From Kaistella soli (GTDB taxonomy: Bacteria > Bacteroidota > Bacteroidia > Flavobacteriales > Weeksellaceae), in NCBI RefSeq assembly GCF_019038595.1, contig NZ_JAHOPF010000002.1, positions 434,001-498,000 on the forward strand: a stretch of 64,000 bases of DNA. The letters are read 5' to 3'. A program made the translations under genes and the position numbers. Each line of letters opens with the position of its first letter. Position 1 is the stretch's first letter. The notes under the pieces are model-generated. The model saw nothing but the letters and a program-made list of their open reading frames with translations, was not told the DNA's origin and searched no databases. Of this stretch, positions 1 to 64,000 are shown piece by piece.

Positions 1-313
1 TAATCGCCAGCATTGGAGCAATAGAGGAAGCATCCGTGGTGTGAGGAAAAACAATAATATTTCCGTTTGCCACTTCATTTACCGCCTGTGCATAGGCTTT
101 TGCACTGAAGTTTTTCAGACCGTCATCTTTAATACTGATTACATTGTCTGCGCCATATTTATACAAAAGATCTGAAGAGTCTGAAGGGTTTACGGTAATA
201 GCACTCACCTTTTCCCCCATTTTCTCAGCAACTGCTTTTGCATAAGAAACGGCTTCAAAAGCTGCTTTTTTATAAATTCCGTTTATATTTTCTGCGTATA
301 CGAATACTGCCAT
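1..313 (-). CDS. etfA: Electron transfer flavoprotein subunit alpha, N-terminal part (cut by window edge)
   Basis: The first about 104 residues of EtfA are encoded here; the gene runs off the left edge. It begins MAVFVYAENINGIYKKAAFE, the usual start of bacterial EtfA, and covers part of the N-terminal alpha/beta domain. The C-terminal FAD-binding domain lies outside the window. EtfA pairs with EtfB to carry electrons from acyl-CoA dehydrogenases to the membrane ETF-quinone oxidoreductase. It follows etfB by 30 bases on the same strand, so the two form an operon. An inferred MarR-type operator lies upstream of etfB. Identity is secure; only the missing C-terminus limits the call. Confidence 0.93.
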   Translation of the reverse strand, partial: MAVFVYAENINGIYKKAAFEAVSYAKAVAEKMGEKVSAITVNPSDSSDLLYKYGADNVISIKDDGLKNFSAKAYAQAVNEVANGNIIVFPHTTDASSIAPMLAI

Positions 314-343
314 TTTTTGAAATTTTAAATGTTGAATTTTAAA

Positions 344-1090
344 TTAAATCACTTTTGCTTCTTCATGTAGTAATCTTACCAACTCGTCAAGATTATCAGC
401 AGCAACCATTTTCACAGCCGCTCTCGCCGGCACAGAATCATAAGAAACTCCTTCTACTCTTACCTCAGAAGACACCGCTTCCTGTATGTGCAGAGGTTTT
501 GTTCTTGCGGACATAATTCCTCTCATATTCGGAATGATTAAATCTTTTTCATCCACCATTCCTTTCTGTCCCGCAATCACTGCCGGAAGTTTTACAGAAA
601 TTGTTTCCTTACCGCCTTCGATTTCACGTACTGCAGTCGCCTCAGAACCGTTAACATCCAAGCCTACACACGCATTTACAAAAGGCTGGTTCAGCAGCTG
701 AGCTACCATTCCCGGAACCGCTCCGCCGTTGTAATCAATCGATTCTTTTCCGCAAAGGATTAAATCGTATCCTCCGGTTTGAGCGATGTTTGCGATTTCT
801 TTTGCAACAGAAAAACTGTCTTTAGGTTCAGCATTTACTCTTACTGCATCATTTGCTCCGATTGCCAAAGCTTTTCTGATCACAGCTTCAGTGGCAACAT
901 CTCCAACATTCACCACTGTTACTGTAGCTCCCTGAGATTCCTGTAGTTTAATTGCCTTTGTTAAAGCAAACTCATCCAACGGATTGATTACCCACTGGAT
1001 TCCGTTCTTGTCGAAAGCGGATTTGTCCGCCGTAAAATTAATTTTTGAAGTAGTATCCGGAACACTACTGATACAAACTAATATTTTCAT
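344..1090 (-). CDS. etfB: Electron transfer flavoprotein subunit beta
   Basis: This 248-residue protein is full length for EtfB. It opens MKILVCISSVPDT and contains the family pattern NPLDEFALTKAIKLQE near residue 36, and the AMP/FAD-contacting region KESIDYNGGAVPGMVAQLL near residue 114. EtfB binds AMP and, with EtfA, accepts electrons from acyl-CoA dehydrogenases during beta-oxidation. It is first in an etfB-etfA operon. About 95 bases upstream is a copy of the palindrome that also precedes the marR-fadNAE operon at 12.8-18.9 kb. This suggests that ETF and the acyl-CoA dehydrogenase FadE are controlled together (inference). Confidence 0.95.
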   Translation of the reverse strand: MKILVCISSVPDTTSKINFTADKSAFDKNGIQWVINPLDEFALTKAIKLQESQGATVTVVNVGDVATEAVIRKALAIGANDAVRVNAEPKDSFSVAKEIANIAQTGGYDLILCGKESIDYNGGAVPGMVAQLLNQPFVNACVGLDVNGSEATAVREIEGGKETISVKLPAVIAGQKGMVDEKDLIIPNMRGIMSARTKPLHIQEAVSSEVRVEGVSYDSVPARAAVKMVAADNLDELVRLLHEEAKVI

Positions 1091-1166
1091 GTTTAATTTA
1101 TTTTTATAATTACATTCACATTCACCCTTTGGTTTGATGTGATAAAATTTGCTGTTTTAATTTTTG

Positions 1167-1203
1167 CTAAGATAAAAAATTAAATATTATGCATGCATAG
1201 TAT
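1167..1203 (-). promoter_or_regulatory. Candidate MarR operator and promoter of etfBA
   Basis: The core TATGCATGCATA (1188-1199) is a perfect palindrome. It extends with one mismatched pair to AATATTATGCATGCATAGTA (1183-1202). The same core occurs at 12812-12823 and 12890-12901 in front of marR-fadNAE. On the minus strand, a near-match to the -7 box (TATCTTAG, consensus TAnnTTTG, complement of 1167-1174) sits 9 bases downstream of the palindrome. The site therefore covers the likely -33 region of the etfB promoter. Repression by the MarR protein is inference from the shared sequence. Confidence 0.65.
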
Positions 1204-1231
1204 TATTCAGATTTTATATTTTATACATAAT

Positions 1232-1942
1232 TTAACTGTTTGGTTTCGACGGTCTAAGCTCTACTTTGCTCGGAAGCGTCCGTGGATTCATTTTAAAAAG
1301 GTCGATGACCAATTCTCCGATATCTTCCGGCTGAATTTTCCAGGCGTCTTTTTCTGACGGTTCATTTCCATCGAAATTGGTGGAAACTGAGCCCGGCATA
1401 ATGGTGGAAACTTTAATATTGTATTTCCTTAAGTCGATCATTGCGGCCTGGGTAAAGCCTACTACCCCAAATTTTGAAGCATTATAACCCGAACCGTTTT
1501 CAAAGAAATTCGTTCCGGCCAAACTTGAAATGCTGATAAAATATCCTTCAGATTTTTTCAGTTCCTTAACCGACGCTTTTAAAGTATGGAAAACCCCGCT
1601 AAGATTGGTGTCGATCATATCATTCCACTCCTCCAGTTCAAGTTCATCTACCGGTTTGAAAACGCCTAATCCTGCATTGGCAATGACATAATCTAACCTT
1701 CCGAATTTTTTTATTATTTCTGAAACAGCATTTTTTTCATCATCAAAATTCTTAACATCAGAAGCAATTCCGAAAACCTTTGTGTCATCTTCCGATAAAA
1801 TTCTTGCTGCTTCTTCCGCATCTTCCTGTTTTCTTCCTGAAACCGCAACTCTGATTCCGTTTTTCAGTAAAACCTGTGCAACTCCAAAACCAATACCTTT
1901 GGTTCCGCCTGTAATATAAGCTACTTTTAAATCATTCATCAC
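1232..1942 (-). CDS. Short-chain dehydrogenase/reductase (SDR family)
   Basis: This is a 236-residue classical SDR. The Rossmann motif TGGTKGIGFG is at residues 11-20, the NAG-type motif ANAG at 88-91, and the catalytic Ser139/140, Tyr153 and Lys157 (YNASK) are all present. It is a cytosolic NAD(P)-dependent oxidoreductase. The closest named groups are 3-ketoacyl reductase-like and YdfG-like enzymes, but the substrate cannot be read from sequence. Translation may begin at Met1 or Met2. It lies upstream of etfBA on the same strand, with the candidate operator between them, so it probably belongs to a different transcript. Confidence 0.88.
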   Translation of the reverse strand: MMNDLKVAYITGGTKGIGFGVAQVLLKNGIRVAVSGRKQEDAEEAARILSEDDTKVFGIASDVKNFDDEKNAVSEIIKKFGRLDYVIANAGLGVFKPVDELELEEWNDMIDTNLSGVFHTLKASVKELKKSEGYFISISSLAGTNFFENGSGYNASKFGVVGFTQAAMIDLRKYNIKVSTIMPGSVSTNFDGNEPSEKDAWKIQPEDIGELVIDLFKMNPRTLPSKVELRPSKPNS

Positions 1943-1964
1943 TATTTATTTTGCGTATAAAGAT

Positions 1965-1996
1965 AAAAAAAAACGCCCTATTTGAGCGTTTTTTTT
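1965..1996 (-). terminator. Rho-independent terminator after the T9SS cargo gene
   Basis: The stem AAAAACGC/GCGTTTTT has a 9-base loop and A/T runs on both sides. It lies 20 bases after the stop of the gene at 2017-2943 (minus strand) and before the SDR start. Tracts on both sides make it potentially bidirectional. Confidence 0.8.
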
Positions 1997-2016
1997 AGAA
2001 TTTTAGCAGTTTAGAA

Positions 2017-2943
2017 TTATTTTTTAATTACCTTTTTTGAATAGAAGCCACCGCTTGTTTTAAGTCCTAATATATAAGATCCTGCCGGAAAATCTTTCAT
2101 ATTAATCTTTCCACCAATAATATCTGAAGATTTTCTGACTCCTGAAGTGTCATAGATGTACACATTCAGAATCCTTTCTTTGGCTTTGACATATATATAA
2201 TCTTCAACGGGATTGGGGTATATTTCTATTTGCAAATTTTGAAAAGTTTCATCAGTTTTCAGTAGCGACTCATTGGCGACTGCCCTAACAACCACATTAT
2301 CAAATATATGAGCAGGATTTGATGCTGCGCTCGTCACCCAATACACAATGTATAAATCCTGATATAATGGATTTGAACCCCATGAAATGGTTTTGTAAAA
2401 TCCGGGACCTTTAAACGTACAGGCATTGGTTCCTATTTTACAGGCAAAGCCTAAGCGGACCCACGAATCTGCCGGAAGAAAAACTTCATTATTTCCAGCG
2501 CCTATAGGATTCTCCCCTGTAGGTACACCCCAATATCTCGCTGCTGCAAATATTCTTTTCGAGCCAATCTCCATTTGAAGACCTATCCTGGAATCATAAT
2601 AATCATCAATAAGCATTACTCCGCCTTTGGAAGTATTGTCGCTGGGGGAACCTGTGTAATAATCATATTCAATCTGAATAAAATCATTTCCTGGATTTCT
2701 ATTTGGCGTCAGTTTTTCCTTACTTATTTCTGCCTCAAATCCTTTAAGACTCAAAGCTTTTCCATTTAATGAATTAATAATTTCATAATTAAAATCGTCT
2801 TCTCCACCAGCGGAAAGATAATTTACGTAGCTTCCCTGACCGACAATTGGTCCAGTATTTAAAGTATCGAAATTCTCCTGATATATAATCTGAGAATTTA
2901 AATTTACTGAGAAGATTACTGCAAAAAAATAAAGTAATTTCAT
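2017..2943 (-). CDS. T9SS type A sorting domain-containing secreted protein
   Basis: This 308-residue protein starts with a signal peptide (about residues 1-18, ending LNSQ). The C-terminal about 75 residues form a type A sorting domain: IEIYPNPVEDYIYVKA near residue 236, and PAGSYILGLKTSGG followed by KKVIKK at the end. The middle 200 residues resemble a beta-sandwich (jelly-roll/LamG-like) module found in many Bacteroidetes secreted proteins, but I do not recognise a catalytic motif. The protein is predicted to cross the outer membrane through the type IX system and be released or anchored at the surface. It is a single-gene unit with its own terminator. A -7 box match (TAATTTTG on the minus strand, 2967-2974) lies just upstream. 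Confidence 0.85.
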   Translation of the reverse strand: MKLLYFFAVIFSVNLNSQIIYQENFDTLNTGPIVGQGSYVNYLSAGGEDDFNYEIINSLNGKALSLKGFEAEISKEKLTPNRNPGNDFIQIEYDYYTGSPSDNTSKGGVMLIDDYYDSRIGLQMEIGSKRIFAAARYWGVPTGENPIGAGNNEVFLPADSWVRLGFACKIGTNACTFKGPGFYKTISWGSNPLYQDLYIVYWVTSAASNPAHIFDNVVVRAVANESLLKTDETFQNLQIEIYPNPVEDYIYVKAKERILNVYIYDTSGVRKSSDIIGGKINMKDFPAGSYILGLKTSGGFYSKKVIKK

Positions 2944-3063
2944 GACTTTTATTTTTAATTACAGAACAAAATTACATTACTTCCGTATTAAATTCACAAG
3001 TCAAAAAACCCAAAATCTATACTGTTAACTATTGATTTTATTAATAGTTGCAAGATGCTATTT

Positions 3064-3093
3064 CAAAAAAAATTCCGCTCACTAGCGGAATTT
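3064..3093 (-). terminator. Rho-independent terminator of the M20 dipeptidase gene
   Basis: A perfect 10-bp stem AAATTCCGCT/AGCGGAATTT with a 4-base loop (CACT) is followed on the minus strand by a run of T. It lies 15 bases past the stop at 3108. Confidence 0.88.
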
Positions 3094-3107
3094 ATATTTT
3101 ATTAAAA

Positions 3108-4487
3108 CTATTTCGAATAATTCTCAAAGAAAAGCGGAATACTTTCAATTCCTTTATAGAAATTAAATAATCCGTAATGTTCATTCGGCGAGTGTATTGC
3201 ATCAGAATCAAGACCGAATCCCATCAGTACAGATTTCGCTCCCAAAACCTGCTCAAACATCGCTGTGATCGGAATACTTCCCCCACTTCTGTACGGAAGA
3301 ACTTCTTTTCCGAAAGCGGTTTCCATGGCTTTCTTTGCAGCGCGGAATTCTTTAGTATCGCTCGGCAGAACGTAAGGCATTCCACCATGATGAGGATTTA
3401 CTTTCACTTTTACGTTTGTCGGAGCAATTTTCTCGAAATATTTCGTGAATTTCTCTGTGATTTCATCCGGAGTCTGATAAGGCACCAAACGCATTGAAAT
3501 TTTTGCGAATGCTTTTGAAGGAATCACTGTTTTAGCGCCTTCACCTGTATAACCGCCCCAAATTCCGTTGCAGTCTAAAGTCGGACGGATAGACGTTCGT
3601 TCCAATGTAGTATATCCTTTTTCACCTTCAACTCCATTCAGACCGATCGATTTTTTGAAACCTTCGGGATCGTCTTTCAGCTTGTTCATTTCTGCTCTTT
3701 CTTCGTCAGAAACCACATCTACATTATCATAAAAACCGTCGATGGTGATATGTCCGTCTTCGTCAATTAAGTTGGCAATCATGCGTGAAAGCACATGAAT
3801 CGGGTTCGGAACCGCACCACCGTAAAGCCCGGAATGCAGATCTCGGTTAGGACCTTCCACTTCCACTTCTACATAACTCAACCCCCTTAAACCGGTAGTA
3901 ACAGTAGGCTGTTCGTTGGAATAAATGTGTGTATCAGAAATCAGGATTACATCGCAGGAAAGCTTTTCTTTATTTTCATTCACGAAAGCTTCAAGCCTTT
4001 TTGAGCCTACTTCTTCCTCTCCTTCAATAATAAATTTCACGTTACACGGCAGAGTGTTTGTTTTCATCATCGCTTCAAAAGCTTTCAGATGCATGAAAAA
4101 CTGACCTTTGTCATCAGCTGAACCTCTGGCAAAAATAGCGCCCTCGGGATGAATTTCGGTCTTTTCAATATACGGTTCGAAAGGCGGTTTGGTCCACAGT
4201 TCCAAAGGATCCGGCGGCTGTACATCGTAATGCCCGTACACCAAAACAGTCGGCAAATTCTTATCTGTTATTTTCTCTCCGTAAACAATGGGATAGCCTT
4301 TTGTTTCACATACTTCCACCTGATCAGCTCCTGCATCTTTCAGGAATTTTGCCACTGCATCTGCACACTTCAAAACTTCATCTTTATAGGCTGGATCAGC
4401 GGAAATCGACGCAATCTTCAGGAGTTCAAAAAGTTCATCAACAAAACGCTGTTTGTTTTCCTGAATGTAATTTAACGTTTCTTGCAT
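3108..4487 (-). CDS. M20/M25/M40 family dipeptidase
   Basis: This 459-residue metallopeptidase belongs to the CNDP-like M20 dipeptidases. The metal- and catalysis-related motifs are in order: GHYDVQ at 85-90 (His86, catalytic Asp88), GSADDKGQ at 122-129 (bridging Asp), EGEEEVGS at 155-162 (catalytic Glu and metal Glu), and a C-terminal His in DAIHSPNE. The dimerisation/lid domain lies between about 200 and 370. Length is normal for the family, and there is no signal peptide, so it acts in the cytosol on dipeptides or similar amides. It stands alone, with a terminator directly downstream. Confidence 0.92.
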   Translation of the reverse strand: MQETLNYIQENKQRFVDELFELLKIASISADPAYKDEVLKCADAVAKFLKDAGADQVEVCETKGYPIVYGEKITDKNLPTVLVYGHYDVQPPDPLELWTKPPFEPYIEKTEIHPEGAIFARGSADDKGQFFMHLKAFEAMMKTNTLPCNVKFIIEGEEEVGSKRLEAFVNENKEKLSCDVILISDTHIYSNEQPTVTTGLRGLSYVEVEVEGPNRDLHSGLYGGAVPNPIHVLSRMIANLIDEDGHITIDGFYDNVDVVSDEERAEMNKLKDDPEGFKKSIGLNGVEGEKGYTTLERTSIRPTLDCNGIWGGYTGEGAKTVIPSKAFAKISMRLVPYQTPDEITEKFTKYFEKIAPTNVKVKVNPHHGGMPYVLPSDTKEFRAAKKAMETAFGKEVLPYRSGGSIPITAMFEQVLGAKSVLMGFGLDSDAIHSPNEHYGLFNFYKGIESIPLFFENYSK

Positions 4488-4534
4488 TTTATTTTTTATT
4501 AAAAATTATTAAAAATCGAATCTTGTAAAAATAA

Positions 4535-4564
4535 AAAAAATGTCCTGCAGAAGCAAGACATTTT
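4535..4564 (-). terminator. Rho-independent terminator of the small lipoprotein gene
   Basis: The stem AAAATGTC-C-TGC/GCA-A-GACATTTT has an AGAA loop and one internal mismatch. The minus-strand copy is followed by a T tract. It lies 25 bases past the stop of the gene at 4590-4865. Confidence 0.82.
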
Positions 4565-4589
4565 AGCAGTTTATATTCAACTTGATTTT

Positions 4590-4865
4590 TTATTTTCCAG
4601 AATTTGCAGCAGCAGGTTTTGCTTCCACTTTCGCAGTGTCAGTTTTCACAGCCGTTTCTTTTGCTCCTGCCAATTTAACAGAATCGTTTTCCGCAACCGT
4701 AGTTTCGTGAGTTGCAGCAAGCATTCCATCACCATGAATCACATCATCGCTGTATCTTTCTGCACCTTCTTCCATTTTAAGAACTCCTTTATTTGAACCG
4801 GCCTGAATTTTTTTACAGCTGATTACCAAACTTGCAAGCGCAACACCTAAAATAATTTTTTTCAT
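4590..4865 (-). CDS. Small hypothetical lipoprotein
   Basis: This 91-residue protein has an N-terminal lipoprotein signal (MKKIILGVALASLVISC, lipobox cysteine at 17). The mature part is a hydrophilic, Ala/Lys/Glu/Thr-rich chain without recognisable domains and is probably disordered. It is expected in the periplasm, attached to a membrane. It is a single-gene unit with its own promoter (4968-4999) and terminator (4535-4564), which supports it being a real expressed gene. The leader of roughly 95 bases is long for such a small gene. I do not recognise a function. Confidence 0.8.
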   Translation of the reverse strand: MKKIILGVALASLVISCKKIQAGSNKGVLKMEEGAERYSDDVIHGDGMLAATHETTVAENDSVKLAGAKETAVKTDTAKVEAKPAAANSGK

Positions 4866-4967
4866 AAGTAAAATCTATTGTTTTTTACAGGTCATATGCA
4901 ATCGCTGAATTTCCACAGTTTTTAGCTTTTATATATTGTGGCGATTTCATATAAATTTTTGATTGCC

Positions 4968-4999
4968 CAAAAGTAAGAAATATTACGATTTGCCACAAA
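4968..4999 (-). promoter_or_regulatory. Bacteroidetes-type promoter of the small lipoprotein gene
   Basis: On the minus strand, TTTG (complement of 4996-4999) is followed after 20 bases by TACTTTTG (complement of 4968-4975). This fits the -33 TTTG / -7 TAnnTTTG consensus. Transcription would start near 4960 and leave a leader of about 95 bases before the ATG at 4865. Confidence 0.65.
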
Positions 5000-5014
5000 G
5001 AATTTGAATCATTT

Positions 5015-6193
5015 CTAAACAGATTTCAAAATAATTTTTCCCTTTTTGGTTTGGGTAAAAATCAAATACTCTTTTCCGCCATCAGAAATTTTATATTTCT
5101 TCTTGATTTCTTCCGGCGACAAAGGATGGTTTTTTGAAATGATATTGAACTTTTCTCCTTTATTGATCTGTTTCGCTTCAACAGTTTCAATTTCCAGAAC
5201 TCTTCCGGGAAATGATTCCAAACGTTCATCAGAAGTATAAAAATGAGAATTCGGATGAAGTTTTTTTACATTGAAATTTTCGGAAACCAAATTAAAACCT
5301 CCCGATTTCAGAACGGCATTATTTGGAATATAAAGAAATTTCAAAGGCTCCGAAAATTCCGAGACGGCCGCTTTTTCTTCTTTAAAATTAAAGTTAAATT
5401 CCGAGTCTCCACTTTCAAGATTAACGCAGGAAATTTCAACACCTTCAGTTTTTGCTGTTGAACTAATGAAGACCAAAAGCTCTTTCACCTCATTTTTAAC
5501 CGCAATGATTTGAATTTTGGAAATATCATCCAACACCGAAATCAGGTAAGAAATATCAATTAGCGGCGAAAGTTTAATCATAATCCGGTCTGAAATTTCA
5601 CTTAATTTATTTTGAATTTCAAGCAGGTTTGGAGAAAGATCTTCAAGTAGGAATTTTTTGTTTTTTTGACTGTCACGCCTCGCAGGATCGAGATAAACCA
5701 AGTCGAATCTCTCTGTGTTTTCTTCTAAAAATGTCTCTAAATTCGAATTTATAAAATATGCATTTCTTCCCAAAACTTCCCAGTTGTGTTTTACAATCTC
5801 CAAAAGCTCCGTATTCTGTTCCACTAAAGTAACTTCTTCAAAATTCTGAGACAGAAAATAAGCGTCAATCCCAAAACCGGAAGTAAGATCAACAAACTTT
5901 CTGCCTTTTAAATACCGGGCTTTAAATTCAGCTGTAGATTGCGAAGAAGCCTGCTCCAAATTAAGATTCGGCGGAAAAACGACATTCTCCTTATTTAAGA
6001 AAGGAAACTTTTTCTGCGCGACTTTCTTCCCTTTGATCTGCTGAACAATTTCAGCCATTGTAAACTCAGGAAAAGGCGGTTTCTTTAATAACAAAGAATG
6101 CAAATCGGTATTTAGATTTGCATTGATATAGTTCTGGATGTCTTTATTGAGAATTTCTTTCAAAGTCACAATTTTATTCGAACATTTCCGCAA
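5015..6193 (-). CDS. Class I SAM-dependent methyltransferase with PG1098-like/THUMP-like domain
   Basis: This 392-residue protein has a central Rossmann methyltransferase core: FVDLTSGFGIDAYFLS near residue 100 is the SAM-binding loop, and FDLVYLDPARRD near 163 is the motif IV region. The C-terminal part resembles the ferredoxin-like/THUMP-like modules of the PG1098 family of Bacteroidetes, so an RNA substrate is likely (inference). The chosen start overlaps the end of mutA by 20 bases, which fits translational coupling in the minus-strand run ftsB-mutA-this gene. No better downstream ATG exists before residue 46. Exact substrate unknown. Confidence 0.85.
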   Translation of the reverse strand: MRKCSNKIVTLKEILNKDIQNYINANLNTDLHSLLLKKPPFPEFTMAEIVQQIKGKKVAQKKFPFLNKENVVFPPNLNLEQASSQSTAEFKARYLKGRKFVDLTSGFGIDAYFLSQNFEEVTLVEQNTELLEIVKHNWEVLGRNAYFINSNLETFLEENTERFDLVYLDPARRDSQKNKKFLLEDLSPNLLEIQNKLSEISDRIMIKLSPLIDISYLISVLDDISKIQIIAVKNEVKELLVFISSTAKTEGVEISCVNLESGDSEFNFNFKEEKAAVSEFSEPLKFLYIPNNAVLKSGGFNLVSENFNVKKLHPNSHFYTSDERLESFPGRVLEIETVEAKQINKGEKFNIISKNHPLSPEEIKKKYKISDGGKEYLIFTQTKKGKIILKSV

Positions 6194-7340
6194 GTCTCAC
6201 AGCTTTAATCACTGATGAATCATACATTTCTTCGACAGATTTGGTCTTCTCCAGTTTGGGATAAAGATTCACACCGATTAATTTCAGCTTTCCTTCTTCT
6301 GTCCATTTCTGTTCTTCAACAGCGTGACCGTAGATTTGGTTCTGTATTAAACCGCTTTTCAGCAATGCTGAATATCCTCCGGCTTCCTCAGTTTCAAGAA
6401 ATAATTTCCAGGATTTTTCACAAAACTGCTGCGTAATATTTTCAATATAATAACTTCCGTTTCCCGCATCGTCAAACACATTGATGATGCTTTCATACGC
6501 CAGAACAATCTGCTGTTTGAAAGATATTTCCTCCGAAAGTGTATCGGAATCTTCGATTCGGAAATCATTGCTGAAAACCGCATCGGCACCGCCAATCATG
6601 GCTGCGGAAAGTTCTAATGCGGAACGGATTAAATTATTTTCCGGATCTTTTGTCGATTTGTTTCTCAAAGACGTTTCGGCAAAAATGTATGGAATATCGT
6701 TCATTCGATATTCTTTCGAAAGCTGATTGAATAACAGTTTAAAAGCTCTGATTTTAGCGATTTCAAAGAAATAATTTGCGCCGACAGCGAATTTAAAAAT
6801 TAATTTTTTCAGAATTTCTGCACCAAAAAGTTCGGTTAAATCTTTGGTTTTTGCCAACGCAATTCCCAGTTGTTGATAAATTGCAGCACCGGCATTCTGA
6901 TGAAGTGAGACATCAACACAGATATTTCGGTCGAAATTTTTTGCTAAAAGTTCTTTCCCGAGCTGTTCATTTATAATTCCGTTTTTATCCTCAGAAAAAA
7001 TATCGATCAAACTGAAATACCGGTTGCTTTCCTCCACCGAAATATGTTCAGCCAAATCTTTATTATTGATAAAAAGGATTTTCTCTTCTAAATTTTCTAC
7101 ATTTTCATTCAGCAAAAATGCAAAAACATTCTCTTCCAAATTTTCCTGATATTGCGCCACCAAATGGGTTGATTCTTCAACTTTCGGCAGATTTTTTAAA
7201 GACTTGGGAACAGCGTCATAATAAGGCTTCACTTCTATCCCTTCCAGATTCTCTTTGGACAGAATTTCGTAAATATCTTCTGTTTTCAGTTGTTTCTGAA
7301 CCAAATTCTCCCACTCTTTGACTGATACTTTTGCAAACAT
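6174..7340 (-). CDS. mutA: Methylmalonyl-CoA mutase small (beta) subunit
   Basis: This 388-residue protein aligns by pattern with the small, non-catalytic subunit of methylmalonyl-CoA mutase. It has a TIM-barrel-like region (NICVDVSLHQNAGAAIYQQLGIALA near residue 140, and a segment around FAETSLRNKSTKDPENNLIRSALELSAAMIGGADAV) and no C-terminal cobalamin-binding domain. The catalytic MutB subunit is not in this window. The heterodimer interconverts succinyl-CoA and methylmalonyl-CoA. It lies 3 bases after the FtsB-like gene and overlaps the next gene by 20 bases, so it is in the middle of an operon of mixed function. Confidence 0.88.
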   Translation of the reverse strand: MFAKVSVKEWENLVQKQLKTEDIYEILSKENLEGIEVKPYYDAVPKSLKNLPKVEESTHLVAQYQENLEENVFAFLLNENVENLEEKILFINNKDLAEHISVEESNRYFSLIDIFSEDKNGIINEQLGKELLAKNFDRNICVDVSLHQNAGAAIYQQLGIALAKTKDLTELFGAEILKKLIFKFAVGANYFFEIAKIRAFKLLFNQLSKEYRMNDIPYIFAETSLRNKSTKDPENNLIRSALELSAAMIGGADAVFSNDFRIEDSDTLSEEISFKQQIVLAYESIINVFDDAGNGSYYIENITQQFCEKSWKLFLETEEAGGYSALLKSGLIQNQIYGHAVEEQKWTEEGKLKLIGVNLYPKLEKTKSVEEMYDSSVIKAVRLAEMFE

Positions 7341-7343
7341 TTC

Positions 7344-7703
7344 TTATTGTGCTTTTTTCAGATTTGTACTGTCTACAACTAGGATAAAGATTTCTTCGTT
7401 CGGTTTTTTCATGAAATAGTTTTCCCTCGCGAATTTCTCTTTCTCAGATTTGTTGTTCATCAGTTTTTTGTAAAAATCATCATTTTTCCGGTATTCTTCC
7501 TTATAATAAGCAAGCTGCTGCTCGTACTTTTTTATTTCGCCGTTCAGTTCATTTACAACCAGAAAAGAGGTATTATCAAAAAATACCATCCAAACCAAAA
7601 ACAGAAAAACCGTAATAAAATATTTGTTCAGCACATATTTCTGAAAAAATTTAAACGCCGGGGTTTTAGGTTTAATGTCTTTAATTAAATCTTTCATTTC
7701 CAT
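7344..7703 (-). CDS. FtsB/DivIC family septum formation initiator
   Basis: This 119-residue bitopic protein has a short cytoplasmic N-terminus, one membrane segment (about residues 29-48, YFITVFLFLVWMVFFDNTSF), then a coiled coil (NELNGEIKKYEQQLAYYKEEYRK region) and the family end motif ENYFMKKPNEEIFILV. These are hallmarks of FtsB/DivIC, which bridges FtsL and FtsQ in the division complex. It follows uridine kinase by 47 bases and directly precedes mutA (3-base gap). The start could be Met1 or Met3. Confidence 0.9.
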   Translation of the reverse strand: MEMKDLIKDIKPKTPAFKFFQKYVLNKYFITVFLFLVWMVFFDNTSFLVVNELNGEIKKYEQQLAYYKEEYRKNDDFYKKLMNNKSEKEKFARENYFMKKPNEEIFILVVDSTNLKKAQ

Positions 7704-7750
7704 GTGATTATAATTTTTAAAGATAAACGGAATTCCTGAATTATATGCAA

Positions 7751-8368
7751 TTAATGCGTTTTTTTCAGCGTATTGTTAATCACCGTAGAAAGAAAATCAA
7801 TTGCAACGGTATTTTGCTTCATGTTCGGAACGATAAGGTCGGCTTCGTTTTTTGAAGGTTCTATAAATTCCTGATGCATCGGTTTCAAAGTGGTTTGGTA
7901 ACGGTGCAGAACTTCCTGCAGATCGCGGCCTCTTTCCTGTGTATCGCGACGGATTCTTCTGATTAATCTTTCGTCGGAATCAGCATGCACAAATACCTTT
8001 AAATCATATTCCTTTAAAAGTTCGGAATTGGTTAAAACCAGAATTCCTTCAACGATTAAAACATTTTTAGGTTCAATTAAAACATGGTCACCGGTTCGGG
8101 AATGCGTAACGAATGAATAAAGCGGCTGCTCGATATTTTCTCCGTTTTTCAGAGCCTTTACGTGCTTAATCAGCAAATCAAAATCGATGGATTTCGGGTG
8201 ATCATAATTCAAAACCTCCCTCTCGGAAAGAGTAAGCTGCTGATTATCATGATAATAATTATCCTGCGAGAGAACATTAACGCCTTCGGCATTAAGTTGT
8301 TGAAGAATTTTGTTTACAACAGTAGTTTTTCCAGAGCCTGTGCCGCCTGCAATTCCGATAACGAGCAT
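7751..8368 (-). CDS. udk: Uridine kinase
   Basis: This 205-residue protein has the Walker A motif GIAGGTGSGKTT at its N-terminus and the family pattern LSQDNYYHD, DHPKSIDFDLL and VEGILVL in order. It phosphorylates uridine and cytidine in pyrimidine salvage. I place the start at the ATG at 8368 (MLVIGIAGG). An upstream TTG at 8386 would put the start codon inside a perfect -7 box (TATCTTTG on the minus strand, 8384-8391). Length is normal for Udk. It is probably co-transcribed with the ftsB-like gene. Confidence 0.94.
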   Translation of the reverse strand: MLVIGIAGGTGSGKTTVVNKILQQLNAEGVNVLSQDNYYHDNQQLTLSEREVLNYDHPKSIDFDLLIKHVKALKNGENIEQPLYSFVTHSRTGDHVLIEPKNVLIVEGILVLTNSELLKEYDLKVFVHADSDERLIRRIRRDTQERGRDLQEVLHRYQTTLKPMHQEFIEPSKNEADLIVPNMKQNTVAIDFLSTVINNTLKKTH

Positions 8369-8383
8369 AAATTTTTGTTTGTG

Positions 8384-8391
8384 CAAAGATA
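8384..8391 (-). promoter_or_regulatory. -7 box upstream of udk
   Basis: TATCTTTG on the minus strand matches TAnnTTTG exactly and ends 15 bases before the ATG at 8368. No clear -33 element is seen. The site decides the udk start codon choice. Confidence 0.55.
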
Positions 8392-8451
8392 GAGTTTTGC
8401 GCGAATCCTCAGAAAATTTCGGCAGGGAATTTCAGTGTTAAATTTTAAAAA

Positions 8452-9075
8452 TCAACCTTTTTTCTCGATCCCAAGTACAAAATAAATTACTGCACTCACC
8501 CGTGCTAAAAATTCCCGCGACTGATTTCTGTAATAACTCTGGTTACTCAGAACGTCCTGAGCATCGAAGCCTAAAGCATTCATATCGTTATTACGTGCAT
8601 AAAAAAGTGCTCGCAAATTATGGAAACCCTGGGAAACGATAATGACGTTATTTTGGTGATAAACATTTTTGCAGTTGCTGATGCTCGTCTGAGTTTTAAA
8701 GCCTTTGGGATCTTCTGTGATAATATTTTCCGGAACACCTTCCTGATAAACAAGATAGTTTTTCATCGCCGAAGGTTCATCATATCCTTTACTTTTTTCC
8801 CCGCTTACAATGATTTTCTTAATTTTTCCGTGGTGATAAAGCAATGCCGTAGCTTCCATTCTTTTGGTAAAATACGGATTGGAAATTCCCGATTTCATTC
8901 TCGGCGAAGTTCCCAGAACAAGCGCGGTTTCCCGAGGCGGAATTTTAGAGATACGGGTAAATGTACGGCCGTTGGTTAACGCAACAACCCAAACATTTGC
9001 CAAAATCATCAGCAAAACAGCAATTTCAACCGAGGTGAAAAATGATTTTAATATGTCTAAAATTCTTTTCAGCAA
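8452..9075 (-). CDS. SanA/YdcF-like DUF218 membrane protein
   Basis: This 207-residue protein has one N-terminal membrane helix (about 15-35) followed by a DUF218 fold. Family motifs are ALVLGTSPR near 51, IIVSGEKSKGYDEPSAMKNYLV near 89, and VIIVSQGFHNLRALFYAR near 145. SanA of E. coli is linked to vancomycin exclusion at high temperature and envelope barrier function; the biochemical activity is unsettled. The best start is a TTG at 9075, because the hydrophobic helix would be cut by the next ATG. It lies 12 bases after the reductase gene on the same strand, so the two are probably co-transcribed. Confidence 0.85.
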   Translation of the reverse strand: MLKRILDILKSFFTSVEIAVLLMILANVWVVALTNGRTFTRISKIPPRETALVLGTSPRMKSGISNPYFTKRMEATALLYHHGKIKKIIVSGEKSKGYDEPSAMKNYLVYQEGVPENIITEDPKGFKTQTSISNCKNVYHQNNVIIVSQGFHNLRALFYARNNDMNALGFDAQDVLSNQSYYRNQSREFLARVSAVIYFVLGIEKKG

Positions 9076-9087
9076 TTGGTGTTGAAT

Positions 9088-10212
9088 TTAAATCAAATCA
9101 AAATTAACTTTTATTTTTTTACTCAAAACTACCGACATACAGGCGAGGATTTTCCCCGATTTTTCTTCTTTTTCTGTTAAATATTCATTTTCCAGAAGTT
9201 CCACTTCGCCTTCCTCCAGGATACATTCACAGCTGCCGCAGATCCCCGATTTACAGGAATAAGGAACAGGAAAACCCTGAATTAAAAGCTGCTGTAAAAG
9301 TTTTATTCTGTTATCATTCAGCTGTGTTGAATAATTTTTGCTGAACAGCTTAAAGTCTACTTCGATATCTTCCACCAAAGGAAAGTCTTTTTCCTGAGGA
9401 TAAATATCTTCATTATACTCTTCGAAAAGCTCAAAATGAATATTTTTCTTTCTAATTCCGTTGTTATAACAGGCATTTGCAAGGGATTTTATCATGTCCC
9501 CTTTTCCGCAGATCAGCACTTCATCCACGGCGTCCCAAATCGTACTTTCTTCATCCGTATCGTCCAGATGCAGAATCTGGTTGATGATTAACTTCAGTTT
9601 TCTTTCATCCAGTCTGCCGTGAAACAGATTATCTGTAGTAGGTTCCTGCGAAAAGAAATAAAAGATCTGCAGCCTTTCACTATATTTCTTGGCCAATGCA
9701 TCGAGTTCGTTTTTAAAAGCAATTTCTTCTGTTTTCCGGTTGCCGTAGAACAGGAAAAGCCTTGTCCGCGGTTCTGTATGAAGAATATTTTTAAAATGGC
9801 TAATCAGAGGTGTAATTCCTATTCCGCCTGCAAAACCAATGATGGTACGGAATTCATGCGGTTTCGAAATTAAGGTAAAACGGCCTTTCGGTTCCGAAAC
9901 TTCAACTTCATCGCCTACTTCAAAGCCATCATATAGATCTTTGGTGGAACTTTCCTCGTTATTGATCTTAATTCCCAGAGCAATTTTCCCTTCAAATGGC
10001 GCGGAAGTCATGGAAAAATCATTCTGAAAAACTTCTCCTTTGGAAAGGTATTTTACAGTAACATACTGCCCTGCCTGAAACTTATAATTCCCTTTCAGCA
10101 ATTCGGGAATTTCGAATTCCAAAGCGAAGGTGTTTTTGGTCAGTTGTTGCTTTTTCGCTAATTTTAGCAGGTGAAATTCGGCTTGTCTTGCCTTGGGTAA
10201 AAGATTTTCCAT
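9088..10212 (-). CDS. Ferredoxin-NADP(H) oxidoreductase with C-terminal [2Fe-2S] domain (PaaE/Hmp-like)
   Basis: This 374-residue electron-transfer protein has three modules. The first is an FAD-binding barrel (GQYVTVKY and NDFSMTSAP, residues about 47-85). The second is an NAD-binding domain (IGFAGGIGITPLISHF near 125 and ICGKGDM near 240). The third is a plant-type ferredoxin domain whose cluster ligands are Cys320, Cys325, Cys328 and Cys358 (C-x4-C-x2-C-x29-C). This is the architecture of PaaE-type and related oxygenase reductases. No oxygenase gene lies nearby, so the partner is unknown. It diverges from the TlpA-like gene across only 32 bases. Confidence 0.88.
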   Translation of the reverse strand: MENLLPKARQAEFHLLKLAKKQQLTKNTFALEFEIPELLKGNYKFQAGQYVTVKYLSKGEVFQNDFSMTSAPFEGKIALGIKINNEESSTKDLYDGFEVGDEVEVSEPKGRFTLISKPHEFRTIIGFAGGIGITPLISHFKNILHTEPRTRLFLFYGNRKTEEIAFKNELDALAKKYSERLQIFYFFSQEPTTDNLFHGRLDERKLKLIINQILHLDDTDEESTIWDAVDEVLICGKGDMIKSLANACYNNGIRKKNIHFELFEEYNEDIYPQEKDFPLVEDIEVDFKLFSKNYSTQLNDNRIKLLQQLLIQGFPVPYSCKSGICGSCECILEEGEVELLENEYLTEKEEKSGKILACMSVVLSKKIKVNFDLI

Positions 10213-10244
10213 ATCAAATATGATTCAAAAATAATAAAAATAAA

Positions 10245-10817
10245 ATGAAAAAATTAGTTTTAAGTATCATGGTTTTAGCAGCGGTTTCCGCCTGTACGAA
10301 AGAAGCCAAAATCTCAGAAAACGAGGACAGCACGCAGACTGATTCCGTTACTGTTCCTGAGTCCAACGAAGTTTCGGAAGCGGTGATTCCGTTTAAACAG
10401 ATTGAACTCAATACTGATCAGACTTCAAAAATTCTCGCAAAGCAAAACAGCGATACCTTATACGTCACTAATTTTTTCGCTACCTGGTGCGGCCCGTGCA
10501 TGAGAGAAATCCCTCATTTTAAAGAAAAAATGGCAGAGCTGAATACTCAGCCGGTAAAATTCACTTTTGTGAATCTGGATCCGAAAGAAGATTGGGGAAC
10601 GAAAGTAAAAGACTTTGCTGAAAAGAATAACCTGTCCAAAAACATCGTGCTCGTAGATGGCGAAAAACTGACGCCAGAATTTTTCCATGCGAATTTCAAG
10701 CAGTGGGACGGCGGCTCTATTCCGTTTACTTTGATTAGAAAAGGTGACAAAACCGATGAAACGGTGGGAATGATGAGCAAAGAAATGTTGAGCGAAAAGA
10801 TTAATTCATTTAAATAA
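10245..10817 (+). CDS. TlpA/ResA-like thioredoxin-fold lipoprotein
   Basis: This 190-residue lipoprotein has lipobox cysteine 17 (LAAVSAC), a Ser/Glu-rich linker, and a thioredoxin fold with the redox motif WCGPC at 81-85 in FFATWCGPCMREIPHF. It also has the cis-Pro context GGSIPFTLI near 161. It is a periplasmic, membrane-anchored disulfide reductase of the TlpA/ResA type, usually serving cytochrome c maturation or oxidative stress repair. It precedes the FecCD transporter gene by 58 bases, but the GTG start and gap there leave co-transcription uncertain. Confidence 0.9.
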   Translation: MKKLVLSIMVLAAVSACTKEAKISENEDSTQTDSVTVPESNEVSEAVIPFKQIELNTDQTSKILAKQNSDTLYVTNFFATWCGPCMREIPHFKEKMAELNTQPVKFTFVNLDPKEDWGTKVKDFAEKNNLSKNIVLVDGEKLTPEFFHANFKQWDGGSIPFTLIRKGDKTDETVGMMSKEMLSEKINSFK

Positions 10818-10875
10818 GATCTCCACAGTTCGCAGCGTTTTTTGTGTTCTTGAGTAATAATTCTGGCGGCATTCC

Positions 10876-11853
10876 GTGAAAAACAGCTTTAAATTTATCT
10901 GTCTGAGTATTATAATCGGAATCATTATTTCGGTCCTTATCAACCTGAATATTGGTTTTCTAAAACTGAACATCATTGATTTTATTTCTTCCGGATCTGA
11001 AAACTCCCAAATCGCACAACTCCGCGTCAACCGGGTTTTAGCAATGCTTTTGGCGGGAATTTCAATTCCTACTTCAGGTTTTCTTTTGCAGGAATATTTT
11101 CAGAATCCGTTGGCTGGGCCGTCAGTTTTGGGAATTACTTCTGTGGCGAGTTTAAGTGTTGCCTTTTATATCTTTTTTTCTCAGGATTTAGTGCTTCCCG
11201 AGTTTCTGCAGAACAGCTTCCTGAGCATTTCGGCGATTGGCGGGAGTTTGGTTTTAATGCTGATTTTACTCGCCTTTTCCAGCCGGTTTCAGGATAAATC
11301 TTTCCTGATTATTTTCGGATTTTTAATCTCTGCCTTAGCAGGAGCAGTGGTTTCAATATTACAGTTTTACGCAGAAAACCAGAGTTTAAAAAATTATATC
11401 CTTTGGAGTTTTGGCGCGAACAATCAGGTTTCAACGAACCAGATTTGGGTTTTAAGTATTATCGTAATTTTGGGATTAATTTTGGGATTCAAATCCATAA
11501 AACCATTGATCGGGAATTCTCTGGGAACATCGTATGCCCAAAGTTTGGGCGTTAATTTAAAACAGCTGAAGTTTCTGGTCATCATCACTTCTTCCCTGCT
11601 TTCGGCTTCTGTGACGGCGTTTTTGGGACCCATTCTGTTTATCGGAATTGTAGTTCCCCACTTCTGCCGGATGATTTATAATCCCGCGAAACTCTGGCAG
11701 CAATGGATTCTGAACATGATTCTCGGAATTTTCATCATGGAGTTTTTCTCGATTATTTCAGAAACATCGCAGTTTCCCTTAAATGTGATTACCTCATTAT
11801 TTGGTATTCCGGTAATTTTGGCAATGATGCTTAGCAATAAAAGAACCGTGTAA
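10876..11853 (+). CDS. FecCD-family ABC transporter permease (iron/siderophore/cobalamin type)
   Basis: This 325-residue polytopic protein of the FecCD/BtuC family has about nine to ten membrane helices. Family signatures are LRVNRVLAMLLAGISIPTSGFLLQEYFQNPLAGPSVLGIT (residues about 49-90) and FLGPILFIGIVVPHFCRMI near 249. The start is a GTG. It sits 4 bases upstream of its ATPase partner. No periplasmic binding protein or TonB receptor gene is adjacent, so the substrate (ferric chelate, haem or cobalamin) cannot be assigned from context. Confidence 0.9.
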   Translation: MKNSFKFICLSIIIGIIISVLINLNIGFLKLNIIDFISSGSENSQIAQLRVNRVLAMLLAGISIPTSGFLLQEYFQNPLAGPSVLGITSVASLSVAFYIFFSQDLVLPEFLQNSFLSISAIGGSLVLMLILLAFSSRFQDKSFLIIFGFLISALAGAVVSILQFYAENQSLKNYILWSFGANNQVSTNQIWVLSIIVILGLILGFKSIKPLIGNSLGTSYAQSLGVNLKQLKFLVIITSSLLSASVTAFLGPILFIGIVVPHFCRMIYNPAKLWQQWILNMILGIFIMEFFSIISETSQFPLNVITSLFGIPVILAMMLSNKRTV

Positions 11854-11857
11854 AGCA

Positions 11858-12781
11858 ATGTTTTTAGAACTAAGAAATACAACTTTCGGCTATAAAACCC
11901 CTTTAATAAAAGGTGTTTCAACTGCTCTGCAGCCGGGCGAAATCTGTCTTCTGATCGGAAATAACGGCGTTGGCAAAACGACGTTAATCAAAAGCCTCCT
12001 CAACCAGATTCCGGTTCTGGAAGGGGAAATTTTCCTTCAGAACAAAAAAGCTAAAATACTTTCCAATAAAGAAATCGCAGAACGGGTTGCGGTGGTTTTT
12101 TCCAAATCTCAGATTCCGGCAAATTATACGCTGACCGATTTGGTCTCCCTAGGAAAATACATTCACTATCCTTATTATTTTGAACTGTCACAAAGCGATC
12201 AGCAGGAAGTTGAAGAGATTATTGAAAGCTTAAATCTCTCCCAATATAAAAACTTTCCCCTGCAGAAACTCTCTGACGGAAATCTTCAGAAAGCATTTAT
12301 CGGCAGGGCTTTGGCGCAGAATTCACCGATGATTATTCTTGATGAACCTACAACGCATCTGGATGAGGAAAACAAAATCATTATTCTTAAATTATTAAGA
12401 AAATTAGCTAAAACACAGAACAAGCTCATCCTGTTCTCCTCCCACGACTGGCGGCTTTCAAAGGAATTCGCGGATCAAATCTGGCTGGTAAACGATTCAA
12501 AACTGGATGCCGGAATTACCGAAGAAATACTGTTAAAACATAATGAACTGCTCAATCCTCAGCTTTTTCATTTCAATGCTGAATTTGTCCCTCCAAAAAT
12601 CACCGCGCCGGTTTTAGAGAAAGAAATGCTTTATTCTTTTCTTCAAAAAAACTTCTCCAAAAACCTCTCTCAACTTAAATTTGAGTTTAAAGATCAATTT
12701 TGGGAGGTTTCTGCAGCTGATTTACAACAGAAATGCAATTCCTTTGAAGAGATTTCAGATTTAATTGAAAACCTTCATTAA
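11858..12781 (+). CDS. ABC transporter ATP-binding protein, FecE/BtuD-like, with C-terminal extension
   Basis: This 307-residue ATPase partners the FecCD permease. Walker A is GNNGVGKTT near 34-42, the signature loop reads LSDGN rather than LSGGQ near 139, Walker B is MIILDEPTTHLD near 157-168, and the switch His is in SSHDW. Siderophore ATPases of this family are usually 250-270 residues. Here about 50 extra residues follow the NBD and end in a hydrophilic, aromatic-rich tail. The operon appears to end here, with no terminator hairpin visible before the MarR operator region. Confidence 0.88.
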   Translation: MFLELRNTTFGYKTPLIKGVSTALQPGEICLLIGNNGVGKTTLIKSLLNQIPVLEGEIFLQNKKAKILSNKEIAERVAVVFSKSQIPANYTLTDLVSLGKYIHYPYYFELSQSDQQEVEEIIESLNLSQYKNFPLQKLSDGNLQKAFIGRALAQNSPMIILDEPTTHLDEENKIIILKLLRKLAKTQNKLILFSSHDWRLSKEFADQIWLVNDSKLDAGITEEILLKHNELLNPQLFHFNAEFVPPKITAPVLEKEMLYSFLQKNFSKNLSQLKFEFKDQFWEVSAADLQQKCNSFEEISDLIENLH

Positions 12782-12807
12782 TTCAGCATTCCCAGAAATC
12801 GTTTAAT

Positions 12808-12827
12808 TTATTATGCATGCATAGTAT
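12808..12827 (+). promoter_or_regulatory. Distal copy of the MarR-type palindrome
   Basis: TTATTATGCATGCATAGTAT contains the perfect 12-base palindrome TATGCATGCATA (12812-12823), with partly matching flanks. It lies 78 bases (centre to centre) upstream of the stronger copy at 12882-12909. With that copy and the one before etfB, it defines three sites in the window. Confidence 0.6.
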
Positions 12828-12881
12828 TATGCAGTTCATATCAATTATTACATTGATATTCAATACATTACACTATAGCTT

Positions 12882-12909
12882 AAAAATACTATGCATGCAT
12901 AGTATTTTT
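12882..12909 (+). promoter_or_regulatory. Proximal operator: perfect 28-bp palindrome in front of marR-fadNAE
   Basis: ATACTATGCATGCATAGTAT (12886-12905), extended by four matched A/T pairs on each side, makes a perfect 28-base inverted repeat. It ends three bases before a consensus -7 box at 12913. A bound MarR dimer would cover the -33 region and block RNA polymerase. This is the classical geometry of autorepression. Assignment to the adjacent MarR protein is inference from position and symmetry. Confidence 0.75.
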
Positions 12910-12912
12910 TGT

Positions 12913-12920
12913 TATATTTG
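12913..12920 (+). promoter_or_regulatory. -7 box of the marR-fadNAE operon
   Basis: TATATTTG matches TAnnTTTG exactly and lies 25 bases before the ATG at 12945. It rules out the TTG at 12909 as a start codon, because that would lie upstream of the transcription start. Confidence 0.65.
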
Positions 12921-12944
12921 TGTAAATCACATCACCGAAAAATT

Positions 12945-13403
12945 ATGGAAAACAAAATTGTGGAGAGGGTCGATAATATTGACCTTATTTTGAAATCGAC
13001 CTGGCTGGCCGTTTCTAAAATGTATTCCGAGTTCGCACAGGATCACGATGCAACTGCAGTTCAGGCACTTACCCTGTTGAAAATCGATCCTAAGGAAGGT
13101 ACAAGAAGTACAAACCTGGGTCCTAAAATGGCGATCGAGCCGACCTCTTTAACAAGGATTATTAAACTCCTGGAAGACAATGGCTATATCTACAAGGAAA
13201 AAACACCCAATGACAAAAGGGAGGTTATCATTAAGCTTACCGATAAAGGGCTGAACAGCCGGAATTTATCAAAAGAAGTAGTGGTGAATTTCAACAGAAA
13301 AGTGGTTGAAAAAGTAACGCCCGAAAAAATGGAAATTTTCAAAGAAGTAATGCACGACATTCTGAAAATTGCCAATGAACTGAATAATAAAAATAAAGCA
13401 TGA
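12945..13403 (+). CDS. MarR-family transcriptional regulator (proposed repressor of beta-oxidation genes)
   Basis: This 152-residue protein has MarR architecture: N-terminal dimerisation helices, a winged helix (LGPKMAIEPTSLTRIIKLLEDNGYIYKEKTPNDKREVIIKLTDKG, with the characteristic DKR wing), and a C-terminal helix. It heads a run of genes for fatty acid beta-oxidation, 48 bases before fadN. Two palindromes lie upstream of it, and one further copy lies upstream of etfBA. I infer that it represses these genes and is released by a fatty acyl-CoA or similar ligand, as with other fatty acid or aromatic acyl-CoA responsive MarR proteins. The ligand is unproven. Confidence 0.88.
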   Translation: MENKIVERVDNIDLILKSTWLAVSKMYSEFAQDHDATAVQALTLLKIDPKEGTRSTNLGPKMAIEPTSLTRIIKLLEDNGYIYKEKTPNDKREVIIKLTDKGLNSRNLSKEVVVNFNRKVVEKVTPEKMEIFKEVMHDILKIANELNNKNKA

Positions 13404-13451
13404 GCCGAAAGGTTACCTCTGACAACTAAAAATTAACTAAAAAATCAGCAG

Positions 13452-15845
13452 ATGAAAAGAAGAATCAAACACGTTACGGTTCTTGGTTCAGGAATAATGG
13501 GAACAGGTATTGCAGCGCACTTTGCCAATATTGGCATTGAAGTTCTTCTCCTCGATATCGTCCCGTTTGAACTCAATGAAACCGAGCAGAAAAAAGGATT
13601 AACACGGGAGGACAAAGCAGTAAGGAACAGAATAGCTTCCGAAAATTTCGAAAAGCTTAAAAAAGCAAGCCCTGCTCTTTTGTACACCCCGAAATTTGCC
13701 GACAGAATCACCGTTGGAAACTTCGATGACGATCTGGAAAAAATCAAAAAGACCGACTGGATCATCGAAGTGGTTGTGGAAAGACTCGACATCAAGAAAT
13801 CGGTGTACGAAAAAATTGAGCAGTTCAGAAAACCAGGAACTTTGGTTTCATCCAACACGTCCGGAATCCCTATTCACTTTCTGATAGAAGGCAGAAGCGA
13901 TGATTTCCAGAAATACTTCGCCGGAACGCACTTCTTCAATCCGGTAAGATATTTACCGCTTTTAGAAATCATTCCGACTCCGGAAACCGATCCTGAAATC
14001 GTGAAATTCTATATGGATTTCGGCGCGAAATTCTTAGGAAAAACAACTGTTTTAGCCAAAGACACTCCTGCATTCATTGCCAACAGAATCGGTGTATTCT
14101 CGATAATGAATCTTTTGCACGAGGTAAAAGGTTTAGGACTGAATGTTACCGATATTGATAAATTAACCGGTCCGGTAATCGGCCGTCCGAAATCAGCGAC
14201 ATTCAGAACAGCTGATGTTGTGGGGTTAGATACCTTGGTTCACGTGGCAAACGGTGTCCGTCAGAGCGGCGCTGAAGCCAATGATTTCAACAATGTTTTT
14301 GCGCTTCCTGATTACATCCAGAAAATGGTGGATAATAACTGGTTGGGATCAAAATCTCAGCAGGGATTCTACAAGAAAACTAAAAACGTTGAGGGTAAAT
14401 CTGAAATTCACGGATTGAATCTGGATACCATGGAGTACGAACTTCAGGGCAAATCAAGCTTCCCTACTCTTGAACTGACTAAAAATATCGACAAACCAAT
14501 CGACCGTTTCAAAGTTCTGATTGGCGGAAAAGATAAAGCAGGCGAATTGTACAGAAAATCCCTCGGAGCTTTATTCGCCTATGTTTCGCACAAAGTACCT
14601 GAAATTTCTGACGAAGTATACAAAATCGATGACGCAATGCGCGCCGGCTTCGGCTGGGAAAACGGTCCTTTCGAAATTTGGGATGCAGTGGGCGTTCAGA
14701 AAGGAATCGATCTGGCTAAAGAAGCAGGTTATGAAGTTTCCGACTGGGTGAAAACAGTTGAAACCTTCTATAAAGTTAACGACGAAGGCCAAAGTATTTA
14801 TTTCGATAAAAACTCAGGAAATTATAATAATATTCCGGGTCAGGAAGCATTTATCATTCTAGACAATATCAGAAAAAACAAAACCCTTTGGAGCAATTCA
14901 GGTTCTGCGATTCAGGATTTAGGTGACGGAATCATCAATTTTGAAATCCGTTCCAAAATGAATTCTTTGGGAGGAGAAGTTCTCGATGGATTAAACAGAG
15001 CAATCGATTTAGCTGAGAAAGAATATGATGGATTGGTCATCGGAAATCAGGGCGCAAATTTCTCCGTGGGAGCGAATTTAGCAATGATTTTAATGATGGC
15101 CATCGAACAGGATTGGGATGATCTGAACATGGCAATCGCCTACTTCCAGAAATCCATGATGAGAGTTCGTTATTCCTCAATTCCTGTCGTTGTTGCTCCT
15201 CACGGAATGACTTTAGGAGGCGGTTGCGAAATGACCATGCATGCAGATAAAGTGGTTGCAGCTGCAGAAACTTACATCGGACTGGTTGAAACCGGAGTTG
15301 GTGTAATTCCTGGCGGTGGCGGTACCAAAGAATTCGCGATCAGAACTTCAAGGGAATTCCACAGCGATGATGTTAAAAACAACCGTCTGCGAGATGCTTT
15401 CATGAATATCGCAATGGGTAAAGTGGCAACTTCAGCTTACGAAGCTTACGATATGGGTATTCTAGAAAACCATAAAGACATTGTAGTCGTGAACAAAAAC
15501 ACTCAGATTCTGGAAGCTAAAAAAGTGGCTAAACTTATGGCAGATCAGGGTTATACCCAGCCGATCGAACAGAAAGTAAAAGTTCTTGGAAAAGACGCAC
15601 TCGGAATGTTCTATGTTGGAACCGATCAAATGCTGACCGGAAAATACATTTCTGAGCACGACAAAAAGATTGCCGACAAACTTGCCAACGTTCTGGTAGG
15701 CGGAAATCTTTCCGAACCAACCGTGGTTACCGAGCAGTATTTACTGAACCTTGAAAGAGAAACTTTCCTTCAGCTTTGTGGTGAAAGAAAAACACTGGAA
15801 AGAATTCAGTACATGTTACAGAATGGAAAACCGTTGAGAAACTAA
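13452..15845 (+). CDS. fadN: 3-hydroxyacyl-CoA dehydrogenase/enoyl-CoA hydratase, FadN type
   Basis: This 797-residue bifunctional enzyme has the dehydrogenase half first: NAD-binding GSGIMG at 12-17, the GTHFFNPVRYLPLLEIIPT motif near 158, and an HCDH C-terminal domain to about 400. The hydratase/isomerase half follows (GANFSVGANL near 535 and the oxyanion region MTLGGGCEM near 583). This order is the reverse of E. coli FadB and matches B. subtilis FadN. The following fadA and fadE genes reproduce the B. subtilis fadN-fadA-fadE order. It catalyses hydration and dehydrogenation of enoyl-CoA in the cytosol. It is regulated with marR by inference. Confidence 0.93.
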   Translation: MKRRIKHVTVLGSGIMGTGIAAHFANIGIEVLLLDIVPFELNETEQKKGLTREDKAVRNRIASENFEKLKKASPALLYTPKFADRITVGNFDDDLEKIKKTDWIIEVVVERLDIKKSVYEKIEQFRKPGTLVSSNTSGIPIHFLIEGRSDDFQKYFAGTHFFNPVRYLPLLEIIPTPETDPEIVKFYMDFGAKFLGKTTVLAKDTPAFIANRIGVFSIMNLLHEVKGLGLNVTDIDKLTGPVIGRPKSATFRTADVVGLDTLVHVANGVRQSGAEANDFNNVFALPDYIQKMVDNNWLGSKSQQGFYKKTKNVEGKSEIHGLNLDTMEYELQGKSSFPTLELTKNIDKPIDRFKVLIGGKDKAGELYRKSLGALFAYVSHKVPEISDEVYKIDDAMRAGFGWENGPFEIWDAVGVQKGIDLAKEAGYEVSDWVKTVETFYKVNDEGQSIYFDKNSGNYNNIPGQEAFIILDNIRKNKTLWSNSGSAIQDLGDGIINFEIRSKMNSLGGEVLDGLNRAIDLAEKEYDGLVIGNQGANFSVGANLAMILMMAIEQDWDDLNMAIAYFQKSMMRVRYSSIPVVVAPHGMTLGGGCEMTMHADKVVAAAETYIGLVETGVGVIPGGGGTKEFAIRTSREFHSDDVKNNRLRDAFMNIAMGKVATSAYEAYDMGILENHKDIVVVNKNTQILEAKKVAKLMADQGYTQPIEQKVKVLGKDALGMFYVGTDQMLTGKYISEHDKKIADKLANVLVGGNLSEPTVVTEQYLLNLERETFLQLCGERKTLERIQYMLQNGKPLRN

Positions 15846-15863
15846 TTTTAAAATTTAAGAAAA

Positions 15864-17045
15864 ATGTCAAGACAAGCATATATCATAAAAGGTTTCAGAA
15901 CGGCTGTAGGCAAAGCGCCAAAAGGCAGTCTGAGATTTACAAGACCCGATGTTCTGGCTGCAACAGTCATTGAAAAATTAATGGCTGCAGTTCCGCAACT
16001 CGACAAAGACAGAATCGATGACCTCATCGTAGGAAACGCCATGCCGGAAGCTGAACAGGGCTTAAATGTGGCGCGTTTAATTTCCTTAATGGGATTAAAT
16101 ACTGACAAAGTTCCCGGAGTTACGGTAAACCGTTACTGTGCCTCAGGTTCTGAAGCCATCGCAATCGCATCAGCGAAAATTCAGGCGGGAATGGCCGACT
16201 GTATCATCGCAGGCGGAACAGAATCCATGAGCTACATTCCAATGGGCGGTTACAAACCGGTTCCGGAAACTGAAATCGCAAAAACAAACCCTGATTATTA
16301 TTGGGGAATGGGTTACACTGCAGAAGAAGTTGCGAACCAGTACAAAATTTCCCGTGAAGAGCAGGATCAGTTCGCTTTCGAATCCCACATGAAAGCTTTA
16401 AAAGCCAATGAAGAAGGGAAATTCGCGAACCAGATCGTTTCCATTCCGGTAGAATATAATTTTCTGGATGAAAACCAGAAAATGCAGACGAAGAAATTCG
16501 ATTTTAATGTAGATGAAGGTCCGAGAAAAGACACTTCAATTGAAGGCTTAGCCAAGCTTCGTCCCGTTTTTGCAAACGGCGGATCAGTGACCGCAGGAAA
16601 CTCTTCACAGATGAGTGACGGTGCGGCTTTCGTGATCGTGATGTCCGAAGAAATGGTAAAAGAATTAGGTCTGGAACCTGAAGCAAGACTGGTTGCCTAC
16701 GCTGCAGCAGGTTTAGAACCAAGAATCATGGGAATGGGTCCTATCTATGCGATCCCAAAAGCTTTAAAACAGGCAGGTTTAGAATTAAAAGATATCGACT
16801 TAATTGAACTGAACGAAGCTTTCGCCTCTCAGTCAGTAGCGATTAAAAAAGAATTAAACCTGAATCCTGATATTCTGAATGTCAACGGCGGTGCCATCGC
16901 ATTGGGCCACCCGCTGGGCTGTACCGGAACCAAACTTACCGTGCAGCTGCTGGACGAAATGAGAAAGCGCGGCAACAAATACGGTATGGTTTCCATGTGC
17001 GTGGGAACCGGCCAGGGAGCAGCATCAATTTTCGAATTACTATAA
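15864..17045 (+). CDS. fadA: Acetyl-CoA C-acyltransferase (3-ketoacyl-CoA thiolase)
   Basis: This 393-residue thiolase has nucleophile Cys92 (NRYCASGSEA), His349 in GGAIALGHPLGCTGT, and the second catalytic Cys379 in CVGTGQGA. All three active-site elements and the length are typical. It cleaves 3-ketoacyl-CoA to acetyl-CoA and a shortened acyl-CoA, the last step of beta-oxidation. It sits 18 bases after fadN and 20 bases before fadE, clearly in one operon. Confidence 0.95.
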   Translation: MSRQAYIIKGFRTAVGKAPKGSLRFTRPDVLAATVIEKLMAAVPQLDKDRIDDLIVGNAMPEAEQGLNVARLISLMGLNTDKVPGVTVNRYCASGSEAIAIASAKIQAGMADCIIAGGTESMSYIPMGGYKPVPETEIAKTNPDYYWGMGYTAEEVANQYKISREEQDQFAFESHMKALKANEEGKFANQIVSIPVEYNFLDENQKMQTKKFDFNVDEGPRKDTSIEGLAKLRPVFANGGSVTAGNSSQMSDGAAFVIVMSEEMVKELGLEPEARLVAYAAAGLEPRIMGMGPIYAIPKALKQAGLELKDIDLIELNEAFASQSVAIKKELNLNPDILNVNGGAIALGHPLGCTGTKLTVQLLDEMRKRGNKYGMVSMCVGTGQGAASIFELL

Positions 17046-17065
17046 ACCATAAAAACATAAATAAA

Positions 17066-18856
17066 ATGAGCGATACAGTTACAAACAATTTGAAAGGTGG
17101 TGAATTCATCATCAAAGATATTCCGGCAAGTGAAATTTTCACGCTTGAAGAACTGAGCGATGAGCAGAAAATGCTCCGCGATTCCATCAGAGAATTTATT
17201 GACAAAGAAGTAGTTCCTAACCATGAACGCTTCGAACATAAAGATTACGCGCTAACCGAAGAAATGATGCGCAAACTTGGCGACATGGGCGTGCTCGGAG
17301 TTGCGGTGCCTGAAGAGTATGGCGGTCTGGGAATGGGTTTTATTACCACGATGTTAGCCTGCGATATGGCGTCCGGTGCTAACGGATCGCTTGCTACGGC
17401 TTACGGAGCGCATACCGGGATCGGAACTTTACCGATCTTACTTTACGGAACTGAAGAGCTTAAGAAAAAGTACCTTCCCGATTTAGCCGCAGGAACCAAA
17501 TTCGGTGCATACTGTTTAACAGAACCCGATGCAGGATCTGACGCCAACTCCGGGAAAACGAAAGCAAAACTTTCTGAAGACGGCAAACATTACATCATCA
17601 ACGGACAGAAAATGTGGATCTCCAACGCAGGATTTGCGGACACTTTCACGTTCTTCGCCAAAATAGATGATGACAAAAACATTACCGGTTTTGTGATCAA
17701 CCGTTCCGAACTGGAAGATCCCGCAAGCATGACTTTCGGTGAGGAAGAACACAAACTCGGGATCCGCTCCTCCTCTACCCGTCAGGTTTTCTTCAACGAC
17801 ATGAAAGTGCCTGTGGAAAATCTTCTCGGAGAAAGAAACAACGGTTTCAAGATCGCTTTGAACGCGCTGAATGTTGGCCGTATCAAATTAGCCGCTGCAA
17901 ACCTTGACGGACAGAGACGCATCCTGGCACACGCCACCCAGTACGCCAACGAAAGAAAACAGTTTGGGGTAGCGATTTCCACTTTCGGAGCCATCAGAAA
18001 GAAAATCGCAGAGATGGCAACAGGAATTTTCGTTTCCGAAGCCGGCTCTTACCGCGTTGCAAAAGACGTTCAGGATAAGATCGATGAATTATCGGCAGGC
18101 GGAATGAATCACCAGGAAGCAGAACTCAAAGGCGTTGAAGAATATGCAGTGGAAGCTTCTATTCTTAAAGTTTTCGTTTCAGATCTTACCCAGCATACCG
18201 CAGACGAAGGAATCCAGATCTACGGCGGAATGGGCTTCTCGGAAGATGCACCGATGGAAGCTGCATGGCGCGACTCCAGAATTGCGCGGATCTATGAAGG
18301 AACCAATGAGATCAACCGTCTCTTAGCGGTAGGAATGCTGATTAAAAAAACAATGAAAGGCGAGATCGATCTTCTGAAACCTGCAATGGCAGTCGGAAAA
18401 GAGCTGATGGGAATCCCTTCTTTCGAGGTGCCTGATTATTCCGAACTGTTAAGCGAAGAAAAAGCTTTGATCAGCAATCTGAAAAAAGTATTCTTAATGG
18501 TTTCCGGTGCTGCCCTTCAGAAATACATGATGGAAATCGAGAAACAGCAGCATCTGTTACTGAATGCTTCTGAAATCCTGAACCAGATCTACATGGCAGA
18601 ATCAGCGGTGTTGAGAGCCGAAAAGCATTTCAGCGCAGATTCTGTGGAAGTGGCGATGGCTCAGCTGAACCTTTACAAAGCCACAGAAAAGATCATCGCA
18701 GCAGCCAAAGAAGGCATCGTTTCTTTCGCGGAAGGCGACGAGCAGCGCATGATGCTTTCCGGTCTCAGAAGATTTACCAAATACACCAACCAACCGAACG
18801 TAATCGCACTGACAGAAAAAATCGCAGCGCATTATGTGGAGAAAGGTCATTATTAG
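17066..18856 (+). CDS. fadE: Acyl-CoA dehydrogenase, FadE type
   Basis: This 596-residue flavoprotein has N-terminal, middle and C-terminal ACAD domains in order: VPEEYGGLGMGFITT near 90, CLTEPDAGSDANSGKTKA near 150, MWISNAGFADTF near 182, and QIYGGMGFSEDAPMEAAWRDSRIARIYEGTNEI near 385. About 170 extra residues follow, as in B. subtilis FadE. It performs the first beta-oxidation step and passes electrons to ETF (etfBA at the left edge of the window). The start is the ATG at 17066 (MSDTVTNN). An earlier in-frame start would overlap fadA. The operon ends with a strong terminator. Confidence 0.94.
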   Translation: MSDTVTNNLKGGEFIIKDIPASEIFTLEELSDEQKMLRDSIREFIDKEVVPNHERFEHKDYALTEEMMRKLGDMGVLGVAVPEEYGGLGMGFITTMLACDMASGANGSLATAYGAHTGIGTLPILLYGTEELKKKYLPDLAAGTKFGAYCLTEPDAGSDANSGKTKAKLSEDGKHYIINGQKMWISNAGFADTFTFFAKIDDDKNITGFVINRSELEDPASMTFGEEEHKLGIRSSSTRQVFFNDMKVPVENLLGERNNGFKIALNALNVGRIKLAAANLDGQRRILAHATQYANERKQFGVAISTFGAIRKKIAEMATGIFVSEAGSYRVAKDVQDKIDELSAGGMNHQEAELKGVEEYAVEASILKVFVSDLTQHTADEGIQIYGGMGFSEDAPMEAAWRDSRIARIYEGTNEINRLLAVGMLIKKTMKGEIDLLKPAMAVGKELMGIPSFEVPDYSELLSEEKALISNLKKVFLMVSGAALQKYMMEIEKQQHLLLNASEILNQIYMAESAVLRAEKHFSADSVEVAMAQLNLYKATEKIIAAAKEGIVSFAEGDEQRMMLSGLRRFTKYTNQPNVIALTEKIAAHYVEKGHY

Positions 18857-18880
18857 AATAGAGTTCTAAAAATACAAATG

Positions 18881-18908
18881 AAACGCCTCGGGAAACCGGG
18901 GCGTTTTT
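18881..18908 (+). terminator. Rho-independent terminator of the fadNAE operon
   Basis: The stem AAACGCCTCGG/CCGGGGCGTTT (one T-G wobble) is capped by a GAAA tetraloop and followed by seven T. It lies 24 bases past the fadE stop. Confidence 0.92.
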
Positions 18909-18919
18909 TTAGCAACTTT

Positions 18920-18948
18920 TTGAAAATTAGTAAAGTTGTGTATATTTG
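18920..18948 (+). promoter_or_regulatory. Promoter of the AT-rich lipoprotein gene
   Basis: TTG (18920-18922) and TATATTTG (18941-18948) are separated by 18 bases, a good -33/-7 pair. The run TTGTGTATATTTG is repeated exactly in front of the next gene (19394-19406). Confidence 0.65.
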
Positions 18949-18972
18949 AAGTTAGCTGAGACCTTTTCGAAA

Positions 18973-19347
18973 ATGAAAACAATAATTTACATTGCAATTT
19001 CAAGTTTAATTTTAATCGGATGTAATGATTTAACATTAATTAAATCTGATATTAAATATTCTGACCTTCCAAGAGAAGTAAAGGATAAAATTTTTGAAAA
19101 TGAATTTTATGATTTGAATGAACCTGCAAAATTTAAAATAGAAAGTAGTAAGACACTTCTTCCATGGATTCACGAAACTGAATTGATTCGCATAAATGAT
19201 AATAAATCTTATAAAATCGATTTTGATAAAGAATACAATAGTTCAACTCTGGTAATTTTTGAGAATTACCTATACACTACAAATAATTATAATATATATA
19301 AATCTGACAGCTTGTATTATACATTTTCAAAATATTTAATAAGATAA
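18973..19347 (+). CDS. Hypothetical small lipoprotein, AT-rich
   Basis: This 124-residue protein has lipobox cysteine 17 (SSLILIGC). The start is placed at the ATG at 18973 (MKTIIYIAIS), because the earlier in-frame ATG at 18946 overlaps the -7 box. The mature part (NDLTLIKSDIKYSDLPREV) is hydrophilic, with no domain I recognise. Base composition is clearly more AT-rich than fadE, and short GTTAGC/GCTAAC elements flank the gene. These are signs of a transferred, cassette-like gene (inference). Confidence 0.7.
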   Translation: MKTIIYIAISSLILIGCNDLTLIKSDIKYSDLPREVKDKIFENEFYDLNEPAKFKIESSKTLLPWIHETELIRINDNKSYKIDFDKEYNSSTLVIFENYLYTTNNYNIYKSDSLYYTFSKYLIR

Positions 19348-19393
19348 AGGCTAACATGTCGGAATCAGGCAGCCACTATCATAATTAATAAAC

Positions 19394-19406
19394 TTGTGTA
19401 TATTTG
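19394..19406 (+). promoter_or_regulatory. -7 region of the DUF4265 gene
   Basis: TTGTGTATATTTG, containing the -7 box TATATTTG (19399-19406), is identical to the promoter core of the preceding small gene. No clear -33 TTG is present at the right distance. Confidence 0.5.
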
Positions 19407-19438
19407 GCAGTCATGTGAAACTACCTTAAACCCTGCAA

Positions 19439-19894
19439 ATGAAAGACGAAAACGTAAAAATATTGTTTAGATTTTTTAGCGATGTTTTAGAAGAATGGAC
19501 AGTGGAAACAATGTGGGCAGAGACCGTAGATGCAGAAAAAGGCTTATACAAACTTGCGAATATTCCATTTTATGCTTCTGTATCTTGTGATGACATAGTT
19601 TACGCAGAATATGATGAAGATGAACAAAGATTAATTTACAGAAAAACGATTGAGCAATCTGGAAACTCCACGATTCAAGTGGTGGTCATGGACAAAACTA
19701 TTGTTACAAATGATTTGCGTGAAACTTTTAATTCTTTAGGATGCGAATCTGAAAAGTTCAGTGAAGGGTATTTTGTAATTGAGGTTCCAAAACATTTAGA
19801 TTATAAACCCATTAGAAAAAAATTAGTAGAATTAGAAGAGCAAGAAAAAATTGGTTACGCTGAACCAAATTTAGCTGAAAACCATTATTACTGA
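19439..19894 (+). CDS. DUF4265 domain-containing protein
   Basis: This 151-residue acidic, soluble protein has no signal peptide. The pattern EEWTVETMWAETVD...GLYKLANIPFYASVSCDDIVYAEYDED and the C-terminal ferredoxin-like half match the DUF4265 family, which I recall as small stand-alone proteins often found in accessory or toxin-immunity neighbourhoods. Function is unknown. It is AT-rich and shares promoter sequence with its upstream neighbour, so the two may have arrived together or by the same route. Confidence 0.75.
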   Translation: MKDENVKILFRFFSDVLEEWTVETMWAETVDAEKGLYKLANIPFYASVSCDDIVYAEYDEDEQRLIYRKTIEQSGNSTIQVVVMDKTIVTNDLRETFNSLGCESEKFSEGYFVIEVPKHLDYKPIRKKLVELEEQEKIGYAEPNLAENHYY

Positions 19895-19972
19895 AAAATA
19901 GCAGCATCACCACTCACGCGCGAAATAAAATTCGAAAAAGTCAATCCCTTCGCGTGGAAAACAATAAAGTGC

Positions 19973-20299
19973 CTACCTCCTCAACAATCCCCTCAAAATC
20001 TCCACTTCCTTTTCCAGTTCGGCCAGTTTTGGGTTGGGCTTTACGGGGAAATTTTCCGGGTAACGGGCGATAAGATCCGACAGCAGATCGTAATTCAGCG
20101 CCATCGAAAGTTTCCAGATGATCCCAAACTGCAGCGAGGGCTGGTTATAATACGCGTGCACCGCGCTGGTGGTAACGCCCAGTCTTCTTGCCGCTTCAGT
20201 CGTTGAAATATGCAGTTCGCGGAGTTTCGCCCGGATAAACTGCCCAATATGCGGGTAAGGATGGGCACCGGGTTTCAGGTAAGTGTGTGAAGACATCAT
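19973..20299 (-). CDS. XRE-type helix-turn-helix regulator with C-terminal coiled coil
   Basis: This 108-residue protein has a helix-turn-helix at residues about 25-65 (LRELHISTTEAARRLGVTTSAVHAYYNQPSLQFGIIWKLSMALN). It ends in a short heptad-like helix (LAELEKEVEILRGLLR) likely to mediate dimerisation. It is GC-richer than the AT-rich genes beside it. Directly upstream of its start (22 bases) begins a phased array of TTAGAC-like repeats (20321-20495), which may be its own operators. A near-copy of the DNA encoding its last residues recurs at 20578-20607. Confidence 0.82.
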   Translation of the reverse strand: MMSSHTYLKPGAHPYPHIGQFIRAKLRELHISTTEAARRLGVTTSAVHAYYNQPSLQFGIIWKLSMALNYDLLSDLIARYPENFPVKPNPKLAELEKEVEILRGLLRR

Positions 20300-20320
20300 A
20301 ACTCAATGATTTAATGAGGT

Positions 20321-20495
20321 TTAAAGATAATAAATATATAACTAAGATTAATAAATATAGATCTTAAACCTATTCATTTACATCTTACACCTATTCATTT
20401 GCATTTTAGACTAATCAATAGAAGCTTTAGACTCCATTTTATCAGTTTAGAAGATATTTGTTAACATCTTAGACTGTTATTTTACAATCTTACCT
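20321..20495. repeat. Helically phased array of nine TTAGAC-like motifs
   Basis: Hexamers related to TTAGAC begin at 20321, 20342, 20364, 20385, 20406, 20427, 20447, 20469 and 20490. Spacing is 20-22 bases (mean about 21). The minus-strand consensus is GTCTAARATG followed by about 11 less conserved A/T-rich bases. Two adjacent units (20364-20384 and 20385-20405) are almost identical (CCTATTCATTT shared). Spacing of two helical turns puts all motifs on one face of the DNA, as expected for a cooperative protein-binding array. Confidence 0.7.
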
Positions 20496-20577
20496 ATTAA
20501 ATTACCTCTAAAGAGATGCATTTATTACCTTAATCAAAGCATCCGGACCATTAAATGAATATAAATTGCACCAGCCT

Positions 20578-20607
20578 CATCAAAAATCCCCTCCAAATCT
20601 CCACTTC
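20578..20607 (-). repeat. Degenerate duplicate of the 3' end of the XRE gene
   Basis: AATCCCCTCCAAATCTCCAC and its flanks closely match the DNA encoding the last residues of the XRE protein (19982-20007). On the minus strand the copy would read EVEIWRGFLM against EVEILRGLLR. It looks like the remnant of a second, decayed copy of that gene. No helix-turn-helix coding part is visible beside it. Confidence 0.5.
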
Positions 20608-20694
20608 TCCTACCGCCACAACCCTATTTTAACGGTTCGCAAAAAAACCGACTTTATTTTTAAATATTCATAATGGAGGTTTCCTAATGTCCCC

Positions 20695-20731
20695 TTACAG
20701 ACGCCCTATACAGACCTTATAGACACCCTAT
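20695..20731. repeat. Short direct repeat, period 22
   Basis: TTACAGACGCCCTAT (20695-20709) and TTATAGACACCCTAT (20717-20731) match at 13 of 15 positions at a 22-base distance, with a further CAGACC between them. The motif resembles the TTAGAC units of the nearby array. Confidence 0.5.
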
Positions 20732-20921
20732 GCCTACTCTAATTATTGAATCGCCAAAAATTCAAACATTTTTTGAGGATAATTAAACAGGCAAAAATTT
20801 CCGTTTTAATTTCAACATGGGTTGATGGTGTACAAAGCAATCTGCCTGACAGCGGTTTTTAAACTTAAAATTTTAACAAAATTTTAATGTCAGAAATCTG
20901 ATACCGATTCATTTATAAAAC

Positions 20922-20929
20922 TAAATTTG
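20922..20929 (+). promoter_or_regulatory. -7 box of the envelope operon
   Basis: TAAATTTG matches TAnnTTTG and lies 16 bases before the ATG at 20946, giving a short leader. No convincing -33 element is seen. Confidence 0.5.
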
Positions 20930-20945
20930 TTTAAAACTATTTTTG

Positions 20946-23900
20946 ATGGCTGATCATTCCAGACAGGTATTTCAAACCGATAATGCAACACGGTACAGAA
21001 CCACGCAATGGACGATCCGTATTGTTTCAGCTGTTTTAATACTTATTCTCCTTATTGTGGGAGTGGCGGTTTATAACGGGAAAAACCCGCTGATGCCGAC
21101 GATGAAATCCATAGGAAGTTCGTTTAAATCTAAAGTGGATCCTTCCAATACTTTCACCCTCGCCACGCCGCTGAACAAAAAGTTCAAAGGTTTCAAAGAT
21201 TTTCTCAACAAACGGATTGCCTATGAAGAAAAAAACCGGAGTGTAACGGATGCGAAACTGATCCGTTCGGCATTTTATGTTCCTTGGAGCCCGCTTTCCC
21301 TGCAGGATCTGCGGACCAACGGCGGCAAACTCAACACCATTTATCCGGAATGGTTTTTCATCAATCCAAAGACTTTTCAGTTAGATTCCCGGATCGACAA
21401 GGAAGCGCTTTCGGTGATGAAACATTACGGATTGAGCATTCAGCCGATTCTTAACAACTTTATATCGGTTCCCGGCAAACAGGGAAAATTCAACGCTGAT
21501 CTGCTGCATACCGTTCTGCACGATCAAAAAATACAGAATCAGCTGATTGCCCAGATCATCACTACTCTGAAAGCCAACAAACTTCAGGGGATCAATATCG
21601 ATTTCGAGGAAATGAATGAAAATTCGGATGAGTATCTGAACGCTTTCATGAAGAATCTTTACACACAGTTCAAAAGCAGCGGCCTTATTGTATCCATCGA
21701 TGTAATGGCGGATAACTCCGATTATAATATTAAATATTTAAAAGATTATACCGACTATTTTATCATCATGGCCTATGACCAGTTCAACGATTCTTCACAG
21801 GCCGGCCCCATCAGCGACCAGAAATGGATTGAAAAACAGCTGGATCAGATTGCGAAGGACATCCCTTCCGAAAAACTCATTCTCGGCGTAGGTGCGTACG
21901 GAAGACAGTGGATCACCGATGAAAACGGAACGCATACCGAAGACATTACCTACAGCCAGGCGATCGACAGGGCAAAAATATCGAAATCGAATATCCATTT
22001 TGATGACAATTCCTACAATCTGCACTACATGTACAACTTCTCCGGAAGCGCCTATGAATTCGCCTCAAAAAATGATGTGTGGTTTACGGACGCCGCCACG
22101 GCTTATAATATTTTAAGATTTTCCGATGACTACCGCAACGCCGGAACCGCATTATGGCGTCTGGGCAGCGAAGATCCCCGCATCTGGAGCTTTTACGGAC
22201 GCGACCTGAGTTCAAAAGCACTGGCGAAACAACCTTTCCTGTACTCCATCCTGGAAATGATGCCGCAAAATTTCAATGCAAAACCCACGGCAATAGGCAG
22301 CGGCGAAATGATCAACATCCTCTACTCCCCTGAACAGGGAAGACTGAAAATTGAAACCGACAAAGCCGAAAATCTGATCGCTGGCGAAACCTATACTCAG
22401 CTGCCCTCAGGATTTCTTTATGAAAAATTTGCAGAAGACAGCACCAAGATAGGACCCGGCCACAAAATCATTCTCACTTTCGATGACGGTCCCAATGCTG
22501 AATTCACGCCGAAAATTTTAGATATTCTGGAAAGAGAGAAAGTACCGGCAACCTTCTTTTTGATCGGCGAAAATGCCGAAGCGAATATTCCGCTCGTACA
22601 GCGGATCAACCGCGACGGTTTCGAAATCGGGAATCACACTTTCACTCACGGTAATTTAGCGAAAATGTCTCCCGAACGGGCCGCCCTCGAACTCAAAACC
22701 ACCCGCTCACTGATCGAATGTATTACGGGAAAATCTACAGTCCTCTTCCGCGCCCCTTACAATGCCGATTCAGAACCTCAGACTTATGAAGAGCTGGAAC
22801 CGCTCGCAAGAAGCAAAAAAGAAAACTACATCGCCGTAGGAGAAAGCATAGATCCGAACGACTGGGACCCGAAAATGACCAAAGATTCCATCATCAACCG
22901 CACCATCCGTTTTGCCACTCAAAACAACGCGAGTATTATTCTCCTGCACGATTCCGGCGGAGATACCCGCCAACCTACCGTGGATGCACTGCCGGCAATC
23001 ATTAAATATTTCAAAGATAAAGGCTGTGTTTTCACAACAGTAGCCGACTTAATGAATGTTCCTGAAACTCAGCTGATGCCGCCGGTGAAAAGAAACTGGA
23101 AAAACGATCTGAATTTCTTTTTCGCTTCCGCAAGTTACTGGCTTGGCCAGATCATCTATTCCCTTTTTCTGGTGGGGATTTTCCTTTCCATTGGAAGAAT
23201 GATTCTGATGGCAGTTCTCGCCTATCTTCAAACCAGAAAAGAGAAAAAACTGCTGGCTGATTTCAAAGGAATTCCTGATGGCTTAAAGGTGGCCGTGATC
23301 GTTCCTGCTTACAATGAAGAGATCAATGCTTCAAGAACCGTGGATTCTTTACTGAAACAGGATTACCGAGATCTTACGGTAGTTTTTGTGGATGACGGCA
23401 GTAAAGACAAAACCTTTGAAAACGTAAGAAAAGCATTTGAAGGAAACCCGCAAGTACAGGTTCTCACCAAACCGAACGGCGGCAAAGCTTCCGCTTTAAA
23501 CTACGGTATTTCCCATACCGACGCTGAATTTGTCATCTGTATTGATGCAGACACGCAACTGAAAAGCGATGCCGTTTCCAAACTCATGAACAGTTTTTAT
23601 CTGGAGGGAAATCCTCAGGACGTAGGCGCTGTAGCGGGAAATGTAAAAGTGGGCAACGAAATCAATATGATCACCAAATGGCAGAGCATTGAATATATCA
23701 CTTCTCAAAACTTTGACAGGCGCGCTTTTTCGTTACTGAACTGTATCACGGTAGTTCCCGGCGCTTTGGGGGCATTCCGCAGAAAAGCGGTTCTGGAAGC
23801 AGGCGGATTTACGACCGATACTCTTGCGGAGGACTGCGACCTTACGATGCGCCTTCACAAAGCGGGTTACATTGTCGCAAATTGTAACGATGCGATATCT

Positions 23901-24383
23901 TACACCGAAGCACCGGAAACCATCGGTCAGTTTCTGAAACAGAGATTCAGATGGAGTTTCGGGATTCTTCAGAGCTTCTGGAAACACCGCGATGCCATCT
24001 TCAGAACCAAATATAAAAACTTCGGGAAAGTGGCTTTACCCAATATTTTGCTCTATCAGATTTTGCTTCCTTTTCTGGCACCGCTCGCAGATCTGCTCCT
24101 CGTGGTAAGTTTGATCTTATCGGGATTGGGACTGATTGTGGCAGATCCGACTCATATTATCCTTTACTATTTCATCTTCTCCCTGGTTGATATTGCCGGA
24201 GCATCACTGGCTTTTGCCTTTGAAAAAGAAGATTTCAGAAAATTGGTATGGATGATTCCGCAGCGATTGGTTTACCGGCAGCTGATGTATTATATCTTAT
24301 TCAAATCTGTCCGCAAAGCAGTGAAGGGCGAAATACAGAACTGGGGCGTACTCAACAGAACCGGAAACGTAAAAACAGCTTAA
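20946..24383 (+). CDS. Trifunctional envelope protein: GH18-like hydrolase, NodB polysaccharide deacetylase and GT2 glycosyltransferase
   Basis: This 1145-residue protein starts at ATG 20946 (a TTG lies one codon earlier). A membrane anchor at about 27-43 precedes a GH18 (YaaH-like) domain at about 85-430, where the catalytic motif reads GINIDFEE with Asp219 and Glu221 kept. A NodB deacetylase follows (TFDDGPN with Asp513/Asp514, HTFTH with His564 and His568). Membrane segments near 730-760 lead to a processive GT2 domain (VAVIVPAYNEE from 782, DDG 816, DAD 867, QRFRW 999-1003), then C-terminal helices. This topology places hydrolase and deacetylase in the periplasm and the transferase in the cytosol. 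It parallels the division of labour of PgaB and PgaC in poly-GlcNAc export. The polymer is unknown. Confidence 0.88.
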   Translation: MADHSRQVFQTDNATRYRTTQWTIRIVSAVLILILLIVGVAVYNGKNPLMPTMKSIGSSFKSKVDPSNTFTLATPLNKKFKGFKDFLNKRIAYEEKNRSVTDAKLIRSAFYVPWSPLSLQDLRTNGGKLNTIYPEWFFINPKTFQLDSRIDKEALSVMKHYGLSIQPILNNFISVPGKQGKFNADLLHTVLHDQKIQNQLIAQIITTLKANKLQGINIDFEEMNENSDEYLNAFMKNLYTQFKSSGLIVSIDVMADNSDYNIKYLKDYTDYFIIMAYDQFNDSSQAGPISDQKWIEKQLDQIAKDIPSEKLILGVGAYGRQWITDENGTHTEDITYSQAIDRAKISKSNIHFDDNSYNLHYMYNFSGSAYEFASKNDVWFTDAATAYNILRFSDDYRNAGTALWRLGSEDPRIWSFYGRDLSSKALAKQPFLYSILEMMPQNFNAKPTAIGSGEMINILYSPEQGRLKIETDKAENLIAGETYTQLPSGFLYEKFAEDSTKIGPGHKIILTFDDGPNAEFTPKILDILEREKVPATFFLIGENAEANIPLVQRINRDGFEIGNHTFTHGNLAKMSPERAALELKTTRSLIECITGKSTVLFRAPYNADSEPQTYEELEPLARSKKENYIAVGESIDPNDWDPKMTKDSIINRTIRFATQNNASIILLHDSGGDTRQPTVDALPAIIKYFKDKGCVFTTVADLMNVPETQLMPPVKRNWKNDLNFFFASASYWLGQIIYSLFLVGIFLSIGRMILMAVLAYLQTRKEKKLLADFKGIPDGLKVAVIVPAYNEEINASRTVDSLLKQDYRDLTVVFVDDGSKDKTFENVRKAFEGNPQVQVLTKPNGGKASALNYGISHTDAEFVICIDADTQLKSDAVSKLMNSFYLEGNPQDVGAVAGNVKVGNEINMITKWQSIEYITSQNFDRRAFSLLNCITVVPGALGAFRRKAVLEAGGFTTDTLAEDCDLTMRLHKAGYIVANCNDAISYTEAPETIGQFLKQRFRWSFGILQSFWKHRDAIFRTKYKNFGKVALPNILLYQILLPFLAPLADLLLVVSLILSGLGLIVADPTHIILYYFIFSLVDIAGASLAFAFEKEDFRKLVWMIPQRLVYRQLMYYILFKSVRKAVKGEIQNWGVLNRTGNVKTA

Positions 24384-24445
24384 AAGTCCGCTGATTTTTT
24401 TATAATCATTATTTTTAACAGTCACCAACGCACAGGATTGAAATC

Positions 24446-25090
24446 ATGTTAAAATACAAAAAGCTCTTACCTTTATTTCTGGTGCAGTTTTTCACGTGGC
24501 TGGGTTTATTTTCGCTGTGGATTTATGCAACGCCAGTTATTTCCAAATATTTCTTCAACACCGTAAATGCTGAAAGCATCGATTTCGAAAAAGGAACACA
24601 ATGGGTCGGAATCTGCTTCGCACTGTACAGCGTTTTGGGGGCAAGCCTCACCTTCGCTTTGCATAAAATATTAAAAAGAAAGTCAAAATATGCCGTACAT
24701 TCCGTAGCTTTATTTTTTGGCGGACTTGGTTTAATTTCCATGAATTTTATCCATTCAAAATACCTTTTGCTGCTGTCATTTGTTTTTATTGGAATTGCCT
24801 GGAGCAGTATTTCGACAACGCCTTATCTGCTGGTCGGCGAAATGGCTCCGGATGAAGAAAGCGAAAAGTATTATTCGGTATTTAATTTTTCCACCTTCAT
24901 TCCTCAGGCAATTGCAGCATTTTTGCTGGCATTCATGACGAAAAGTTTGTTTCATGGCGAAATGATAAAAACAATAATGAGCGGCGGAATTTTCATGATC
25001 ACTGCTTCAGCAATTTCAATGATTATTTCCATTACCGAACCTAAAACAGAAATTCAAAAAACCGTAGATGACGAAACTCAACCTGAATAA
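24446..25090 (+). CDS. Half-length MFS (SLC45-like) membrane protein
   Basis: This 214-residue protein has about six membrane helices. It begins KKLLPLFLVQFFTWLGLFSLWIYATPVI, the pattern that normally starts the second half (helix 7 on) of SLC45-type sugar transporters of the major facilitator superfamily. Full-length relatives have about 430-480 residues and twelve helices, and only 62 bases separate it from the previous gene, so the N-terminal half is absent. The frame is intact and overlaps the start of the MprF-like gene by 23 bases. It could be a working half-transporter that dimerises, or a decayed remnant kept for coupling. Confidence 0.72.
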   Translation: MLKYKKLLPLFLVQFFTWLGLFSLWIYATPVISKYFFNTVNAESIDFEKGTQWVGICFALYSVLGASLTFALHKILKRKSKYAVHSVALFFGGLGLISMNFIHSKYLLLLSFVFIGIAWSSISTTPYLLVGEMAPDEESEKYYSVFNFSTFIPQAIAAFLLAFMTKSLFHGEMIKTIMSGGIFMITASAISMIISITEPKTEIQKTVDDETQPE

Positions 25091-27647
25091 AATAATTAAA
25101 AAGATCCGCTGGAAAGAAATTTTAGCAGTGCTGATACTGTTCCTGGCTTTCGTGTTTTTCCGCAGCGAAAGAAAAGAAATGGCTTCCATCATCCCGCAGA
25201 TCGAACACGCCAAAACCGTCTGGGTGGTCGCAGGAGTTGCTTTAACTTTCGTCTATGTCCTGCTGCAGGCGCTGATGTATATCACGAGTTTCCGTACGGT
25301 GGGCGCAAAACTTTCCCTTCCCGACGCCGTGGAACTTTTTCTGAAAAGAAATTTCCTCAGCGTATTTCTTCCTGCGGGCGGCATCAGTTCTCTGGCTTTT
25401 ACACCTAAACAGATTCAGCGCAAAAACGGCGGCAAACAGAGTATTCATAAAGCAAGTGCAATTTTCGGGTTCATTGGAATTTTAACGGTGTTTTTAGTCG
25501 GCATTCCGGTAGTTGCTTATGCTGCGGTATTCAATAAAAACTTAGGAAATTCCGGCCTTTGGCTTTTAGCTGTCGGAATTTTTATCGCTCTCATTTTCTG
25601 GATGATGAATTCGCTCCGTCAGAAAGGAATGTTTTTTAAAGTGCTGGAAAAATACTTTCCAAAAAAGATTCCGCAGATTGACGAAATTTTCGGCGGCGAA
25701 ATCGACAGAAAATATTTTTATCTCACCATCTTTATTTCTGTACTTATTGAATTCTGCGGGATTTTTCACCTGCTTATTGCAATGTATGCCTTCGGTGCGG
25801 AACCTTCTTTTTCGGCCGCGGCAATCGGATATACAATTTCAGTTCTGCTGATGCTGGTTTCCCCGTTCTTACGAGGTTTGGGAGCGGTGGAATTTTCCCT
25901 GATCTACATTCTCGCCAATTTCGGATACAGCCACACTCAAGGCTTGGGAATTACCCTTCTTTACAGGACTTTTGAATTCTGGCTGCCTTTGGTATTCGGT
26001 ATTTTCGCCTTTTTATGGAACGGCCGCAAAATTATCACCAGAATTCTTCCGGCAATTTCAATCTTTTTTCTGGGAATCATCAATATTATCTCCGTCATGA
26101 CTCCTCCGCTTGCCGCAAGACTTCACCTCGAAAAAAGTTATTTTTTGGACGGCACGCTGCATCTGTCAAAAATTTTAACACTGATTGCAGGAATTTTATT
26201 GATCGTTACTTCCGCCTATCTGATTCGCGGTTTAAAACGAGGCTGGTATTTTGCACTCGGACTCGCCATCGTATCTCTTTTCGGTAATCTGCTGAAAGGA
26301 CTTGATTATGAAGAAGCACTCATTTCGATGAGTATTATTGCACTGTTGATTTACAGCCGGAAAGAATACATTTTACAGTCGAACAGAAAATTTTTAAGAA
26401 CAGGGTTTTCATGGCTTTTGGGAACTTTAGCTGCCATCTTTATCTTTAATTTCTTAAGTTTTTATTTCATTGACAAAAGGCATTTCGGAATTGATTTTAC
26501 TTGGCACGAAGCCATTTATTACACCCTTCAGAACTTTCTGCTTTTTACAGATAATGGCCTGAACGCAAAAACCGGTTTTGCCCGCGATTTTGAATACATC
26601 AATTATTTCCTCGGAATTGCTTCCTGGCTTTTGCTGATTTTTTCGCTGTTCAATGTAAGAAAACTGGTCACTGACGATAAAGATGAGGAAGACTTTGAAG
26701 AAGCCGGAAACCTGGTGAAAATGTACGGAGATTCCGCTTTGGACTTTTTTAAAATTTCCAGGGAAAAGCTGCTGTATTTTTCTGAAGAAGCGGAAGGTTT
26801 TGTTTCTTACCGTATCGCTAATAATTTCGCGGTGGCATTGGAAGAACCGGTGTGCGCCGAAGAAAATAAATTAACCGTTATCGCCGAATTTGAAAATTAC
26901 TGTAAAAAGAACGGATTGAAATCTGCCTATTACAGAATTGACAGAGACAGTCTTTTTTATTTTAAATCTTTTAAAAAACAACATTTATTTATCGGTCAGG
27001 AAGCGATTATGAACGTGGAAAACTTCACGCTGGAAGGAAAACAGAAAAAATCGCTGCGCAACGGCTTAAATTCTTTATCCAAAAAAGGATACACTACTGA
27101 AATTCTCTTTCATCCGCAGAAAAGCGGTGTCATCAGTCAGATCCAAAAAATTTCGGAGGAATGGCTGAAGGAATTTGACAAGGAGGAAATGGTTTTCTCA
27201 CAGGGAATGTTCGATGCCAAAGAAATTAGCGGTCAGGATTTAATTATTCTAAAAAACGAAAATGGTGAAATCGAAGCATTCCTCAATATTATCCCGGATT
27301 TTGCAGCTGACGAATGCACTTATGATTTAATCCGCAGAACAGCCAATGCACCGAACGGCAGCATGGATGCCATGATCGTAAAACTGGTGGAATACACCAA
27401 ACAGAAGAATTTAAAATACATCAATCTCGGTCTGACACCACTTGGCGGGGAAAAAGAACCGGATAATACTGCTGAAGAAATACTGAAATTTGTTTATAAC
27501 CGTTTGGGAAGTTTCAGGCATTATCAGTCGCTGCGCGATTTCAAGGAAAAATATGCCGATACCTGGGAAAACAAATATTTGGTTTACGGCAACGATTTTG
27601 ATTTGCTTCAGATCTCCACCGCTTTGAATAAAATTATGAAGCCGTAA
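25068..27647 (+). CDS. MprF-like phosphatidylglycerol aminoacyltransferase/flippase
   Basis: This 859-residue protein has an N-terminal half with many membrane helices (residues about 15-540) containing the lysyl-PG flippase pattern RNFLSVFLPAGGISSLAF and FLRGLGAVEFSLIYIL. The C-terminal cytosolic GNAT-like synthase domain (from about 560) contains KKSLRNGLNSLSKKGY, SQGMFD and INLGLTPLGG. MprF transfers lysine or alanine from tRNA to phosphatidylglycerol and flips the product, lowering the negative charge of the membrane. Its ATG lies inside the end of the previous gene, indicating coupling. A VirJ-like gene follows by 12 bases. The amino acid used cannot be read from sequence. Confidence 0.88.
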   Translation: MTKLNLNKIIKKIRWKEILAVLILFLAFVFFRSERKEMASIIPQIEHAKTVWVVAGVALTFVYVLLQALMYITSFRTVGAKLSLPDAVELFLKRNFLSVFLPAGGISSLAFTPKQIQRKNGGKQSIHKASAIFGFIGILTVFLVGIPVVAYAAVFNKNLGNSGLWLLAVGIFIALIFWMMNSLRQKGMFFKVLEKYFPKKIPQIDEIFGGEIDRKYFYLTIFISVLIEFCGIFHLLIAMYAFGAEPSFSAAAIGYTISVLLMLVSPFLRGLGAVEFSLIYILANFGYSHTQGLGITLLYRTFEFWLPLVFGIFAFLWNGRKIITRILPAISIFFLGIINIISVMTPPLAARLHLEKSYFLDGTLHLSKILTLIAGILLIVTSAYLIRGLKRGWYFALGLAIVSLFGNLLKGLDYEEALISMSIIALLIYSRKEYILQSNRKFLRTGFSWLLGTLAAIFIFNFLSFYFIDKRHFGIDFTWHEAIYYTLQNFLLFTDNGLNAKTGFARDFEYINYFLGIASWLLLIFSLFNVRKLVTDDKDEEDFEEAGNLVKMYGDSALDFFKISREKLLYFSEEAEGFVSYRIANNFAVALEEPVCAEENKLTVIAEFENYCKKNGLKSAYYRIDRDSLFYFKSFKKQHLFIGQEAIMNVENFTLEGKQKKSLRNGLNSLSKKGYTTEILFHPQKSGVISQIQKISEEWLKEFDKEEMVFSQGMFDAKEISGQDLIILKNENGEIEAFLNIIPDFAADECTYDLIRRTANAPNGSMDAMIVKLVEYTKQKNLKYINLGLTPLGGEKEPDNTAEEILKFVYNRLGSFRHYQSLRDFKEKYADTWENKYLVYGNDFDLLQISTALNKIMKP

Positions 27648-27659
27648 GGGAGAAAGATC

Positions 27660-28328
27660 ATGAAAAAAACATTTAAAATATTCGGAGTTTTCCTTTTCCT
27701 GCTCGCAGTTTCTTGCAGTAAAAAAGAAGCTTTTCCAGTGACTGTATGGAACAGCAACAGCGATAAACCGGTTATCTTTTATATCAGCGGTGATGGCGGT
27801 TTCAATAATTTTTCCAAAAGTTTTGCAGAAAATCTGCACCGTTACGGTTACGATGTTTTCGCTTTAAATTCTAAAAAATACTTTTGGGACAAGAAAACAC
27901 CGTTACAAACCTCACAGGACAGCGAAAATTATCTGAAAAACATCATTTCCAAACGGAAAAATAAGCAGATCATTATCATCGGCTATTCTTACGGCGCGGA
28001 TGTTTCGCCTTTTGTTTACAACCGTTTCGATGCAGAATTTAAAAAAAACATCAAAAAACTGGTCATTATCGGGCCCTCAAAAGTAAATGATTTTGAAGTC
28101 CGTCTTTCCGAATATATCAGCGATAAAGAATACGGTTTCAGTGTCGTTCACGAAATCAACAGCCTTAAAAAAGCACCTCTGCTTTTGGTGGTGAGCGATT
28201 TCGAATACTATCATTTTCCGCTTGCTGAAATTTCGCTTAAAGGTTACCAGTTTCTTCATGTGAAAGGAAACCATCATTTCAGCGGAAATACTAAAATGCT
28301 TGCTGACCGTCTGATTCCTTACTTTTAG
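27660..28328 (+). CDS. VirJ/AcvB-like serine hydrolase lipoprotein
   Basis: This 222-residue lipoprotein (lipobox Cys19 in LLAVSC) has an alpha/beta-hydrolase fold of the VirJ family: FYISGDGGFNNFSKSF near 40 and nucleophile Ser110 in GYSYGAD, with a likely catalytic His near the C-terminus (GNHHFSG). In rhizobia and Agrobacterium, AcvB/AtvA proteins of this family hydrolyse lysyl-phosphatidylglycerol and are encoded with an MprF-like gene (established for those species). Its place 12 bases after the MprF-like gene supports the same role here. It would act in the periplasm. Confidence 0.85.
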   Translation: MKKTFKIFGVFLFLLAVSCSKKEAFPVTVWNSNSDKPVIFYISGDGGFNNFSKSFAENLHRYGYDVFALNSKKYFWDKKTPLQTSQDSENYLKNIISKRKNKQIIIIGYSYGADVSPFVYNRFDAEFKKNIKKLVIIGPSKVNDFEVRLSEYISDKEYGFSVVHEINSLKKAPLLLVVSDFEYYHFPLAEISLKGYQFLHVKGNHHFSGNTKMLADRLIPYF

Positions 28329-28354
28329 ACTTTAATAATTTAGAGAATAAACCG

Positions 28355-28387
28355 AAAAAAACCTCACTTCTTAAAGTGAGGCCATTT
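28355..28387. terminator. Bidirectional terminator between convergent genes
   Basis: A perfect 8-bp stem CCTCACTT/AAGTGAGG with a CTTA loop (28362-28381) has an A run on the left and a T run on the right. It can stop both the VirJ-like operon (plus) and the small gene at 28402 (minus). Confidence 0.88.
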
Positions 28388-28401
28388 TTACAGAAAATCT
28401 G

Positions 28402-28743
28402 TCAGTTTGTTTTGTATCGTTTATCCGGCGTTCCGTCTTTTTTCAGATGTTTGTTTTCTTTATATCTCTTGTCCGGTGTACCGTCTTTTTTCATTTTCAT
28501 GCCAGTACTTGCCACCATCTTCGGCTCAGTTTTATGAACCGGAGTTACAGCTACCGCAGGTTTTGCAACAACGGCTTTTTCTTTTGAATGAACCTGTACT
28601 GTGGCAGGCATTTCTTTTTTGTGCTGATCCCCTTTTACGGCTTTCACAGGTGCAGTTTTAGAAACTGCGGCAGGATGGGTTTGTTGTGCGGAAGCAAGTC
28701 CTAATCCTAAGAGCAGTGACATTGCGGTAACTAATTTTTTCAT
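28402..28743 (-). CDS. Secreted small basic protein with KKDGTPDKRYK repeats
   Basis: This 113-residue protein has an N-terminal signal peptide (about residues 1-19, ending ASAQ), a Lys/Val/Ala/Pro-rich low-complexity middle, and two copies of KKDGTPDKRYK spaced 16 residues apart at the C-terminus. This repeat recurs in short secreted proteins of Flavobacteriia that I know only as hypothetical. The very basic periplasmic product might interact with an acidic polymer (speculation). It is a single-gene unit convergent to the envelope operon. Confidence 0.78.
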   Translation of the reverse strand: MKKLVTAMSLLLGLGLASAQQTHPAAVSKTAPVKAVKGDQHKKEMPATVQVHSKEKAVVAKPAVAVTPVHKTEPKMVASTGMKMKKDGTPDKRYKENKHLKKDGTPDKRYKTN

Positions 28744-28930
28744 TGTTTTTTAAAATTTAAATTTAGTTGATTTGATCTAGTAAATCTATCAATAAATAAA
28801 AACCAATACATTAAAAATCAAAACTTTAACTAAAATTTATTACTTATTCATCAATTTAACCAAAAGATCTATCAAGTAGAAAGAACAGAGAAGCAAAAAA
28901 TACACTGCAGAAAATTAAAAGGGGAAATAC

Positions 28931-28961
28931 TTTGAGAAATTAAAGCATTTCCTTATTTTTG
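28931..28961 (+). promoter_or_regulatory. Promoter of the antiporter gene
   Basis: TTTG (28931-28934) and TATTTTTG (28954-28961) with a 19-base spacer fit the Bacteroidetes -33/-7 consensus. The ATG follows at 28985, giving a leader of about 17 bases. Confidence 0.75.
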
Positions 28962-28984
28962 GGAAAAACCAAGATTTACGCAAG

Positions 28985-31243
28985 ATGGGACACTTACCAA
29001 AGTTAATTGAAGATTTAGCATTAATATTAATCGTAGCGGCAATTGTCGTTCTTATTTTCCGGAAAATAAAGCAGCCGCTCGTTTTAGGATATATTATTGC
29101 AGGATTTTTAGTGAGCCCAAATTTCAAAATTTTTCCTTCTGTCGCTGATGGGGAAAATATTAAAACACTTGCAGAGATCGGCGTTATATTCCTCCTTTTC
29201 AGTCTCGGACTCGAATTCAGTTTTAAAAAACTGATGAATGTCGGCGGATCCGCATCTGTGACCGCTTTTGTAGAAATTATCTTCATTACGATCGCCGGTT
29301 ATTTCACCGGTAAAATGCTCGGCTGGTCTACGATGGACAGTATGTTTCTCGGCGGTATGCTCGCCAGTTCCTCCACTACCATTATTATCAGGGCGTTTGA
29401 CGAACTTGGTGTCAAGACGAAAAATTTTGCCAAAACGGTTTTCGGCGTTCTCGTTGTGGAAGATATCGTGGTGATTTTACTCATGGTATTACTCTCCACC
29501 ATTGCAGTTACCAAAGAATTTGAAGGTACCCAAATCCTGTTTACTGTAGCAAAACTGCTGTTCTTTTTGAGTCTCTGGTTTTTGCTGGGAATATTTTTAC
29601 TTCCAACTTTCTTGAAGAAAATCAAACACCTTGTCGATGATGAAATCTTAATGATCATATCAATCGGACTTTGTCTGGGAATGGTTTTGATAGCCACTTC
29701 AGTAGGGTTTTCTGCCGAATTGGGCGCTTTCGTGATGGGATCCATTATTGCTGAAACCACCATTGCCGAAAAAGTGGAACACACTTTGAAATCGGTTAAA
29801 GATTTATTCGGTGCTGTTTTCTTCGTTTCGGTAGGAATGATGATTAATTATGAAGCGATGATTACCTATGCGTGGCCTATTTTAATCGTGACTTTATTAA
29901 CTTTATTCGGGAAAATGTTCAGTTCAGCGCTGGGTGCTTTAATTGCGGGGCAGCCCTTGAAACAGTCGGTCCAGGTGGGAATGAGTATGGCTCAGATTGG
30001 GGAATTTGCCTTTATCGTAGCGACATTGGGTCTGTCTTTGGGCGTAATTTCAGATTTCCTCTTCCCTGTAGCAGTAGGAGTTTCAGCGATTACCACCTTT
30101 ACAACTCCTTACTTAATTAAATTTTCCGAGCCGTTTTACAATTGGCTCGTTAAAGTAATACCGCCAAAATATATTGCAAGAATCAATAAATATTCTTCCA
30201 ACACCCAAAATATTCAGGCCGAAACCAGCTGGCAGACCATTCTGAAAAACTATGGCCGTATTATCGTCATCAACGGAATTATCATTATTGCGATATATCT
30301 GCTGTTCTCCAGATTTGTAATTCCGGCAATTAATGCAAATGTCGAAAGCAACGATATTAAAAATATTATCGGCAATGCGCTTCCTATCCTATTTATTTTG
30401 CCGTTTTTATGGGCTTTAATGGTAAAAAGACCGAGTTCAGTTGCCTACAAAGAACTCTGGACCAAAACAAAATACAACCGCGGCCCGCTTTTAATCATTG
30501 AAATTGCCCGTATCGCTTTTGGAATTGCGATTCTCGGATTTTTCCTTGATCGGTTTGCGTCCACTACTGTTTCGTTTTTCATCACCATTCCGGTGGCGAT
30601 GATTCTGATTATTATTTTCTCGAAGAGAATCAACAGATTTTACAACAGAATTGAAAGAAGATTCATTACCAATCTGAACGACCGTTCCAATAAGACCGAC
30701 AAAGACGCACTTACAAGACTAACAGGCAACACCGAGGTAATCAGCAATCTTGCCGCATGGGATGTACATATCATCGAACTGGAAGTGAAGCCGCTTGCTG
30801 ATTATATTGGAAAAAGCCTGCTCGAACTGCAGTGGCGCGAAAAATACGGAGTAAACATCGGCTACATCCGTAGAGGTGAAAAACTAATTCACACCCCGGA
30901 CCGTTTTCAGATTCTGATGCCTTACGATAAAGTGGGAATTATTGCAACTGATGATCAGTTCCAGATCTTCAGGCCCGTATTTGACAGCCAGGAAGTGGTA
31001 CATGAGGAAAGCATCGACTATATTAAACTGGGTAAAATACTTATCAATCATCATTCCCCAAAAAAAGGTTTATCTATCCGGGAGTCCGGCATCAGAGACA
31101 AAACCGATGGTTTGGTGATCGCCATCAGGCGTGGTGATGAAAGAATTCTGAATCCCGAATCCTCGGAAATCCTTCAGCTGGACGATATCGTCTGGGTAGT
31201 AGGAAACCGAAAAAAAATTGAAAAACTCAACACTGAAATTTAA
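28985..31243 (+). CDS. Cation:proton antiporter, CPA2 (Kef-type) with two C-terminal TrkA-C domains
   Basis: This 752-residue protein has an N-terminal Na+/H+ exchanger domain with about twelve helices (residues 5-390). It includes LGYIIAGFLVSP, GVIFLLFSLGLEFSF and the helix with LASSSTTIIIRAFDELG. A second hydrophobic region (about 415-555) follows, then a cytosolic part with two RCK_C/TrkA_C-like units (about 590-660 and 670-750, ending IVWVVGNRKKIEKL). No TrkA-N nucleotide-binding domain is evident. It probably exchanges K+ or Na+ for protons under control of a ligand bound to the C-terminal domains. The small HD hydrolase gene starts 3 bases downstream. Confidence 0.88.
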   Translation: MGHLPKLIEDLALILIVAAIVVLIFRKIKQPLVLGYIIAGFLVSPNFKIFPSVADGENIKTLAEIGVIFLLFSLGLEFSFKKLMNVGGSASVTAFVEIIFITIAGYFTGKMLGWSTMDSMFLGGMLASSSTTIIIRAFDELGVKTKNFAKTVFGVLVVEDIVVILLMVLLSTIAVTKEFEGTQILFTVAKLLFFLSLWFLLGIFLLPTFLKKIKHLVDDEILMIISIGLCLGMVLIATSVGFSAELGAFVMGSIIAETTIAEKVEHTLKSVKDLFGAVFFVSVGMMINYEAMITYAWPILIVTLLTLFGKMFSSALGALIAGQPLKQSVQVGMSMAQIGEFAFIVATLGLSLGVISDFLFPVAVGVSAITTFTTPYLIKFSEPFYNWLVKVIPPKYIARINKYSSNTQNIQAETSWQTILKNYGRIIVINGIIIIAIYLLFSRFVIPAINANVESNDIKNIIGNALPILFILPFLWALMVKRPSSVAYKELWTKTKYNRGPLLIIEIARIAFGIAILGFFLDRFASTTVSFFITIPVAMILIIIFSKRINRFYNRIERRFITNLNDRSNKTDKDALTRLTGNTEVISNLAAWDVHIIELEVKPLADYIGKSLLELQWREKYGVNIGYIRRGEKLIHTPDRFQILMPYDKVGIIATDDQFQIFRPVFDSQEVVHEESIDYIKLGKILINHHSPKKGLSIRESGIRDKTDGLVIAIRRGDERILNPESSEILQLDDIVWVVGNRKKIEKLNTEI

Positions 31244-31246
31244 GCA

Positions 31247-31690
31247 ATGCGCAAAGAAGAGCTTTTAAATAAAGCCGTAAAAATTGCAGATAAAGCACAC
31301 CGCGGACAAACCGACAAGTTCGGGGCGCCTTATATCGGGCATGTGATGAGAGTGATGAATTACGGAAAAACCTATAATGAAAAAATTGTAGGAGTGCTGC
31401 ATGATATCATTGAAGACTGCCCGGAAATATCATATGAATATCTCCTAAAAGAAGGTTTCCCGAATGATATCGTTTTCGCCGTCGAGTGCCTGACGAAAAA
31501 TCCACCAGAACAGGATTATACGGAATTCATTAAGCAAACCGAAAGATCTCCGCTTGCTGTGGCGGTAAAACTGAATGATCTCCGCGATAATATGGATTTA
31601 ACACGGTTCACCAAACCGATGACAGAAAAAGATGCGAAAAGGCTGAATAAATATCTTACCGCCTATTTATATCTGAAAGATAAATATTAA
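31247..31690 (+). CDS. Small HD-domain phosphohydrolase (RelA/SpoT hydrolase-like, SAH type)
   Basis: This 147-residue single-domain protein matches the hydrolase domain of RelA/Spo[21 protein letters not shown] near 18, the HD pair in [10 protein letters not shown] near 50, and the later metal Asp in KLNDLRDN. No synthetase, TGS or ACT domain follows, so it resembles small alarmone hydrolases (SAH/MESH1). Degradation of ppGpp or a related nucleotide is the likely activity (family-based inference). It is coupled to the antiporter gene (3-base gap). Its stop codon overlaps that of the convergent pseudouridine synthase gene. Confidence 0.8.
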
Positions 31691-32409
31691 TCCACGGTTT
31701 TTTCAGAATCTCCAAGCAACTGTTCCAGCTCCGTCATTTCTGCGTCCGTTAAATCGCGCCATTTTCCGATGGGCAAATCAAGCTTGATGTTCATGATTCT
31801 GATGCGTTTCAGTTTCTTTACTTCATAGCCGAGATATTCGCACATTCTGCGGATCTGTCGGTTCAGGCCTTGTGTAAGGATAATTCTGAAAGATAAAGTA
31901 TCAATCTGTTCCACTTCACTTTTATTGGTAACCGTTCCCAGGATGGGAATACCATTCCGCATTTTATGAAGAAACTGCGGGGTTATCGGTTTATCAACTC
32001 TTACGATATATTCCTTTTCGTGATTGTTTCTCGCACGGAGAATTTTATTCACAATATCACCGTCAGAAGTCAGTAAAATAAGACCTTCACTGGGTTTATC
32101 AAGTCTTCCGATCGGAAATATTCTTTTCGGATGGTTAACGAAATCTACAATATTGTTTTTCTCCCGTTTTGTATCGGTGGTACATACGATCCCCACAGGT
32201 TTGTTCAGCGCGATATAGACGTGTTTTTCATCTGTTTTGCGGATGGAAACTCCATCAACGAAGATTTCGTCTTCATCAGAAACTTTCGTGCCCATCTCGG
32301 GTGCTTTGCCGTTGATGGTGACCCTTCCCTGCTCCAGCATTCTGTCGGCTTCTCTCCGTGAGCAAAATCCGACTTCGGAAAGGTATTTGTTGATGCGTGT
32401 TTTATCCAC
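31687..32409 (-). CDS. rluF: 23S rRNA pseudouridine synthase, RluF-like
   Basis: This 240-residue protein has an N-terminal S4 RNA-binding domain (residues 3-55, [25 protein letters not shown]) and an RsuA/RluF catalytic domain with the active-site Asp104 in [10 protein letters not shown]. The closing pattern [28 protein letters not shown] is typical of RluF, which modifies 23S rRNA near position 2604. RluB or RluE-type specificity cannot be fully excluded. Its stop overlaps the convergent HD gene by four bases (TTAA). Confidence 0.87.
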
Positions 32410-32414
32410 AGTAA

Positions 32415-32969
32415 TTATAAATTTTTGTTGCTGAAAATAACGATTCCATAAGAAAGTCCAATAAAAATATTCCCTTCACCATCCAAAATCTGATCCTCGA
32501 GATAAAGCTGAAATTTATGACCAAAATGTTTATTTAACGGTTCAATCTTTCCGACTCCTATCCCTGCAAAACCGGCATTTTTAGAGGCGGTATGATTAAT
32601 CTTCGTTCCGAAACTTCCATAAATATAAAGAAAATCTTCATCTTTCGGATCACCGAGAAAGAAACTCGGCTGCACCATCGCATAAAGCATATGATAATTG
32701 GGATCAATGTAGCTGTAGCGCAAACCGCCGCTTAATGCAAACCAGTGCAGAGGCTGGAAACCGATCTGCGAAGTAAATCCGTAATTAAATTTCCCTGGCG
32801 GAAGCTGACTTTTTTCGTAATCAGTTTTAGCCTGACTGGTCCTGATTATATCTGCCAAATCAAAACCTGCACCGACCTCAAGCGTGCCGAAAACTGCCAG
32901 TTTATTGGGCTTTTCCTGAGCAAATCCAAACACAGAAATAAAGATGAATAAAAAATAAAACTTCTTCAT
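32415..32969 (-). CDS. Outer membrane beta-barrel-like hypothetical protein
   Basis: This 184-residue protein has a signal peptide ([18 protein letters not shown]). The mature part is rich in alternating polar and aromatic strands ([39 protein letters not shown]) and ends in an aromatic/basic strand, which suggests a small beta-barrel. The start is placed at the ATG at 32969, because upstream codons in frame lie within truB. It ends 5 bases before the rluF-like start and begins 4 bases after truB ends, so truB, this gene and rluF probably share a transcript. Function unknown. Confidence 0.78.
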
Positions 32970-32973
32970 TTTA

Positions 32974-33675
32974 TTAATTATCTTCCGAAAACCGGAAATC
33001 ATTTTCAAGATAGGCTGACGAAGAATCCTTGATGGAATAATCACCAATTTTTGTTCTTCTTAAATTCGTTAAATATGCTCCCACACCCAATTCCTGACCG
33101 ATATCGTGAGCAAGACTGCGGATATAAGTTCCTTTTGAACAGCCAACGGTAAAACGGACGAAAGGCAGATCAATTTCTACATCCTGAAGATAAAGAATGG
33201 TGGTTTTCCGTGATTTCATTTCCACTTCTTCGCCTTTTCTGGCTAAATCGTACGCTCTTTTTCCGTCGATTTTAATGGCTGAAAAAACAGGAGGTTTCTG
33301 GTCAATTTCTCCAACGAATTTTTCCAACGTTTCCTTTATAAAATCCTCTGAAATATGGGAATAATCCTGCTGAAGAATTTCCGGTTTTTCGGTGTCGTAA
33401 GATTCGGTCTGCACGCCGATTTTAATTTCCGTTAAATATTCTTTTGGCGCATCCTGAATTTCTGGAATTTTCTTGGTGAATTTTCCGGTGCAGACGATAA
33501 GCAAACCTGTAGCGCGGGGATCCAACGTTCCTGCATGCCCGATTTTGAATTTCTTTGGAAGGCTAAACTCGCTTTTGAGTTTGTATTTCAGTTTATTTAC
33601 GGCCTGAAAACTCGTCCAGTCCAAAGGTTTGTCGAGTAAAATAATTTGTCCGGAAAGGAGGTCCTCTGGGGTCAT
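32974..33675 (-). CDS. truB: tRNA pseudouridine(55) synthase
   Basis: This 233-residue protein carries GHAGTLDPRATGLLI with the catalytic Asp52, PPVFSAIKIDGKRAYDLAR near 129, and CSKGTYIRSLAHDIGQELG near 180, all diagnostic for TruB. It makes the universally conserved pseudouridine in the T loop of tRNA. Length is at the short end, without a PUA domain, as is normal in Bacteroidetes. It starts 1 base after the interrupted small gene that separates it from uppP. Confidence 0.94.
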   Translation of the reverse strand: MTPEDLLSGQIILLDKPLDWTSFQAVNKLKYKLKSEFSLPKKFKIGHAGTLDPRATGLLIVCTGKFTKKIPEIQDAPKEYLTEIKIGVQTESYDTEKPEILQQDYSHISEDFIKETLEKFVGEIDQKPPVFSAIKIDGKRAYDLARKGEEVEMKSRKTTILYLQDVEIDLPFVRFTVGCSKGTYIRSLAHDIGQELGVGAYLTNLRRTKIGDYSIKDSSSAYLENDFRFSEDN

Positions 33676-33676
33676 A

Positions 33677-34090
33677 TTATGGAAGATCTTTATATTTTAA
33701 ATAAACATTGTAATAATCAAAAACGAATGTAGAATCATCTCTGTAAACAGTAAACTTTGAATTACCTATCCTTTTAGATATTGAATCACCAATTCTCAAT
33801 TTTTCCCAAAACAAAATATCAAAATCCTTCTTATTTAAATTACTGAATTTAATCCAAGATCCTTTCCTTCCACCTCAATTATCTACAATATTTTTTTCAA
33901 TAATTTCGGAATTTTGTACATAATTTATATTATTAACCAAAATTCCATTGATCCTATTTACCTTAGTCTCATTCTGCGTATTGTTAAAAAACACGAAAAA
34001 AACTGGAATTGCTATTATGACAAAAAAAATAAATCCTTTAGTATTTGTGAATATAGAATCTGAGGAATTACTTTCACGAAAACTCCACAT
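33677..34090 (-). pseudogene. Small membrane-anchored protein gene interrupted by one in-frame TGA
   Basis: Read from ATG 34090, the frame gives 71 residues (one membrane helix at about 19-35) up to a TGA at 33875-33877. The same frame then stays open for a further 65 codons to a TAA at 33677. The second half (GGRKGSWIKFSNLNKKDFD and FWEKLRIGDSISKR) looks like genuine coding sequence and resembles small Flavobacteriia proteins with a GDSI motif. A single nonsense change, for example CGA to TGA, would explain the break. The gene is AT-rich and wedged between uppP (adjacent) and truB (1-base gap), so it is probably an insertion in an older uppP-truB operon. Readthrough or sequencing error are alternatives. 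Confidence 0.7.
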
Positions 34091-34903
34091 CTATTGAAAC
34101 TGCGTAAAATAAATCAACAAAGCAATTCCTACGATAATACGGTACCACCCCCAAGGTTTAAAACCATATTTCGTTAAAACACCAATGAAAAATTTAATGG
34201 CAATTACCGCTACGACAAACGCTACGACATTTCCCACCAAAAACAGCATCAGGTTATTGCCCTGCATCAGCATTTCGTAGCCTTTCTGTTCTAAACCGTT
34301 ATGGTTCCAGTTTTTCAGTAAAATAGAATAAACGGTTACCGCCAACATGGTAGGCACGGCGAGGAAAAATGAAAATTCTGCTGCTGCTTTTCTGGTCAGT
34401 TTCTGCTGCATTCCGCCGATAATGGAAGCGGCACTTCTGCTGGTTCCGGGCATCATTGCAAGACACTGCCAAAAACCAATGATAATGGCACTTTTATAAG
34501 AAATATCTTTCTCATCGTCCACAATATGAACTTTAAAAAGTTTGTCGATGAAAAGCAGTACAACACCGCCTAAAATCAGTACGATTGCGATGGGAACAGG
34601 ATCGCCGAGAACGGCTTCGATCTTATCATCAAACAATTTGCCGAGAACCAAAGCCGGAACTACTGCCACTGCCAGTTTCAGATAAAAGTTAATATTTTTG
34701 AAATCGAAAAACTTTTTCCAGTAGAGAAAAACTACCGCGAGAATGGCCCCGAACTGTATAGAAACCTGGAACATTTTTACAAATTCATCTTCCTGAATCC
34801 CAAAAATTGAACTGGTGAAAATCATGTGTGCGGTGGATGAAACCGGAAGATACTCCGTTAAACCTTCAATAATTGCAATGATAATTGCTTTGATTAGATC
34901 CAT
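34091..34903 (-). CDS. uppP: Undecaprenyl-diphosphatase
   Basis: This 270-residue polytopic protein has the two BacA/UppP signatures: EGLTEYLPVSSTAHM near 14 and MPGTSRSAASIIGGM near 156. About eight membrane helices are expected. It recycles undecaprenyl pyrophosphate for peptidoglycan and other envelope polymers. It follows the DUF3098 gene by about 95 bases on the same strand and directly abuts the interrupted small gene. Length is normal. Confidence 0.95.
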   Translation of the reverse strand: MDLIKAIIIAIIEGLTEYLPVSSTAHMIFTSSIFGIQEDEFVKMFQVSIQFGAILAVVFLYWKKFFDFKNINFYLKLAVAVVPALVLGKLFDDKIEAVLGDPVPIAIVLILGGVVLLFIDKLFKVHIVDDEKDISYKSAIIIGFWQCLAMMPGTSRSAASIIGGMQQKLTRKAAAEFSFFLAVPTMLAVTVYSILLKNWNHNGLEQKGYEMLMQGNNLMLFLVGNVVAFVVAVIAIKFFIGVLTKYGFKPWGWYRIIVGIALLIYFTQFQ

Positions 34904-34997
34904 TATTCTGCTAAACTTTTAATTAAAAAACTTTGCCAAAATTTATTCTCCCTGAAAATAAATACTGACAAAGTTTGAACTTTATTTTTAATAAATA

Positions 34998-35300
34998 CTA
35001 CTTGTTTCTTTTTAAAACGGCGTATACTTCTACCACAAAACCGGCGATGACCAACAAAGGTGCGATCCGGATTCTGCGGATGGAAAAGATCCCTTCGTTC
35101 CATGAGTTTGGATCATATTTCCCGTCTACCGTATTGGCGTCTGCCCCCATCATCAGCAGAAATCCTACAACAATGAGTGCCAAACCAATCAGCATCAGTT
35201 TATAGTTTTCTTTACCAAAATAGAAAGTGTTTTCCTGGGGAACTTCCACTTCTTTTTTTCCGATATTCTCAGCAGAGAAGTTTTTATATTTTTTAGCCAT
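34998..35300 (-). CDS. DUF3098 membrane protein
   Basis: This 100-residue protein has two membrane helices (about 34-52, KLMLIGLALIVVGFLLMMG, and 77-95, IRIAPLLVIAGFVVEVYAVL) separated by a loop containing GADANTVDGKYDPNSWNE and IFSIRRIRIAP. This is the DUF3098 pattern, found in Bacteroidetes next to ftsX and uppP, as here. It starts 2 bases after ftsX ends. Function is unknown; an envelope or division role is suggested only by context. Confidence 0.88.
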   Translation of the reverse strand: MAKKYKNFSAENIGKKEVEVPQENTFYFGKENYKLMLIGLALIVVGFLLMMGADANTVDGKYDPNSWNEGIFSIRRIRIAPLLVIAGFVVEVYAVLKRNK

Positions 35301-35302
35301 TT

Positions 35303-36202
35303 TTAAGAATAGTATAAGTCGTCAACACTTGATCTGAGGAATCTCCAGGTCGCGAAAATCGTACTGAAAACCGTTATGAAAACTCCCAACAGGAAAATTC
35401 CGACAACCAGCATAATAAGCTGATTATTGTCCTGCGCAAACGGAGTTCCGATTTGGGTAATAAAATAATACCACGCCCCGAAAAGCACCGCCAAACCAAG
35501 CACCGCACCGATTACTCCCAAGATAACAGCCTCTTTTATAAATGGTTTCAGGATGAATCTGCGTTTTGCTCCAACCAGCTGCATCGTTTTAATGATAAAT
35601 CTTTTAGAGAATATTTTAAGACGGATGGAGTTATTAATCAAAACCACCGCTAAAATGAGAAAAAGAATCGAAAATCCCAAGATCCATTTCAGGATGTTGT
35701 TCAGGTTATTGTACACTTCCACCATTAAAGTACTGTTGTTTTTTACGTCAACAATTCCCGGTACTGTTTTTATCTGTTTAATGGCTTCGTCAATTTTGGC
35801 AGGATCTACGTATTCAGGTTTTAAGGCAACTTCCACAGAAGAAGGAAAAATGTTTTCCTCGAAAAGTGCGCTGCTTTCAATGCCCATACTTTTCTTCGCT
35901 TCCTCGGCAGCCATTTCGCGGCTGATGTAAGTCGTACGCTTCACAGGCGCCAATTTCTGAATTTTCTGGAAAGCTTCGGTTTCTCTTTTAACAATTTTTG
36001 CAGAATCTTTCGCATCGTAATTTTCATCAAAATAGGCATTCACCACAAGCTGCTCTTTGATATAATCGGAGTATTTCTGAGCATTGATCAATATAAGACC
36101 CATTAATCCCAATAAAAATAACACCAGTGCAATACTCACGACAACCGTAATATTGCTTGAGCGAAGCCGTCTCTTGTTAAAATCTTCAACTGTCTTTGCC
36201 AT
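35303..36202 (-). CDS. ftsX: Cell division protein FtsX
   Basis: This 299-residue protein has one N-terminal helix (about 20-42), an extracytoplasmic domain (about 45-165) with VNAYFDENYDAKDSA and FPSSVEVALKPEY, and three C-terminal helices with LINNSIRLKIFSKRFIIKTMQLVGAKRRFI. This is standard FtsX topology. FtsX works with the ATPase FtsE to activate peptidoglycan hydrolases at the septum. FtsE is not adjacent, which is usual in Flavobacteriia. It is first in the ftsX-DUF3098-uppP run and diverges from rsmA. Confidence 0.93.
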   Translation of the reverse strand: MAKTVEDFNKRRLRSSNITVVVSIALVLFLLGLMGLILINAQKYSDYIKEQLVVNAYFDENYDAKDSAKIVKRETEAFQKIQKLAPVKRTTYISREMAAEEAKKSMGIESSALFEENIFPSSVEVALKPEYVDPAKIDEAIKQIKTVPGIVDVKNNSTLMVEVYNNLNNILKWILGFSILFLILAVVLINNSIRLKIFSKRFIIKTMQLVGAKRRFILKPFIKEAVILGVIGAVLGLAVLFGAWYYFITQIGTPFAQDNNQLIMLVVGIFLLGVFITVFSTIFATWRFLRSSVDDLYYS

Positions 36203-36332
36203 TAAATAAAAAATTTCTGCTAAAATAGAAAAAATCTTCCGTAATTTGCGGAGAATCCAAGAAAATCGGTGTTAAAAAAAACATAAAGCATATCTCTTCA
36301 ACACCGTTTTTTAATTATTGAATACAGCATTT

Positions 36333-37100
36333 ATGAGCGTAAAAGCCAAAAAACATCTCGGTCAACATTTCCTTACAGACGAAAACATCGCTAAAAAAAT
36401 CGTGGACGCGCTAAGTCTCGAAAATTATAAAAAAGTGCTGGAAGTAGGTCCGGGAATGGGCGTGCTCACCAAATATCTTTTAGACAAAGATGTGGAAATT
36501 TTCGTGGCGGAAATTGACACAGAATCTGTTGCCTATCTAAAGCAACATTACGAAAAACTTCAGGATGATCACTTTACAGGAGATTTTCTGAAAATCAATA
36601 TTGAAGAAACATTCGGCGGTCAGGTCGCAGTCATCGGAAATTTCCCGTATAATATTTCTTCGCAGATTCTGTTTAAAATTATCGATTTCTACAGTAACGT
36701 ACCGGAAATGGTTGGAATGTTTCAGAAAGAAGTTGCAGAAAGAACTGCGGCCGTGCCAAGGACGAAAGCGTACGGAATTCTGTCGGTTCTGGTTCAGGCT
36801 TTATATGATGTGGAATATCTTTTCACTGTCCATGAAAATGTTTTCAATCCGCCGCCAAAAGTAAAATCCGGCGTTATAAAACTGACGAGAAACCCAAAGG
36901 AAGGATTGGTTGGCAATGAGATTCTTTTTAAGCAGATCGTGAAAGCAGGTTTCAACCAAAGAAGAAAAAAGCTGTCGAACTCATTGAAAATTCTTGAAAT
37001 TCCTGAAGCACTGAACAATCATCCTTTTTTAGATAAACGCGCAGAAGAACTGAGCATTCAGGATTTTATATCGTTCACCAATGAATGGAAAAATGCTTAA
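36333..37100 (+). CDS. rsmA: 16S rRNA (adenine(1518)-N(6)/adenine(1519)-N(6))-dimethyltransferase
   Basis: This 255-residue methyltransferase begins KAKKHLGQHFL, the hallmark N-terminus. It has the SAM loop VLEVGPGMGVLTKYLL near 39 and the catalytic NFPYNIS near 107. It dimethylates two adjacent adenines in 16S rRNA helix 45 (loss confers kasugamycin resistance). The ATG at 36333 is chosen over one five codons upstream because family members begin immediately before KAKK. Its stop overlaps that of the convergent gene by four bases. Confidence 0.95.
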   Translation: MSVKAKKHLGQHFLTDENIAKKIVDALSLENYKKVLEVGPGMGVLTKYLLDKDVEIFVAEIDTESVAYLKQHYEKLQDDHFTGDFLKINIEETFGGQVAVIGNFPYNISSQILFKIIDFYSNVPEMVGMFQKEVAERTAAVPRTKAYGILSVLVQALYDVEYLFTVHENVFNPPPKVKSGVIKLTRNPKEGLVGNEILFKQIVKAGFNQRRKKLSNSLKILEIPEALNNHPFLDKRAEELSIQDFISFTNEWKNA

Positions 37101-37666
37101 TTTTCAGGCGTTTTTTCTTCCAGTTTTTCATCGTCCTTTTTTAAATTTTCAAGCTGCTGCTGAAGTTGTGAAATAACTTCCCTCAGGGCTTTGATGTCGT
37201 TTTTATTGGAAGAAACATTGCTTTTCAGCATTACATTTTTCGCTCTTTCATTGTGGTCATCTTCGTCTTCATCTTCGGCGATGTCTTCGATATCTTCCTG
37301 AATATCATCAATATCAACGCTGATTTCTTCGATATCTTCACTAATTTCCTCAATATCGTCCTGAATTTCTTCGATGTCTTCACGGATGTCTTCAATATGT
37401 TCGTGACTGCGGTTGACTGACATCTGAATAAATATCGCCAGGTAAATGGCTTCCAAAGACAGCACCGTGGTTAAAACCAACAGCATTTTATCGACAGAAA
37501 CAATATTAAATAAAGGCAACAGAAATGCCGTGATAAAAACAATGGAATGCACGATGAGTGAAGGAATAGAGCCAATCCACCACATTACTCCGTCGGTTAC
37601 TTTTTCAAGAAACTTAATATTTCTTTCGCGTAATTCTTTTCGGCTCATTTTCTGAAATTTATGCAA
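37097..37666 (-). CDS. DUF1003-like membrane protein with a long acidic heptad coiled coil
   Basis: This 189-residue protein has two membrane helices (about 32-53 and 62-84) ending in AIYLAIFIQMSVNRSHEH. It resembles the DUF1003 family by layout. Residues about 91-137 form a strikingly regular heptad array, six units of the form IEEIxxD, mirrored in the DNA as a 21-base period. A second coiled coil (EVISQLQQQLENLKKDDEKL) closes the protein. Oligomerisation is expected. Function unknown. The start may be Met1 or Met7. Confidence 0.75.
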   Translation of the reverse strand: MHKFQKMSRKELRERNIKFLEKVTDGVMWWIGSIPSLIVHSIVFITAFLLPLFNIVSVDKMLLVLTTVLSLEAIYLAIFIQMSVNRSHEHIEDIREDIEEIQDDIEEISEDIEEISVDIDDIQEDIEDIAEDEDEDDHNERAKNVMLKSNVSSNKNDIKALREVISQLQQQLENLKKDDEKLEEKTPEN

Positions 37667-37672
37667 ATTTAC

Positions 37673-38437
37673 TTAAAAATCCTTCGAAACACCCAAGCCA
37701 AAAAGCGCAAAGTCGTATTTCGCCGGATCTTCAGCATTAAACTTTCTTAATACAAGATCCATTTCCTCAACGGTTTTCCAGTCGTTCTGTTTTCTCTGAA
37801 CGAGATTAAGTTTTCTGGAAATATTTCCGGTGTGAACATCCAGCGGAACGGAAAGATATTGCTGACCGATATTTTCCCAGATTCCGAAATCAACGCCTTT
37901 TCTGTCTTTCCGCACCATCCAGCGCAGAAACATCATCAGTCTTTTTGCAGAGGAATTCTTGTACGTAGAACTTACGTGTTTCCGGCTTCTGTGAACATTT
38001 TCTCCAATAAAATCCTGTCTGAATCTTTCAAGTGCATGATAAAAGTTTTCCTCATTTTCACGCATTAAAAACAGGCTTTCCATACTGTCATGAGCGATAT
38101 AGATTCTTTTTAAATTCAGTATAAATTCCCTGAAATCTTCACCGTTAAATGTTCTGTGAATACTTTTTCCCTCTAAAATTTCAAGATCCTTTTCCGACAC
38201 ATTCTTCACAAAATCGTAAGGTGAATTCCCCATGAAATCCATCATTTTTTCGGCATCATTGATGATTGATTTGCGGTTTCCCCACGAAATGGTTGCGGCT
38301 AAAAATCCGGCGATTTCAACATCCTGTTTCAGTGAAAAGCGGTGCGGAATCTGAATGGGATCATTTTCAATAAAATCGAGATTATTGTAAAAATCTGCCT
38401 TTTCATCGAGAAAAGTTTTCAGTTCTGAAAATGTCAT
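37673..38437 (-). CDS. TIGR02757 (DUF2400) family protein
   Basis: This 254-residue soluble protein matches TIGR02757: N-terminal EKADFYNNLDFIENDPIQIPHRFSLKQDVEIAGFLAATISWGNRK, middle SSAKRLMMFLRWMVRKDRKGVDFGIW, and C-terminal VPLDVHTGNISRKLNLVQRKQNDWKTVEEMDLVLRKFNAEDPAKYDFALFGLGV. The pattern recalls helix-hairpin-helix DNA glycosylase-like folds, and a nucleic-acid role has been suggested for the family, but no activity is established. It sits between the DUF1003-like gene and rnz on the same strand with short gaps, so the three are likely co-transcribed. Confidence 0.88.
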   Translation of the reverse strand: MTFSELKTFLDEKADFYNNLDFIENDPIQIPHRFSLKQDVEIAGFLAATISWGNRKSIINDAEKMMDFMGNSPYDFVKNVSEKDLEILEGKSIHRTFNGEDFREFILNLKRIYIAHDSMESLFLMRENEENFYHALERFRQDFIGENVHRSRKHVSSTYKNSSAKRLMMFLRWMVRKDRKGVDFGIWENIGQQYLSVPLDVHTGNISRKLNLVQRKQNDWKTVEEMDLVLRKFNAEDPAKYDFALFGLGVSKDF

Positions 38438-38459
38438 TAATAAATTCCAGTGTTAATAA

Positions 38460-39377
38460 TTATCCGATTTTTACAGCTTCCAAAGCTTTTGGCAGAAAAG
38501 AATTCGGGAATACTTCTCTTGCTTCATCGGTGAAGACATTCAAATCGTGATATCGATTAGAAAAATGACCTAAAATCAATTTACCGACGTTCGCTTTTCT
38601 TGCAATGCGTGCGGCTTCCAAAGCGGTGGTATGACCGGTATAATCGGCCATTTCTTTAAGATCATGAAGGAAAGTAGATTCGTGGTAAAGGACGTCGACG
38701 TTTTCAATAACCGGCAATATAGCTTCCAGATAACGGGTGTCACTGCAAAATGCATAGGAAACCGATTTTGTTGGTTCTGTTGTTAAGATTTCGTTCTTTA
38801 AAACGTAGCCGTCACTGAGTTTAAAATCTTTACCGAGTTTAAGGTTGTGATAGTCGCAGGTTTCGATTTCCGGATATTTCGAAATTTCTGCCATGTTCAA
38901 ATGTCTTTCCTTCGGTTTTTCCCTAAAGAGATATCCGTTACAGTAAATCCTGTGATTAAGGGGAATGGTGAACACTTCTACCCTGTTGTCTTCGAATATC
39001 TTTTCTGATTTTTTGCTTTCAAGTTCGTGATAAACGATCTCAAAACCTTTATGCGTTTCAGTAATCCTGAAAATGGTTTCGAGCATTTCTTTAATACCTT
39101 TCGGTCCGTAAACATGCAACGGCATTTCTCTTCCCAAAAGTCTGAAAGACGCTATAAGTCCCGGTAAACCAAAACAGTGATCCCCATGCAGATGAGAAAT
39201 AAATATATGGTTGATTTTTGAAAATCGGGCTTTAGCTTTTCGGAGCTGAACCTGGGTTCCTTCACCACAATCGATCAGGAAAGCACGTTCTTCCATTTCG
39301 AGAAACTGTGCGGTTGGTGATGAATTCACCGTTGGTATTGCTGAATTGAAGCCGAGAATGGTAAGATAAGTACTCAA
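38460..39377 (-). CDS. rnz: Ribonuclease Z
   Basis: This 305-residue metallo-beta-lactamase-fold nuclease has the zinc motif SHLHGDHCFGLPG with His62, His64, Asp66 and His67. Further metal ligands are in FCSDTRY and HTTALEAARIA, and the final HFSNRYHD is typical of RNase Z. It matures the 3' ends of tRNAs lacking encoded CCA. Length matches the short-form (RNase Z-S) enzymes. Confidence 0.94.
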   Translation of the reverse strand: MSTYLTILGFNSAIPTVNSSPTAQFLEMEERAFLIDCGEGTQVQLRKAKARFSKINHIFISHLHGDHCFGLPGLIASFRLLGREMPLHVYGPKGIKEMLETIFRITETHKGFEIVYHELESKKSEKIFEDNRVEVFTIPLNHRIYCNGYLFREKPKERHLNMAEISKYPEIETCDYHNLKLGKDFKLSDGYVLKNEILTTEPTKSVSYAFCSDTRYLEAILPVIENVDVLYHESTFLHDLKEMADYTGHTTALEAARIARKANVGKLILGHFSNRYHDLNVFTDEAREVFPNSFLPKALEAVKIG

Positions 39378-39502
39378 AGTATTTTGATGATGTTAAATGC
39401 CAGTTGTTTAAGCTACAAATCTAATGAATATTTAATGATAATAAATAGAAAGCTGAATTAGAAATTATCTATAATAAGATTTTTACAGAAGAACAGAAAT
39501 AA

Positions 39503-39532
39503 AAAAATCCCGAAACAATGTTCGGGATTTTT
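39503..39532 (-). terminator. Rho-independent terminator of ccsA
   Basis: A perfect 12-bp stem AAAAATCCCGAA/TTCGGGATTTTT with a 6-base loop lies directly after the ccsA stop (39537, minus strand). A/T tracts on both sides allow action in both directions. Confidence 0.92.
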
Positions 39533-39536
39533 AGTT

Positions 39537-42500
39537 TTATACTGTCTTGGAAGATTTCTTCAATTTCCTGAAACATACGTAAGAAACGGCTGATAAGGTA
39601 AACATTGAAGCCAGACCAATATACACCCAAGCCGGAACAGGAACCGGATCGCCCGCTGCGTAAGAGTGAAGGCCCGTAAGATAATAGTTTACCCCAAAGT
39701 ACGTCATCACAATGGTACTGATCGCAAAAAGGGACGCTACGTGGAAAGACCATCTGCTGCGCAGACCCGGAACCAGACGCATGTGCAATACAAATGCATA
39801 AACCATTACCGAGATAAAAGCCCAGGTCTCTTTCGGATCCCAGCTCCAGTATCTTCCCCAGGATTCGTTTGCCCAAATACCGCCGAGAAAAGTTCCTACC
39901 GTTAATGCGTAAAGACCGATTGTAAGTGCCATTTCAGAGACAATCGTCAATTCCTTTATCGTGGTATCATTATGAATTTTAAATATCTTTCTGTTGGAGA
40001 AGATATAAAACATCAGTACAATGACCGCAATAACCATCGACAATCCGAAAAAGCCGTAACTCGCGGTAATAATCGCTACGTGAATGATCAGCCAGTAAGA
40101 CTTAAGAACAGGAACCAACGGAGTAATCTGAGGATCAAGCGCGGATCCGCCATGAGCAAACCCCATCATAATTACCGCAACCATAAATCCTGCCGCCGGA
40201 ATAAGTGCATTCGAATTTCGGTAAAGCAGTAATCCCGCGGTAATTCCTACCCAAGAGATGAAAATAATAGCTTCGTAACCATTACTCCACGGTGCATGAC
40301 CGGATATATACCATCTCGCCACCAAACCTAAGAACTGGAAGAAATACCCCACTAATCCGACTAAAATAAGTCCACGGATTAAATGATTAAGGATTTTTTT
40401 CGGTTTGAATAACTCAATAAATCCAAGCAAGAGAAGTAATCCGCCGATGATGGAGTAAAAAATAAGAAGGTGAAAGTTGATATTCACTTTATTCATTAAA
40501 ACTTCCAAATCAACTTTTGATTTTGCCGGCACCACGTTTTTCCCCCAGGTTTGCTGATATTGGGAAAGTTTTTGCAGTTCGCTGTCAGCCTTACTCCAGT
40601 TTCCGGATTTCTGAGCAGCCAAAACTTCTGAGAAATATGGTCCCATCACTTTCTGGGCTTCCATATCCGGTTCAAAATTCTGATCGAGCCATGAATGCCA
40701 GGTATTATTAGGGTCATTCTGTACCGGAACAATTCTCATAAACTGACCGCTGAAAAACTCATTAAATGCCTGAACACGGTCATTCACCGCAATTACTTCT
40801 TTATCATAATTGGTCTGCTCTGCCGGTTTTTTCCGGAAAGCTTCCTGATAATCCTCTTCCAAAACATAATGCAGCGCGCCGGTTGCATCTGCCGGGAAAA
40901 GATTCATTAAAGAAGTGTAATACTGATCACCCAAAGACTTTGGATCTTTATAATCAGCTTTGGTTTTTTTTCTCAACTCTTCTCCGCCTTTAGATCCAAC
41001 TCTAATCAGCGGAACCATCGTCCAGCTTGCTGTATCAGTATTAATTGAGAGAAACCACTGTTCTGCAGTAAGAGATTTTCCGTCCGTGCCGTTAAATTTA
41101 TCGTGCTTGTAAAGCTTTCTTAGAACATCCAGTGCCTGTGTACTTACAGGAACAATTCTTCCCTCATAATTCTGAACCAGAAGGTAACCGAATTTATCGG
41201 CATGTTCTTTACTGATGGTATTTTTAGCAATAATTTCATCGGCTGTAATCTGACGCGGTGTTCTTAGGGCTAATGAATTCTGTTGTTTTTTAGGTGCAGG
41301 TTCTTCTGAAAGTAAATCTACATCACCGTGATTGTGGCCATCATTTGCAGAATGAGTCGTTTTTGAAGATCCGTCGGTACCATGGGTATCAATTTTCTGA
41401 GCAGACAAATTCATACTCAGCAAAAGCAGCAGTGCCATTGTAATCCTTTTACGGTTTACATCCTTCAGCATTTTATTAAGTTTCCAGAAGTGCGTTCCCT
41501 TCCAGAAGAAAATCACAAACATGCCTCCAAACAGGAAGAAGTAACCGATATAGGTAATTAAAGTTCCCCAGAAATCGTGATTTACGGAAAGAACAGTTCC
41601 TTTTCTGTCCGGATCAAAACTCGCCTGGAAAAAGCGGTAACCGCCATGATTTAAAACGTGGTTCATATAAATTTTATAAGGCGTCTGTTTTCCGTTATCG
41701 ATAATCTGCACGTGGCTTTCATAAGCACTTGGCGATGAACTTCCCGGATAAGTTTCCATCACGAATTTTTCTAATTTTAGAGAGAAAGGCGTGTTATATA
41801 CTTTCGGTCCGAAACCGAGGATAATATTCATCCCGTCAAGAGAAATCTGCTTAAATGCGTTAGGATTTCCTTTTTCTACCGGTAAATCAACAAGAAGTTT
41901 TGTTTTTGGACCCTGCACTTCTACAGTAAGCTGATCTGATACGTCTTTGTCTTTTTTACGGTCGCCTTCGTAAGCAATCAGTTTTCCTTTCTTCAAACCT
42001 TCAGGAACAACCAGTTTCAGATCATTTACTGTATATAAGCTTCTAAGAACTAACGGCTGATATTCATCTTTTTTCGTAGTTCCCGTTGCCTGCGTTGCCA
42101 TCGTCATAAATGAGGCATCCACAGGAGTTTTTATCATTAAATTCCCGCTGGTATTATTAAATTCTACAGCGCCCTCAATTGCCCGGTTAAATGTAACTAA
42201 AGTTCCGTTGATCGATTTGGATTCACCGGCTTTGATATAGATATTTTCACGCCCTGTATTTCCTGCTGAAACTACATGCAAAAATTCTGTTCCGTTATTA
42301 TCAGTAACCAGACTATCCTTTTTTCTCTGAATAAAATCTGTTGCTTTTACTGAAATCTGCTTGCCATGATAATCGTAGCTCGCTTTTAAATCTTTATGAA
42401 GAGGTGACATCAGATAAGGAACATCCTGATAATTTAAAATATCCCCTTTTTCTTCGATCTGAATTTTAAAGAAATTTTTATCGGTAATCACTTCATTGGA

Positions 42501-42833
42501 AGTTTCACCTTCACGGATGTGCATAATCCCTTCATAACTGATATAACGGGTAATAGCGCCACCAATGAAAATTAAAATAAATGATAGGTGAAAGATTAGA
42601 ACCGGCCATTTTTCACGTCTCCACAGACGGTATCTTGAAATATTTCCAATAAAATTTAGTATTAAAAGAAGCATTACGCCTTCAAACCATTTGGCTTCAT
42701 AGATCAGTGCTTTTGCGGTAGGTGTTCCGTAATCGTTTTCAAGAAAAGTAGCGTACGCCATTGCAAATGCATAAACCAGCAACAAAATCGCCATCGTACG
42801 GGTAGAAATAAGAATACTCTGTATTTTTTTCAT
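39537..42833 (-). CDS. ccsA: Cytochrome c biogenesis protein, ResB-CcsA fusion
   Basis: This 1098-residue membrane protein combines both halves of the system II cytochrome c synthase. The N-terminal ResB-like part (helices near 10-110 and 425-445 around a large periplasmic domain) is followed by a His-rich linker (THGTDGSSKTTHSANDGHNH region, near 480) and a periplasmic segment. The CcsA part starts near 785, with the haem-handling WWD-type motif WGRYWSWDPKETWAF at about 992-1006. It attaches haem to apocytochromes c on the periplasmic side. Such fusions are normal in Bacteroidetes. It is a single-gene unit; a -7 box (TATTTTTG, complement of 42872-42879) lies upstream. Confidence 0.92.
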   Translation of the reverse strand: MKKIQSILISTRTMAILLLVYAFAMAYATFLENDYGTPTAKALIYEAKWFEGVMLLLILNFIGNISRYRLWRREKWPVLIFHLSFILIFIGGAITRYISYEGIMHIREGETSNEVITDKNFFKIQIEEKGDILNYQDVPYLMSPLHKDLKASYDYHGKQISVKATDFIQRKKDSLVTDNNGTEFLHVVSAGNTGRENIYIKAGESKSINGTLVTFNRAIEGAVEFNNTSGNLMIKTPVDASFMTMATQATGTTKKDEYQPLVLRSLYTVNDLKLVVPEGLKKGKLIAYEGDRKKDKDVSDQLTVEVQGPKTKLLVDLPVEKGNPNAFKQISLDGMNIILGFGPKVYNTPFSLKLEKFVMETYPGSSSPSAYESHVQIIDNGKQTPYKIYMNHVLNHGGYRFFQASFDPDRKGTVLSVNHDFWGTLITYIGYFFLFGGMFVIFFWKGTHFWKLNKMLKDVNRKRITMALLLLLSMNLSAQKIDTHGTDGSSKTTHSANDGHNHGDVDLLSEEPAPKKQQNSLALRTPRQITADEIIAKNTISKEHADKFGYLLVQNYEGRIVPVSTQALDVLRKLYKHDKFNGTDGKSLTAEQWFLSINTDTASWTMVPLIRVGSKGGEELRKKTKADYKDPKSLGDQYYTSLMNLFPADATGALHYVLEEDYQEAFRKKPAEQTNYDKEVIAVNDRVQAFNEFFSGQFMRIVPVQNDPNNTWHSWLDQNFEPDMEAQKVMGPYFSEVLAAQKSGNWSKADSELQKLSQYQQTWGKNVVPAKSKVDLEVLMNKVNINFHLLIFYSIIGGLLLLLGFIELFKPKKILNHLIRGLILVGLVGYFFQFLGLVARWYISGHAPWSNGYEAIIFISWVGITAGLLLYRNSNALIPAAGFMVAVIMMGFAHGGSALDPQITPLVPVLKSYWLIIHVAIITASYGFFGLSMVIAVIVLMFYIFSNRKIFKIHNDTTIKELTIVSEMALTIGLYALTVGTFLGGIWANESWGRYWSWDPKETWAFISVMVYAFVLHMRLVPGLRSRWSFHVASLFAISTIVMTYFGVNYYLTGLHSYAAGDPVPVPAWVYIGLASMFTLSAVSYVCFRKLKKSSKTV

Positions 42834-42983
42834 TGTAAGAAACTATCAGATTTATAAAATTCAAATAGTTGCAAAAATACATTCTATATTTTGAAATAGC
42901 GAATTTGGGGTATGTTATTTATCAGGTTTGAAAAAAATTGCGAAGCAAAATAAAGCGTTTTCCGAAAAAAATATTTATAATGA

Positions 42984-43634
42984 TTATTGGTTGGTATTAT
43001 TCAGCATCGGTACAAATTTGTAAGCGCCGAATTCCTCCTTCTCGAATTCTTTTTCCGATTTTTTGGTAAATCTCGTCAGTATCTGTTCATCGGTTTTTCC
43101 CAATGGAATTACCATCATTCCGCCCACTTTTAACTGATGAAGCAGCTCGGTCGGCAAAGTTTCAGCACCGCAGGTCACCAGAATTTTATCGAAAGGCGCA
43201 AAAGTGGGAAGTCCCGCAAAACCGTCGCCAAAACTTTGGAATTTCGGCCGCAGATGAAGCGCTCCAAGTTTTTTAACCGCAAAATCGTGAAGCTCTTTCT
43301 GCCTTTCAATTGTATAAACCACCGCATCCATGGCCACCAGAACTGCAGTCTGGTAACCGCATCCTGTACCGATTTCAAGAACTTTTTCCTTTCCGCGAAG
43401 CTGTAAAAGTTCACTCTGTTCAGCAACTGTGGAAGGGTGCGAAATGGTTTGCTTTGCCAAAATAGGGAAAGCACGGTCCTCATAGGCGTAATCCTCGAAA
43501 ATACTTTCCAGAAAAAGATGGCGCGGCACTTCATTCATCGCCTTCAAAACCTTTTCGTCGGAAATTCCTATTTTTTCCCGAAGATATTGTACCAAAAACT
43601 TTCTTTTTCCTTTGTGTAAAAATGTATCCTGCAT
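42984..43634 (-). CDS. pcm: Protein-L-isoaspartate O-methyltransferase
   Basis: This 216-residue SAM enzyme has EVPRHLFLESIFEDYAYEDRAFPI near 32, TISHPSTVAEQSELLQL near 64, the SAM loop VLEIGTGCGYQTAVLV near 85, and VTCGAETLPTELLHQLKVGGMMVIPLG near 151. The motif set is diagnostic for PCMT, which starts repair of isoaspartyl residues in aged proteins. The gene is monocistronic and divergent from the Gfo/Idh/MocA gene. Confidence 0.93.
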   Translation of the reverse strand: MQDTFLHKGKRKFLVQYLREKIGISDEKVLKAMNEVPRHLFLESIFEDYAYEDRAFPILAKQTISHPSTVAEQSELLQLRGKEKVLEIGTGCGYQTAVLVAMDAVVYTIERQKELHDFAVKKLGALHLRPKFQSFGDGFAGLPTFAPFDKILVTCGAETLPTELLHQLKVGGMMVIPLGKTDEQILTRFTKKSEKEFEKEEFGAYKFVPMLNNTNQ

Positions 43635-43768
43635 AATTGTTACGGGTTTCCAGATGCGGGATTGAGGTTAAATCCCGACAAAAAACAAAACTAACATATT
43701 TTATCCGACTTTACAAAAACCCTTTGGATTCTCTTCAAACCTTAATCATGTATTTCAGCCCAATTTCT

Positions 43769-43776
43769 TATCTTTG
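43769..43776 (+). promoter_or_regulatory. -7 box of the Gfo/Idh/MocA oxidoreductase gene
   Basis: TATCTTTG matches TAnnTTTG and lies 16 bases before the ATG at 43793. No clear -33 TTG is found at 18-21 bases. Confidence 0.5.
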
Positions 43777-43792
43777 AAAAAATAAATTTTCT

Positions 43793-44755
43793 ATGCTAAA
43801 ATCAGGTTTAGTTGGAGCCGGACATCTTGGTAAAATCCATTTAAAATTATTGAATCAGTCGGAAAAATACGAATTAATCGGTTTTCACGACGCCGACAAA
43901 GAAAACGGAAAAAAACTCGAAGCCGAATTCGGGTACAGGTATTTTGAAAAATTCGAAGACCTTTTGCAGGAAATCGACATGCTGGATATTGTAACTCCCA
44001 CCCTTTACCATTACGATTATGCGATAAAAGCGATTGAAAACCGCAAGCATTTCTTTATTGAAAAACCCGTAACCCAAACCCTGCAGCAAGCTGAAGAGAT
44101 CCTTTACAAATGCCGAGAATTTGGTATTAAAGCTCAGGTAGGTCACGTTGAAAGATATAATCCGGCGTTCATCGGTTCAAAAGAATTCATCAACGATCCG
44201 ATGTTTATTGAAATTCACCGGCTTGCAGAATTTAATCCGCGGGGAACTGATGTTTCAGTGGTTCTGGATTTGATGATCCACGATCTTGATATTCTGCTTT
44301 CGATAGTGAAATCTAAAGTAAAAAACATTCATGCTTCAGGCGTTTGCGTAGTTTCGAAATCTCCGGATATCGCGAATGCGAGAATCGAATTTGAAAACGG
44401 CTGCGTGGCAAATTTAACAACCTCCAGAATTTCGATGAAAGCCATGAGAAAATCACGGTTTTTCCAGAAAGACGCTTATATTTCGGTAGATTTTCTTGAG
44501 AAAAAAGCAGAAGTGATCCGCATGAAAGAGGCGCCGGAACATCCGACCGATTTCGATATGATCATTGAAAACGCAGAAGGCGAAAAAAACCAGATTATTT
44601 TTGAATATCCAAACATTCAGCCTAACAATGCCATATTAGACGAACTTGAAAGTTTTGCTGAAGCTATTACTGAAAATAAAAATGTAGAAGTTTCCCTGGA
44701 AGACGGAACCGAGGCTTTGAAAGTGGCGCTGGAAATCATGAAAATGATTTCGTAA
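43793..44755 (+). CDS. Gfo/Idh/MocA family NAD(P)-dependent oxidoreductase
   Basis: This 320-residue protein has an N-terminal Rossmann domain (GLVGAGHLGKIHLKLL at 5-20, FIEKPVTQTLQQAEEIL near 92) and a C-terminal substrate-binding sheet. It also has the family pattern VGHVERYNPAF near 117 and DLMIHDLDILLSI near 160, where EKP supplies the catalytic Lys and MIHDLD the His/Asp. Substrates are typically sugars or biliverdin-like compounds and cannot be told apart here. The following M23 gene is 58 bases downstream. Confidence 0.88.
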   Translation: MLKSGLVGAGHLGKIHLKLLNQSEKYELIGFHDADKENGKKLEAEFGYRYFEKFEDLLQEIDMLDIVTPTLYHYDYAIKAIENRKHFFIEKPVTQTLQQAEEILYKCREFGIKAQVGHVERYNPAFIGSKEFINDPMFIEIHRLAEFNPRGTDVSVVLDLMIHDLDILLSIVKSKVKNIHASGVCVVSKSPDIANARIEFENGCVANLTTSRISMKAMRKSRFFQKDAYISVDFLEKKAEVIRMKEAPEHPTDFDMIIENAEGEKNQIIFEYPNIQPNNAILDELESFAEAITENKNVEVSLEDGTEALKVALEIMKMIS

Positions 44756-44813
44756 ATCTGTAAAAATATTCCTGATAAATTTTAGGAGTAAAACACGTGA
44801 AATTCTTTTTTTA

Positions 44814-45635
44814 ATGACAAAAACATTTTCGATTACATTTCTTTTAATATCCCTCTTCTGTTTTTCCCAGAAAAGCTGGAATATCCGCTTTTATAACGAG
44901 GTCAACGGAAGTAATGCACAGATTTTCGCTGATAATAACGAAGAAATGCCGATGTCAGCAAAGTTCAGCTTCAAACTTCAGAACATGACTTCTACGCTGG
45001 AAAACGGACAGATTGTTGTCATTCCACCAAAAACCAAAAAATTTCCTGTCGCAAAACTGGCACCGGTCAAACCAAATGCAGCCAATATGTTTTCGTACAC
45101 CAACACCTACAATTTCGGAAATGTGCTGCAGGAAAATTATGACACTGATTACAGTTATTCTTTACCTTTTGAAAAAGGAAAAACCCAGCTCATCTTTCAG
45201 GGTTATAACGGGAAATTTTCCCACCAGAACGCTGCAGCCCTTGATTTCAATTTAAAAACCGGCGATAAAGTTTTTGCCGCTCGTGAAGGAACTGTGGTGG
45301 AAGTTGTAAAAAACAATTCCCAGAGCTGCCCCGATATTTCCTGCGCGAAATTTGCTAATAAGGTTCTTATCATGCACAGCGACGGAACTTTCGCCGATTA
45401 TGCACACTTAAAACAAAACGGAACAGATCTGAAACCCGGGGACAGAATCGAAAAGGGACAGTTCATTGGTTACAGCGGAAACACGGGCTTTTCCAACGGA
45501 CCGCATCTGCATTTTTCGGTTTTTATCAACCGGATCAACGGCGACCGGACCTTTATTAAAACTAAATTTAATGTTGCAGAAAGTGAAATTCCTGTTTATC
45601 TTGCTGAGGGCAAAACTTATACCCGAAGTTTGTAA
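44814..45635 (+). CDS. M23 family metallopeptidase (LytM domain), secreted
   Basis: This 273-residue protein has a signal peptide (about 1-18, ending FCFSQ) and a C-terminal LytM domain. Zinc ligands are in HQNAAALDF (His and Asp) and PHLHFSV (HxH), and the glycine-rich loop GYSGNTGFSNGPHLHF is intact, so an active peptidoglycan endopeptidase is likely. The N-terminal 120 residues show no other known domain. It precedes the beta-lactamase gene by 31 bases, and both act on peptidoglycan or its inhibitors. Confidence 0.88.
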   Translation: MTKTFSITFLLISLFCFSQKSWNIRFYNEVNGSNAQIFADNNEEMPMSAKFSFKLQNMTSTLENGQIVVIPPKTKKFPVAKLAPVKPNAANMFSYTNTYNFGNVLQENYDTDYSYSLPFEKGKTQLIFQGYNGKFSHQNAAALDFNLKTGDKVFAAREGTVVEVVKNNSQSCPDISCAKFANKVLIMHSDGTFADYAHLKQNGTDLKPGDRIEKGQFIGYSGNTGFSNGPHLHFSVFINRINGDRTFIKTKFNVAESEIPVYLAEGKTYTRSL

Positions 45636-45666
45636 TTTTAATTGATCATTGCATCATTATTTCCTT

Positions 45667-46557
45667 ATGAAAAAACAGTTTATACTATTTGCGCTTTTTA
45701 TTTCTGTATTAAATTTTTCTCAGAATTTAAAGAAAGAAATTCTTAAAATAACTAAGGACAAAAATGCCACCGTAGCTGTTTCTGTCAAGGGAATCGATTT
45801 TCCGTACGAATTTAATAATGAAAATGCAGACAAAAAACTGCCGATGCTCAGCGTTTTTAAATTCCATATTGCCGCAGCAGTGCTGAATGAAGTTGACCAT
45901 GGAAAGCTGAAACTTGATCAGAAAATTCCGCTAAAGAAATCCGATTTACTGGAAAACACACACAGTCCGCTTCGCGATAAATATCCGAACGCAAATGTAG
46001 AACTGACGGTGGATGAAATTATCAAGTATACCGTCGCGCAAAGCGATAACAACGGCTGCGATATCTTGCTGAGATTAATTGGCGGAACACAAACCGTGCA
46101 GAAATTCATGGATTCGAAAGGCATAAAAAAATTCCAGATCAAGTATAATGAAGAATGGATGCACAAAGGAAAAGAATATCTGTACCCGAACTATACGACG
46201 GTAAAATCTCTAAGTTTGCTTTATAAAAGTTTCTTCGAAAAGAAAATTCTTTCTGAAAAATCGACAGCATACTTGATGAATATCATGCTGGGAACAACCA
46301 CCGGCGCCAACAAATTAAAGGAACAGCTTCCAGCTGGAACAGCGATTGCCCACAAAACCGGCTCTTCCGGAAAAGACGGCAATTTGACCATTGCTGAAAA
46401 TGACTCAGGAATCATTACCCTTCCCGATGGAAAACATTATGCGATTACAGTTTTTGTGATCGATTCGACGGAATCGGAAGCGGTAAATACTAAAATGATT
46501 TCTGATATTTCTAAAAAAGTATGGGACTATTTTAATTCAACTCATAAAAATAAATAA
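45667..46557 (+). CDS. Class A beta-lactamase, subclass A2 (CGA/CIA-like)
   Basis: This 296-residue secreted enzyme starts at ATG 45667 with a signal peptide (MKKQFILFALFISVLNFSQ). All active-site motifs are present: SVFK with Ser62 and Lys65, SDN at 126-128, a Glu in NEEWM at 162-163 (Glu166 equivalent), and KTG from Lys230 in AHKTGSSGK. The N-terminal pattern and the NEEWMHK region resemble the chromosomal CGA/CIA/CME group of Chryseobacterium and Elizabethkingia, which hydrolyse cephalosporins. Host range and spectrum need testing. The downstream dehydrogenase ATG directly follows its stop. Confidence 0.9.
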   Translation: MKKQFILFALFISVLNFSQNLKKEILKITKDKNATVAVSVKGIDFPYEFNNENADKKLPMLSVFKFHIAAAVLNEVDHGKLKLDQKIPLKKSDLLENTHSPLRDKYPNANVELTVDEIIKYTVAQSDNNGCDILLRLIGGTQTVQKFMDSKGIKKFQIKYNEEWMHKGKEYLYPNYTTVKSLSLLYKSFFEKKILSEKSTAYLMNIMLGTTTGANKLKEQLPAGTAIAHKTGSSGKDGNLTIAENDSGIITLPDGKHYAITVFVIDSTESEAVNTKMISDISKKVWDYFNSTHKNK

Positions 46558-47448
46558 ATGAAAAACATTGTCGTAATCGGAGCCGGAACAATGGGAAACG
46601 GAATTGCTCACACGTTTGCTCAAACCGGCTTTAACGTCAACTTGGTAGATGTTTCTACTGAAGCTTTAGAAAAAGGACTGAAAACAATCACTGCAAATCT
46701 GGACAGAATCATTGCGAAAGGCAATCTTACCGAAGAACAGAAAGCAGCTACTTTAAGCAATATTTCTACTTTTACCCAATTGGAGGATGCTGCAAAAAAT
46801 GCTGAATTAATCGTGGAAGCAGCGACAGAAAACCTCGATTTGAAACTGAAAATTTTCAAACAGATGGATGAGTTAGCTCCTGAAAACTGTATTCTCGCCA
46901 CCAATACTTCTTCCATTTCCATTACTAAAATCGCTTCGGTAACAAAACGCCCCGAAAAAGTAATCGGAATGCACTTTATGAACCCGGTTCCTGTAATGAA
47001 ACTTGTGGAAATCATTAAAGGCTACTCCACTTCCAAAGCCACTTTCGATGAGATTTCCGAAATGAGCAAAACTTTGGGAAAAGTGCCGGTTGAAGTAAAC
47101 GATTATCCAGGTTTTGTGGCGAACAGAATATTAATGCCGATGATCAATGAAGCCATAGAAACGCTTTACAACGGCGTTGCCGGTGTTGAGGAAATTGATA
47201 CGGTAATGAAACTTGGTATGGCACATCCAATGGGACCTTTGCAGCTCGCAGATTTTATCGGACTCGACGTTTGTCTGGCCATTCTGAATGTAATGCATGG
47301 CGGTTTCAAAAATCCGAAATACGCACCAAATCCTTTGTTGGTTAATATGGTAACTGCAGGGAAACTGGGTGTAAAATCTGGTGAAGGTTTTTATGATTAT
47401 TCTGAAAGCAGAAAAGCTGAGAAAGTATCAAGAGTCTTCCTAAAGTAG
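46558..47448 (+). CDS. hbd: 3-hydroxybutyryl-CoA dehydrogenase
   Basis: This 296-residue single-domain HCDH has the NAD motif IGAGTMGNGIAHTFAQTG at 6-23, the catalytic region IGMHFMNPVPVMKLVEII near 138, and a C-terminal domain with NDYPGFVANRILMPMINEA and MAHPMGPLQLADFIGLDV. It oxidises 3-hydroxybutyryl-CoA or similar short-chain 3-hydroxyacyl-CoA. Unlike fadN it has no hydratase domain and no nearby copy of the MarR palindrome. Its ATG directly abuts the beta-lactamase stop. Confidence 0.92.
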   Translation: MKNIVVIGAGTMGNGIAHTFAQTGFNVNLVDVSTEALEKGLKTITANLDRIIAKGNLTEEQKAATLSNISTFTQLEDAAKNAELIVEAATENLDLKLKIFKQMDELAPENCILATNTSSISITKIASVTKRPEKVIGMHFMNPVPVMKLVEIIKGYSTSKATFDEISEMSKTLGKVPVEVNDYPGFVANRILMPMINEAIETLYNGVAGVEEIDTVMKLGMAHPMGPLQLADFIGLDVCLAILNVMHGGFKNPKYAPNPLLVNMVTAGKLGVKSGEGFYDYSESRKAEKVSRVFLK

Positions 47449-47455
47449 ATGATCA

Positions 47456-47493
47456 AAGGCGCTGTCAGAGCTTAAAATGCTGACAGCGCTTTC
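47456..47493 (+). terminator. Hairpin after hbd, probable terminator
   Basis: A perfect 10-bp stem GCGCTGTCAG/CTGACAGCGC (47459-47468 and 47480-47489) with flanking AAAG/CTTT lies 10 bases after the stop. The downstream T tract is weak (TTTC), so termination efficiency is uncertain. Confidence 0.65.
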
Positions 47494-47509
47494 AAATTAT
47501 TAATAAAAA

Positions 47510-48832
47510 ATGAGAAGAAAAGTCCTCGAACAAAGAATTCAGATTCTTCTGATTTTTGCTACTGTTATCTTTACCGTTTTACGTTTCCTGCTGAACGAAA
47601 AAGGAAGAACCAATCCTGATTCTATCCGGTTTATGCGGACTGCAAATGTTTTTCCTGTAATTGATAATACCACGACGCCAATGGGTTATCCATTGAGTTT
47701 AAAATTCTTTACCTTATTGGGTATGGATGAATTTTGGGCGAGTAAAACAATAGGAATTCTTGCTTATCTTTTCATCATTTATTTCGCCTGGAAAAAGAAA
47801 TTCTATCTGAAAGAAACCATTTTAATAGGCGGACTTTTCAGTTTCGTTTCCATATTTTCCTACACGATGAGCGAATCTCTGATTCTGCCATTTTTATTCA
47901 TATTTCTCTTTGTGGCAAGACAGATCATTATTGGGGAACTTAAGGGCTTTAAAGCATTTCTCTATTTGAGTTTGTCACTGTTGGTTCTTTACAACATCCG
48001 TTATCCGGCACTTTTTATCATGGGCGGAGTTTTCCTTTTCGGAATTTGGAACTACAGGAAACACTACGGCAGAACTTTTATCTTTTCCGGACTTGTGGGT
48101 TTTGCTTTCGTGGTTTTGTATAAATTTCTTTTTATTGATTATTTTAATGAAAAATACGTTGACCAGTTTTTAGAAATAGGGCTTCATCCAACCTCCAAAC
48201 TGTTGGTGGAACTTTTTCAGGGTTTGGCAACAACATTTAATCCGTTTATTCATATCGCAAATCCAGCCGGCGGAATCATTAATTACGGAATTTACAGCAT
48301 CGGTTTTTTGAATATTCTGTTGATTGTATTTCTCTTCATTAAAAGCAGACTTTCAGAAACAGAGAAATTTTCTGTGTTCACTGGAGTTACCGGAATTATC
48401 TGTTCATTCTTTATTCAGTATTTCTATTCGGTAAATCCAATTGATTACCGTCTTATGGCACCATTTTCCTTTCCAATCTGGCTGGTTTATTTCAAAAAAA
48501 TGTATCAGATTTTCGGAAAACCTACCTACGGAATTACAGTTTTAAGTTTGATAACCGGCTTTGTATTCACCTGGCTTTCAAAAGGAAACTATCTTGAAAA
48601 CCGTCGGGAAATAACAAAATTCCTGAAATCTGAAAAGCTCGAAAAAGGCCGGATCAATTTCTATATGGAAAACGAAGAACAACTCGACAGGATGCAGATT
48701 GCCGAACTGATCAGCACCGTCAACCCAAATGTGAAAGTTACTTTTGTGCCTAAGGATACGCTTCAAACGAATACTTTGACCAAATACAAAGTTTTAAGAA
48801 AAATTAAAATCGACGAGAATAAATATCAATAA
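47510..48832 (+). CDS. Polytopic membrane protein, possible GT-C/ArnT-like glycosyltransferase
   Basis: This 440-residue protein has about ten membrane helices and a soluble C-terminal tail from about 365. The N-terminal loop NPDSIRFMRTANVFPVIDNTTTPMGYPLSLKFFTLLG resembles the first periplasmic loop of GT-C type lipid-linked sugar transferases, in which an acidic residue is catalytic, but I see no decisive motif. It may add sugars to a lipid or glycan from a polyprenyl carrier. It stands between the hbd hairpin and a small acidic protein gene. Confidence 0.65.
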   Translation: MRRKVLEQRIQILLIFATVIFTVLRFLLNEKGRTNPDSIRFMRTANVFPVIDNTTTPMGYPLSLKFFTLLGMDEFWASKTIGILAYLFIIYFAWKKKFYLKETILIGGLFSFVSIFSYTMSESLILPFLFIFLFVARQIIIGELKGFKAFLYLSLSLLVLYNIRYPALFIMGGVFLFGIWNYRKHYGRTFIFSGLVGFAFVVLYKFLFIDYFNEKYVDQFLEIGLHPTSKLLVELFQGLATTFNPFIHIANPAGGIINYGIYSIGFLNILLIVFLFIKSRLSETEKFSVFTGVTGIICSFFIQYFYSVNPIDYRLMAPFSFPIWLVYFKKMYQIFGKPTYGITVLSLITGFVFTWLSKGNYLENRREITKFLKSEKLEKGRINFYMENEEQLDRMQIAELISTVNPNVKVTFVPKDTLQTNTLTKYKVLRKIKIDENKYQ

Positions 48833-48839
48833 AATTTTT

Positions 48840-48847
48840 TATCTTTG
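48840..48847 (+). promoter_or_regulatory. -7 box of the small acidic protein gene
   Basis: TATCTTTG matches TAnnTTTG. It lies 22 bases upstream of the ATG at 48870 and 8 bases after the preceding stop. Confidence 0.55.
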
Positions 48848-48869
48848 GAGAAGTTTAAACATTAGAAAA

Positions 48870-49112
48870 ATGAAAGTACCAAAATTTTTATTAGCCGACA
48901 ATTCAGATTTTCCTGAAGATTTATTTGTTGTTCACACGGAATATCCGAGATTTATCCTTAATGTAGAAGAAGAGGAAGTTGAATGGTTGGATGATTTGGA
49001 AGGTGACGATGAGGAAACGATGGCAGATGAAGCTACCAAAGTTGTAGAAGCAGCCTTCAAATGGTGCGATGACGAACTCGCAAAATATGATGAGGAAGAA
49101 GACGAAGAATAA
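48870..49112 (+). CDS. Small acidic protein of unknown function
   Basis: This 80-residue soluble protein begins MKVPKFLLADNSDFPEDLFVVHTEYPRFILNV and then becomes extremely acidic (EEEEVEWLDDLEGDDEE and a C-terminal EEEDEE run). It is a small conserved-looking protein of Flavobacteriia that I know only as hypothetical. It has its own -7 box and a strong terminator, so it is probably well expressed. Charge suggests interaction with a basic partner, but nothing specific can be said. Confidence 0.8.
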   Translation: MKVPKFLLADNSDFPEDLFVVHTEYPRFILNVEEEEVEWLDDLEGDDEETMADEATKVVEAAFKWCDDELAKYDEEEDEE

Positions 49113-49121
49113 ATAAAAAAT

Positions 49122-49155
49122 AAAAAAGGAACTCAGTTTTGAGTTCCTTTTTTTT
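49122..49155 (+). terminator. Rho-independent terminator of the small acidic protein gene
   Basis: A 14-bp stem AAAAAAGGAACTCA/TGAGTTCCTTTTTT with a GTTT loop and an extended T run lies 10 bases past the stop. The flanking A run lets it also serve the convergent META lipoprotein gene. Confidence 0.93.
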
Positions 49156-49177
49156 ATGGTTATTACAGAAAAAAATG

Positions 49178-49576
49178 CTATAATTTATTGAATTTCAGCA
49201 AGAGAAGATTCCCTTTATATAACTCGAGTGTATTTCCCTTCACCACATATTTAGTGGCGGCGTTCAACATGCTGAAAAACTGAGTTTCTACTTCCATATT
49301 AGGGCAGGCCATTTTAGTTGCACCAATATTCTTAGCTGAAAAATTGCCCGCTGTAGGATCCAGAGAAAGTTCCCCAAAATAGTTATTGCAGCCTCCGTTA
49401 CCGGTAATTTTGCCAGCCTCCACATTGAGCGTCGGCGTTTTCCCTTTCACCTGGTCAGCCAGGGTCCATTTCGTGCCTGCGATGTTCACCTGGGTGCTTC
49501 CTACTTTAGATGTCGACATTGATGCACAGGAAACCAATGTTACAGCAGCAAATATTGATAAAAAAATATTTTTCAT
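49178..49576 (-). CDS. META domain (HslJ-like) lipoprotein
   Basis: This 132-residue lipoprotein has lipobox Cys17 (AAVTLVSC) and a META domain: GTKWTLADQV near 34 and the signature GNGGCNNYFGEL near 59. HslJ-type proteins are small periplasmic proteins linked to heat shock or novobiocin resistance in E. coli; biochemical role unsettled. It has its own upstream region and is convergent to the acidic protein gene. Confidence 0.87.
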   Translation of the reverse strand: MKNIFLSIFAAVTLVSCASMSTSKVGSTQVNIAGTKWTLADQVKGKTPTLNVEAGKITGNGGCNNYFGELSLDPTAGNFSAKNIGATKMACPNMEVETQFFSMLNAATKYVVKGNTLELYKGNLLLLKFNKL

Positions 49577-49743
49577 AAGTCGTTATCTTTTATTTTTAAT
49601 GATGATATGCAAATCCTTTCTCTATAAATATCTTTTCCTGACCAAATATAGAAGACGGTTGCATGAGCTTTTTTTGTTTGATCAAATTTAAGTAATATAA
49701 TTTATTTATCCGCGGTTATGCACAAATAAAGCTTTTATAAAAC

Positions 49744-49771
49744 AAAAAGCATCCCGGATGAGATGCTTTTT
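49744..49771 (-). terminator. Rho-independent terminator of pheT
   Basis: A perfect 10-bp stem AAAAAGCATC/GATGCTTTTT with an 8-base loop lies 20 bases after the pheT stop on the minus strand. Confidence 0.9.
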
Positions 49772-49790
49772 ATTATTAATGTTTGAATTT

Positions 49791-52193
49791 TTATGACCGA
49801 AGTTCTGCCGAAAATTCTTTCTGGAAATTCTTAATCAAAGAATTCATCACTTCATTGATTTCTTTTTCCTCCAAAGTTTTCTCTTCATTCAGCAGCTCAA
49901 AACTCAGTGCATAAGATTTTTTACCTTCAGGAAGATTTTTGCCTTCATACACATCGAAAAGATTGATGTTTTTAAGATATTTTGATGGATTCTTCTTTGC
50001 AGACTGATACAGTTCGCCGTAAGTTACATTTTTGTCGATCAGTAGAGCAAGATCTCTTCTTATGGTGTTGAATTTAGGAATATCAGTAAACTTCAGATTT
50101 CCTTTTGGCCGCAGTTCCTGACAGTTTTCCAACTCAATTTCTGCATAAAAACACTCCTGATCAATATCCGCGTCTTTCAGTAATTCTGGAGAAACTTTAC
50201 CTAATCTTGCAATCGTTTTCCCTCCGGAAGTCAGTTCCAAAGCATCAGAAAAACGGGCATCTTCAAGATCCTTTTCCGTGATATTCAGGTTCAGTTTGTC
50301 CAGAAGAATTTTCACATACGATTTAAGGTAATAAAAATCGGTTGCTGATTTAGGCTGAAGCCAGTTTTCAGCGCTATTTCTACCGGAAACCAAAATTGCC
50401 AGCTGTTTTCTCTCCTCGTATTTTTGTTTTTTAAGATAAATTTTACCGAGCTCGAAAAATTTAATATCCTGATTTTTTCTTTTGATATTGTAATCTGCAT
50501 TCGATAAAAGACCCTCCAGTAAAGACTTTCTCATAAATGCTAAATCTCCGCTTAAAGGATTCAACAGTTTTACAGCATCAGTTTCATCTTTTACGGAAGT
50601 GAGCGAGTTGTTCATCACTTCGTTAAAACCATTGCTCTGTAAAGTTCTCGCCCAGGAATTTTCCAGTGCGTCCTGATCTTCAGAACTTAATTTAACCGGG
50701 GTAAAAGAGATTTTCTGTGGAGCATCAATTTTATTATAACCGTAAATTCTTAGAATTTCTTCGATAACATCAATTTCTCTCGTAACGTCCGCTCTGTAAG
50801 CGGGAACAGAAATTTCCAAACCGTTCTGAATTTCATTGAGAACCTCAATATCAAGCGATTTCAAAATTTCTTTTATTTTCTCTTTATGAATTTTTGTTCC
50901 TAAAATCTGCTCGACTTTAGAGAATCTTAAAATCACATAATTGTTTTCGATTTTTTCCGGGTAATGCTCTAAAAGTCCGCCTGTCATTTTCCCGCCGGTG
51001 ATTTCTTCAATCATCGAAATGGCGTGAGTGATGGCGGTTCTGGTATTATTCGGATCCACGCCGCGTTCAAAACGGAAAGAGGCATCGGTATTCAACCCAT
51101 GGAATTTCGCTCCCTTTCTTACTGCAACCGGATTAAAATAAGCACTTTCCAGGAAGATTGTTTTTGTATCTTCCGACACTCCGGAATGCTGACCTCCGAA
51201 AACTCCGGCTATACACATCGGATGATCTTCGCCGTCTTTAATCATAATTTCGGTACCGTTGAGCGTTCTTTCAACGCCATCCAAAGTTGTGAATTTGGCT
51301 CCCTCAGGACTAACGCCTACTTTTACTTTTTTACCGGCAATGCGACCCGCATCAAAAGCATGAAGCGGCTGGCCCAATCCATGCAAAATATAATTGGTAA
51401 TGTCTACAATATTATTAATCGGGCTCAGACCGATGGATTTCAGTCTTTGCTTCAGCCAGTCCGGCGAATCGGTAACTTTTACATTATCGATTACTGCACC
51501 GATATATCTTGGAACCAATGCTGAATCTTCCACTTCCAGCTGAAAATCATGAGTTCCTTCAGCAGTTAAAGATTTAGAAACTGTTTTTTCAAACTCCGAT
51601 TTCATCTGGTTGGAAACCAAGAACGCGTTCAAATCCCGTGCAACACCATAATGCGACATCGCATCGGTTCTGTTTGGTGTTAACCCGATTTCGTATACTT
51701 CATCATTGGAAAGTTCAAAATAATCAGCGAAATTTTTTCCGACTTCAAACTTATTTTCATCCAGAATCATGATTCCGCCGTGATCGTCGCTTAAACCCAA
51801 CTCATCTTCCGCACAGATCATTCCCTGAGAAACTTCACCACGGATTTTTGCTTCTTTAATCGCAAATGAGCTTCCGTCTTTACCATAAATTTTTGTGCCA
51901 ACTACAGCAACCGGAACAGTTTGTCCCTCTGCCACATTTGGTGCGCCGCAAACGATGTTCAATATTTTGCCGTTTCCAATGTCAACGGTTGTTTTCTTTA
52001 ATTTATCGGCATTTTGATGTTGCTCACACGTTAATACTTTTCCGATAATGATTCCTTCCAGGCTTCCTTTTACAGATTCGTACTTTTCGATTCCTTCTAC
52101 TTCCAGACCAATATCCGTAAGATATTCTCCGATTTTATCTGATTTTAAATCAGTGTTGATGTAATCTTTAAGCCAGTTGTTTGAGATTTTCAT
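49791..52193 (-). CDS. pheT: Phenylalanine-tRNA ligase beta subunit
   Basis: This 800-residue subunit has an N-terminal EMAP/OB tRNA-binding domain (VLTCEQHQNADKLKKTTVDIG near 53), B3/B4 editing domain (about 200-390, with YILHGLGQPLHAFDAGRI), B5 domain (about 400-470), catalytic-like core, and a C-terminal anticodon-binding FDX-ACB domain (IPKFNTIRRDLALLID near 700). Full length. It charges tRNA-Phe with PheS, which is not in this window, so pheS and pheT are unlinked here, as in many Bacteroidetes. Confidence 0.96.
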   Translation of the reverse strand: MKISNNWLKDYINTDLKSDKIGEYLTDIGLEVEGIEKYESVKGSLEGIIIGKVLTCEQHQNADKLKKTTVDIGNGKILNIVCGAPNVAEGQTVPVAVVGTKIYGKDGSSFAIKEAKIRGEVSQGMICAEDELGLSDDHGGIMILDENKFEVGKNFADYFELSNDEVYEIGLTPNRTDAMSHYGVARDLNAFLVSNQMKSEFEKTVSKSLTAEGTHDFQLEVEDSALVPRYIGAVIDNVKVTDSPDWLKQRLKSIGLSPINNIVDITNYILHGLGQPLHAFDAGRIAGKKVKVGVSPEGAKFTTLDGVERTLNGTEIMIKDGEDHPMCIAGVFGGQHSGVSEDTKTIFLESAYFNPVAVRKGAKFHGLNTDASFRFERGVDPNNTRTAITHAISMIEEITGGKMTGGLLEHYPEKIENNYVILRFSKVEQILGTKIHKEKIKEILKSLDIEVLNEIQNGLEISVPAYRADVTREIDVIEEILRIYGYNKIDAPQKISFTPVKLSSEDQDALENSWARTLQSNGFNEVMNNSLTSVKDETDAVKLLNPLSGDLAFMRKSLLEGLLSNADYNIKRKNQDIKFFELGKIYLKKQKYEERKQLAILVSGRNSAENWLQPKSATDFYYLKSYVKILLDKLNLNITEKDLEDARFSDALELTSGGKTIARLGKVSPELLKDADIDQECFYAEIELENCQELRPKGNLKFTDIPKFNTIRRDLALLIDKNVTYGELYQSAKKNPSKYLKNINLFDVYEGKNLPEGKKSYALSFELLNEEKTLEEKEINEVMNSLIKNFQKEFSAELRS

Positions 52194-52320
52194 TTGCTGT
52201 TCCTATTTTTTGAGGGCAATGTTACCTTTCGGTTTCATTCTTGGATAATTTAAAATGTGGCATTAAAAAGCAGAATTTTAAATACCGATAAGTTTGCAAA
52301 TATCGTGATTTTGCAGTTTA

Positions 52321-52358
52321 AAAAAAAATTGAGATCTGAAAAATTTCAAATCTCAATT
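52321..52358 (-). terminator. Rho-independent terminator of dnaN
   Basis: The stem AATTGAGAT/ATCTCAATT, continued inside by TGAAA/TTTCA after one mismatch, is followed on the minus strand by eight T. It lies 23 bases past the dnaN stop. Confidence 0.85.
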
Positions 52359-52380
52359 AATTATAAGGGTATAGTTTATT

Positions 52381-53511
52381 TTACATTCCAATAACCGGCA
52401 TCGAAAGCATGAGGATATTTTCTTCCGCTTCCAAACCGTCAACCGGCTCGATAATTCCCGGTCTGTTGGGTTGAGACATTTTCATTGTGATATCGTCAGA
52501 ACCTAATACGGAAAGCATTTCTGTAAGGAATTTTGAACTGAAACCGATGTTGATATCTTCACCGTTGTAATCGCAAGGGATCTGCATATCAGCTTTGTTC
52601 GCATATTCAGTATCTTCTGCATGAAGGTGAAGGATATTTCCGGAAAGCTTAAAACGAACCTGATTCGTAGATTTGTTCGACATAATCGAAGCTCTTCTGA
52701 TTGAGCTCAGCAATAAGTTTCTGTTGATGGTTAATACATTCGGGTTTTCTTTCGGGATTACTGCGGTGTAGTTCGGATATTTTCCGTCGATCAGCCTACA
52801 GATCCAGATGTTGTTTCCGAAGGTAAATTTCGCCATGTTTTCATTAAATTCAATAATAACTTCCTCGTTGGAATTGGCAAGAATATTTTTGAAAATAGCC
52901 AAAGGTTTTTTCGGCATGATAAACTCAATAGGTTCTGCATTGATCAAATCGGTTCGTTTATAAACCACCAAACGGTGAGAATCTGTAGAAACGAAATTGG
53001 TTTCATCTTCCTTAAACTGGAATAAAACCCCGGTCATTACAGGTCTCAGGGAATCGTTGCTTGTTGCAAAAAGCGTATTGGTTAAAGCTTCACACAAAAC
53101 TCCGGCACCTATTTTTACACTTTGTGAAGCGTCAAATTCAGGAAGTTCAGGATAATCTTCTGCGTTATCAAGTGCTACAGCGAAATTATCTTTTTCGTCC
53201 AAAATTTCGAGCAGACTTCCGTTTCCGTCCTCAGAATCTTTTACTGACAGGGTTAAAGGCTGTTCTCCGTAAGTTTTCACGAAATCCTGAAAAATTTTCG
53301 CAGGAACAGCAAATTTTCCCGTATCGTCAGATTTCACTTCCAAAGCCGTCACTAAAGTAGTTTCGCCATCGGAAGCTGTTATTTTTAAATTGTTTCCTTC
53401 AAGTTCAAACAGGTAATTTTCAAGAATAGGTCTTGACTGAGAACTGGAAATCACCCCACTTACCGTGTTCAGTGCTTTCTGTAATTCTCCGCTTGCAACA
53501 ATAAATTTCAT
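52381..53511 (-). CDS. dnaN: DNA polymerase III beta subunit (sliding clamp)
   Basis: This 376-residue protein has three repeated clamp domains. Typical elements are MKFIVASGELQKALNTVSGVISSSQSRPILENYLFE at the N-terminus, GVLFQFKEDETNFVSTDSHRLVVYK near 165, and the C-terminal end of clamp proteins, EENILMLSMPVIGM. It encircles DNA and tethers the replicative polymerase. No dnaA or recF lies nearby, which is common in this phylum. A -7 box (TATATTTG on the minus strand, 53603-53610) suggests a leader of about 85 bases. Confidence 0.96.
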   Translation of the reverse strand: MKFIVASGELQKALNTVSGVISSSQSRPILENYLFELEGNNLKITASDGETTLVTALEVKSDDTGKFAVPAKIFQDFVKTYGEQPLTLSVKDSEDGNGSLLEILDEKDNFAVALDNAEDYPELPEFDASQSVKIGAGVLCEALTNTLFATSNDSLRPVMTGVLFQFKEDETNFVSTDSHRLVVYKRTDLINAEPIEFIMPKKPLAIFKNILANSNEEVIIEFNENMAKFTFGNNIWICRLIDGKYPNYTAVIPKENPNVLTINRNLLLSSIRRASIMSNKSTNQVRFKLSGNILHLHAEDTEYANKADMQIPCDYNGEDINIGFSSKFLTEMLSVLGSDDITMKMSQPNRPGIIEPVDGLEAEENILMLSMPVIGM

Positions 53512-53602
53512 ATGTTATGTTATTTTATTGGTAAAATGTAACGGTAAAGTTTTAAATAACTCATTAAATCTTTACAATTACATCTATTTCTTATTATTTT
53601 TA

Positions 53603-53610
53603 CAAATATA
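53603..53610 (-). promoter_or_regulatory. -7 box upstream of dnaN
   Basis: TATATTTG on the minus strand matches TAnnTTTG. No -33 element at the proper spacing is seen, so confidence is moderate. Confidence 0.45.
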
Positions 53611-53678
53611 TGAATTTGAAGCAAAAAAAGGAAACAAACTTTGAAATTAAAAACTAAATTTCATAAAAGTTATCAACA

Positions 53679-54395
53679 TTAATCGGCACCCGGAAAATGA
53701 TAGTGTTTATCGTCGGAATCATCGATCGTGATGTTGAGAGCGAGATACAGAAAATGCAGATTTTTGTTGCCCGACTGAGCAAATTCTCTCTGCCAAAGAT
53801 AGCCGGATGCAATGCCGAAATTTTCATCAATCTGATAACCGAAACCTCCAAAAACTCTGTTACGCGCAAACAATGGTTTCTCTGTTGTAACAAAGAAAAC
53901 TTCATCATAAGCATTGGCAAACAATGTTCCCGGTTTTACCGATTCTGAGTTCAGCGGAACTGAAATATTCAGTCTGTATCTGAGTCGGATTCTGTCAGAA
54001 TGTGCGTCTTTTTTAGGCTCGTAAAACCAGCTTTTTTCTGCCCGGAAACGGTTTTCAAACTTGAATTTCCCTGCCTTTACATCAATCACATCCTGAAGCC
54101 AGACACGGAATTCTTCCTTATCCATCAGGCGATCTTTGTAAGTGCCGTAACGACCGATCCCTATGAAAGGTTTATGATTTTTGGTTAAATTATATCCTAC
54201 TCCACCCTTTATTTCATAATAATCAGGATAGGAGTAGTCTTCTATTCCGCGCAGCTGCCCTTCCGCATAAATGAAATATTTCGGGTGTACCTTATAGGTA
54301 ACCGTTACCGCATTAAAACTTGAAATATGTTCAGTTTGAGCGGAAATATAGTAACCAGTTACTAAAAACATCAGAAGTGCAGACAGCCTTTTCAT
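53679..54395 (-). CDS. DUF2490 outer membrane protein
   Basis: This 238-residue protein has a signal peptide (MKRLSALLMFLVTGYYISAQ). The start at ATG 54395 is chosen over an upstream ATG that would lack a signal. The mature part has alternating beta strands and DUF2490 hallmarks: WLQDVIDVKAGKFKFENRFRAEKSWFY and IRLRYRLNISVPLNS in the middle, and FLYLALNITIDD near the end. It is a predicted beta-barrel in the outer membrane. It lies 80 bases after the TonB-dependent receptor on the same strand and may share its transcript. Function unknown. Confidence 0.85.
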   Translation of the reverse strand: MKRLSALLMFLVTGYYISAQTEHISSFNAVTVTYKVHPKYFIYAEGQLRGIEDYSYPDYYEIKGGVGYNLTKNHKPFIGIGRYGTYKDRLMDKEEFRVWLQDVIDVKAGKFKFENRFRAEKSWFYEPKKDAHSDRIRLRYRLNISVPLNSESVKPGTLFANAYDEVFFVTTEKPLFARNRVFGGFGYQIDENFGIASGYLWQREFAQSGNKNLHFLYLALNITIDDSDDKHYHFPGAD

Positions 54396-54475
54396 CTTGC
54401 GAAAATAATGATTTTTAAGAAAATGATGGCAGTGAATTCCCCTTTTCTGCAACCTACTATCTCTCATCCTTTAAT

Positions 54476-56284
54476 TTAAAGACCGATTTTATAGGTAAAT
54501 CCTACATGAAACCAGCGTGCCGGCATTGGTACACCAAAGGTTTCGGTATAATTTGAATTCGTGATATTATTGACCAAAACGTAAAGATTAAGGTTGCTGA
54601 AATCATAACTTAATTTTTCATCAAGAATTTGGTAGCTTCCGGTTGAGACTCTTTCATCGTAACGGTAAATTAACTGATTCGTGAATTTCTTCAAAAACCG
54701 ATTCTGCAGCTTAGCGACAAACTGGTGTTTCAGATTTTCCATCACATATCTGGAAATTAAATGCTGAGGCTGCGTATTTTTGCTGTCTAAAAAAGTATAC
54801 TGCACCGAGTAGGATTTCACAAAAGAATCGAAATGCTGTCCAAATTCTACTTCTATCCCTTTTGTTTCAATGTTTCCAATGTTTTCAGCAAGCCAGATTT
54901 CATTTGCATTTGATTTTACCCAATCTATGGAGTTCTCAGAATTTCTCATAAAACCGCTGATCTTACCCAGAAAACTGTTCTTCTGAAACCGGTAACCTAT
55001 CTCTGCAGAAACTGCGTTTTCTGGCTTCAAATCCGGATTTCCTGACTCCGTTTTGCTGATATAATAAAGATCGGTAAAAGTTGGAACTCTGTTAACTTTT
55101 GCGATATTTCCGTAAACTTTGTGGTTCTCATTAAAATCATAACCAACATCGAGACCGGGATAGAAAAAATTGCCTTCCTGATCATAATTTGCCCACGAAA
55201 TTCCTGGAGAAATATTCAGTGAATTTCCGAAAAAAGAAAAATGATGCTCCAGAAAAATCTGGGTAACAAACCTTTCCCGGTGGCCCAAATTATTACTGGC
55301 TAGAAACTCTTTCCTGAGTTCAAGTCCCAAACCAGTGGTTCCCAATTTCGACAGATAAGTTCCGTTAAGCTCTCCGCCGATATTATTCCCGATGTGCATG
55401 TTTCGGTAGACTTCAGGCCTGTTACGGATATATTCATACATATCCTGGCCTCTTCGCCAATAGATATTAGAATTTAAACTGAACTTCTGCAACTTTTTGT
55501 CTATTCCCAAACTCACAATAGAAGTCTGGGTTTCCTCATATTGATCTGTGGCAGCCGGAGTAGCATAAAATCCATTGGCTCCAAATTTTTTCTCCTGAAT
55601 GCCGGCCTGAAATTTAATGCTTCCATCATCCAGTAGATACTGATTCTGATAAAAAACATTATTGATTTTGTAATCCGAATTATAGCGGTAACCTTCTGAA
55701 CCCGAAGAATTTACCTGAACAAAATTCGAAAATTTTTCGCTTCCAAAATTGGCACCAAGTCCCAAAGAATATGTTTTATAATCGCCGCCGCTTGCAGAAA
55801 CGACTGCATTTTCTTCCGATCCCGGTTTGGTGATAATATTGATAACTCCTGCGTAAGCATTCTGTCCAAATCTCCTAGCAGCAGGTCCTTTTACGATTTC
55901 AATTTTTTCCACAGATGCTAAATCAAACGGGATGCTCATGGAATTGTGACCGGTTTGCGAATCATTCATCCGGATTCCGTTCACGAGGATCAACACCTGT
56001 TCAAAACTGCTTCCGCGCATCGAAATATCTGCCTGAACCCCGTTACCGCCTCTTTTGCGGATATCCATACCGGTATAATGTGCTAAAACTTCTTCAATAC
56101 TTTTAGCCGGAGAATTTGAAATTTCTTTTTTTGAAACTACCGTAATGTTTTCGTTTACTTTTTTCAGCGGCAGACTCAGAAACTTCCCATGAACGGTAAC
56201 TTCCGCGATCTCATCTGATTTTTCCTGTGCTGAAAACTGTATTACGTTTCCTAAAAACAATGCATAACAAATTATCTTTCTCAT
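54476..56284 (-). CDS. TonB-dependent outer membrane receptor (BtuB-like size)
   Basis: This 602-residue receptor has a signal peptide (to about residue 19), a plug domain (about 40-150, IEEVLAHYTGMDIRKRGGNGVQADISMRGSSFEQVLILVNGIRMND and GPAARRFGQNAYAGVINIITK), and a beta-barrel ending in FHVGFTYKIGL with a C-terminal aromatic/Leu strand. It lacks the N-terminal carboxypeptidase-like domain of SusC proteins. Size and plug pattern resemble vitamin B12/iron-chelate receptors. No cobalamin riboswitch is seen in the upstream leader, so the substrate is open. DUF2490 follows. Confidence 0.9.
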   Translation of the reverse strand: MRKIICYALFLGNVIQFSAQEKSDEIAEVTVHGKFLSLPLKKVNENITVVSKKEISNSPAKSIEEVLAHYTGMDIRKRGGNGVQADISMRGSSFEQVLILVNGIRMNDSQTGHNSMSIPFDLASVEKIEIVKGPAARRFGQNAYAGVINIITKPGSEENAVVSASGGDYKTYSLGLGANFGSEKFSNFVQVNSSGSEGYRYNSDYKINNVFYQNQYLLDDGSIKFQAGIQEKKFGANGFYATPAATDQYEETQTSIVSLGIDKKLQKFSLNSNIYWRRGQDMYEYIRNRPEVYRNMHIGNNIGGELNGTYLSKLGTTGLGLELRKEFLASNNLGHRERFVTQIFLEHHFSFFGNSLNISPGISWANYDQEGNFFYPGLDVGYDFNENHKVYGNIAKVNRVPTFTDLYYISKTESGNPDLKPENAVSAEIGYRFQKNSFLGKISGFMRNSENSIDWVKSNANEIWLAENIGNIETKGIEVEFGQHFDSFVKSYSVQYTFLDSKNTQPQHLISRYVMENLKHQFVAKLQNRFLKKFTNQLIYRYDERVSTGSYQILDEKLSYDFSNLNLYVLVNNITNSNYTETFGVPMPARWFHVGFTYKIGL

Positions 56285-56378
56285 TTCTACAACTTAATTC
56301 TTATTATTTTGCTGATTCAATAATGATAACCATGATAAAAATACCAGTAACAAAAAGGGTTTCCATTAAATTCAGCGG

Positions 56379-56386
56379 CAAATATA
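56379..56386 (-). promoter_or_regulatory. -7 box of the TonB receptor gene
   Basis: TATATTTG on the minus strand matches TAnnTTTG. It would give a leader of about 90 bases before the ATG at 56284. The nearest TTG-like -33 element is too close (13-base spacer), so an activator may be needed. Confidence 0.5.
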
Positions 56387-56440
56387 ATTAAGAATTAAAC
56401 AAAATAAAAAGCGGTTTTTTATTAAATTAAAAAGTATTGG

Positions 56441-56475
56441 CAAAAAAAGATGCAGCTCCTGCGAACTGCATCTTA
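56441..56475 (-). terminator. Rho-independent terminator upstream of the TonB receptor gene
   Basis: AAGATGCAG/CTGCATCTT forms a 9-bp stem with a 10-base loop, followed on the minus strand by seven T. It ends whatever transcript comes from the small open frame at 56498-56548. Confidence 0.82.
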
Positions 56476-56497
56476 TAAAATTCTGAGATTCAGAACC

Positions 56498-56548
56498 TCA
56501 TCTTTTTCTCATCAAATGCGTAATCAGATCATTTAATAATTTTCTCAT
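56498..56548 (-). CDS. Candidate 16-residue small protein or leader peptide
   Basis: The frame encodes MRKLLNDLITHLMRKR, a short amphipathic, basic peptide. It is flanked by a promoter-like pair (56572-56603) and a strong terminator (56441-56475) on the same strand, so the segment is at least a plausible small transcription unit. Whether the RNA, the peptide or neither is functional cannot be told. It lies in the otherwise empty 390 bases between the TonB receptor gene and uvrA. Confidence 0.4.
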   Translation of the reverse strand: MRKLLNDLITHLMRKR

Positions 56549-56571
56549 GATATCATTACTTATTTGTACAA

Positions 56572-56603
56572 CAAATTTAGACAAAATAAAGAGGACACAG
56601 CAA
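56572..56603 (-). promoter_or_regulatory. Promoter-like pair upstream of the 16-residue frame
   Basis: On the minus strand, TTG (complement of 56601-56603) and TAAATTTG (complement of 56572-56579) are separated by 21 bases, fitting the Bacteroidetes consensus. Confidence 0.5.
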
Positions 56604-56648
56604 TATTTGAATGAAAAATATTATAAAATTTTTTCTTCAAAAAAACCG

Positions 56649-56656
56649 TAATTTTG
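56649..56656 (+). promoter_or_regulatory. -7 box of uvrA
   Basis: TAATTTTG matches TAnnTTTG and lies 18 bases before the ATG at 56675. No clear -33 TTG at the expected distance. Confidence 0.5.
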
Positions 56657-56674
56657 TAGGTCTTAATTTTACCC

Positions 56675-59461
56675 ATGGCTACAATTCCTGATATCGATAT
56701 AAAAAAGCAGATTTTCGTAAAAAATGCACACCTCAATAACCTGAAACACATTGATGTTCTTCTGCCGAAGAATAAATTAATTGTGATTACAGGAGTTTCC
56801 GGAAGCGGAAAATCGTCCCTTGCTTTCGACACCATTTATGCCGAAGGACAGCGCAGATATGTTGAAAGTCTGAGTTCCTATGCGCGTCAGTTTTTGGGAA
56901 AACTGGAAAAGCCGAAAGTGGACGACATCAAAGGTTTGGCTCCATCCATCGCAATTCAGCAGAAAGTAATTTCCTCCAATCCACGCTCCACGGTTGGAAC
57001 GTCGACGGAGGTTTACGATTATATAAAGCTGTTCTTTGCCCGAGTCGGACGCACGTTTTCACCAGTTTCGGGAAATGAAGTAAAAAAAGATTCGGTGAGT
57101 GATGTGATTGATTTCATTAAGAAAAATGAAAATCAAACCTTTCTCCTGAGAAATCCTTTACATTTTGATATTTCTAAATTTGCTGAACAGCTGAAAACCC
57201 TTAAACTGTCAGGATTTACCCGTCTTGAAGTCAACGGAAATGTCGCCGGAATTGAAGATCTGGAAAGTTTCGGTTTCGTTCCTGAAAAAGAAATGGAAAT
57301 TCAGCTCGTTATTGACAGTTTCCGTTATGAAAATGATGAGAATTTTCTTCAGCGGCTTGCAGATTCCATTCAGATGGCATTTTATGAAGGCCGCGGCTAC
57401 TGTTCTCTTAAAAATACAGAAACCGGAAAAATTACCGAATTCTCCAATAAATTCGAACTCGACGGCATGGAATTTATGGAACCGAATGTTCATTTTTTCA
57501 GTTTCAACAATCCTTACGGCGCATGTCCCGAATGTGAAGGTTACGGAAAAGTGATCGGAATTGATGAAGATCTGGTGATTCCGAATAAAAATCTTTCGGT
57601 ATTTGAGGATGCCGTTGCCAGCTGGAAAGGCGAAAGCATGAGCGAATGGAAAAAAGCATTCATCAAAAAAGCCGGGACTGAATTTCCGATCCATAAACCC
57701 TATCACGAGCTGACCAAAGAGCAGAAGAATTTTTTATGGAAAGGCGACGCTACTAGGAGTTTTCCTTCTGTGAATAATTTCTTCAAAATGGTGGAAGAAA
57801 ATTTATACAAAATTCAGTACCGCGTTATGCTTTCCAGATTTCGGGGGAAAACGCTTTGTCCGACCTGTGAAGGTTTAAGGCTGCGCGAAGAGACGAAATA
57901 TGTGAAAATTGACGGGCACAACATTCAGGAAATGATTGAACTTCCTTTGGATGAGCTTTTACCGCTGATTAAATCTTTAAAACTCAATCAGCACGATGCG
58001 GAAATTGCGAAAAGACTTGTCTATGAAATTACGACCCGTCTGGAGTTTTTAGAAAAAGTAGGTTTAGGATACCTTACGCTCAACAGAACTTCAAACACCC
58101 TTTCCGGAGGTGAAAGCCAGAGAATTAATCTCGCAACATCGCTCGGAAGTTCACTGGTAGGTTCTATTTACATTTTGGATGAACCTTCTATCGGCCTGCA
58201 TTCCCGCGATACCGAAAATCTGATCGAAGTACTGAAAAACCTCCGTGATCTTGGCAACACCGTAATCGTTGTAGAACACGATGAAGATGTGATGAAAGCC
58301 GCAGATTATATCATCGATATTGGTCCGGAAGCAGGATATCTGGGTGGCGAGTTGGTTTTTGCGGGAGATTTTAAGGAACTTAAAAATTCCGAATCCTTAA
58401 CCGCACAGTATCTTACCGGAACCCTGGAAATAAAAGTTCCGTCAACCCGCAGAAAAGCAAAAGAATGGATTCATATTAAAGGTGCGCGCCAGAATAATTT
58501 AAAGAATATTGATGTCGATATTCCTTTGGAAAGCCTGGTCGTAATTTCCGGAGTTTCAGGAAGCGGAAAATCTACGCTGATGAAAGAAATCCTTACGAAC
58601 GATATCCAGGTTCAGCTTGGCATGGGCGGTAAAAAAGGAGATTACGATTCTGTTGAATTCCCTAAAAAACTGATTAAAAATATTGAACTGATCGACCAGA
58701 ATCCAATTGGCAAATCCTCACGTTCCAATCCCGTAACTTATCTGAAAGCATATGATGACATCCGTGATCTGTTTTCAAAACAGAAACTGGCAAAAGTGCA
58801 GGGACTGAAACCCAAACATTTCTCTTTCAATGTAGACGGCGGAAGATGTGATGAATGCAAGGGAGAAGGTGTTATCAACGTTTCAATGCAGTTCATGGCA
58901 GATATTGAACTTGAATGTGAACCCTGCCACGGAACGCGTTTTAAGAATGAAATTCTGGAGATTAAATTTGATGAAAAAAATATTTCAGATATCCTTCACA
59001 TGACCGTGGACGAAGCCCTTGAATTTTTCACTGAGAATCATGAACAGAAAATTGTAACCAAACTTAAACCTCTACAGGAAGTTGGTTTAGGTTATCTGCA
59101 GCTCGGGCAAAGTTCTTCAACACTTTCCGGAGGGGAAGCGCAAAGGGTAAAACTAGCCTCTTTCCTTGTGAAGGGCGTAACCACTGAAAAAACACTGTTT
59201 ATCTTCGATGAGCCTTCTACGGGTCTGCATTTTCACGACATCAATAAATTGCTTATTTCCCTTCAGGCTCTGATAGGTCTCGGTCATTCGGTGATTGTTA
59301 TTGAGCATCAGCCCGATATCATAAAATCTGCAGATTACATCATCGACATTGGTCCGGAAGCTGGAAAACATGGCGGTGAAGTAGTATTTGAGGGAACACC
59401 TGAAGATTTAATCAAGAATAAAAAATCGCATACAGCGAAGTATTTGAAGGAGAAATTTTAG
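56675..59461 (+). CDS. uvrA: Excinuclease ABC subunit A
   Basis: This 928-residue protein has two ABC ATPase halves: Walker A GVSGSGKSS near 39 and GVSGSGKST near 630, and ABC signatures LSGGESQR near 482 and LSGGEAQR near 818. The zinc modules are intact (CPECEGYG near 285, CDECKGEG near 727). Length is normal. UvrA dimers scan DNA for bulky lesions and load UvrB in nucleotide excision repair. A small lipoprotein gene begins 11 bases after the stop. Confidence 0.96.
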   Translation: MATIPDIDIKKQIFVKNAHLNNLKHIDVLLPKNKLIVITGVSGSGKSSLAFDTIYAEGQRRYVESLSSYARQFLGKLEKPKVDDIKGLAPSIAIQQKVISSNPRSTVGTSTEVYDYIKLFFARVGRTFSPVSGNEVKKDSVSDVIDFIKKNENQTFLLRNPLHFDISKFAEQLKTLKLSGFTRLEVNGNVAGIEDLESFGFVPEKEMEIQLVIDSFRYENDENFLQRLADSIQMAFYEGRGYCSLKNTETGKITEFSNKFELDGMEFMEPNVHFFSFNNPYGACPECEGYGKVIGIDEDLVIPNKNLSVFEDAVASWKGESMSEWKKAFIKKAGTEFPIHKPYHELTKEQKNFLWKGDATRSFPSVNNFFKMVEENLYKIQYRVMLSRFRGKTLCPTCEGLRLREETKYVKIDGHNIQEMIELPLDELLPLIKSLKLNQHDAEIAKRLVYEITTRLEFLEKVGLGYLTLNRTSNTLSGGESQRINLATSLGSSLVGSIYILDEPSIGLHSRDTENLIEVLKNLRDLGNTVIVVEHDEDVMKAADYIIDIGPEAGYLGGELVFAGDFKELKNSESLTAQYLTGTLEIKVPSTRRKAKEWIHIKGARQNNLKNIDVDIPLESLVVISGVSGSGKSTLMKEILTNDIQVQLGMGGKKGDYDSVEFPKKLIKNIELIDQNPIGKSSRSNPVTYLKAYDDIRDLFSKQKLAKVQGLKPKHFSFNVDGGRCDECKGEGVINVSMQFMADIELECEPCHGTRFKNEILEIKFDEKNISDILHMTVDEALEFFTENHEQKIVTKLKPLQEVGLGYLQLGQSSSTLSGGEAQRVKLASFLVKGVTTEKTLFIFDEPSTGLHFHDINKLLISLQALIGLGHSVIVIEHQPDIIKSADYIIDIGPEAGKHGGEVVFEGTPEDLIKNKKSHTAKYLKEKF

Positions 59462-59472
59462 GTTTGTATTCC

Positions 59473-60036
59473 ATGAAAATTTTCACTTTTCTACTCATTA
59501 CTTTAATTATTATTTCATCCTGTAAAAATGATGACAAGGAAAGAGTTGAAAAGAGAATTTTCATCACTTCTAAATTTAATAATGATCTTGAAAAACATTT
59601 AAAAGAAATTATAGACAAGGATTCTACTTTACAAATTATTCCTGAAATAAAAACATACGATTACCCAAAAGGTGAAATCAATTTTATTTTTACAAACGAC
59701 AATAAAATTTATTATCATTATGAAGATCTAATTGATTTTTTGTGTGTACATGATTTAGACAAAACATTCTTCAAAAGGACTTTATCTGCTGACAGTTTAC
59801 ATCAAATTAAATTTGAAAATATTTATCCATTTTTGAAAAACTCCATTCGTCAACACAGAATGAAAAATTCTGGGAATATATTGAAGCCAATATCTTTTTC
59901 TTTTGAATCTGACACTATCGAAAAATACGACATTTACAAACTTTTAGAGAGCATTGACAGTTTGGGTTTTCATCAATATAATGTCCGAAAAACAGCACCA
60001 TTTGAACAAAAAGCTATAAAAGAAAAATTTAAATAA
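59473..60036 (+). CDS. Hypothetical lipoprotein, AT-rich
   Basis: This 187-residue protein has a lipoprotein signal (MKIFTFLLITLIIISSC, Cys17). The mature region (KNDDKERVEKRIFITSK, then VHDLDKTFFKRTLSADSL and DIYKLLESIDSLGFHQYNVRKTAPF) is hydrophilic, with mixed helix and strand and no recognised domain. It is notably AT-rich compared with uvrA, which suggests later acquisition. The start at ATG 59473 gives the canonical signal length. It may be read through from uvrA. Confidence 0.72.
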   Translation: MKIFTFLLITLIIISSCKNDDKERVEKRIFITSKFNNDLEKHLKEIIDKDSTLQIIPEIKTYDYPKGEINFIFTNDNKIYYHYEDLIDFLCVHDLDKTFFKRTLSADSLHQIKFENIYPFLKNSIRQHRMKNSGNILKPISFSFESDTIEKYDIYKLLESIDSLGFHQYNVRKTAPFEQKAIKEKFK

Positions 60037-60150
60037 TAACTTGGCTTTCAGACTTATCCACAAAAAAATGTGAGTAAAGTGTGAATTTTAACATTCAGTT
60101 TACATTCCGTATTGAATTATTTGTTACTTTTACTCTGAAATAACACTGAA

Positions 60151-60204
60151 GTGAAAACAATATCCTTTTACTCCATGTACCGAAATACCATTAAATTGAT
60201 ATAA
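60151..60204 (+). CDS. Candidate 17-residue small protein or small RNA region
   Basis: Starting at GTG 60151 (or ATG 60175), the frame encodes MKTISFYSMYRNTIKLI and stops 6 bases before a strong terminator hairpin. A degenerate -7 box (TACTTTTA, 60125-60132) lies upstream. The arrangement suggests a short transcript; coding capacity is unproven. Confidence 0.35.
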   Translation: MKTISFYSMYRNTIKLI

Positions 60205-60210
60205 AAATTT

Positions 60211-60240
60211 AAGAGAAGCACCGTCGGCTTCTCTTTTTTC
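60211..60240 (+). terminator. Rho-independent terminator, plus strand
   Basis: A perfect 9-bp stem AAGAGAAGC/GCTTCTCTT with a 7-base loop is followed by TTTTTC. It lies 6 bases after the 17-residue frame. Confidence 0.85.
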
Positions 60241-60281
60241 TTGTTGTCTAATTAAAAAAATGAGATGATTTTATCTACTGG

Positions 60282-60312
60282 ATCCGCTGCTAAACAGCGG
60301 ATTCTTTTTTTT
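60282..60312 (+). terminator. Second plus-strand terminator before tRNA-Arg
   Basis: A perfect 8-bp stem ATCCGCTG/CAGCGGAT with a CTAAA loop is followed by TCTTTTTTTT. It would protect the convergent tRNA-Arg gene from plus-strand transcripts. Confidence 0.8.
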
Positions 60313-60386
60313 GGTGACTCCACCAAGAATCGAACTTGGATCTAAAGTTTAGGAAACTTCTATTCTATCCGTTGAACTATGGAGCC
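60312..60386 (-). tRNA. tRNA-Arg (anticodon CCT), CCA end encoded
   Basis: Read on the minus strand, the acceptor stem GGCTCCA/TGGAGTC, D arm, anticodon stem GAAGT/ACTTT with loop TTCCTAA (anticodon CCT), a 4-base variable loop and T arm CCAAG-TTCGATT-CTTGG fold as a complete cloverleaf of 72 bases. The discriminator A is followed by an encoded CCA (60312-60314). It decodes the AGG arginine codon. Its promoter is at 60393-60422. Confidence 0.95.
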
Positions 60387-60392
60387 GTAGAC

Positions 60393-60422
60393 CAAATTTA
60401 CAAAAATCCGCTGCGAAAGCAA
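60393..60422 (-). promoter_or_regulatory. Promoter of tRNA-Arg(CCT)
   Basis: On the minus strand, TTG (complement of 60420-60422) and TAAATTTG (complement of 60393-60400) are separated by 19 bases. The tRNA 5' end follows 6 bases later, as expected for a -7 box. The -33 element lies inside the terminator hairpin of the upstream M28 gene. Confidence 0.75.
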
Positions 60423-60427
60423 CGGAT
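60402..60427 (-). terminator. Rho-independent terminator of the M28 peptidase gene
   Basis: On the minus strand, ATCCGTTGC/GCAGCGGAT (one T-G wobble) with a TTTC loop is followed by TTTTTG. It lies 24 bases after the stop at 60452. Confidence 0.8.
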
Positions 60428-60451
60428 CCGTGATTATAATTGTTGTGATTT

Positions 60452-61471
60452 TTATCTGTTATTCGTCCCGTCCACTACAATCCTGTCCTTTCTGTTAGCC
60501 AGTTCCCATGCGGTAGCAAAAACCAATTGGGTACGCTTCTGTAATGCTGCGTAATCGATTTTCTCGGCATCATCAGTGGGTTTGTGGTAATCCTCATGAA
60601 TTCCGTCAAAGAAAAACGCAACAGGAACACCGTTTTTAGCAAAATTATAATGATCGGAACGGTAATACAACCGCTGAGGATCTTTGGGATCGTCATACTT
60701 ATAATTAAGTTCCAGTTTGGTAACCTTAGTGTTCGCTTCCACATTGATTTTCTTAAGATCAGTGCTGAGCATTTCCGAACCGATTACGTACACATAATTC
60801 TTTCCGCAGTTGCCCGGGTCGCATCTTCCGATCATATCGATATTCAGGTTTGCCACGGTATTTGCCATCGGATAGATGGGATGGTCTGCGTAATATTTCG
60901 ATCCTAAAAGCCCGTGCTCTTCACCTGTAACATGCAAAAACAAGATCGACCTTTTAGGGCCGTGGCCAGCTTTTTTGGCTTTATTAAAAGCTTTTGCAAT
61001 TTCCATGACCGCGACCGTCCCGCTGCCGTCATCGTCCGCACCGTTGTAAACCACGCCGTTTTTGGTTCCTACGTGATCGTAATGCGCCGAAATAACAATA
61101 ATTTCATCAGGTTTTTCACTTCCCTTGATAAAAGCGAGGATGTTTTCAGAATCGGGTAATCCTGCACCTCTACCGGTATTCATGTAAGCTGCGGGAACTT
61201 TCTGGTAGAAAGAATCCAATGCATCCGGATGGGAAACTCCCATGTCCTGATACTGTTTGATCATATATTCGCCCGCTTTTTTCTGCCCCGGACTGCCAGT
61301 GTCGCGGCCGCCCATTTCGTCGGATGCGATCACGTAAAGGTTTTTCTTGAGGTTTTGCTGAGTAATAGTCTCTAAAGAATGATTGAAGGCTTTTCCGTCG
61401 TACGAATAATTAACGGAAGCACAACTGCTGAGTAAAACCACTGAGAACAGCGGAATAAAGAATTTTTTCAT
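60452..61471 (-). CDS. M28 family metallopeptidase lipoprotein
   Basis: This 339-residue zinc aminopeptidase-like protein has lipobox Cys16 (SVVLLSSC). The metal ligands are in order: His in VISAHYDHVG, Asp in NGADDDGSGT, catalytic Glu pair in GEEHGLLGS, Asp in NIDMIGR, and the final His in RSDHYNFAK. It is expected in the periplasm or on the surface, removing N-terminal residues from peptides. The start is set at ATG 61471, where the signal peptide begins. Upstream in-frame codons would add 49 unlikely residues. Confidence 0.9.
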   Translation of the reverse strand: MKKFFIPLFSVVLLSSCASVNYSYDGKAFNHSLETITQQNLKKNLYVIASDEMGGRDTGSPGQKKAGEYMIKQYQDMGVSHPDALDSFYQKVPAAYMNTGRGAGLPDSENILAFIKGSEKPDEIIVISAHYDHVGTKNGVVYNGADDDGSGTVAVMEIAKAFNKAKKAGHGPKRSILFLHVTGEEHGLLGSKYYADHPIYPMANTVANLNIDMIGRCDPGNCGKNYVYVIGSEMLSTDLKKINVEANTKVTKLELNYKYDDPKDPQRLYYRSDHYNFAKNGVPVAFFFDGIHEDYHKPTDDAEKIDYAALQKRTQLVFATAWELANRKDRIVVDGTNNR

Positions 61472-61580
61472 AGATATTTTTTGAAGTTTTAAAAATAGCA
61501 AATATATTTTTAAAATTCCTTTTTGAAGATATTGCGTTAATGATGAGTTATTTTTAAAAAGTTTATTTATAAATTTGAGT

Positions 61581-62723
61581 ATGATTAAAAGAAAACATTC
61601 GGGAAGCGACCTTACCATTTTTTCGGAAATGACTGCTCTTGCTCAGAAACACGATGCTGTGAATCTTTCGCAGGGTTTCCCGGACTATGAGATTGACGAC
61701 CGGCTGAAAAAACTTTTGGGCGAAGGGACCCTAAAAAATTTTAATCAATATGCCCCAATGGCCGGGCTTCCAATGCTCATCGATAATTTAGTGGAATTTA
61801 ATCAACAGCGAAAAAACACCTTATCGGTTTCGAAAGAAAACATCACGGTCTCTCCAGGCGCGAGCTATGGAATTTATACAGCATTGGCAGCTATTGTAAA
61901 TGTGGGTGATGAAGTGATTGTGCTGGAACCTTGTTACGACTCTTACGTTCCCGCGATTGAAGTTAACGGCGGAACTCCGGTTTTTGTGAGTTTGAAAAAT
62001 CATTTTGAGGTTGATTTTGAAGCATTAAAAAACGTAATAACCGTAAAAACCCGAGCCATAATTGTGAACTCGCCCCACAATCCGTCCGGAAAAATCTGGA
62101 AACAAGAAGACTGGGACCAGCTCGCCAATATTATTGACAACTCTGAGATCACCGTCATTTCGGATGAAGTTTACGACCTTCTTACCTATGATCATCATGA
62201 ATTCTACAGTGCTTTTCACCATCCGAAACTTCGGGAACGGTGCTTCAGTATCTTTTCCTTTGGAAAAATGTTTCACGCAACTGGCTGGAAAGTGGGCTAT
62301 GTGCTGGCTTCTGAAGAACTTTCGCTGGCCTATCGCCGCGTTCATCAGTATTTAAGTTTCAGCGTGAATGCGCCGGCGCAATATGCACTCGCAAAATATC
62401 TTGAAATTTTTGATGTGGAAGAAAACCGGAAATTCATGCAGCAGAAAAGAGATTTTTTCCTGGATTCATTTAAAGATTTACCTTTTACCCTTTCCGAAAA
62501 AGCAGAGGCTGGTTATTTTCAGATTCTTGACTTCCGAAAAATTACAGATCTGTCCGACAAAGATTTTGCAGTCTGGCTTACGCAGAACGCTAAAGTAGCC
62601 GGCATTCCTCTTTCAGCGTTTTATCACGAAACAGCCAACACCGGAAAAACACGGTTCTGTTTCGCCAAAAAAGAAGAAACCATCGTAAATGCAGCTGAAC
62701 TTCTGCAGAAAGCCCTTTGGTAA
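61581..62723 (+). CDS. Methionine aminotransferase (YbdL-like class I/II aminotransferase)
   Basis: This 380-residue PLP enzyme has the N-terminal TIFSEMTALAQKHDAVNLSQGFPDYE, substrate-loop NQYAPMAGLPMLI, PLP contacts SPHNPSGK and SDEVYDLLTYD, and Schiff-base Lys in SFGKMFHATGWKVGY. The C-terminal Arg is in KTRFCFAK. The pattern is closest to E. coli YbdL, which prefers methionine; related kynurenine aminotransferases are an alternative. The start at ATG 61581 gives the conserved N-terminus. It diverges from the M28 gene. Confidence 0.88.
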   Translation: MIKRKHSGSDLTIFSEMTALAQKHDAVNLSQGFPDYEIDDRLKKLLGEGTLKNFNQYAPMAGLPMLIDNLVEFNQQRKNTLSVSKENITVSPGASYGIYTALAAIVNVGDEVIVLEPCYDSYVPAIEVNGGTPVFVSLKNHFEVDFEALKNVITVKTRAIIVNSPHNPSGKIWKQEDWDQLANIIDNSEITVISDEVYDLLTYDHHEFYSAFHHPKLRERCFSIFSFGKMFHATGWKVGYVLASEELSLAYRRVHQYLSFSVNAPAQYALAKYLEIFDVEENRKFMQQKRDFFLDSFKDLPFTLSEKAEAGYFQILDFRKITDLSDKDFAVWLTQNAKVAGIPLSAFYHETANTGKTRFCFAKKEETIVNAAELLQKALW

Positions 62724-62851
62724 TTTTTTCTAGAGAATTTCTTCATTAATTATCGGCATAAAATTGGTTATGATGCTACTCATAAATCATCATTTGGCGA
62801 AGAACTTTTAGTTATAAGCTACAATGCTTTGCCATTTAATAATCTGCAATC

Positions 62852-63388
62852 ATGGAAAACCCTCTGCAGCAAAACGATTCCGGCCAGGAAAATTCAGACT
62901 CCAGAAAAACATTACACCTGTTTTTTTCTGAGTCGCTAAAAGAACTGTACTTTGCAGAAAATGCAATTTCAGAAGCTTTTAATGAGATCAGCGGCAAAAT
63001 ATCTGCACCTCAGCTGAGGACTATTCTTAATAATCATTATCAAATTCATCTGAATCATAAGGAGCGGCTGGCAAAAATTTTTAAAATGCAGGATGAAGCG
63101 GTTGAAACTAAATATAGCGCGGCCATTATTGCATTGCTGAATGATGCAAATGAACATTTCACTGTATTTTCTGATGATATAGTAAATTGGGAAATCGCGC
63201 TTCTCCTCACTTCACGAAAACTTGCGCATTATAAAATAGCGGCATACGGAGCCGCGGCACATTTAGCAATTAATTTAAATAATCACCGCGCAGCAACGCT
63301 TCTCGCCATCGATGTTCAGGAAGAGGAAGATTTCGTCAACAATCATCTGAATGATATCACTCATCAGTTTTTAGGCCCCTACCGATAA
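62852..63388 (+). CDS. DUF892 (YciF-like) ferritin-like protein
   Basis: This 178-residue protein is mostly helical, with the DUF892 pattern TLHLFFSESLKELYFAENAISEAFNEI near 20 and HRAATLLAIDVQEEEDFVNNHLNDI near 148. YciF-type proteins form four-helix ferritin-like bundles and are associated with stress responses; metal binding is variable and not certain here. The first 18 residues are a polar tail. It is a single gene with about 130 bases upstream and no clear terminator. Confidence 0.85.
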   Translation: MENPLQQNDSGQENSDSRKTLHLFFSESLKELYFAENAISEAFNEISGKISAPQLRTILNNHYQIHLNHKERLAKIFKMQDEAVETKYSAAIIALLNDANEHFTVFSDDIVNWEIALLLTSRKLAHYKIAAYGAAAHLAINLNNHRAATLLAIDVQEEEDFVNNHLNDITHQFLGPYR

Positions 63389-63439
63389 AAACGGCTATAA
63401 GAAGAAAATCTTTCCCTTAAGAATTAGTTTCCATTTAAA

Positions 63440-64000
63440 TTACAGATGTTTTTTAAAAAACCAGACTTTCAGCAGATCTGCTGTGAAAATGTAGGCTGCA
63501 ACAATCAGTAACATCGCACAAAGATTAAAAACCGGAAGTGGGGCTAAACCTATATCTTTTGCCCATGGCAAATAAGGAAGCAGAATGGTAATAATTAAAG
63601 CAATCACGCTGAAGATTAAGAGATATTTTCCGGGTTTGCTTTTGAAAAAATTCTGATGGGTGCGGATGATGAACAGAATGAACAACTGTGTTAGCATCGA
63701 CTCAATAAACCACCCAGTTTGAAATGATGCCTGGCCGAATTTGAAAACATAAAATAAAATGAGGAAGGTCATCACATCAAAAAAAGAACTGTGAAATCCG
63801 AAAATCACCATAAAGTTTCTAAGCATTTTCAAATCCCATTTACCGGGTTTTGCTAGCTGCTCACGGTCAACATTATCGGATGCTACTGCAAGAAACGGAA
63901 AACTTGTTAATAAATTCAGAAGAAGAATCTGTTTTGGAAGCATGGGTAAAAATGGCAGCAGCAAGGAAGCAAATGCAACACTGAACATATTGCCGAAGGT
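63440..64000 (-). CDS. mgtA: Magnesium-translocating P-type ATPase, C-terminal part (cut by window edge)
   Basis: Only the last about 186 residues are in the window; the 5' part lies beyond position 64000. The fragment has the final membrane helices of a P3-type ATPase: FGNMFSVAFASLLLPFLPMLPKQILLLNLLTSFPFLAVASDNVD, then KPGKWDLKMLRNFMVIFG and TGWFIESMLTQLFILFIIRT, which are typical of MgtA/MgtB. The phosphorylation domain is not visible. It would import Mg2+ across the inner membrane. Confidence 0.88.
   Translation of the reverse strand, partial: TFGNMFSVAFASLLLPFLPMLPKQILLLNLLTSFPFLAVASDNVDREQLAKPGKWDLKMLRNFMVIFGFHSSFFDVMTFLILFYVFKFGQASFQTGWFIESMLTQLFILFIIRTHQNFFKSKPGKYLLIFSVIALIITILLPYLPWAKDIGLAPLPVFNLCAMLLIVAAYIFTADLLKVWFFKKHL

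Follow-up and report, generated by a model that had tools for sequence, protein, structure and literature searches.

The question raised by this locus of Kaistella soli is what a row of degenerate motifs, spaced by two turns of the DNA helix, does in front of a small regulator gene. The window, by which we mean the whole analysed stretch of 64,000 nucleotides, contains a phased array of about 9-10 degenerate units (20321-20516, no strand assigned) upstream of a gene for an XRE/Cro-C1-type protein on the minus strand (19973-20299). Read from the sequence, the units start at 20321, 20342, 20364, 20385, 20406, 20427, 20447, 20469 and 20490, which reproduces the spacings of 21, 22, 21, 21, 21, 20, 22 and 21 bases given in the earlier note; its distance of 22 bases from the array to the XRE start codon (20299-20297, minus strand) is also correct. 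The "nine TTAGAC motifs" described there hold as nine units at 21 ± 1 bp and not as nine copies of a hexamer, since TTAGAC is exact in three units (20406, 20427 and 20469) and the other six read TTAAAG, CTAAGA, TTAAAC, TTACAC, TTAGAA and TTACCT. On the gene strand the core of the units is TCTAAGAC-like. Across the whole window, the exact hexamer TTAGAC is no more frequent than expected (13 matches versus 22.7 expected), and the signal is therefore the periodicity and not the hexamer.

The periodicity was quantified by autocorrelation. At positions 20321-20500 the lag-21 identity was 0.56 as compared to 0.32 ± 0.03 in shuffled sequences, and the sum over lags 21, 42, 63 and 84 was 1.99 as compared to 1.30 ± 0.08. 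None of 2000 dinucleotide shuffles matched the lag-21 value, the lag sum or the maximum across lags 10-89. Tandem Repeats Finder reported only 2.3 copies, which is in line with conserved cores separated by less conserved spacers, as had been proposed. A unit-chain fit yielded 10 units, so that the array may extend one unit further, to about position 20516.

The presumed binder of the array is the 108 amino acid product of the XRE gene. The protein matched HTH-type domains only, both just below the Pfam cut-offs, namely HTH_3 (E = 5e-4, 20.5 bits, cut-off 23) and HTH_26 (E = 1e-3, 19.4 bits, cut-off 22); within the family, HTH_26 was found in 11 and HTH_3 in 8 of 17 members at E ≤ 0.01. The AF2 model (pLDDT 76) places helices at residues 18-28, 33-40, 44-51, 58-67 and 72-78, followed by a C-terminal helix at residues 90-107. 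The 50 Foldseek matches listed were mostly Cro/C1-type DNA-binding proteins with probabilities of 0.99-1.00, the best among them being mostly C.BclI, SinR, HipB, lambda cI and the like, and none of these 50 reached E ≤ 0.001. The protein is thus predicted to adopt the five-helix Cro/C1 fold. The dN/dS values ranged from 0.11 to 0.30 for the six pairs formed by four relatives, and the gene is, as judged from its substitutions, under purifying selection. The HigA model scored 17.5 bits, below its cut-off of 47.7, and PADLOC gave weak matches only (best E = 4e-4).

The Bacteroidota-type -7 promoter element has the consensus TAnnTTTG. A putative element of this type that differs in the last base, TATCTTTA (20322-20329, minus strand), starts 30 bases ahead of the XRE start codon and overlaps the gene-proximal array unit. 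This is a weak match in an AT-rich region that holds three more such matches further up, and TAnnTTTG lies within 160 bp of the XRE start in only 14 of 37 loci. The promoter assignment for the window is therefore weak.

To what extent is the array a property of the gene family? At 42 of 46 distinct XRE loci in Kaistella, Chryseobacterium, Flavobacterium and relatives, the upstream region carries an array whose units lie 21 bp, 22 bp or alternately 21 and 22 bp apart; one locus was borderline and three were without. The upstream regions were inspected by eye before the shuffle test. The set of 46 drops duplicates of one locus present in two collections, the C-terminal remnant of G012 (L011/L056, no array seen), the second half of the frameshifted G010 gene (L013), L051 (the same as L030), and L053 and L078 with wrong starts, for which L104 and L088 were used instead; L054, L055, L057-L059 and L084 are generic XREs and served as controls. 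In the main test, which took lags 15-30 only, 38 of the 46 regions exceeded all 300 shuffles, with a best lag of 21 in 27 and of 22 in 11. The weakest genus locus counted as having an array, L002, showed lag 21 with 2 of 300 shuffles as good. Three further loci (L070, L076 and L080) failed the main test and have a 43-bp period, found in a separate comparison without shuffles; the units of L070 and L076 alternate between 21 and 22 bp. The borderline case is L052 (lag 21, 6 of 300 shuffles). No upstream array was found in the shuffle test at L030, where the gene is 5'-truncated, nor at L048 and L072, two more distant genes that seem intact and that speak against a strict rule. Partial copies in which no array was seen thus include both a 5' truncation (L030) and a C-terminal remnant (L056).

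Within the genus, the array was present at all 11 tested loci with an intact gene 5' end (L001-L009, L012 and L014), and two of these loci carry broken genes, one with an in-frame stop (L005, 1501-1824) and one with a frameshift (L009, of which L013 is the second half). The earlier note had named two outcomes that would refute it, a lost periodicity in close relatives whose XRE gene is intact and the absence of such arrays near any homologue; we observed the reverse in both respects, and array and gene are inherited together. The distance from the array end to the start codon varied from 4 to 170 bp, and the pitch was rigid in most chain fits. Values of z of at least 4 were obtained for 37 of the 46 family regions, as compared to 3 among 200 control regions upstream of neighbouring genes, and two of these three controls adjoin at L123, where periods of 21, 28 and 35 represent one 7-bp repeat. 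Six of the 200 control regions exceeded all 100 shuffles. On the downstream side the best lag was 21 at 3 of 35 genes, none of them significant, and none of five generic XREs had an array upstream. In the unit-chain fit, six generic XREs scored at most 32 bits and the fitted counted arrays at least 40 bits.

The pitch is conserved whereas the unit sequence is not, since it differs between lineages and between most paralogues. Consensus stretches from the chain fits include CAGTTTAAAACTAAGATTACGC (L006), GTAGTTnGAACCAATAG (L073), ATACCTATACTTTATGTAGG (L082), CTTAGCATAAAGCTACG (L029) and AAAGGATAAACCTATAT (L031), and because of this variation among lineages GTCTAARATG, for which a search next to homologous XRE genes had been suggested, is not a general motif. 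Array similarity followed protein identity (Mantel test, Spearman rho 0.35, 34 arrays, reached by none of 2000 permutations), with a correlation of 0.25 among the 527 pairs below 60% protein identity, and rose from 0.36 for pairs below 30% identity (282 pairs) to 0.77 for pairs above 85% (6 pairs); this correlation partly reflects shared descent. Paralogues within one genome mostly had different arrays, with similarities of 0.32-0.63, and L074 and L088, the proteins of which are 96% identical, have one common array (similarity 0.99). The pitch tracks the protein tree, requiring 5 changes as compared to a shuffled mean of 11.3 (none of 200 as low), in a tree of 39 proteins that is unsure owing to several long branches. 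A dyad tendency was observed in 14 of 37 XRE arrays at p ≤ 0.05, where about 2 were expected, while 23 fell short; the array in the window failed this test in the register used (p = 0.99).

The gene is patchily distributed. A single-sequence search recovered it, whole or partial, in 12 of 100 genomes including its own, and 11 of 36 genus genomes, again including its own, keep a recognisable XRE gene or a remnant. In profile searches, 97 of the 320 genomes of the taxonomic family had matches at E ≤ 1e-5, mostly to generic longer XREs near the limit, and matches at E ≤ 1e-10 were obtained in 14 of 395 order-sample and 9 of 395 phylum-sample genomes. The 20 named loci belong to Kaistella, Chryseobacterium, Flavobacterium and one Flavobacteriia MAG, and one homologue (L083 in G751) comes from outside the order. 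Contigs of 2.7-4.4 Mb carry several of the homologues, and no match was found in a plasmid collection of 72,556 records searched with two family members, a phage collection of 50,697 records searched with one, or viral contigs. On the searches of these collections, we rejected a phage or plasmid origin. Nine genus loci, including the G012 remnant and excluding G010 and G029, lie at most four genes from one acyl-CoA dehydrogenase-type gene (named by reading the window protein), and this common neighbour suggests that the position is old and that the gene was lost repeatedly.

Genus-level synteny aside, no partner gene recurred beside XRE across genera other than orf0, described below; neither a conserved motor gene within five genes of XRE across the compared loci nor an adjacent replication initiator was seen. 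A restriction controller was discarded since no partner gene recurs, and a HigA/HipB-type antitoxin since there is no conserved toxin partner and the HigA model stayed below its cut-off. An iteron replicon was rejected on the HTH-type matches of the protein and the lack of a recurring partner and of a plasmid match. Of the roles suggested earlier, a replication iteron thus finds neither an initiator nor a plasmid match, whereas a multimeric operator or nucleoprotein scaffold gains from the arrays at 42 of the 46 loci. In the window, a DUF4265 protein gene (19439-19894, plus strand, E = 2e-26) converges on the XRE gene, and no relative lies among the five flanking genes per side at the other compared XRE loci. 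An ORF of 1146 codons (20943-24383, plus strand) reads as a protein with glycosidase-like, polysaccharide deacetylase-like and glycosyltransferase-2-like parts.

The recurring neighbour, orf0, is an unannotated family of proteins of about 160 amino acids. The order orf0 - array - XRE was found in 12 of 45 compared loci from four genera, with orf0 within 0.7 kb of XRE in eleven and 2.1 kb away in one. Members of the family were present in 25 of 37 genomes picked for the search and in 28 of 345 genomes of a phylum sample. Of the thirteen matches at E ≤ 1e-50 in the first of these searches, twelve lie upstream of an array and XRE, and the thirteenth (G113) is short and without an array. We examined 41 orf0 loci, a set that leaves out seven duplicates, L236 at a contig end, matches with no locus assigned and all but two of the 12 loci adjacent to XRE, and includes the two of G444 (L272 and L292). 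A 21/22-bp array lay directly 3' of orf0 in 27 of the 41 loci at z ≥ 5, and in 25 of these 27 there was no XRE of this family in the flanks, mostly 1.5 kb on each side; with the same flanks, such an XRE was near L272 and L292 only. The best period behind orf0 was 21 in 25 loci and 22 in 4, versus 5 and 2 on the upstream side, and the median z was 9.0 versus 3.4; L279, in which orf0 was read with an early stop, has its array counted on the upstream side. Dyads were found in 11 of 23 orf0 arrays. Repeats with best periods of 32 and 15 bp, not 21, occur 3' of orf0 at L284 and L278, respectively. The genome of the window has three orf0 genes, each with a noncoding 21-bp array behind it (G000:C16:174591-175055, G000:C16:211325-211789 and G000:C14:105652-106116; L243, L244 and L245). 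None of six orf0 sequences matched a Pfam or NCBIfam model above cut-off, and no confident fold was obtained (AF2 pLDDT 39 on a two-row alignment). Since most of the orf0 arrays have no XRE of this family nearby, the architecture does not need this protein and another factor could be the primary binder. Phased arrays without XRE are the strongest point against reading the array purely as an operator of XRE.

Arrays were also found away from any XRE gene. A sample of the window's own genome, consisting of the window and 20 further stretches (463,505 bases, 48,813 of them noncoding), contained four noncoding period-21 arrays at z ≥ 7, that of the window and those behind the three orf0 genes, the loci of which had been put into the sample deliberately. 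A three-unit Kaistella array model gave nothing else at E < 0.01 in this genome when the best 150 of 2449 candidates were scored. The model search, with the best 150 candidates scored per genome, and searches with the unit of a resident XRE together identified nine further arrays elsewhere, in G596, G627 (two, one of them short), G444 (two), G023 (two), G008 and G033, and no XRE of this family occurs within the 15-16 kb around them; G033 has an array and no XRE match. Only L203-L206 came from a model built on other species. Three of these (L204, L205 and L206), which lie in genomes with an XRE and were detected independently of the resident unit, rank the resident XRE array 5, 1 and 2 of 39 by similarity. 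For L161-L165, which were searched with the unit of the resident XRE, the resemblance to the resident array is by selection. In both G033 (L203, about 5.9-10.8 kb) and G023 (L205, about 6.6-9.5 kb) the array lies between a dihydrolipoamide dehydrogenase-type gene and a region carrying a patatin-like gene, as named by reading, and this is apparently one shared site. At L165 (7414-7715, G444:C11) the array follows closely behind what reads as a ParA-like ATPase gene, ahead of a toxin-antitoxin-like pair, and the terminator there is similar to those at loci with orf0, array and XRE. The terminator before one of the G444 arrays resembles, by reading, those of the orf0-array-XRE loci, and this array may be a relic.

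Several known systems resemble parts of this arrangement. Proteins with the Cro/C1 fold bind dyad operators as cooperative dimers, and the DNA-binding domain fold of XRE is shared with HipB, SinR, C.BclI and lambda cI. The complexes of these four proteins involve few operators each, in contrast to the 6-15 units of the XRE arrays. A toxin or restriction partner accompanies HipB and the C proteins, whereas no such partner recurs at the XRE loci. Direct-repeat arrays at the gene of the binding protein are found in ParR/parC, TubR/tubC and pSK1 Par. ParR and TubR act together with an NTPase that forms filaments; no gene for such an enzyme recurs at the XRE loci.

The closest known anatomies are those of StbA with its stbDRs and KfrA with its operator OK. 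On plasmid R388, StbA is a small DNA-binding protein, the stbDR repeat is also present at a few other promoters, and stability does not require the putative motor StbB (PMC3098194). The stbDRs are 9-bp repeats spaced by 2 bp, one helical turn, with a single sequence and on a plasmid (PMC3098194). Both systems have phased repeats at the gene's own promoter, a position that is weakly assigned here, with copies elsewhere; the XRE arrays differ in their 21/22-bp pitch of two turns, in having a different sequence per lineage and in the lack of a plasmid match. KfrA of plasmid RA3 is a plasmid-borne HTH protein with a very long helical tail (residues 54-355), and OK has five 9-bp repeats in mixed orientation, with repression depending on repeat number (PMC7783346). 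XRE is likewise an HTH protein with a helical tail, but its last helix spans only about 18 residues, and its arrays have up to 15 fitted units.

We propose, with a probability of about 0.6, that the array serves as an operator dedicated to the neighbouring XRE protein, which would assemble on it into a cooperative nucleoprotein array, regulate its own gene and, in some genomes, act at other sites. Many genomes of Bacteroidota show the same layout at related genes, each lineage with its own site sequence, and the array is therefore most likely a docking platform dedicated to the XRE protein. The 108 amino acid protein would dimerise and place one dimer on each unit, the core of which tends towards a dyad in many of the family's arrays. 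With units 21 bp apart, or 22 bp in other lineages and alternately 21 and 22 bp in one, the dimers would lie on one face of the DNA at a distance of two turns, so that neighbours could touch and assemble cooperatively. Since the array lies on or upstream of the expected promoter, its occupancy would control transcription of XRE, and such autoregulation would be switch-like and sensitive to dosage. In some genomes the protein may also occupy further arrays, of which there are one or two per genome. The specificity of the protein and the sequence of its array would change together while the pitch is kept.

The main alternatives concern what the array serves. It could primarily be the partner of orf0, or of a third factor, with XRE having joined later and taking its promoter region from the array. 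The orf0 arrays without XRE in the flanks, their dyads and the position of the strongest orf0 matches agree with such an origin; we consider it unlikely, given that most XRE loci, that of the window included, have no orf0 within five genes and that, lacking a recognisable domain or fold, nothing indicates contact of orf0 with DNA. Another main rival, which we also regard as improbable, is an anchoring or centromere-like complex of XRE and array that positions or pairs DNA, with autoregulation being secondary. Its anatomy would be that of StbA, a small DNA-binding protein with phased repeats at its own promoter and copies at other loci, and the number of units would seem to exceed the need of simple autoregulation. 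It has to be set against the negative plasmid, phage and viral-contig searches, the lack of a conserved motor gene, and the presence of XRE in only 11 of 36 genus genomes, which makes the gene dispensable.

We find it very unlikely that the array acts as RNA, in the form of a transcribed row of small hairpins such as dyadic units would produce. The predicted folding of the minus strand does exceed that of shuffles (z = -2.5, matched by 1 of 200), whereas the plus strand reached z = -1.1 and no Rfam match near cut-off was found at 19900-21000; dyads would serve just as well for a dimeric protein, and nothing about an RNA would call for a helical pitch. Least credible of all is neutral tandem duplication or low-complexity AT-rich DNA. 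The region is AT-rich and Tandem Repeats Finder detects a short true tandem core, and yet the pitch is kept across genera while the sequence diverges, on which ground we reject a simple tandem duplication, and noncoding repeats of other periods at z ≥ 7 came only from L252 in the 463 kb of the own genome.

Beyond the operator that we favour, a structural role of the array has a fair chance. More tentatively, and we would rather doubt it than assume it, the arrays may represent an undescribed class of locus-specific nucleoprotein elements on the chromosomes of Bacteroidota, in which dyad-like two-turn arrays accompany a dedicated gene, XRE at one end or orf0 at the other, are rewritten in sequence per lineage at constant pitch, and act as a scaffold or anchor beyond an operator. 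In a literature search by title and start of abstract, with narrow terms and few subscription papers covered, such arrays were not found described. Intergenic TAACTGA direct repeats in Beggiatoaceae have reportedly been the subject of a published study (PMC4679880).

The family offers a natural series of matched pairs, each consisting of a small DNA-binding protein and a self-labelled array of presumed sites, and includes paralogues with different arrays in one genome. This is a ready data set for examining how the recognition helix of Cro/C1 proteins sets specificity and how helical phasing builds cooperative assemblies on DNA. The finding also makes the widespread, unannotated orf0 family accessible to experimental tests. 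If the role of the arrays exceeds autoregulation, they would be a chromosomal counterpart of the single-protein anchoring systems of plasmids.
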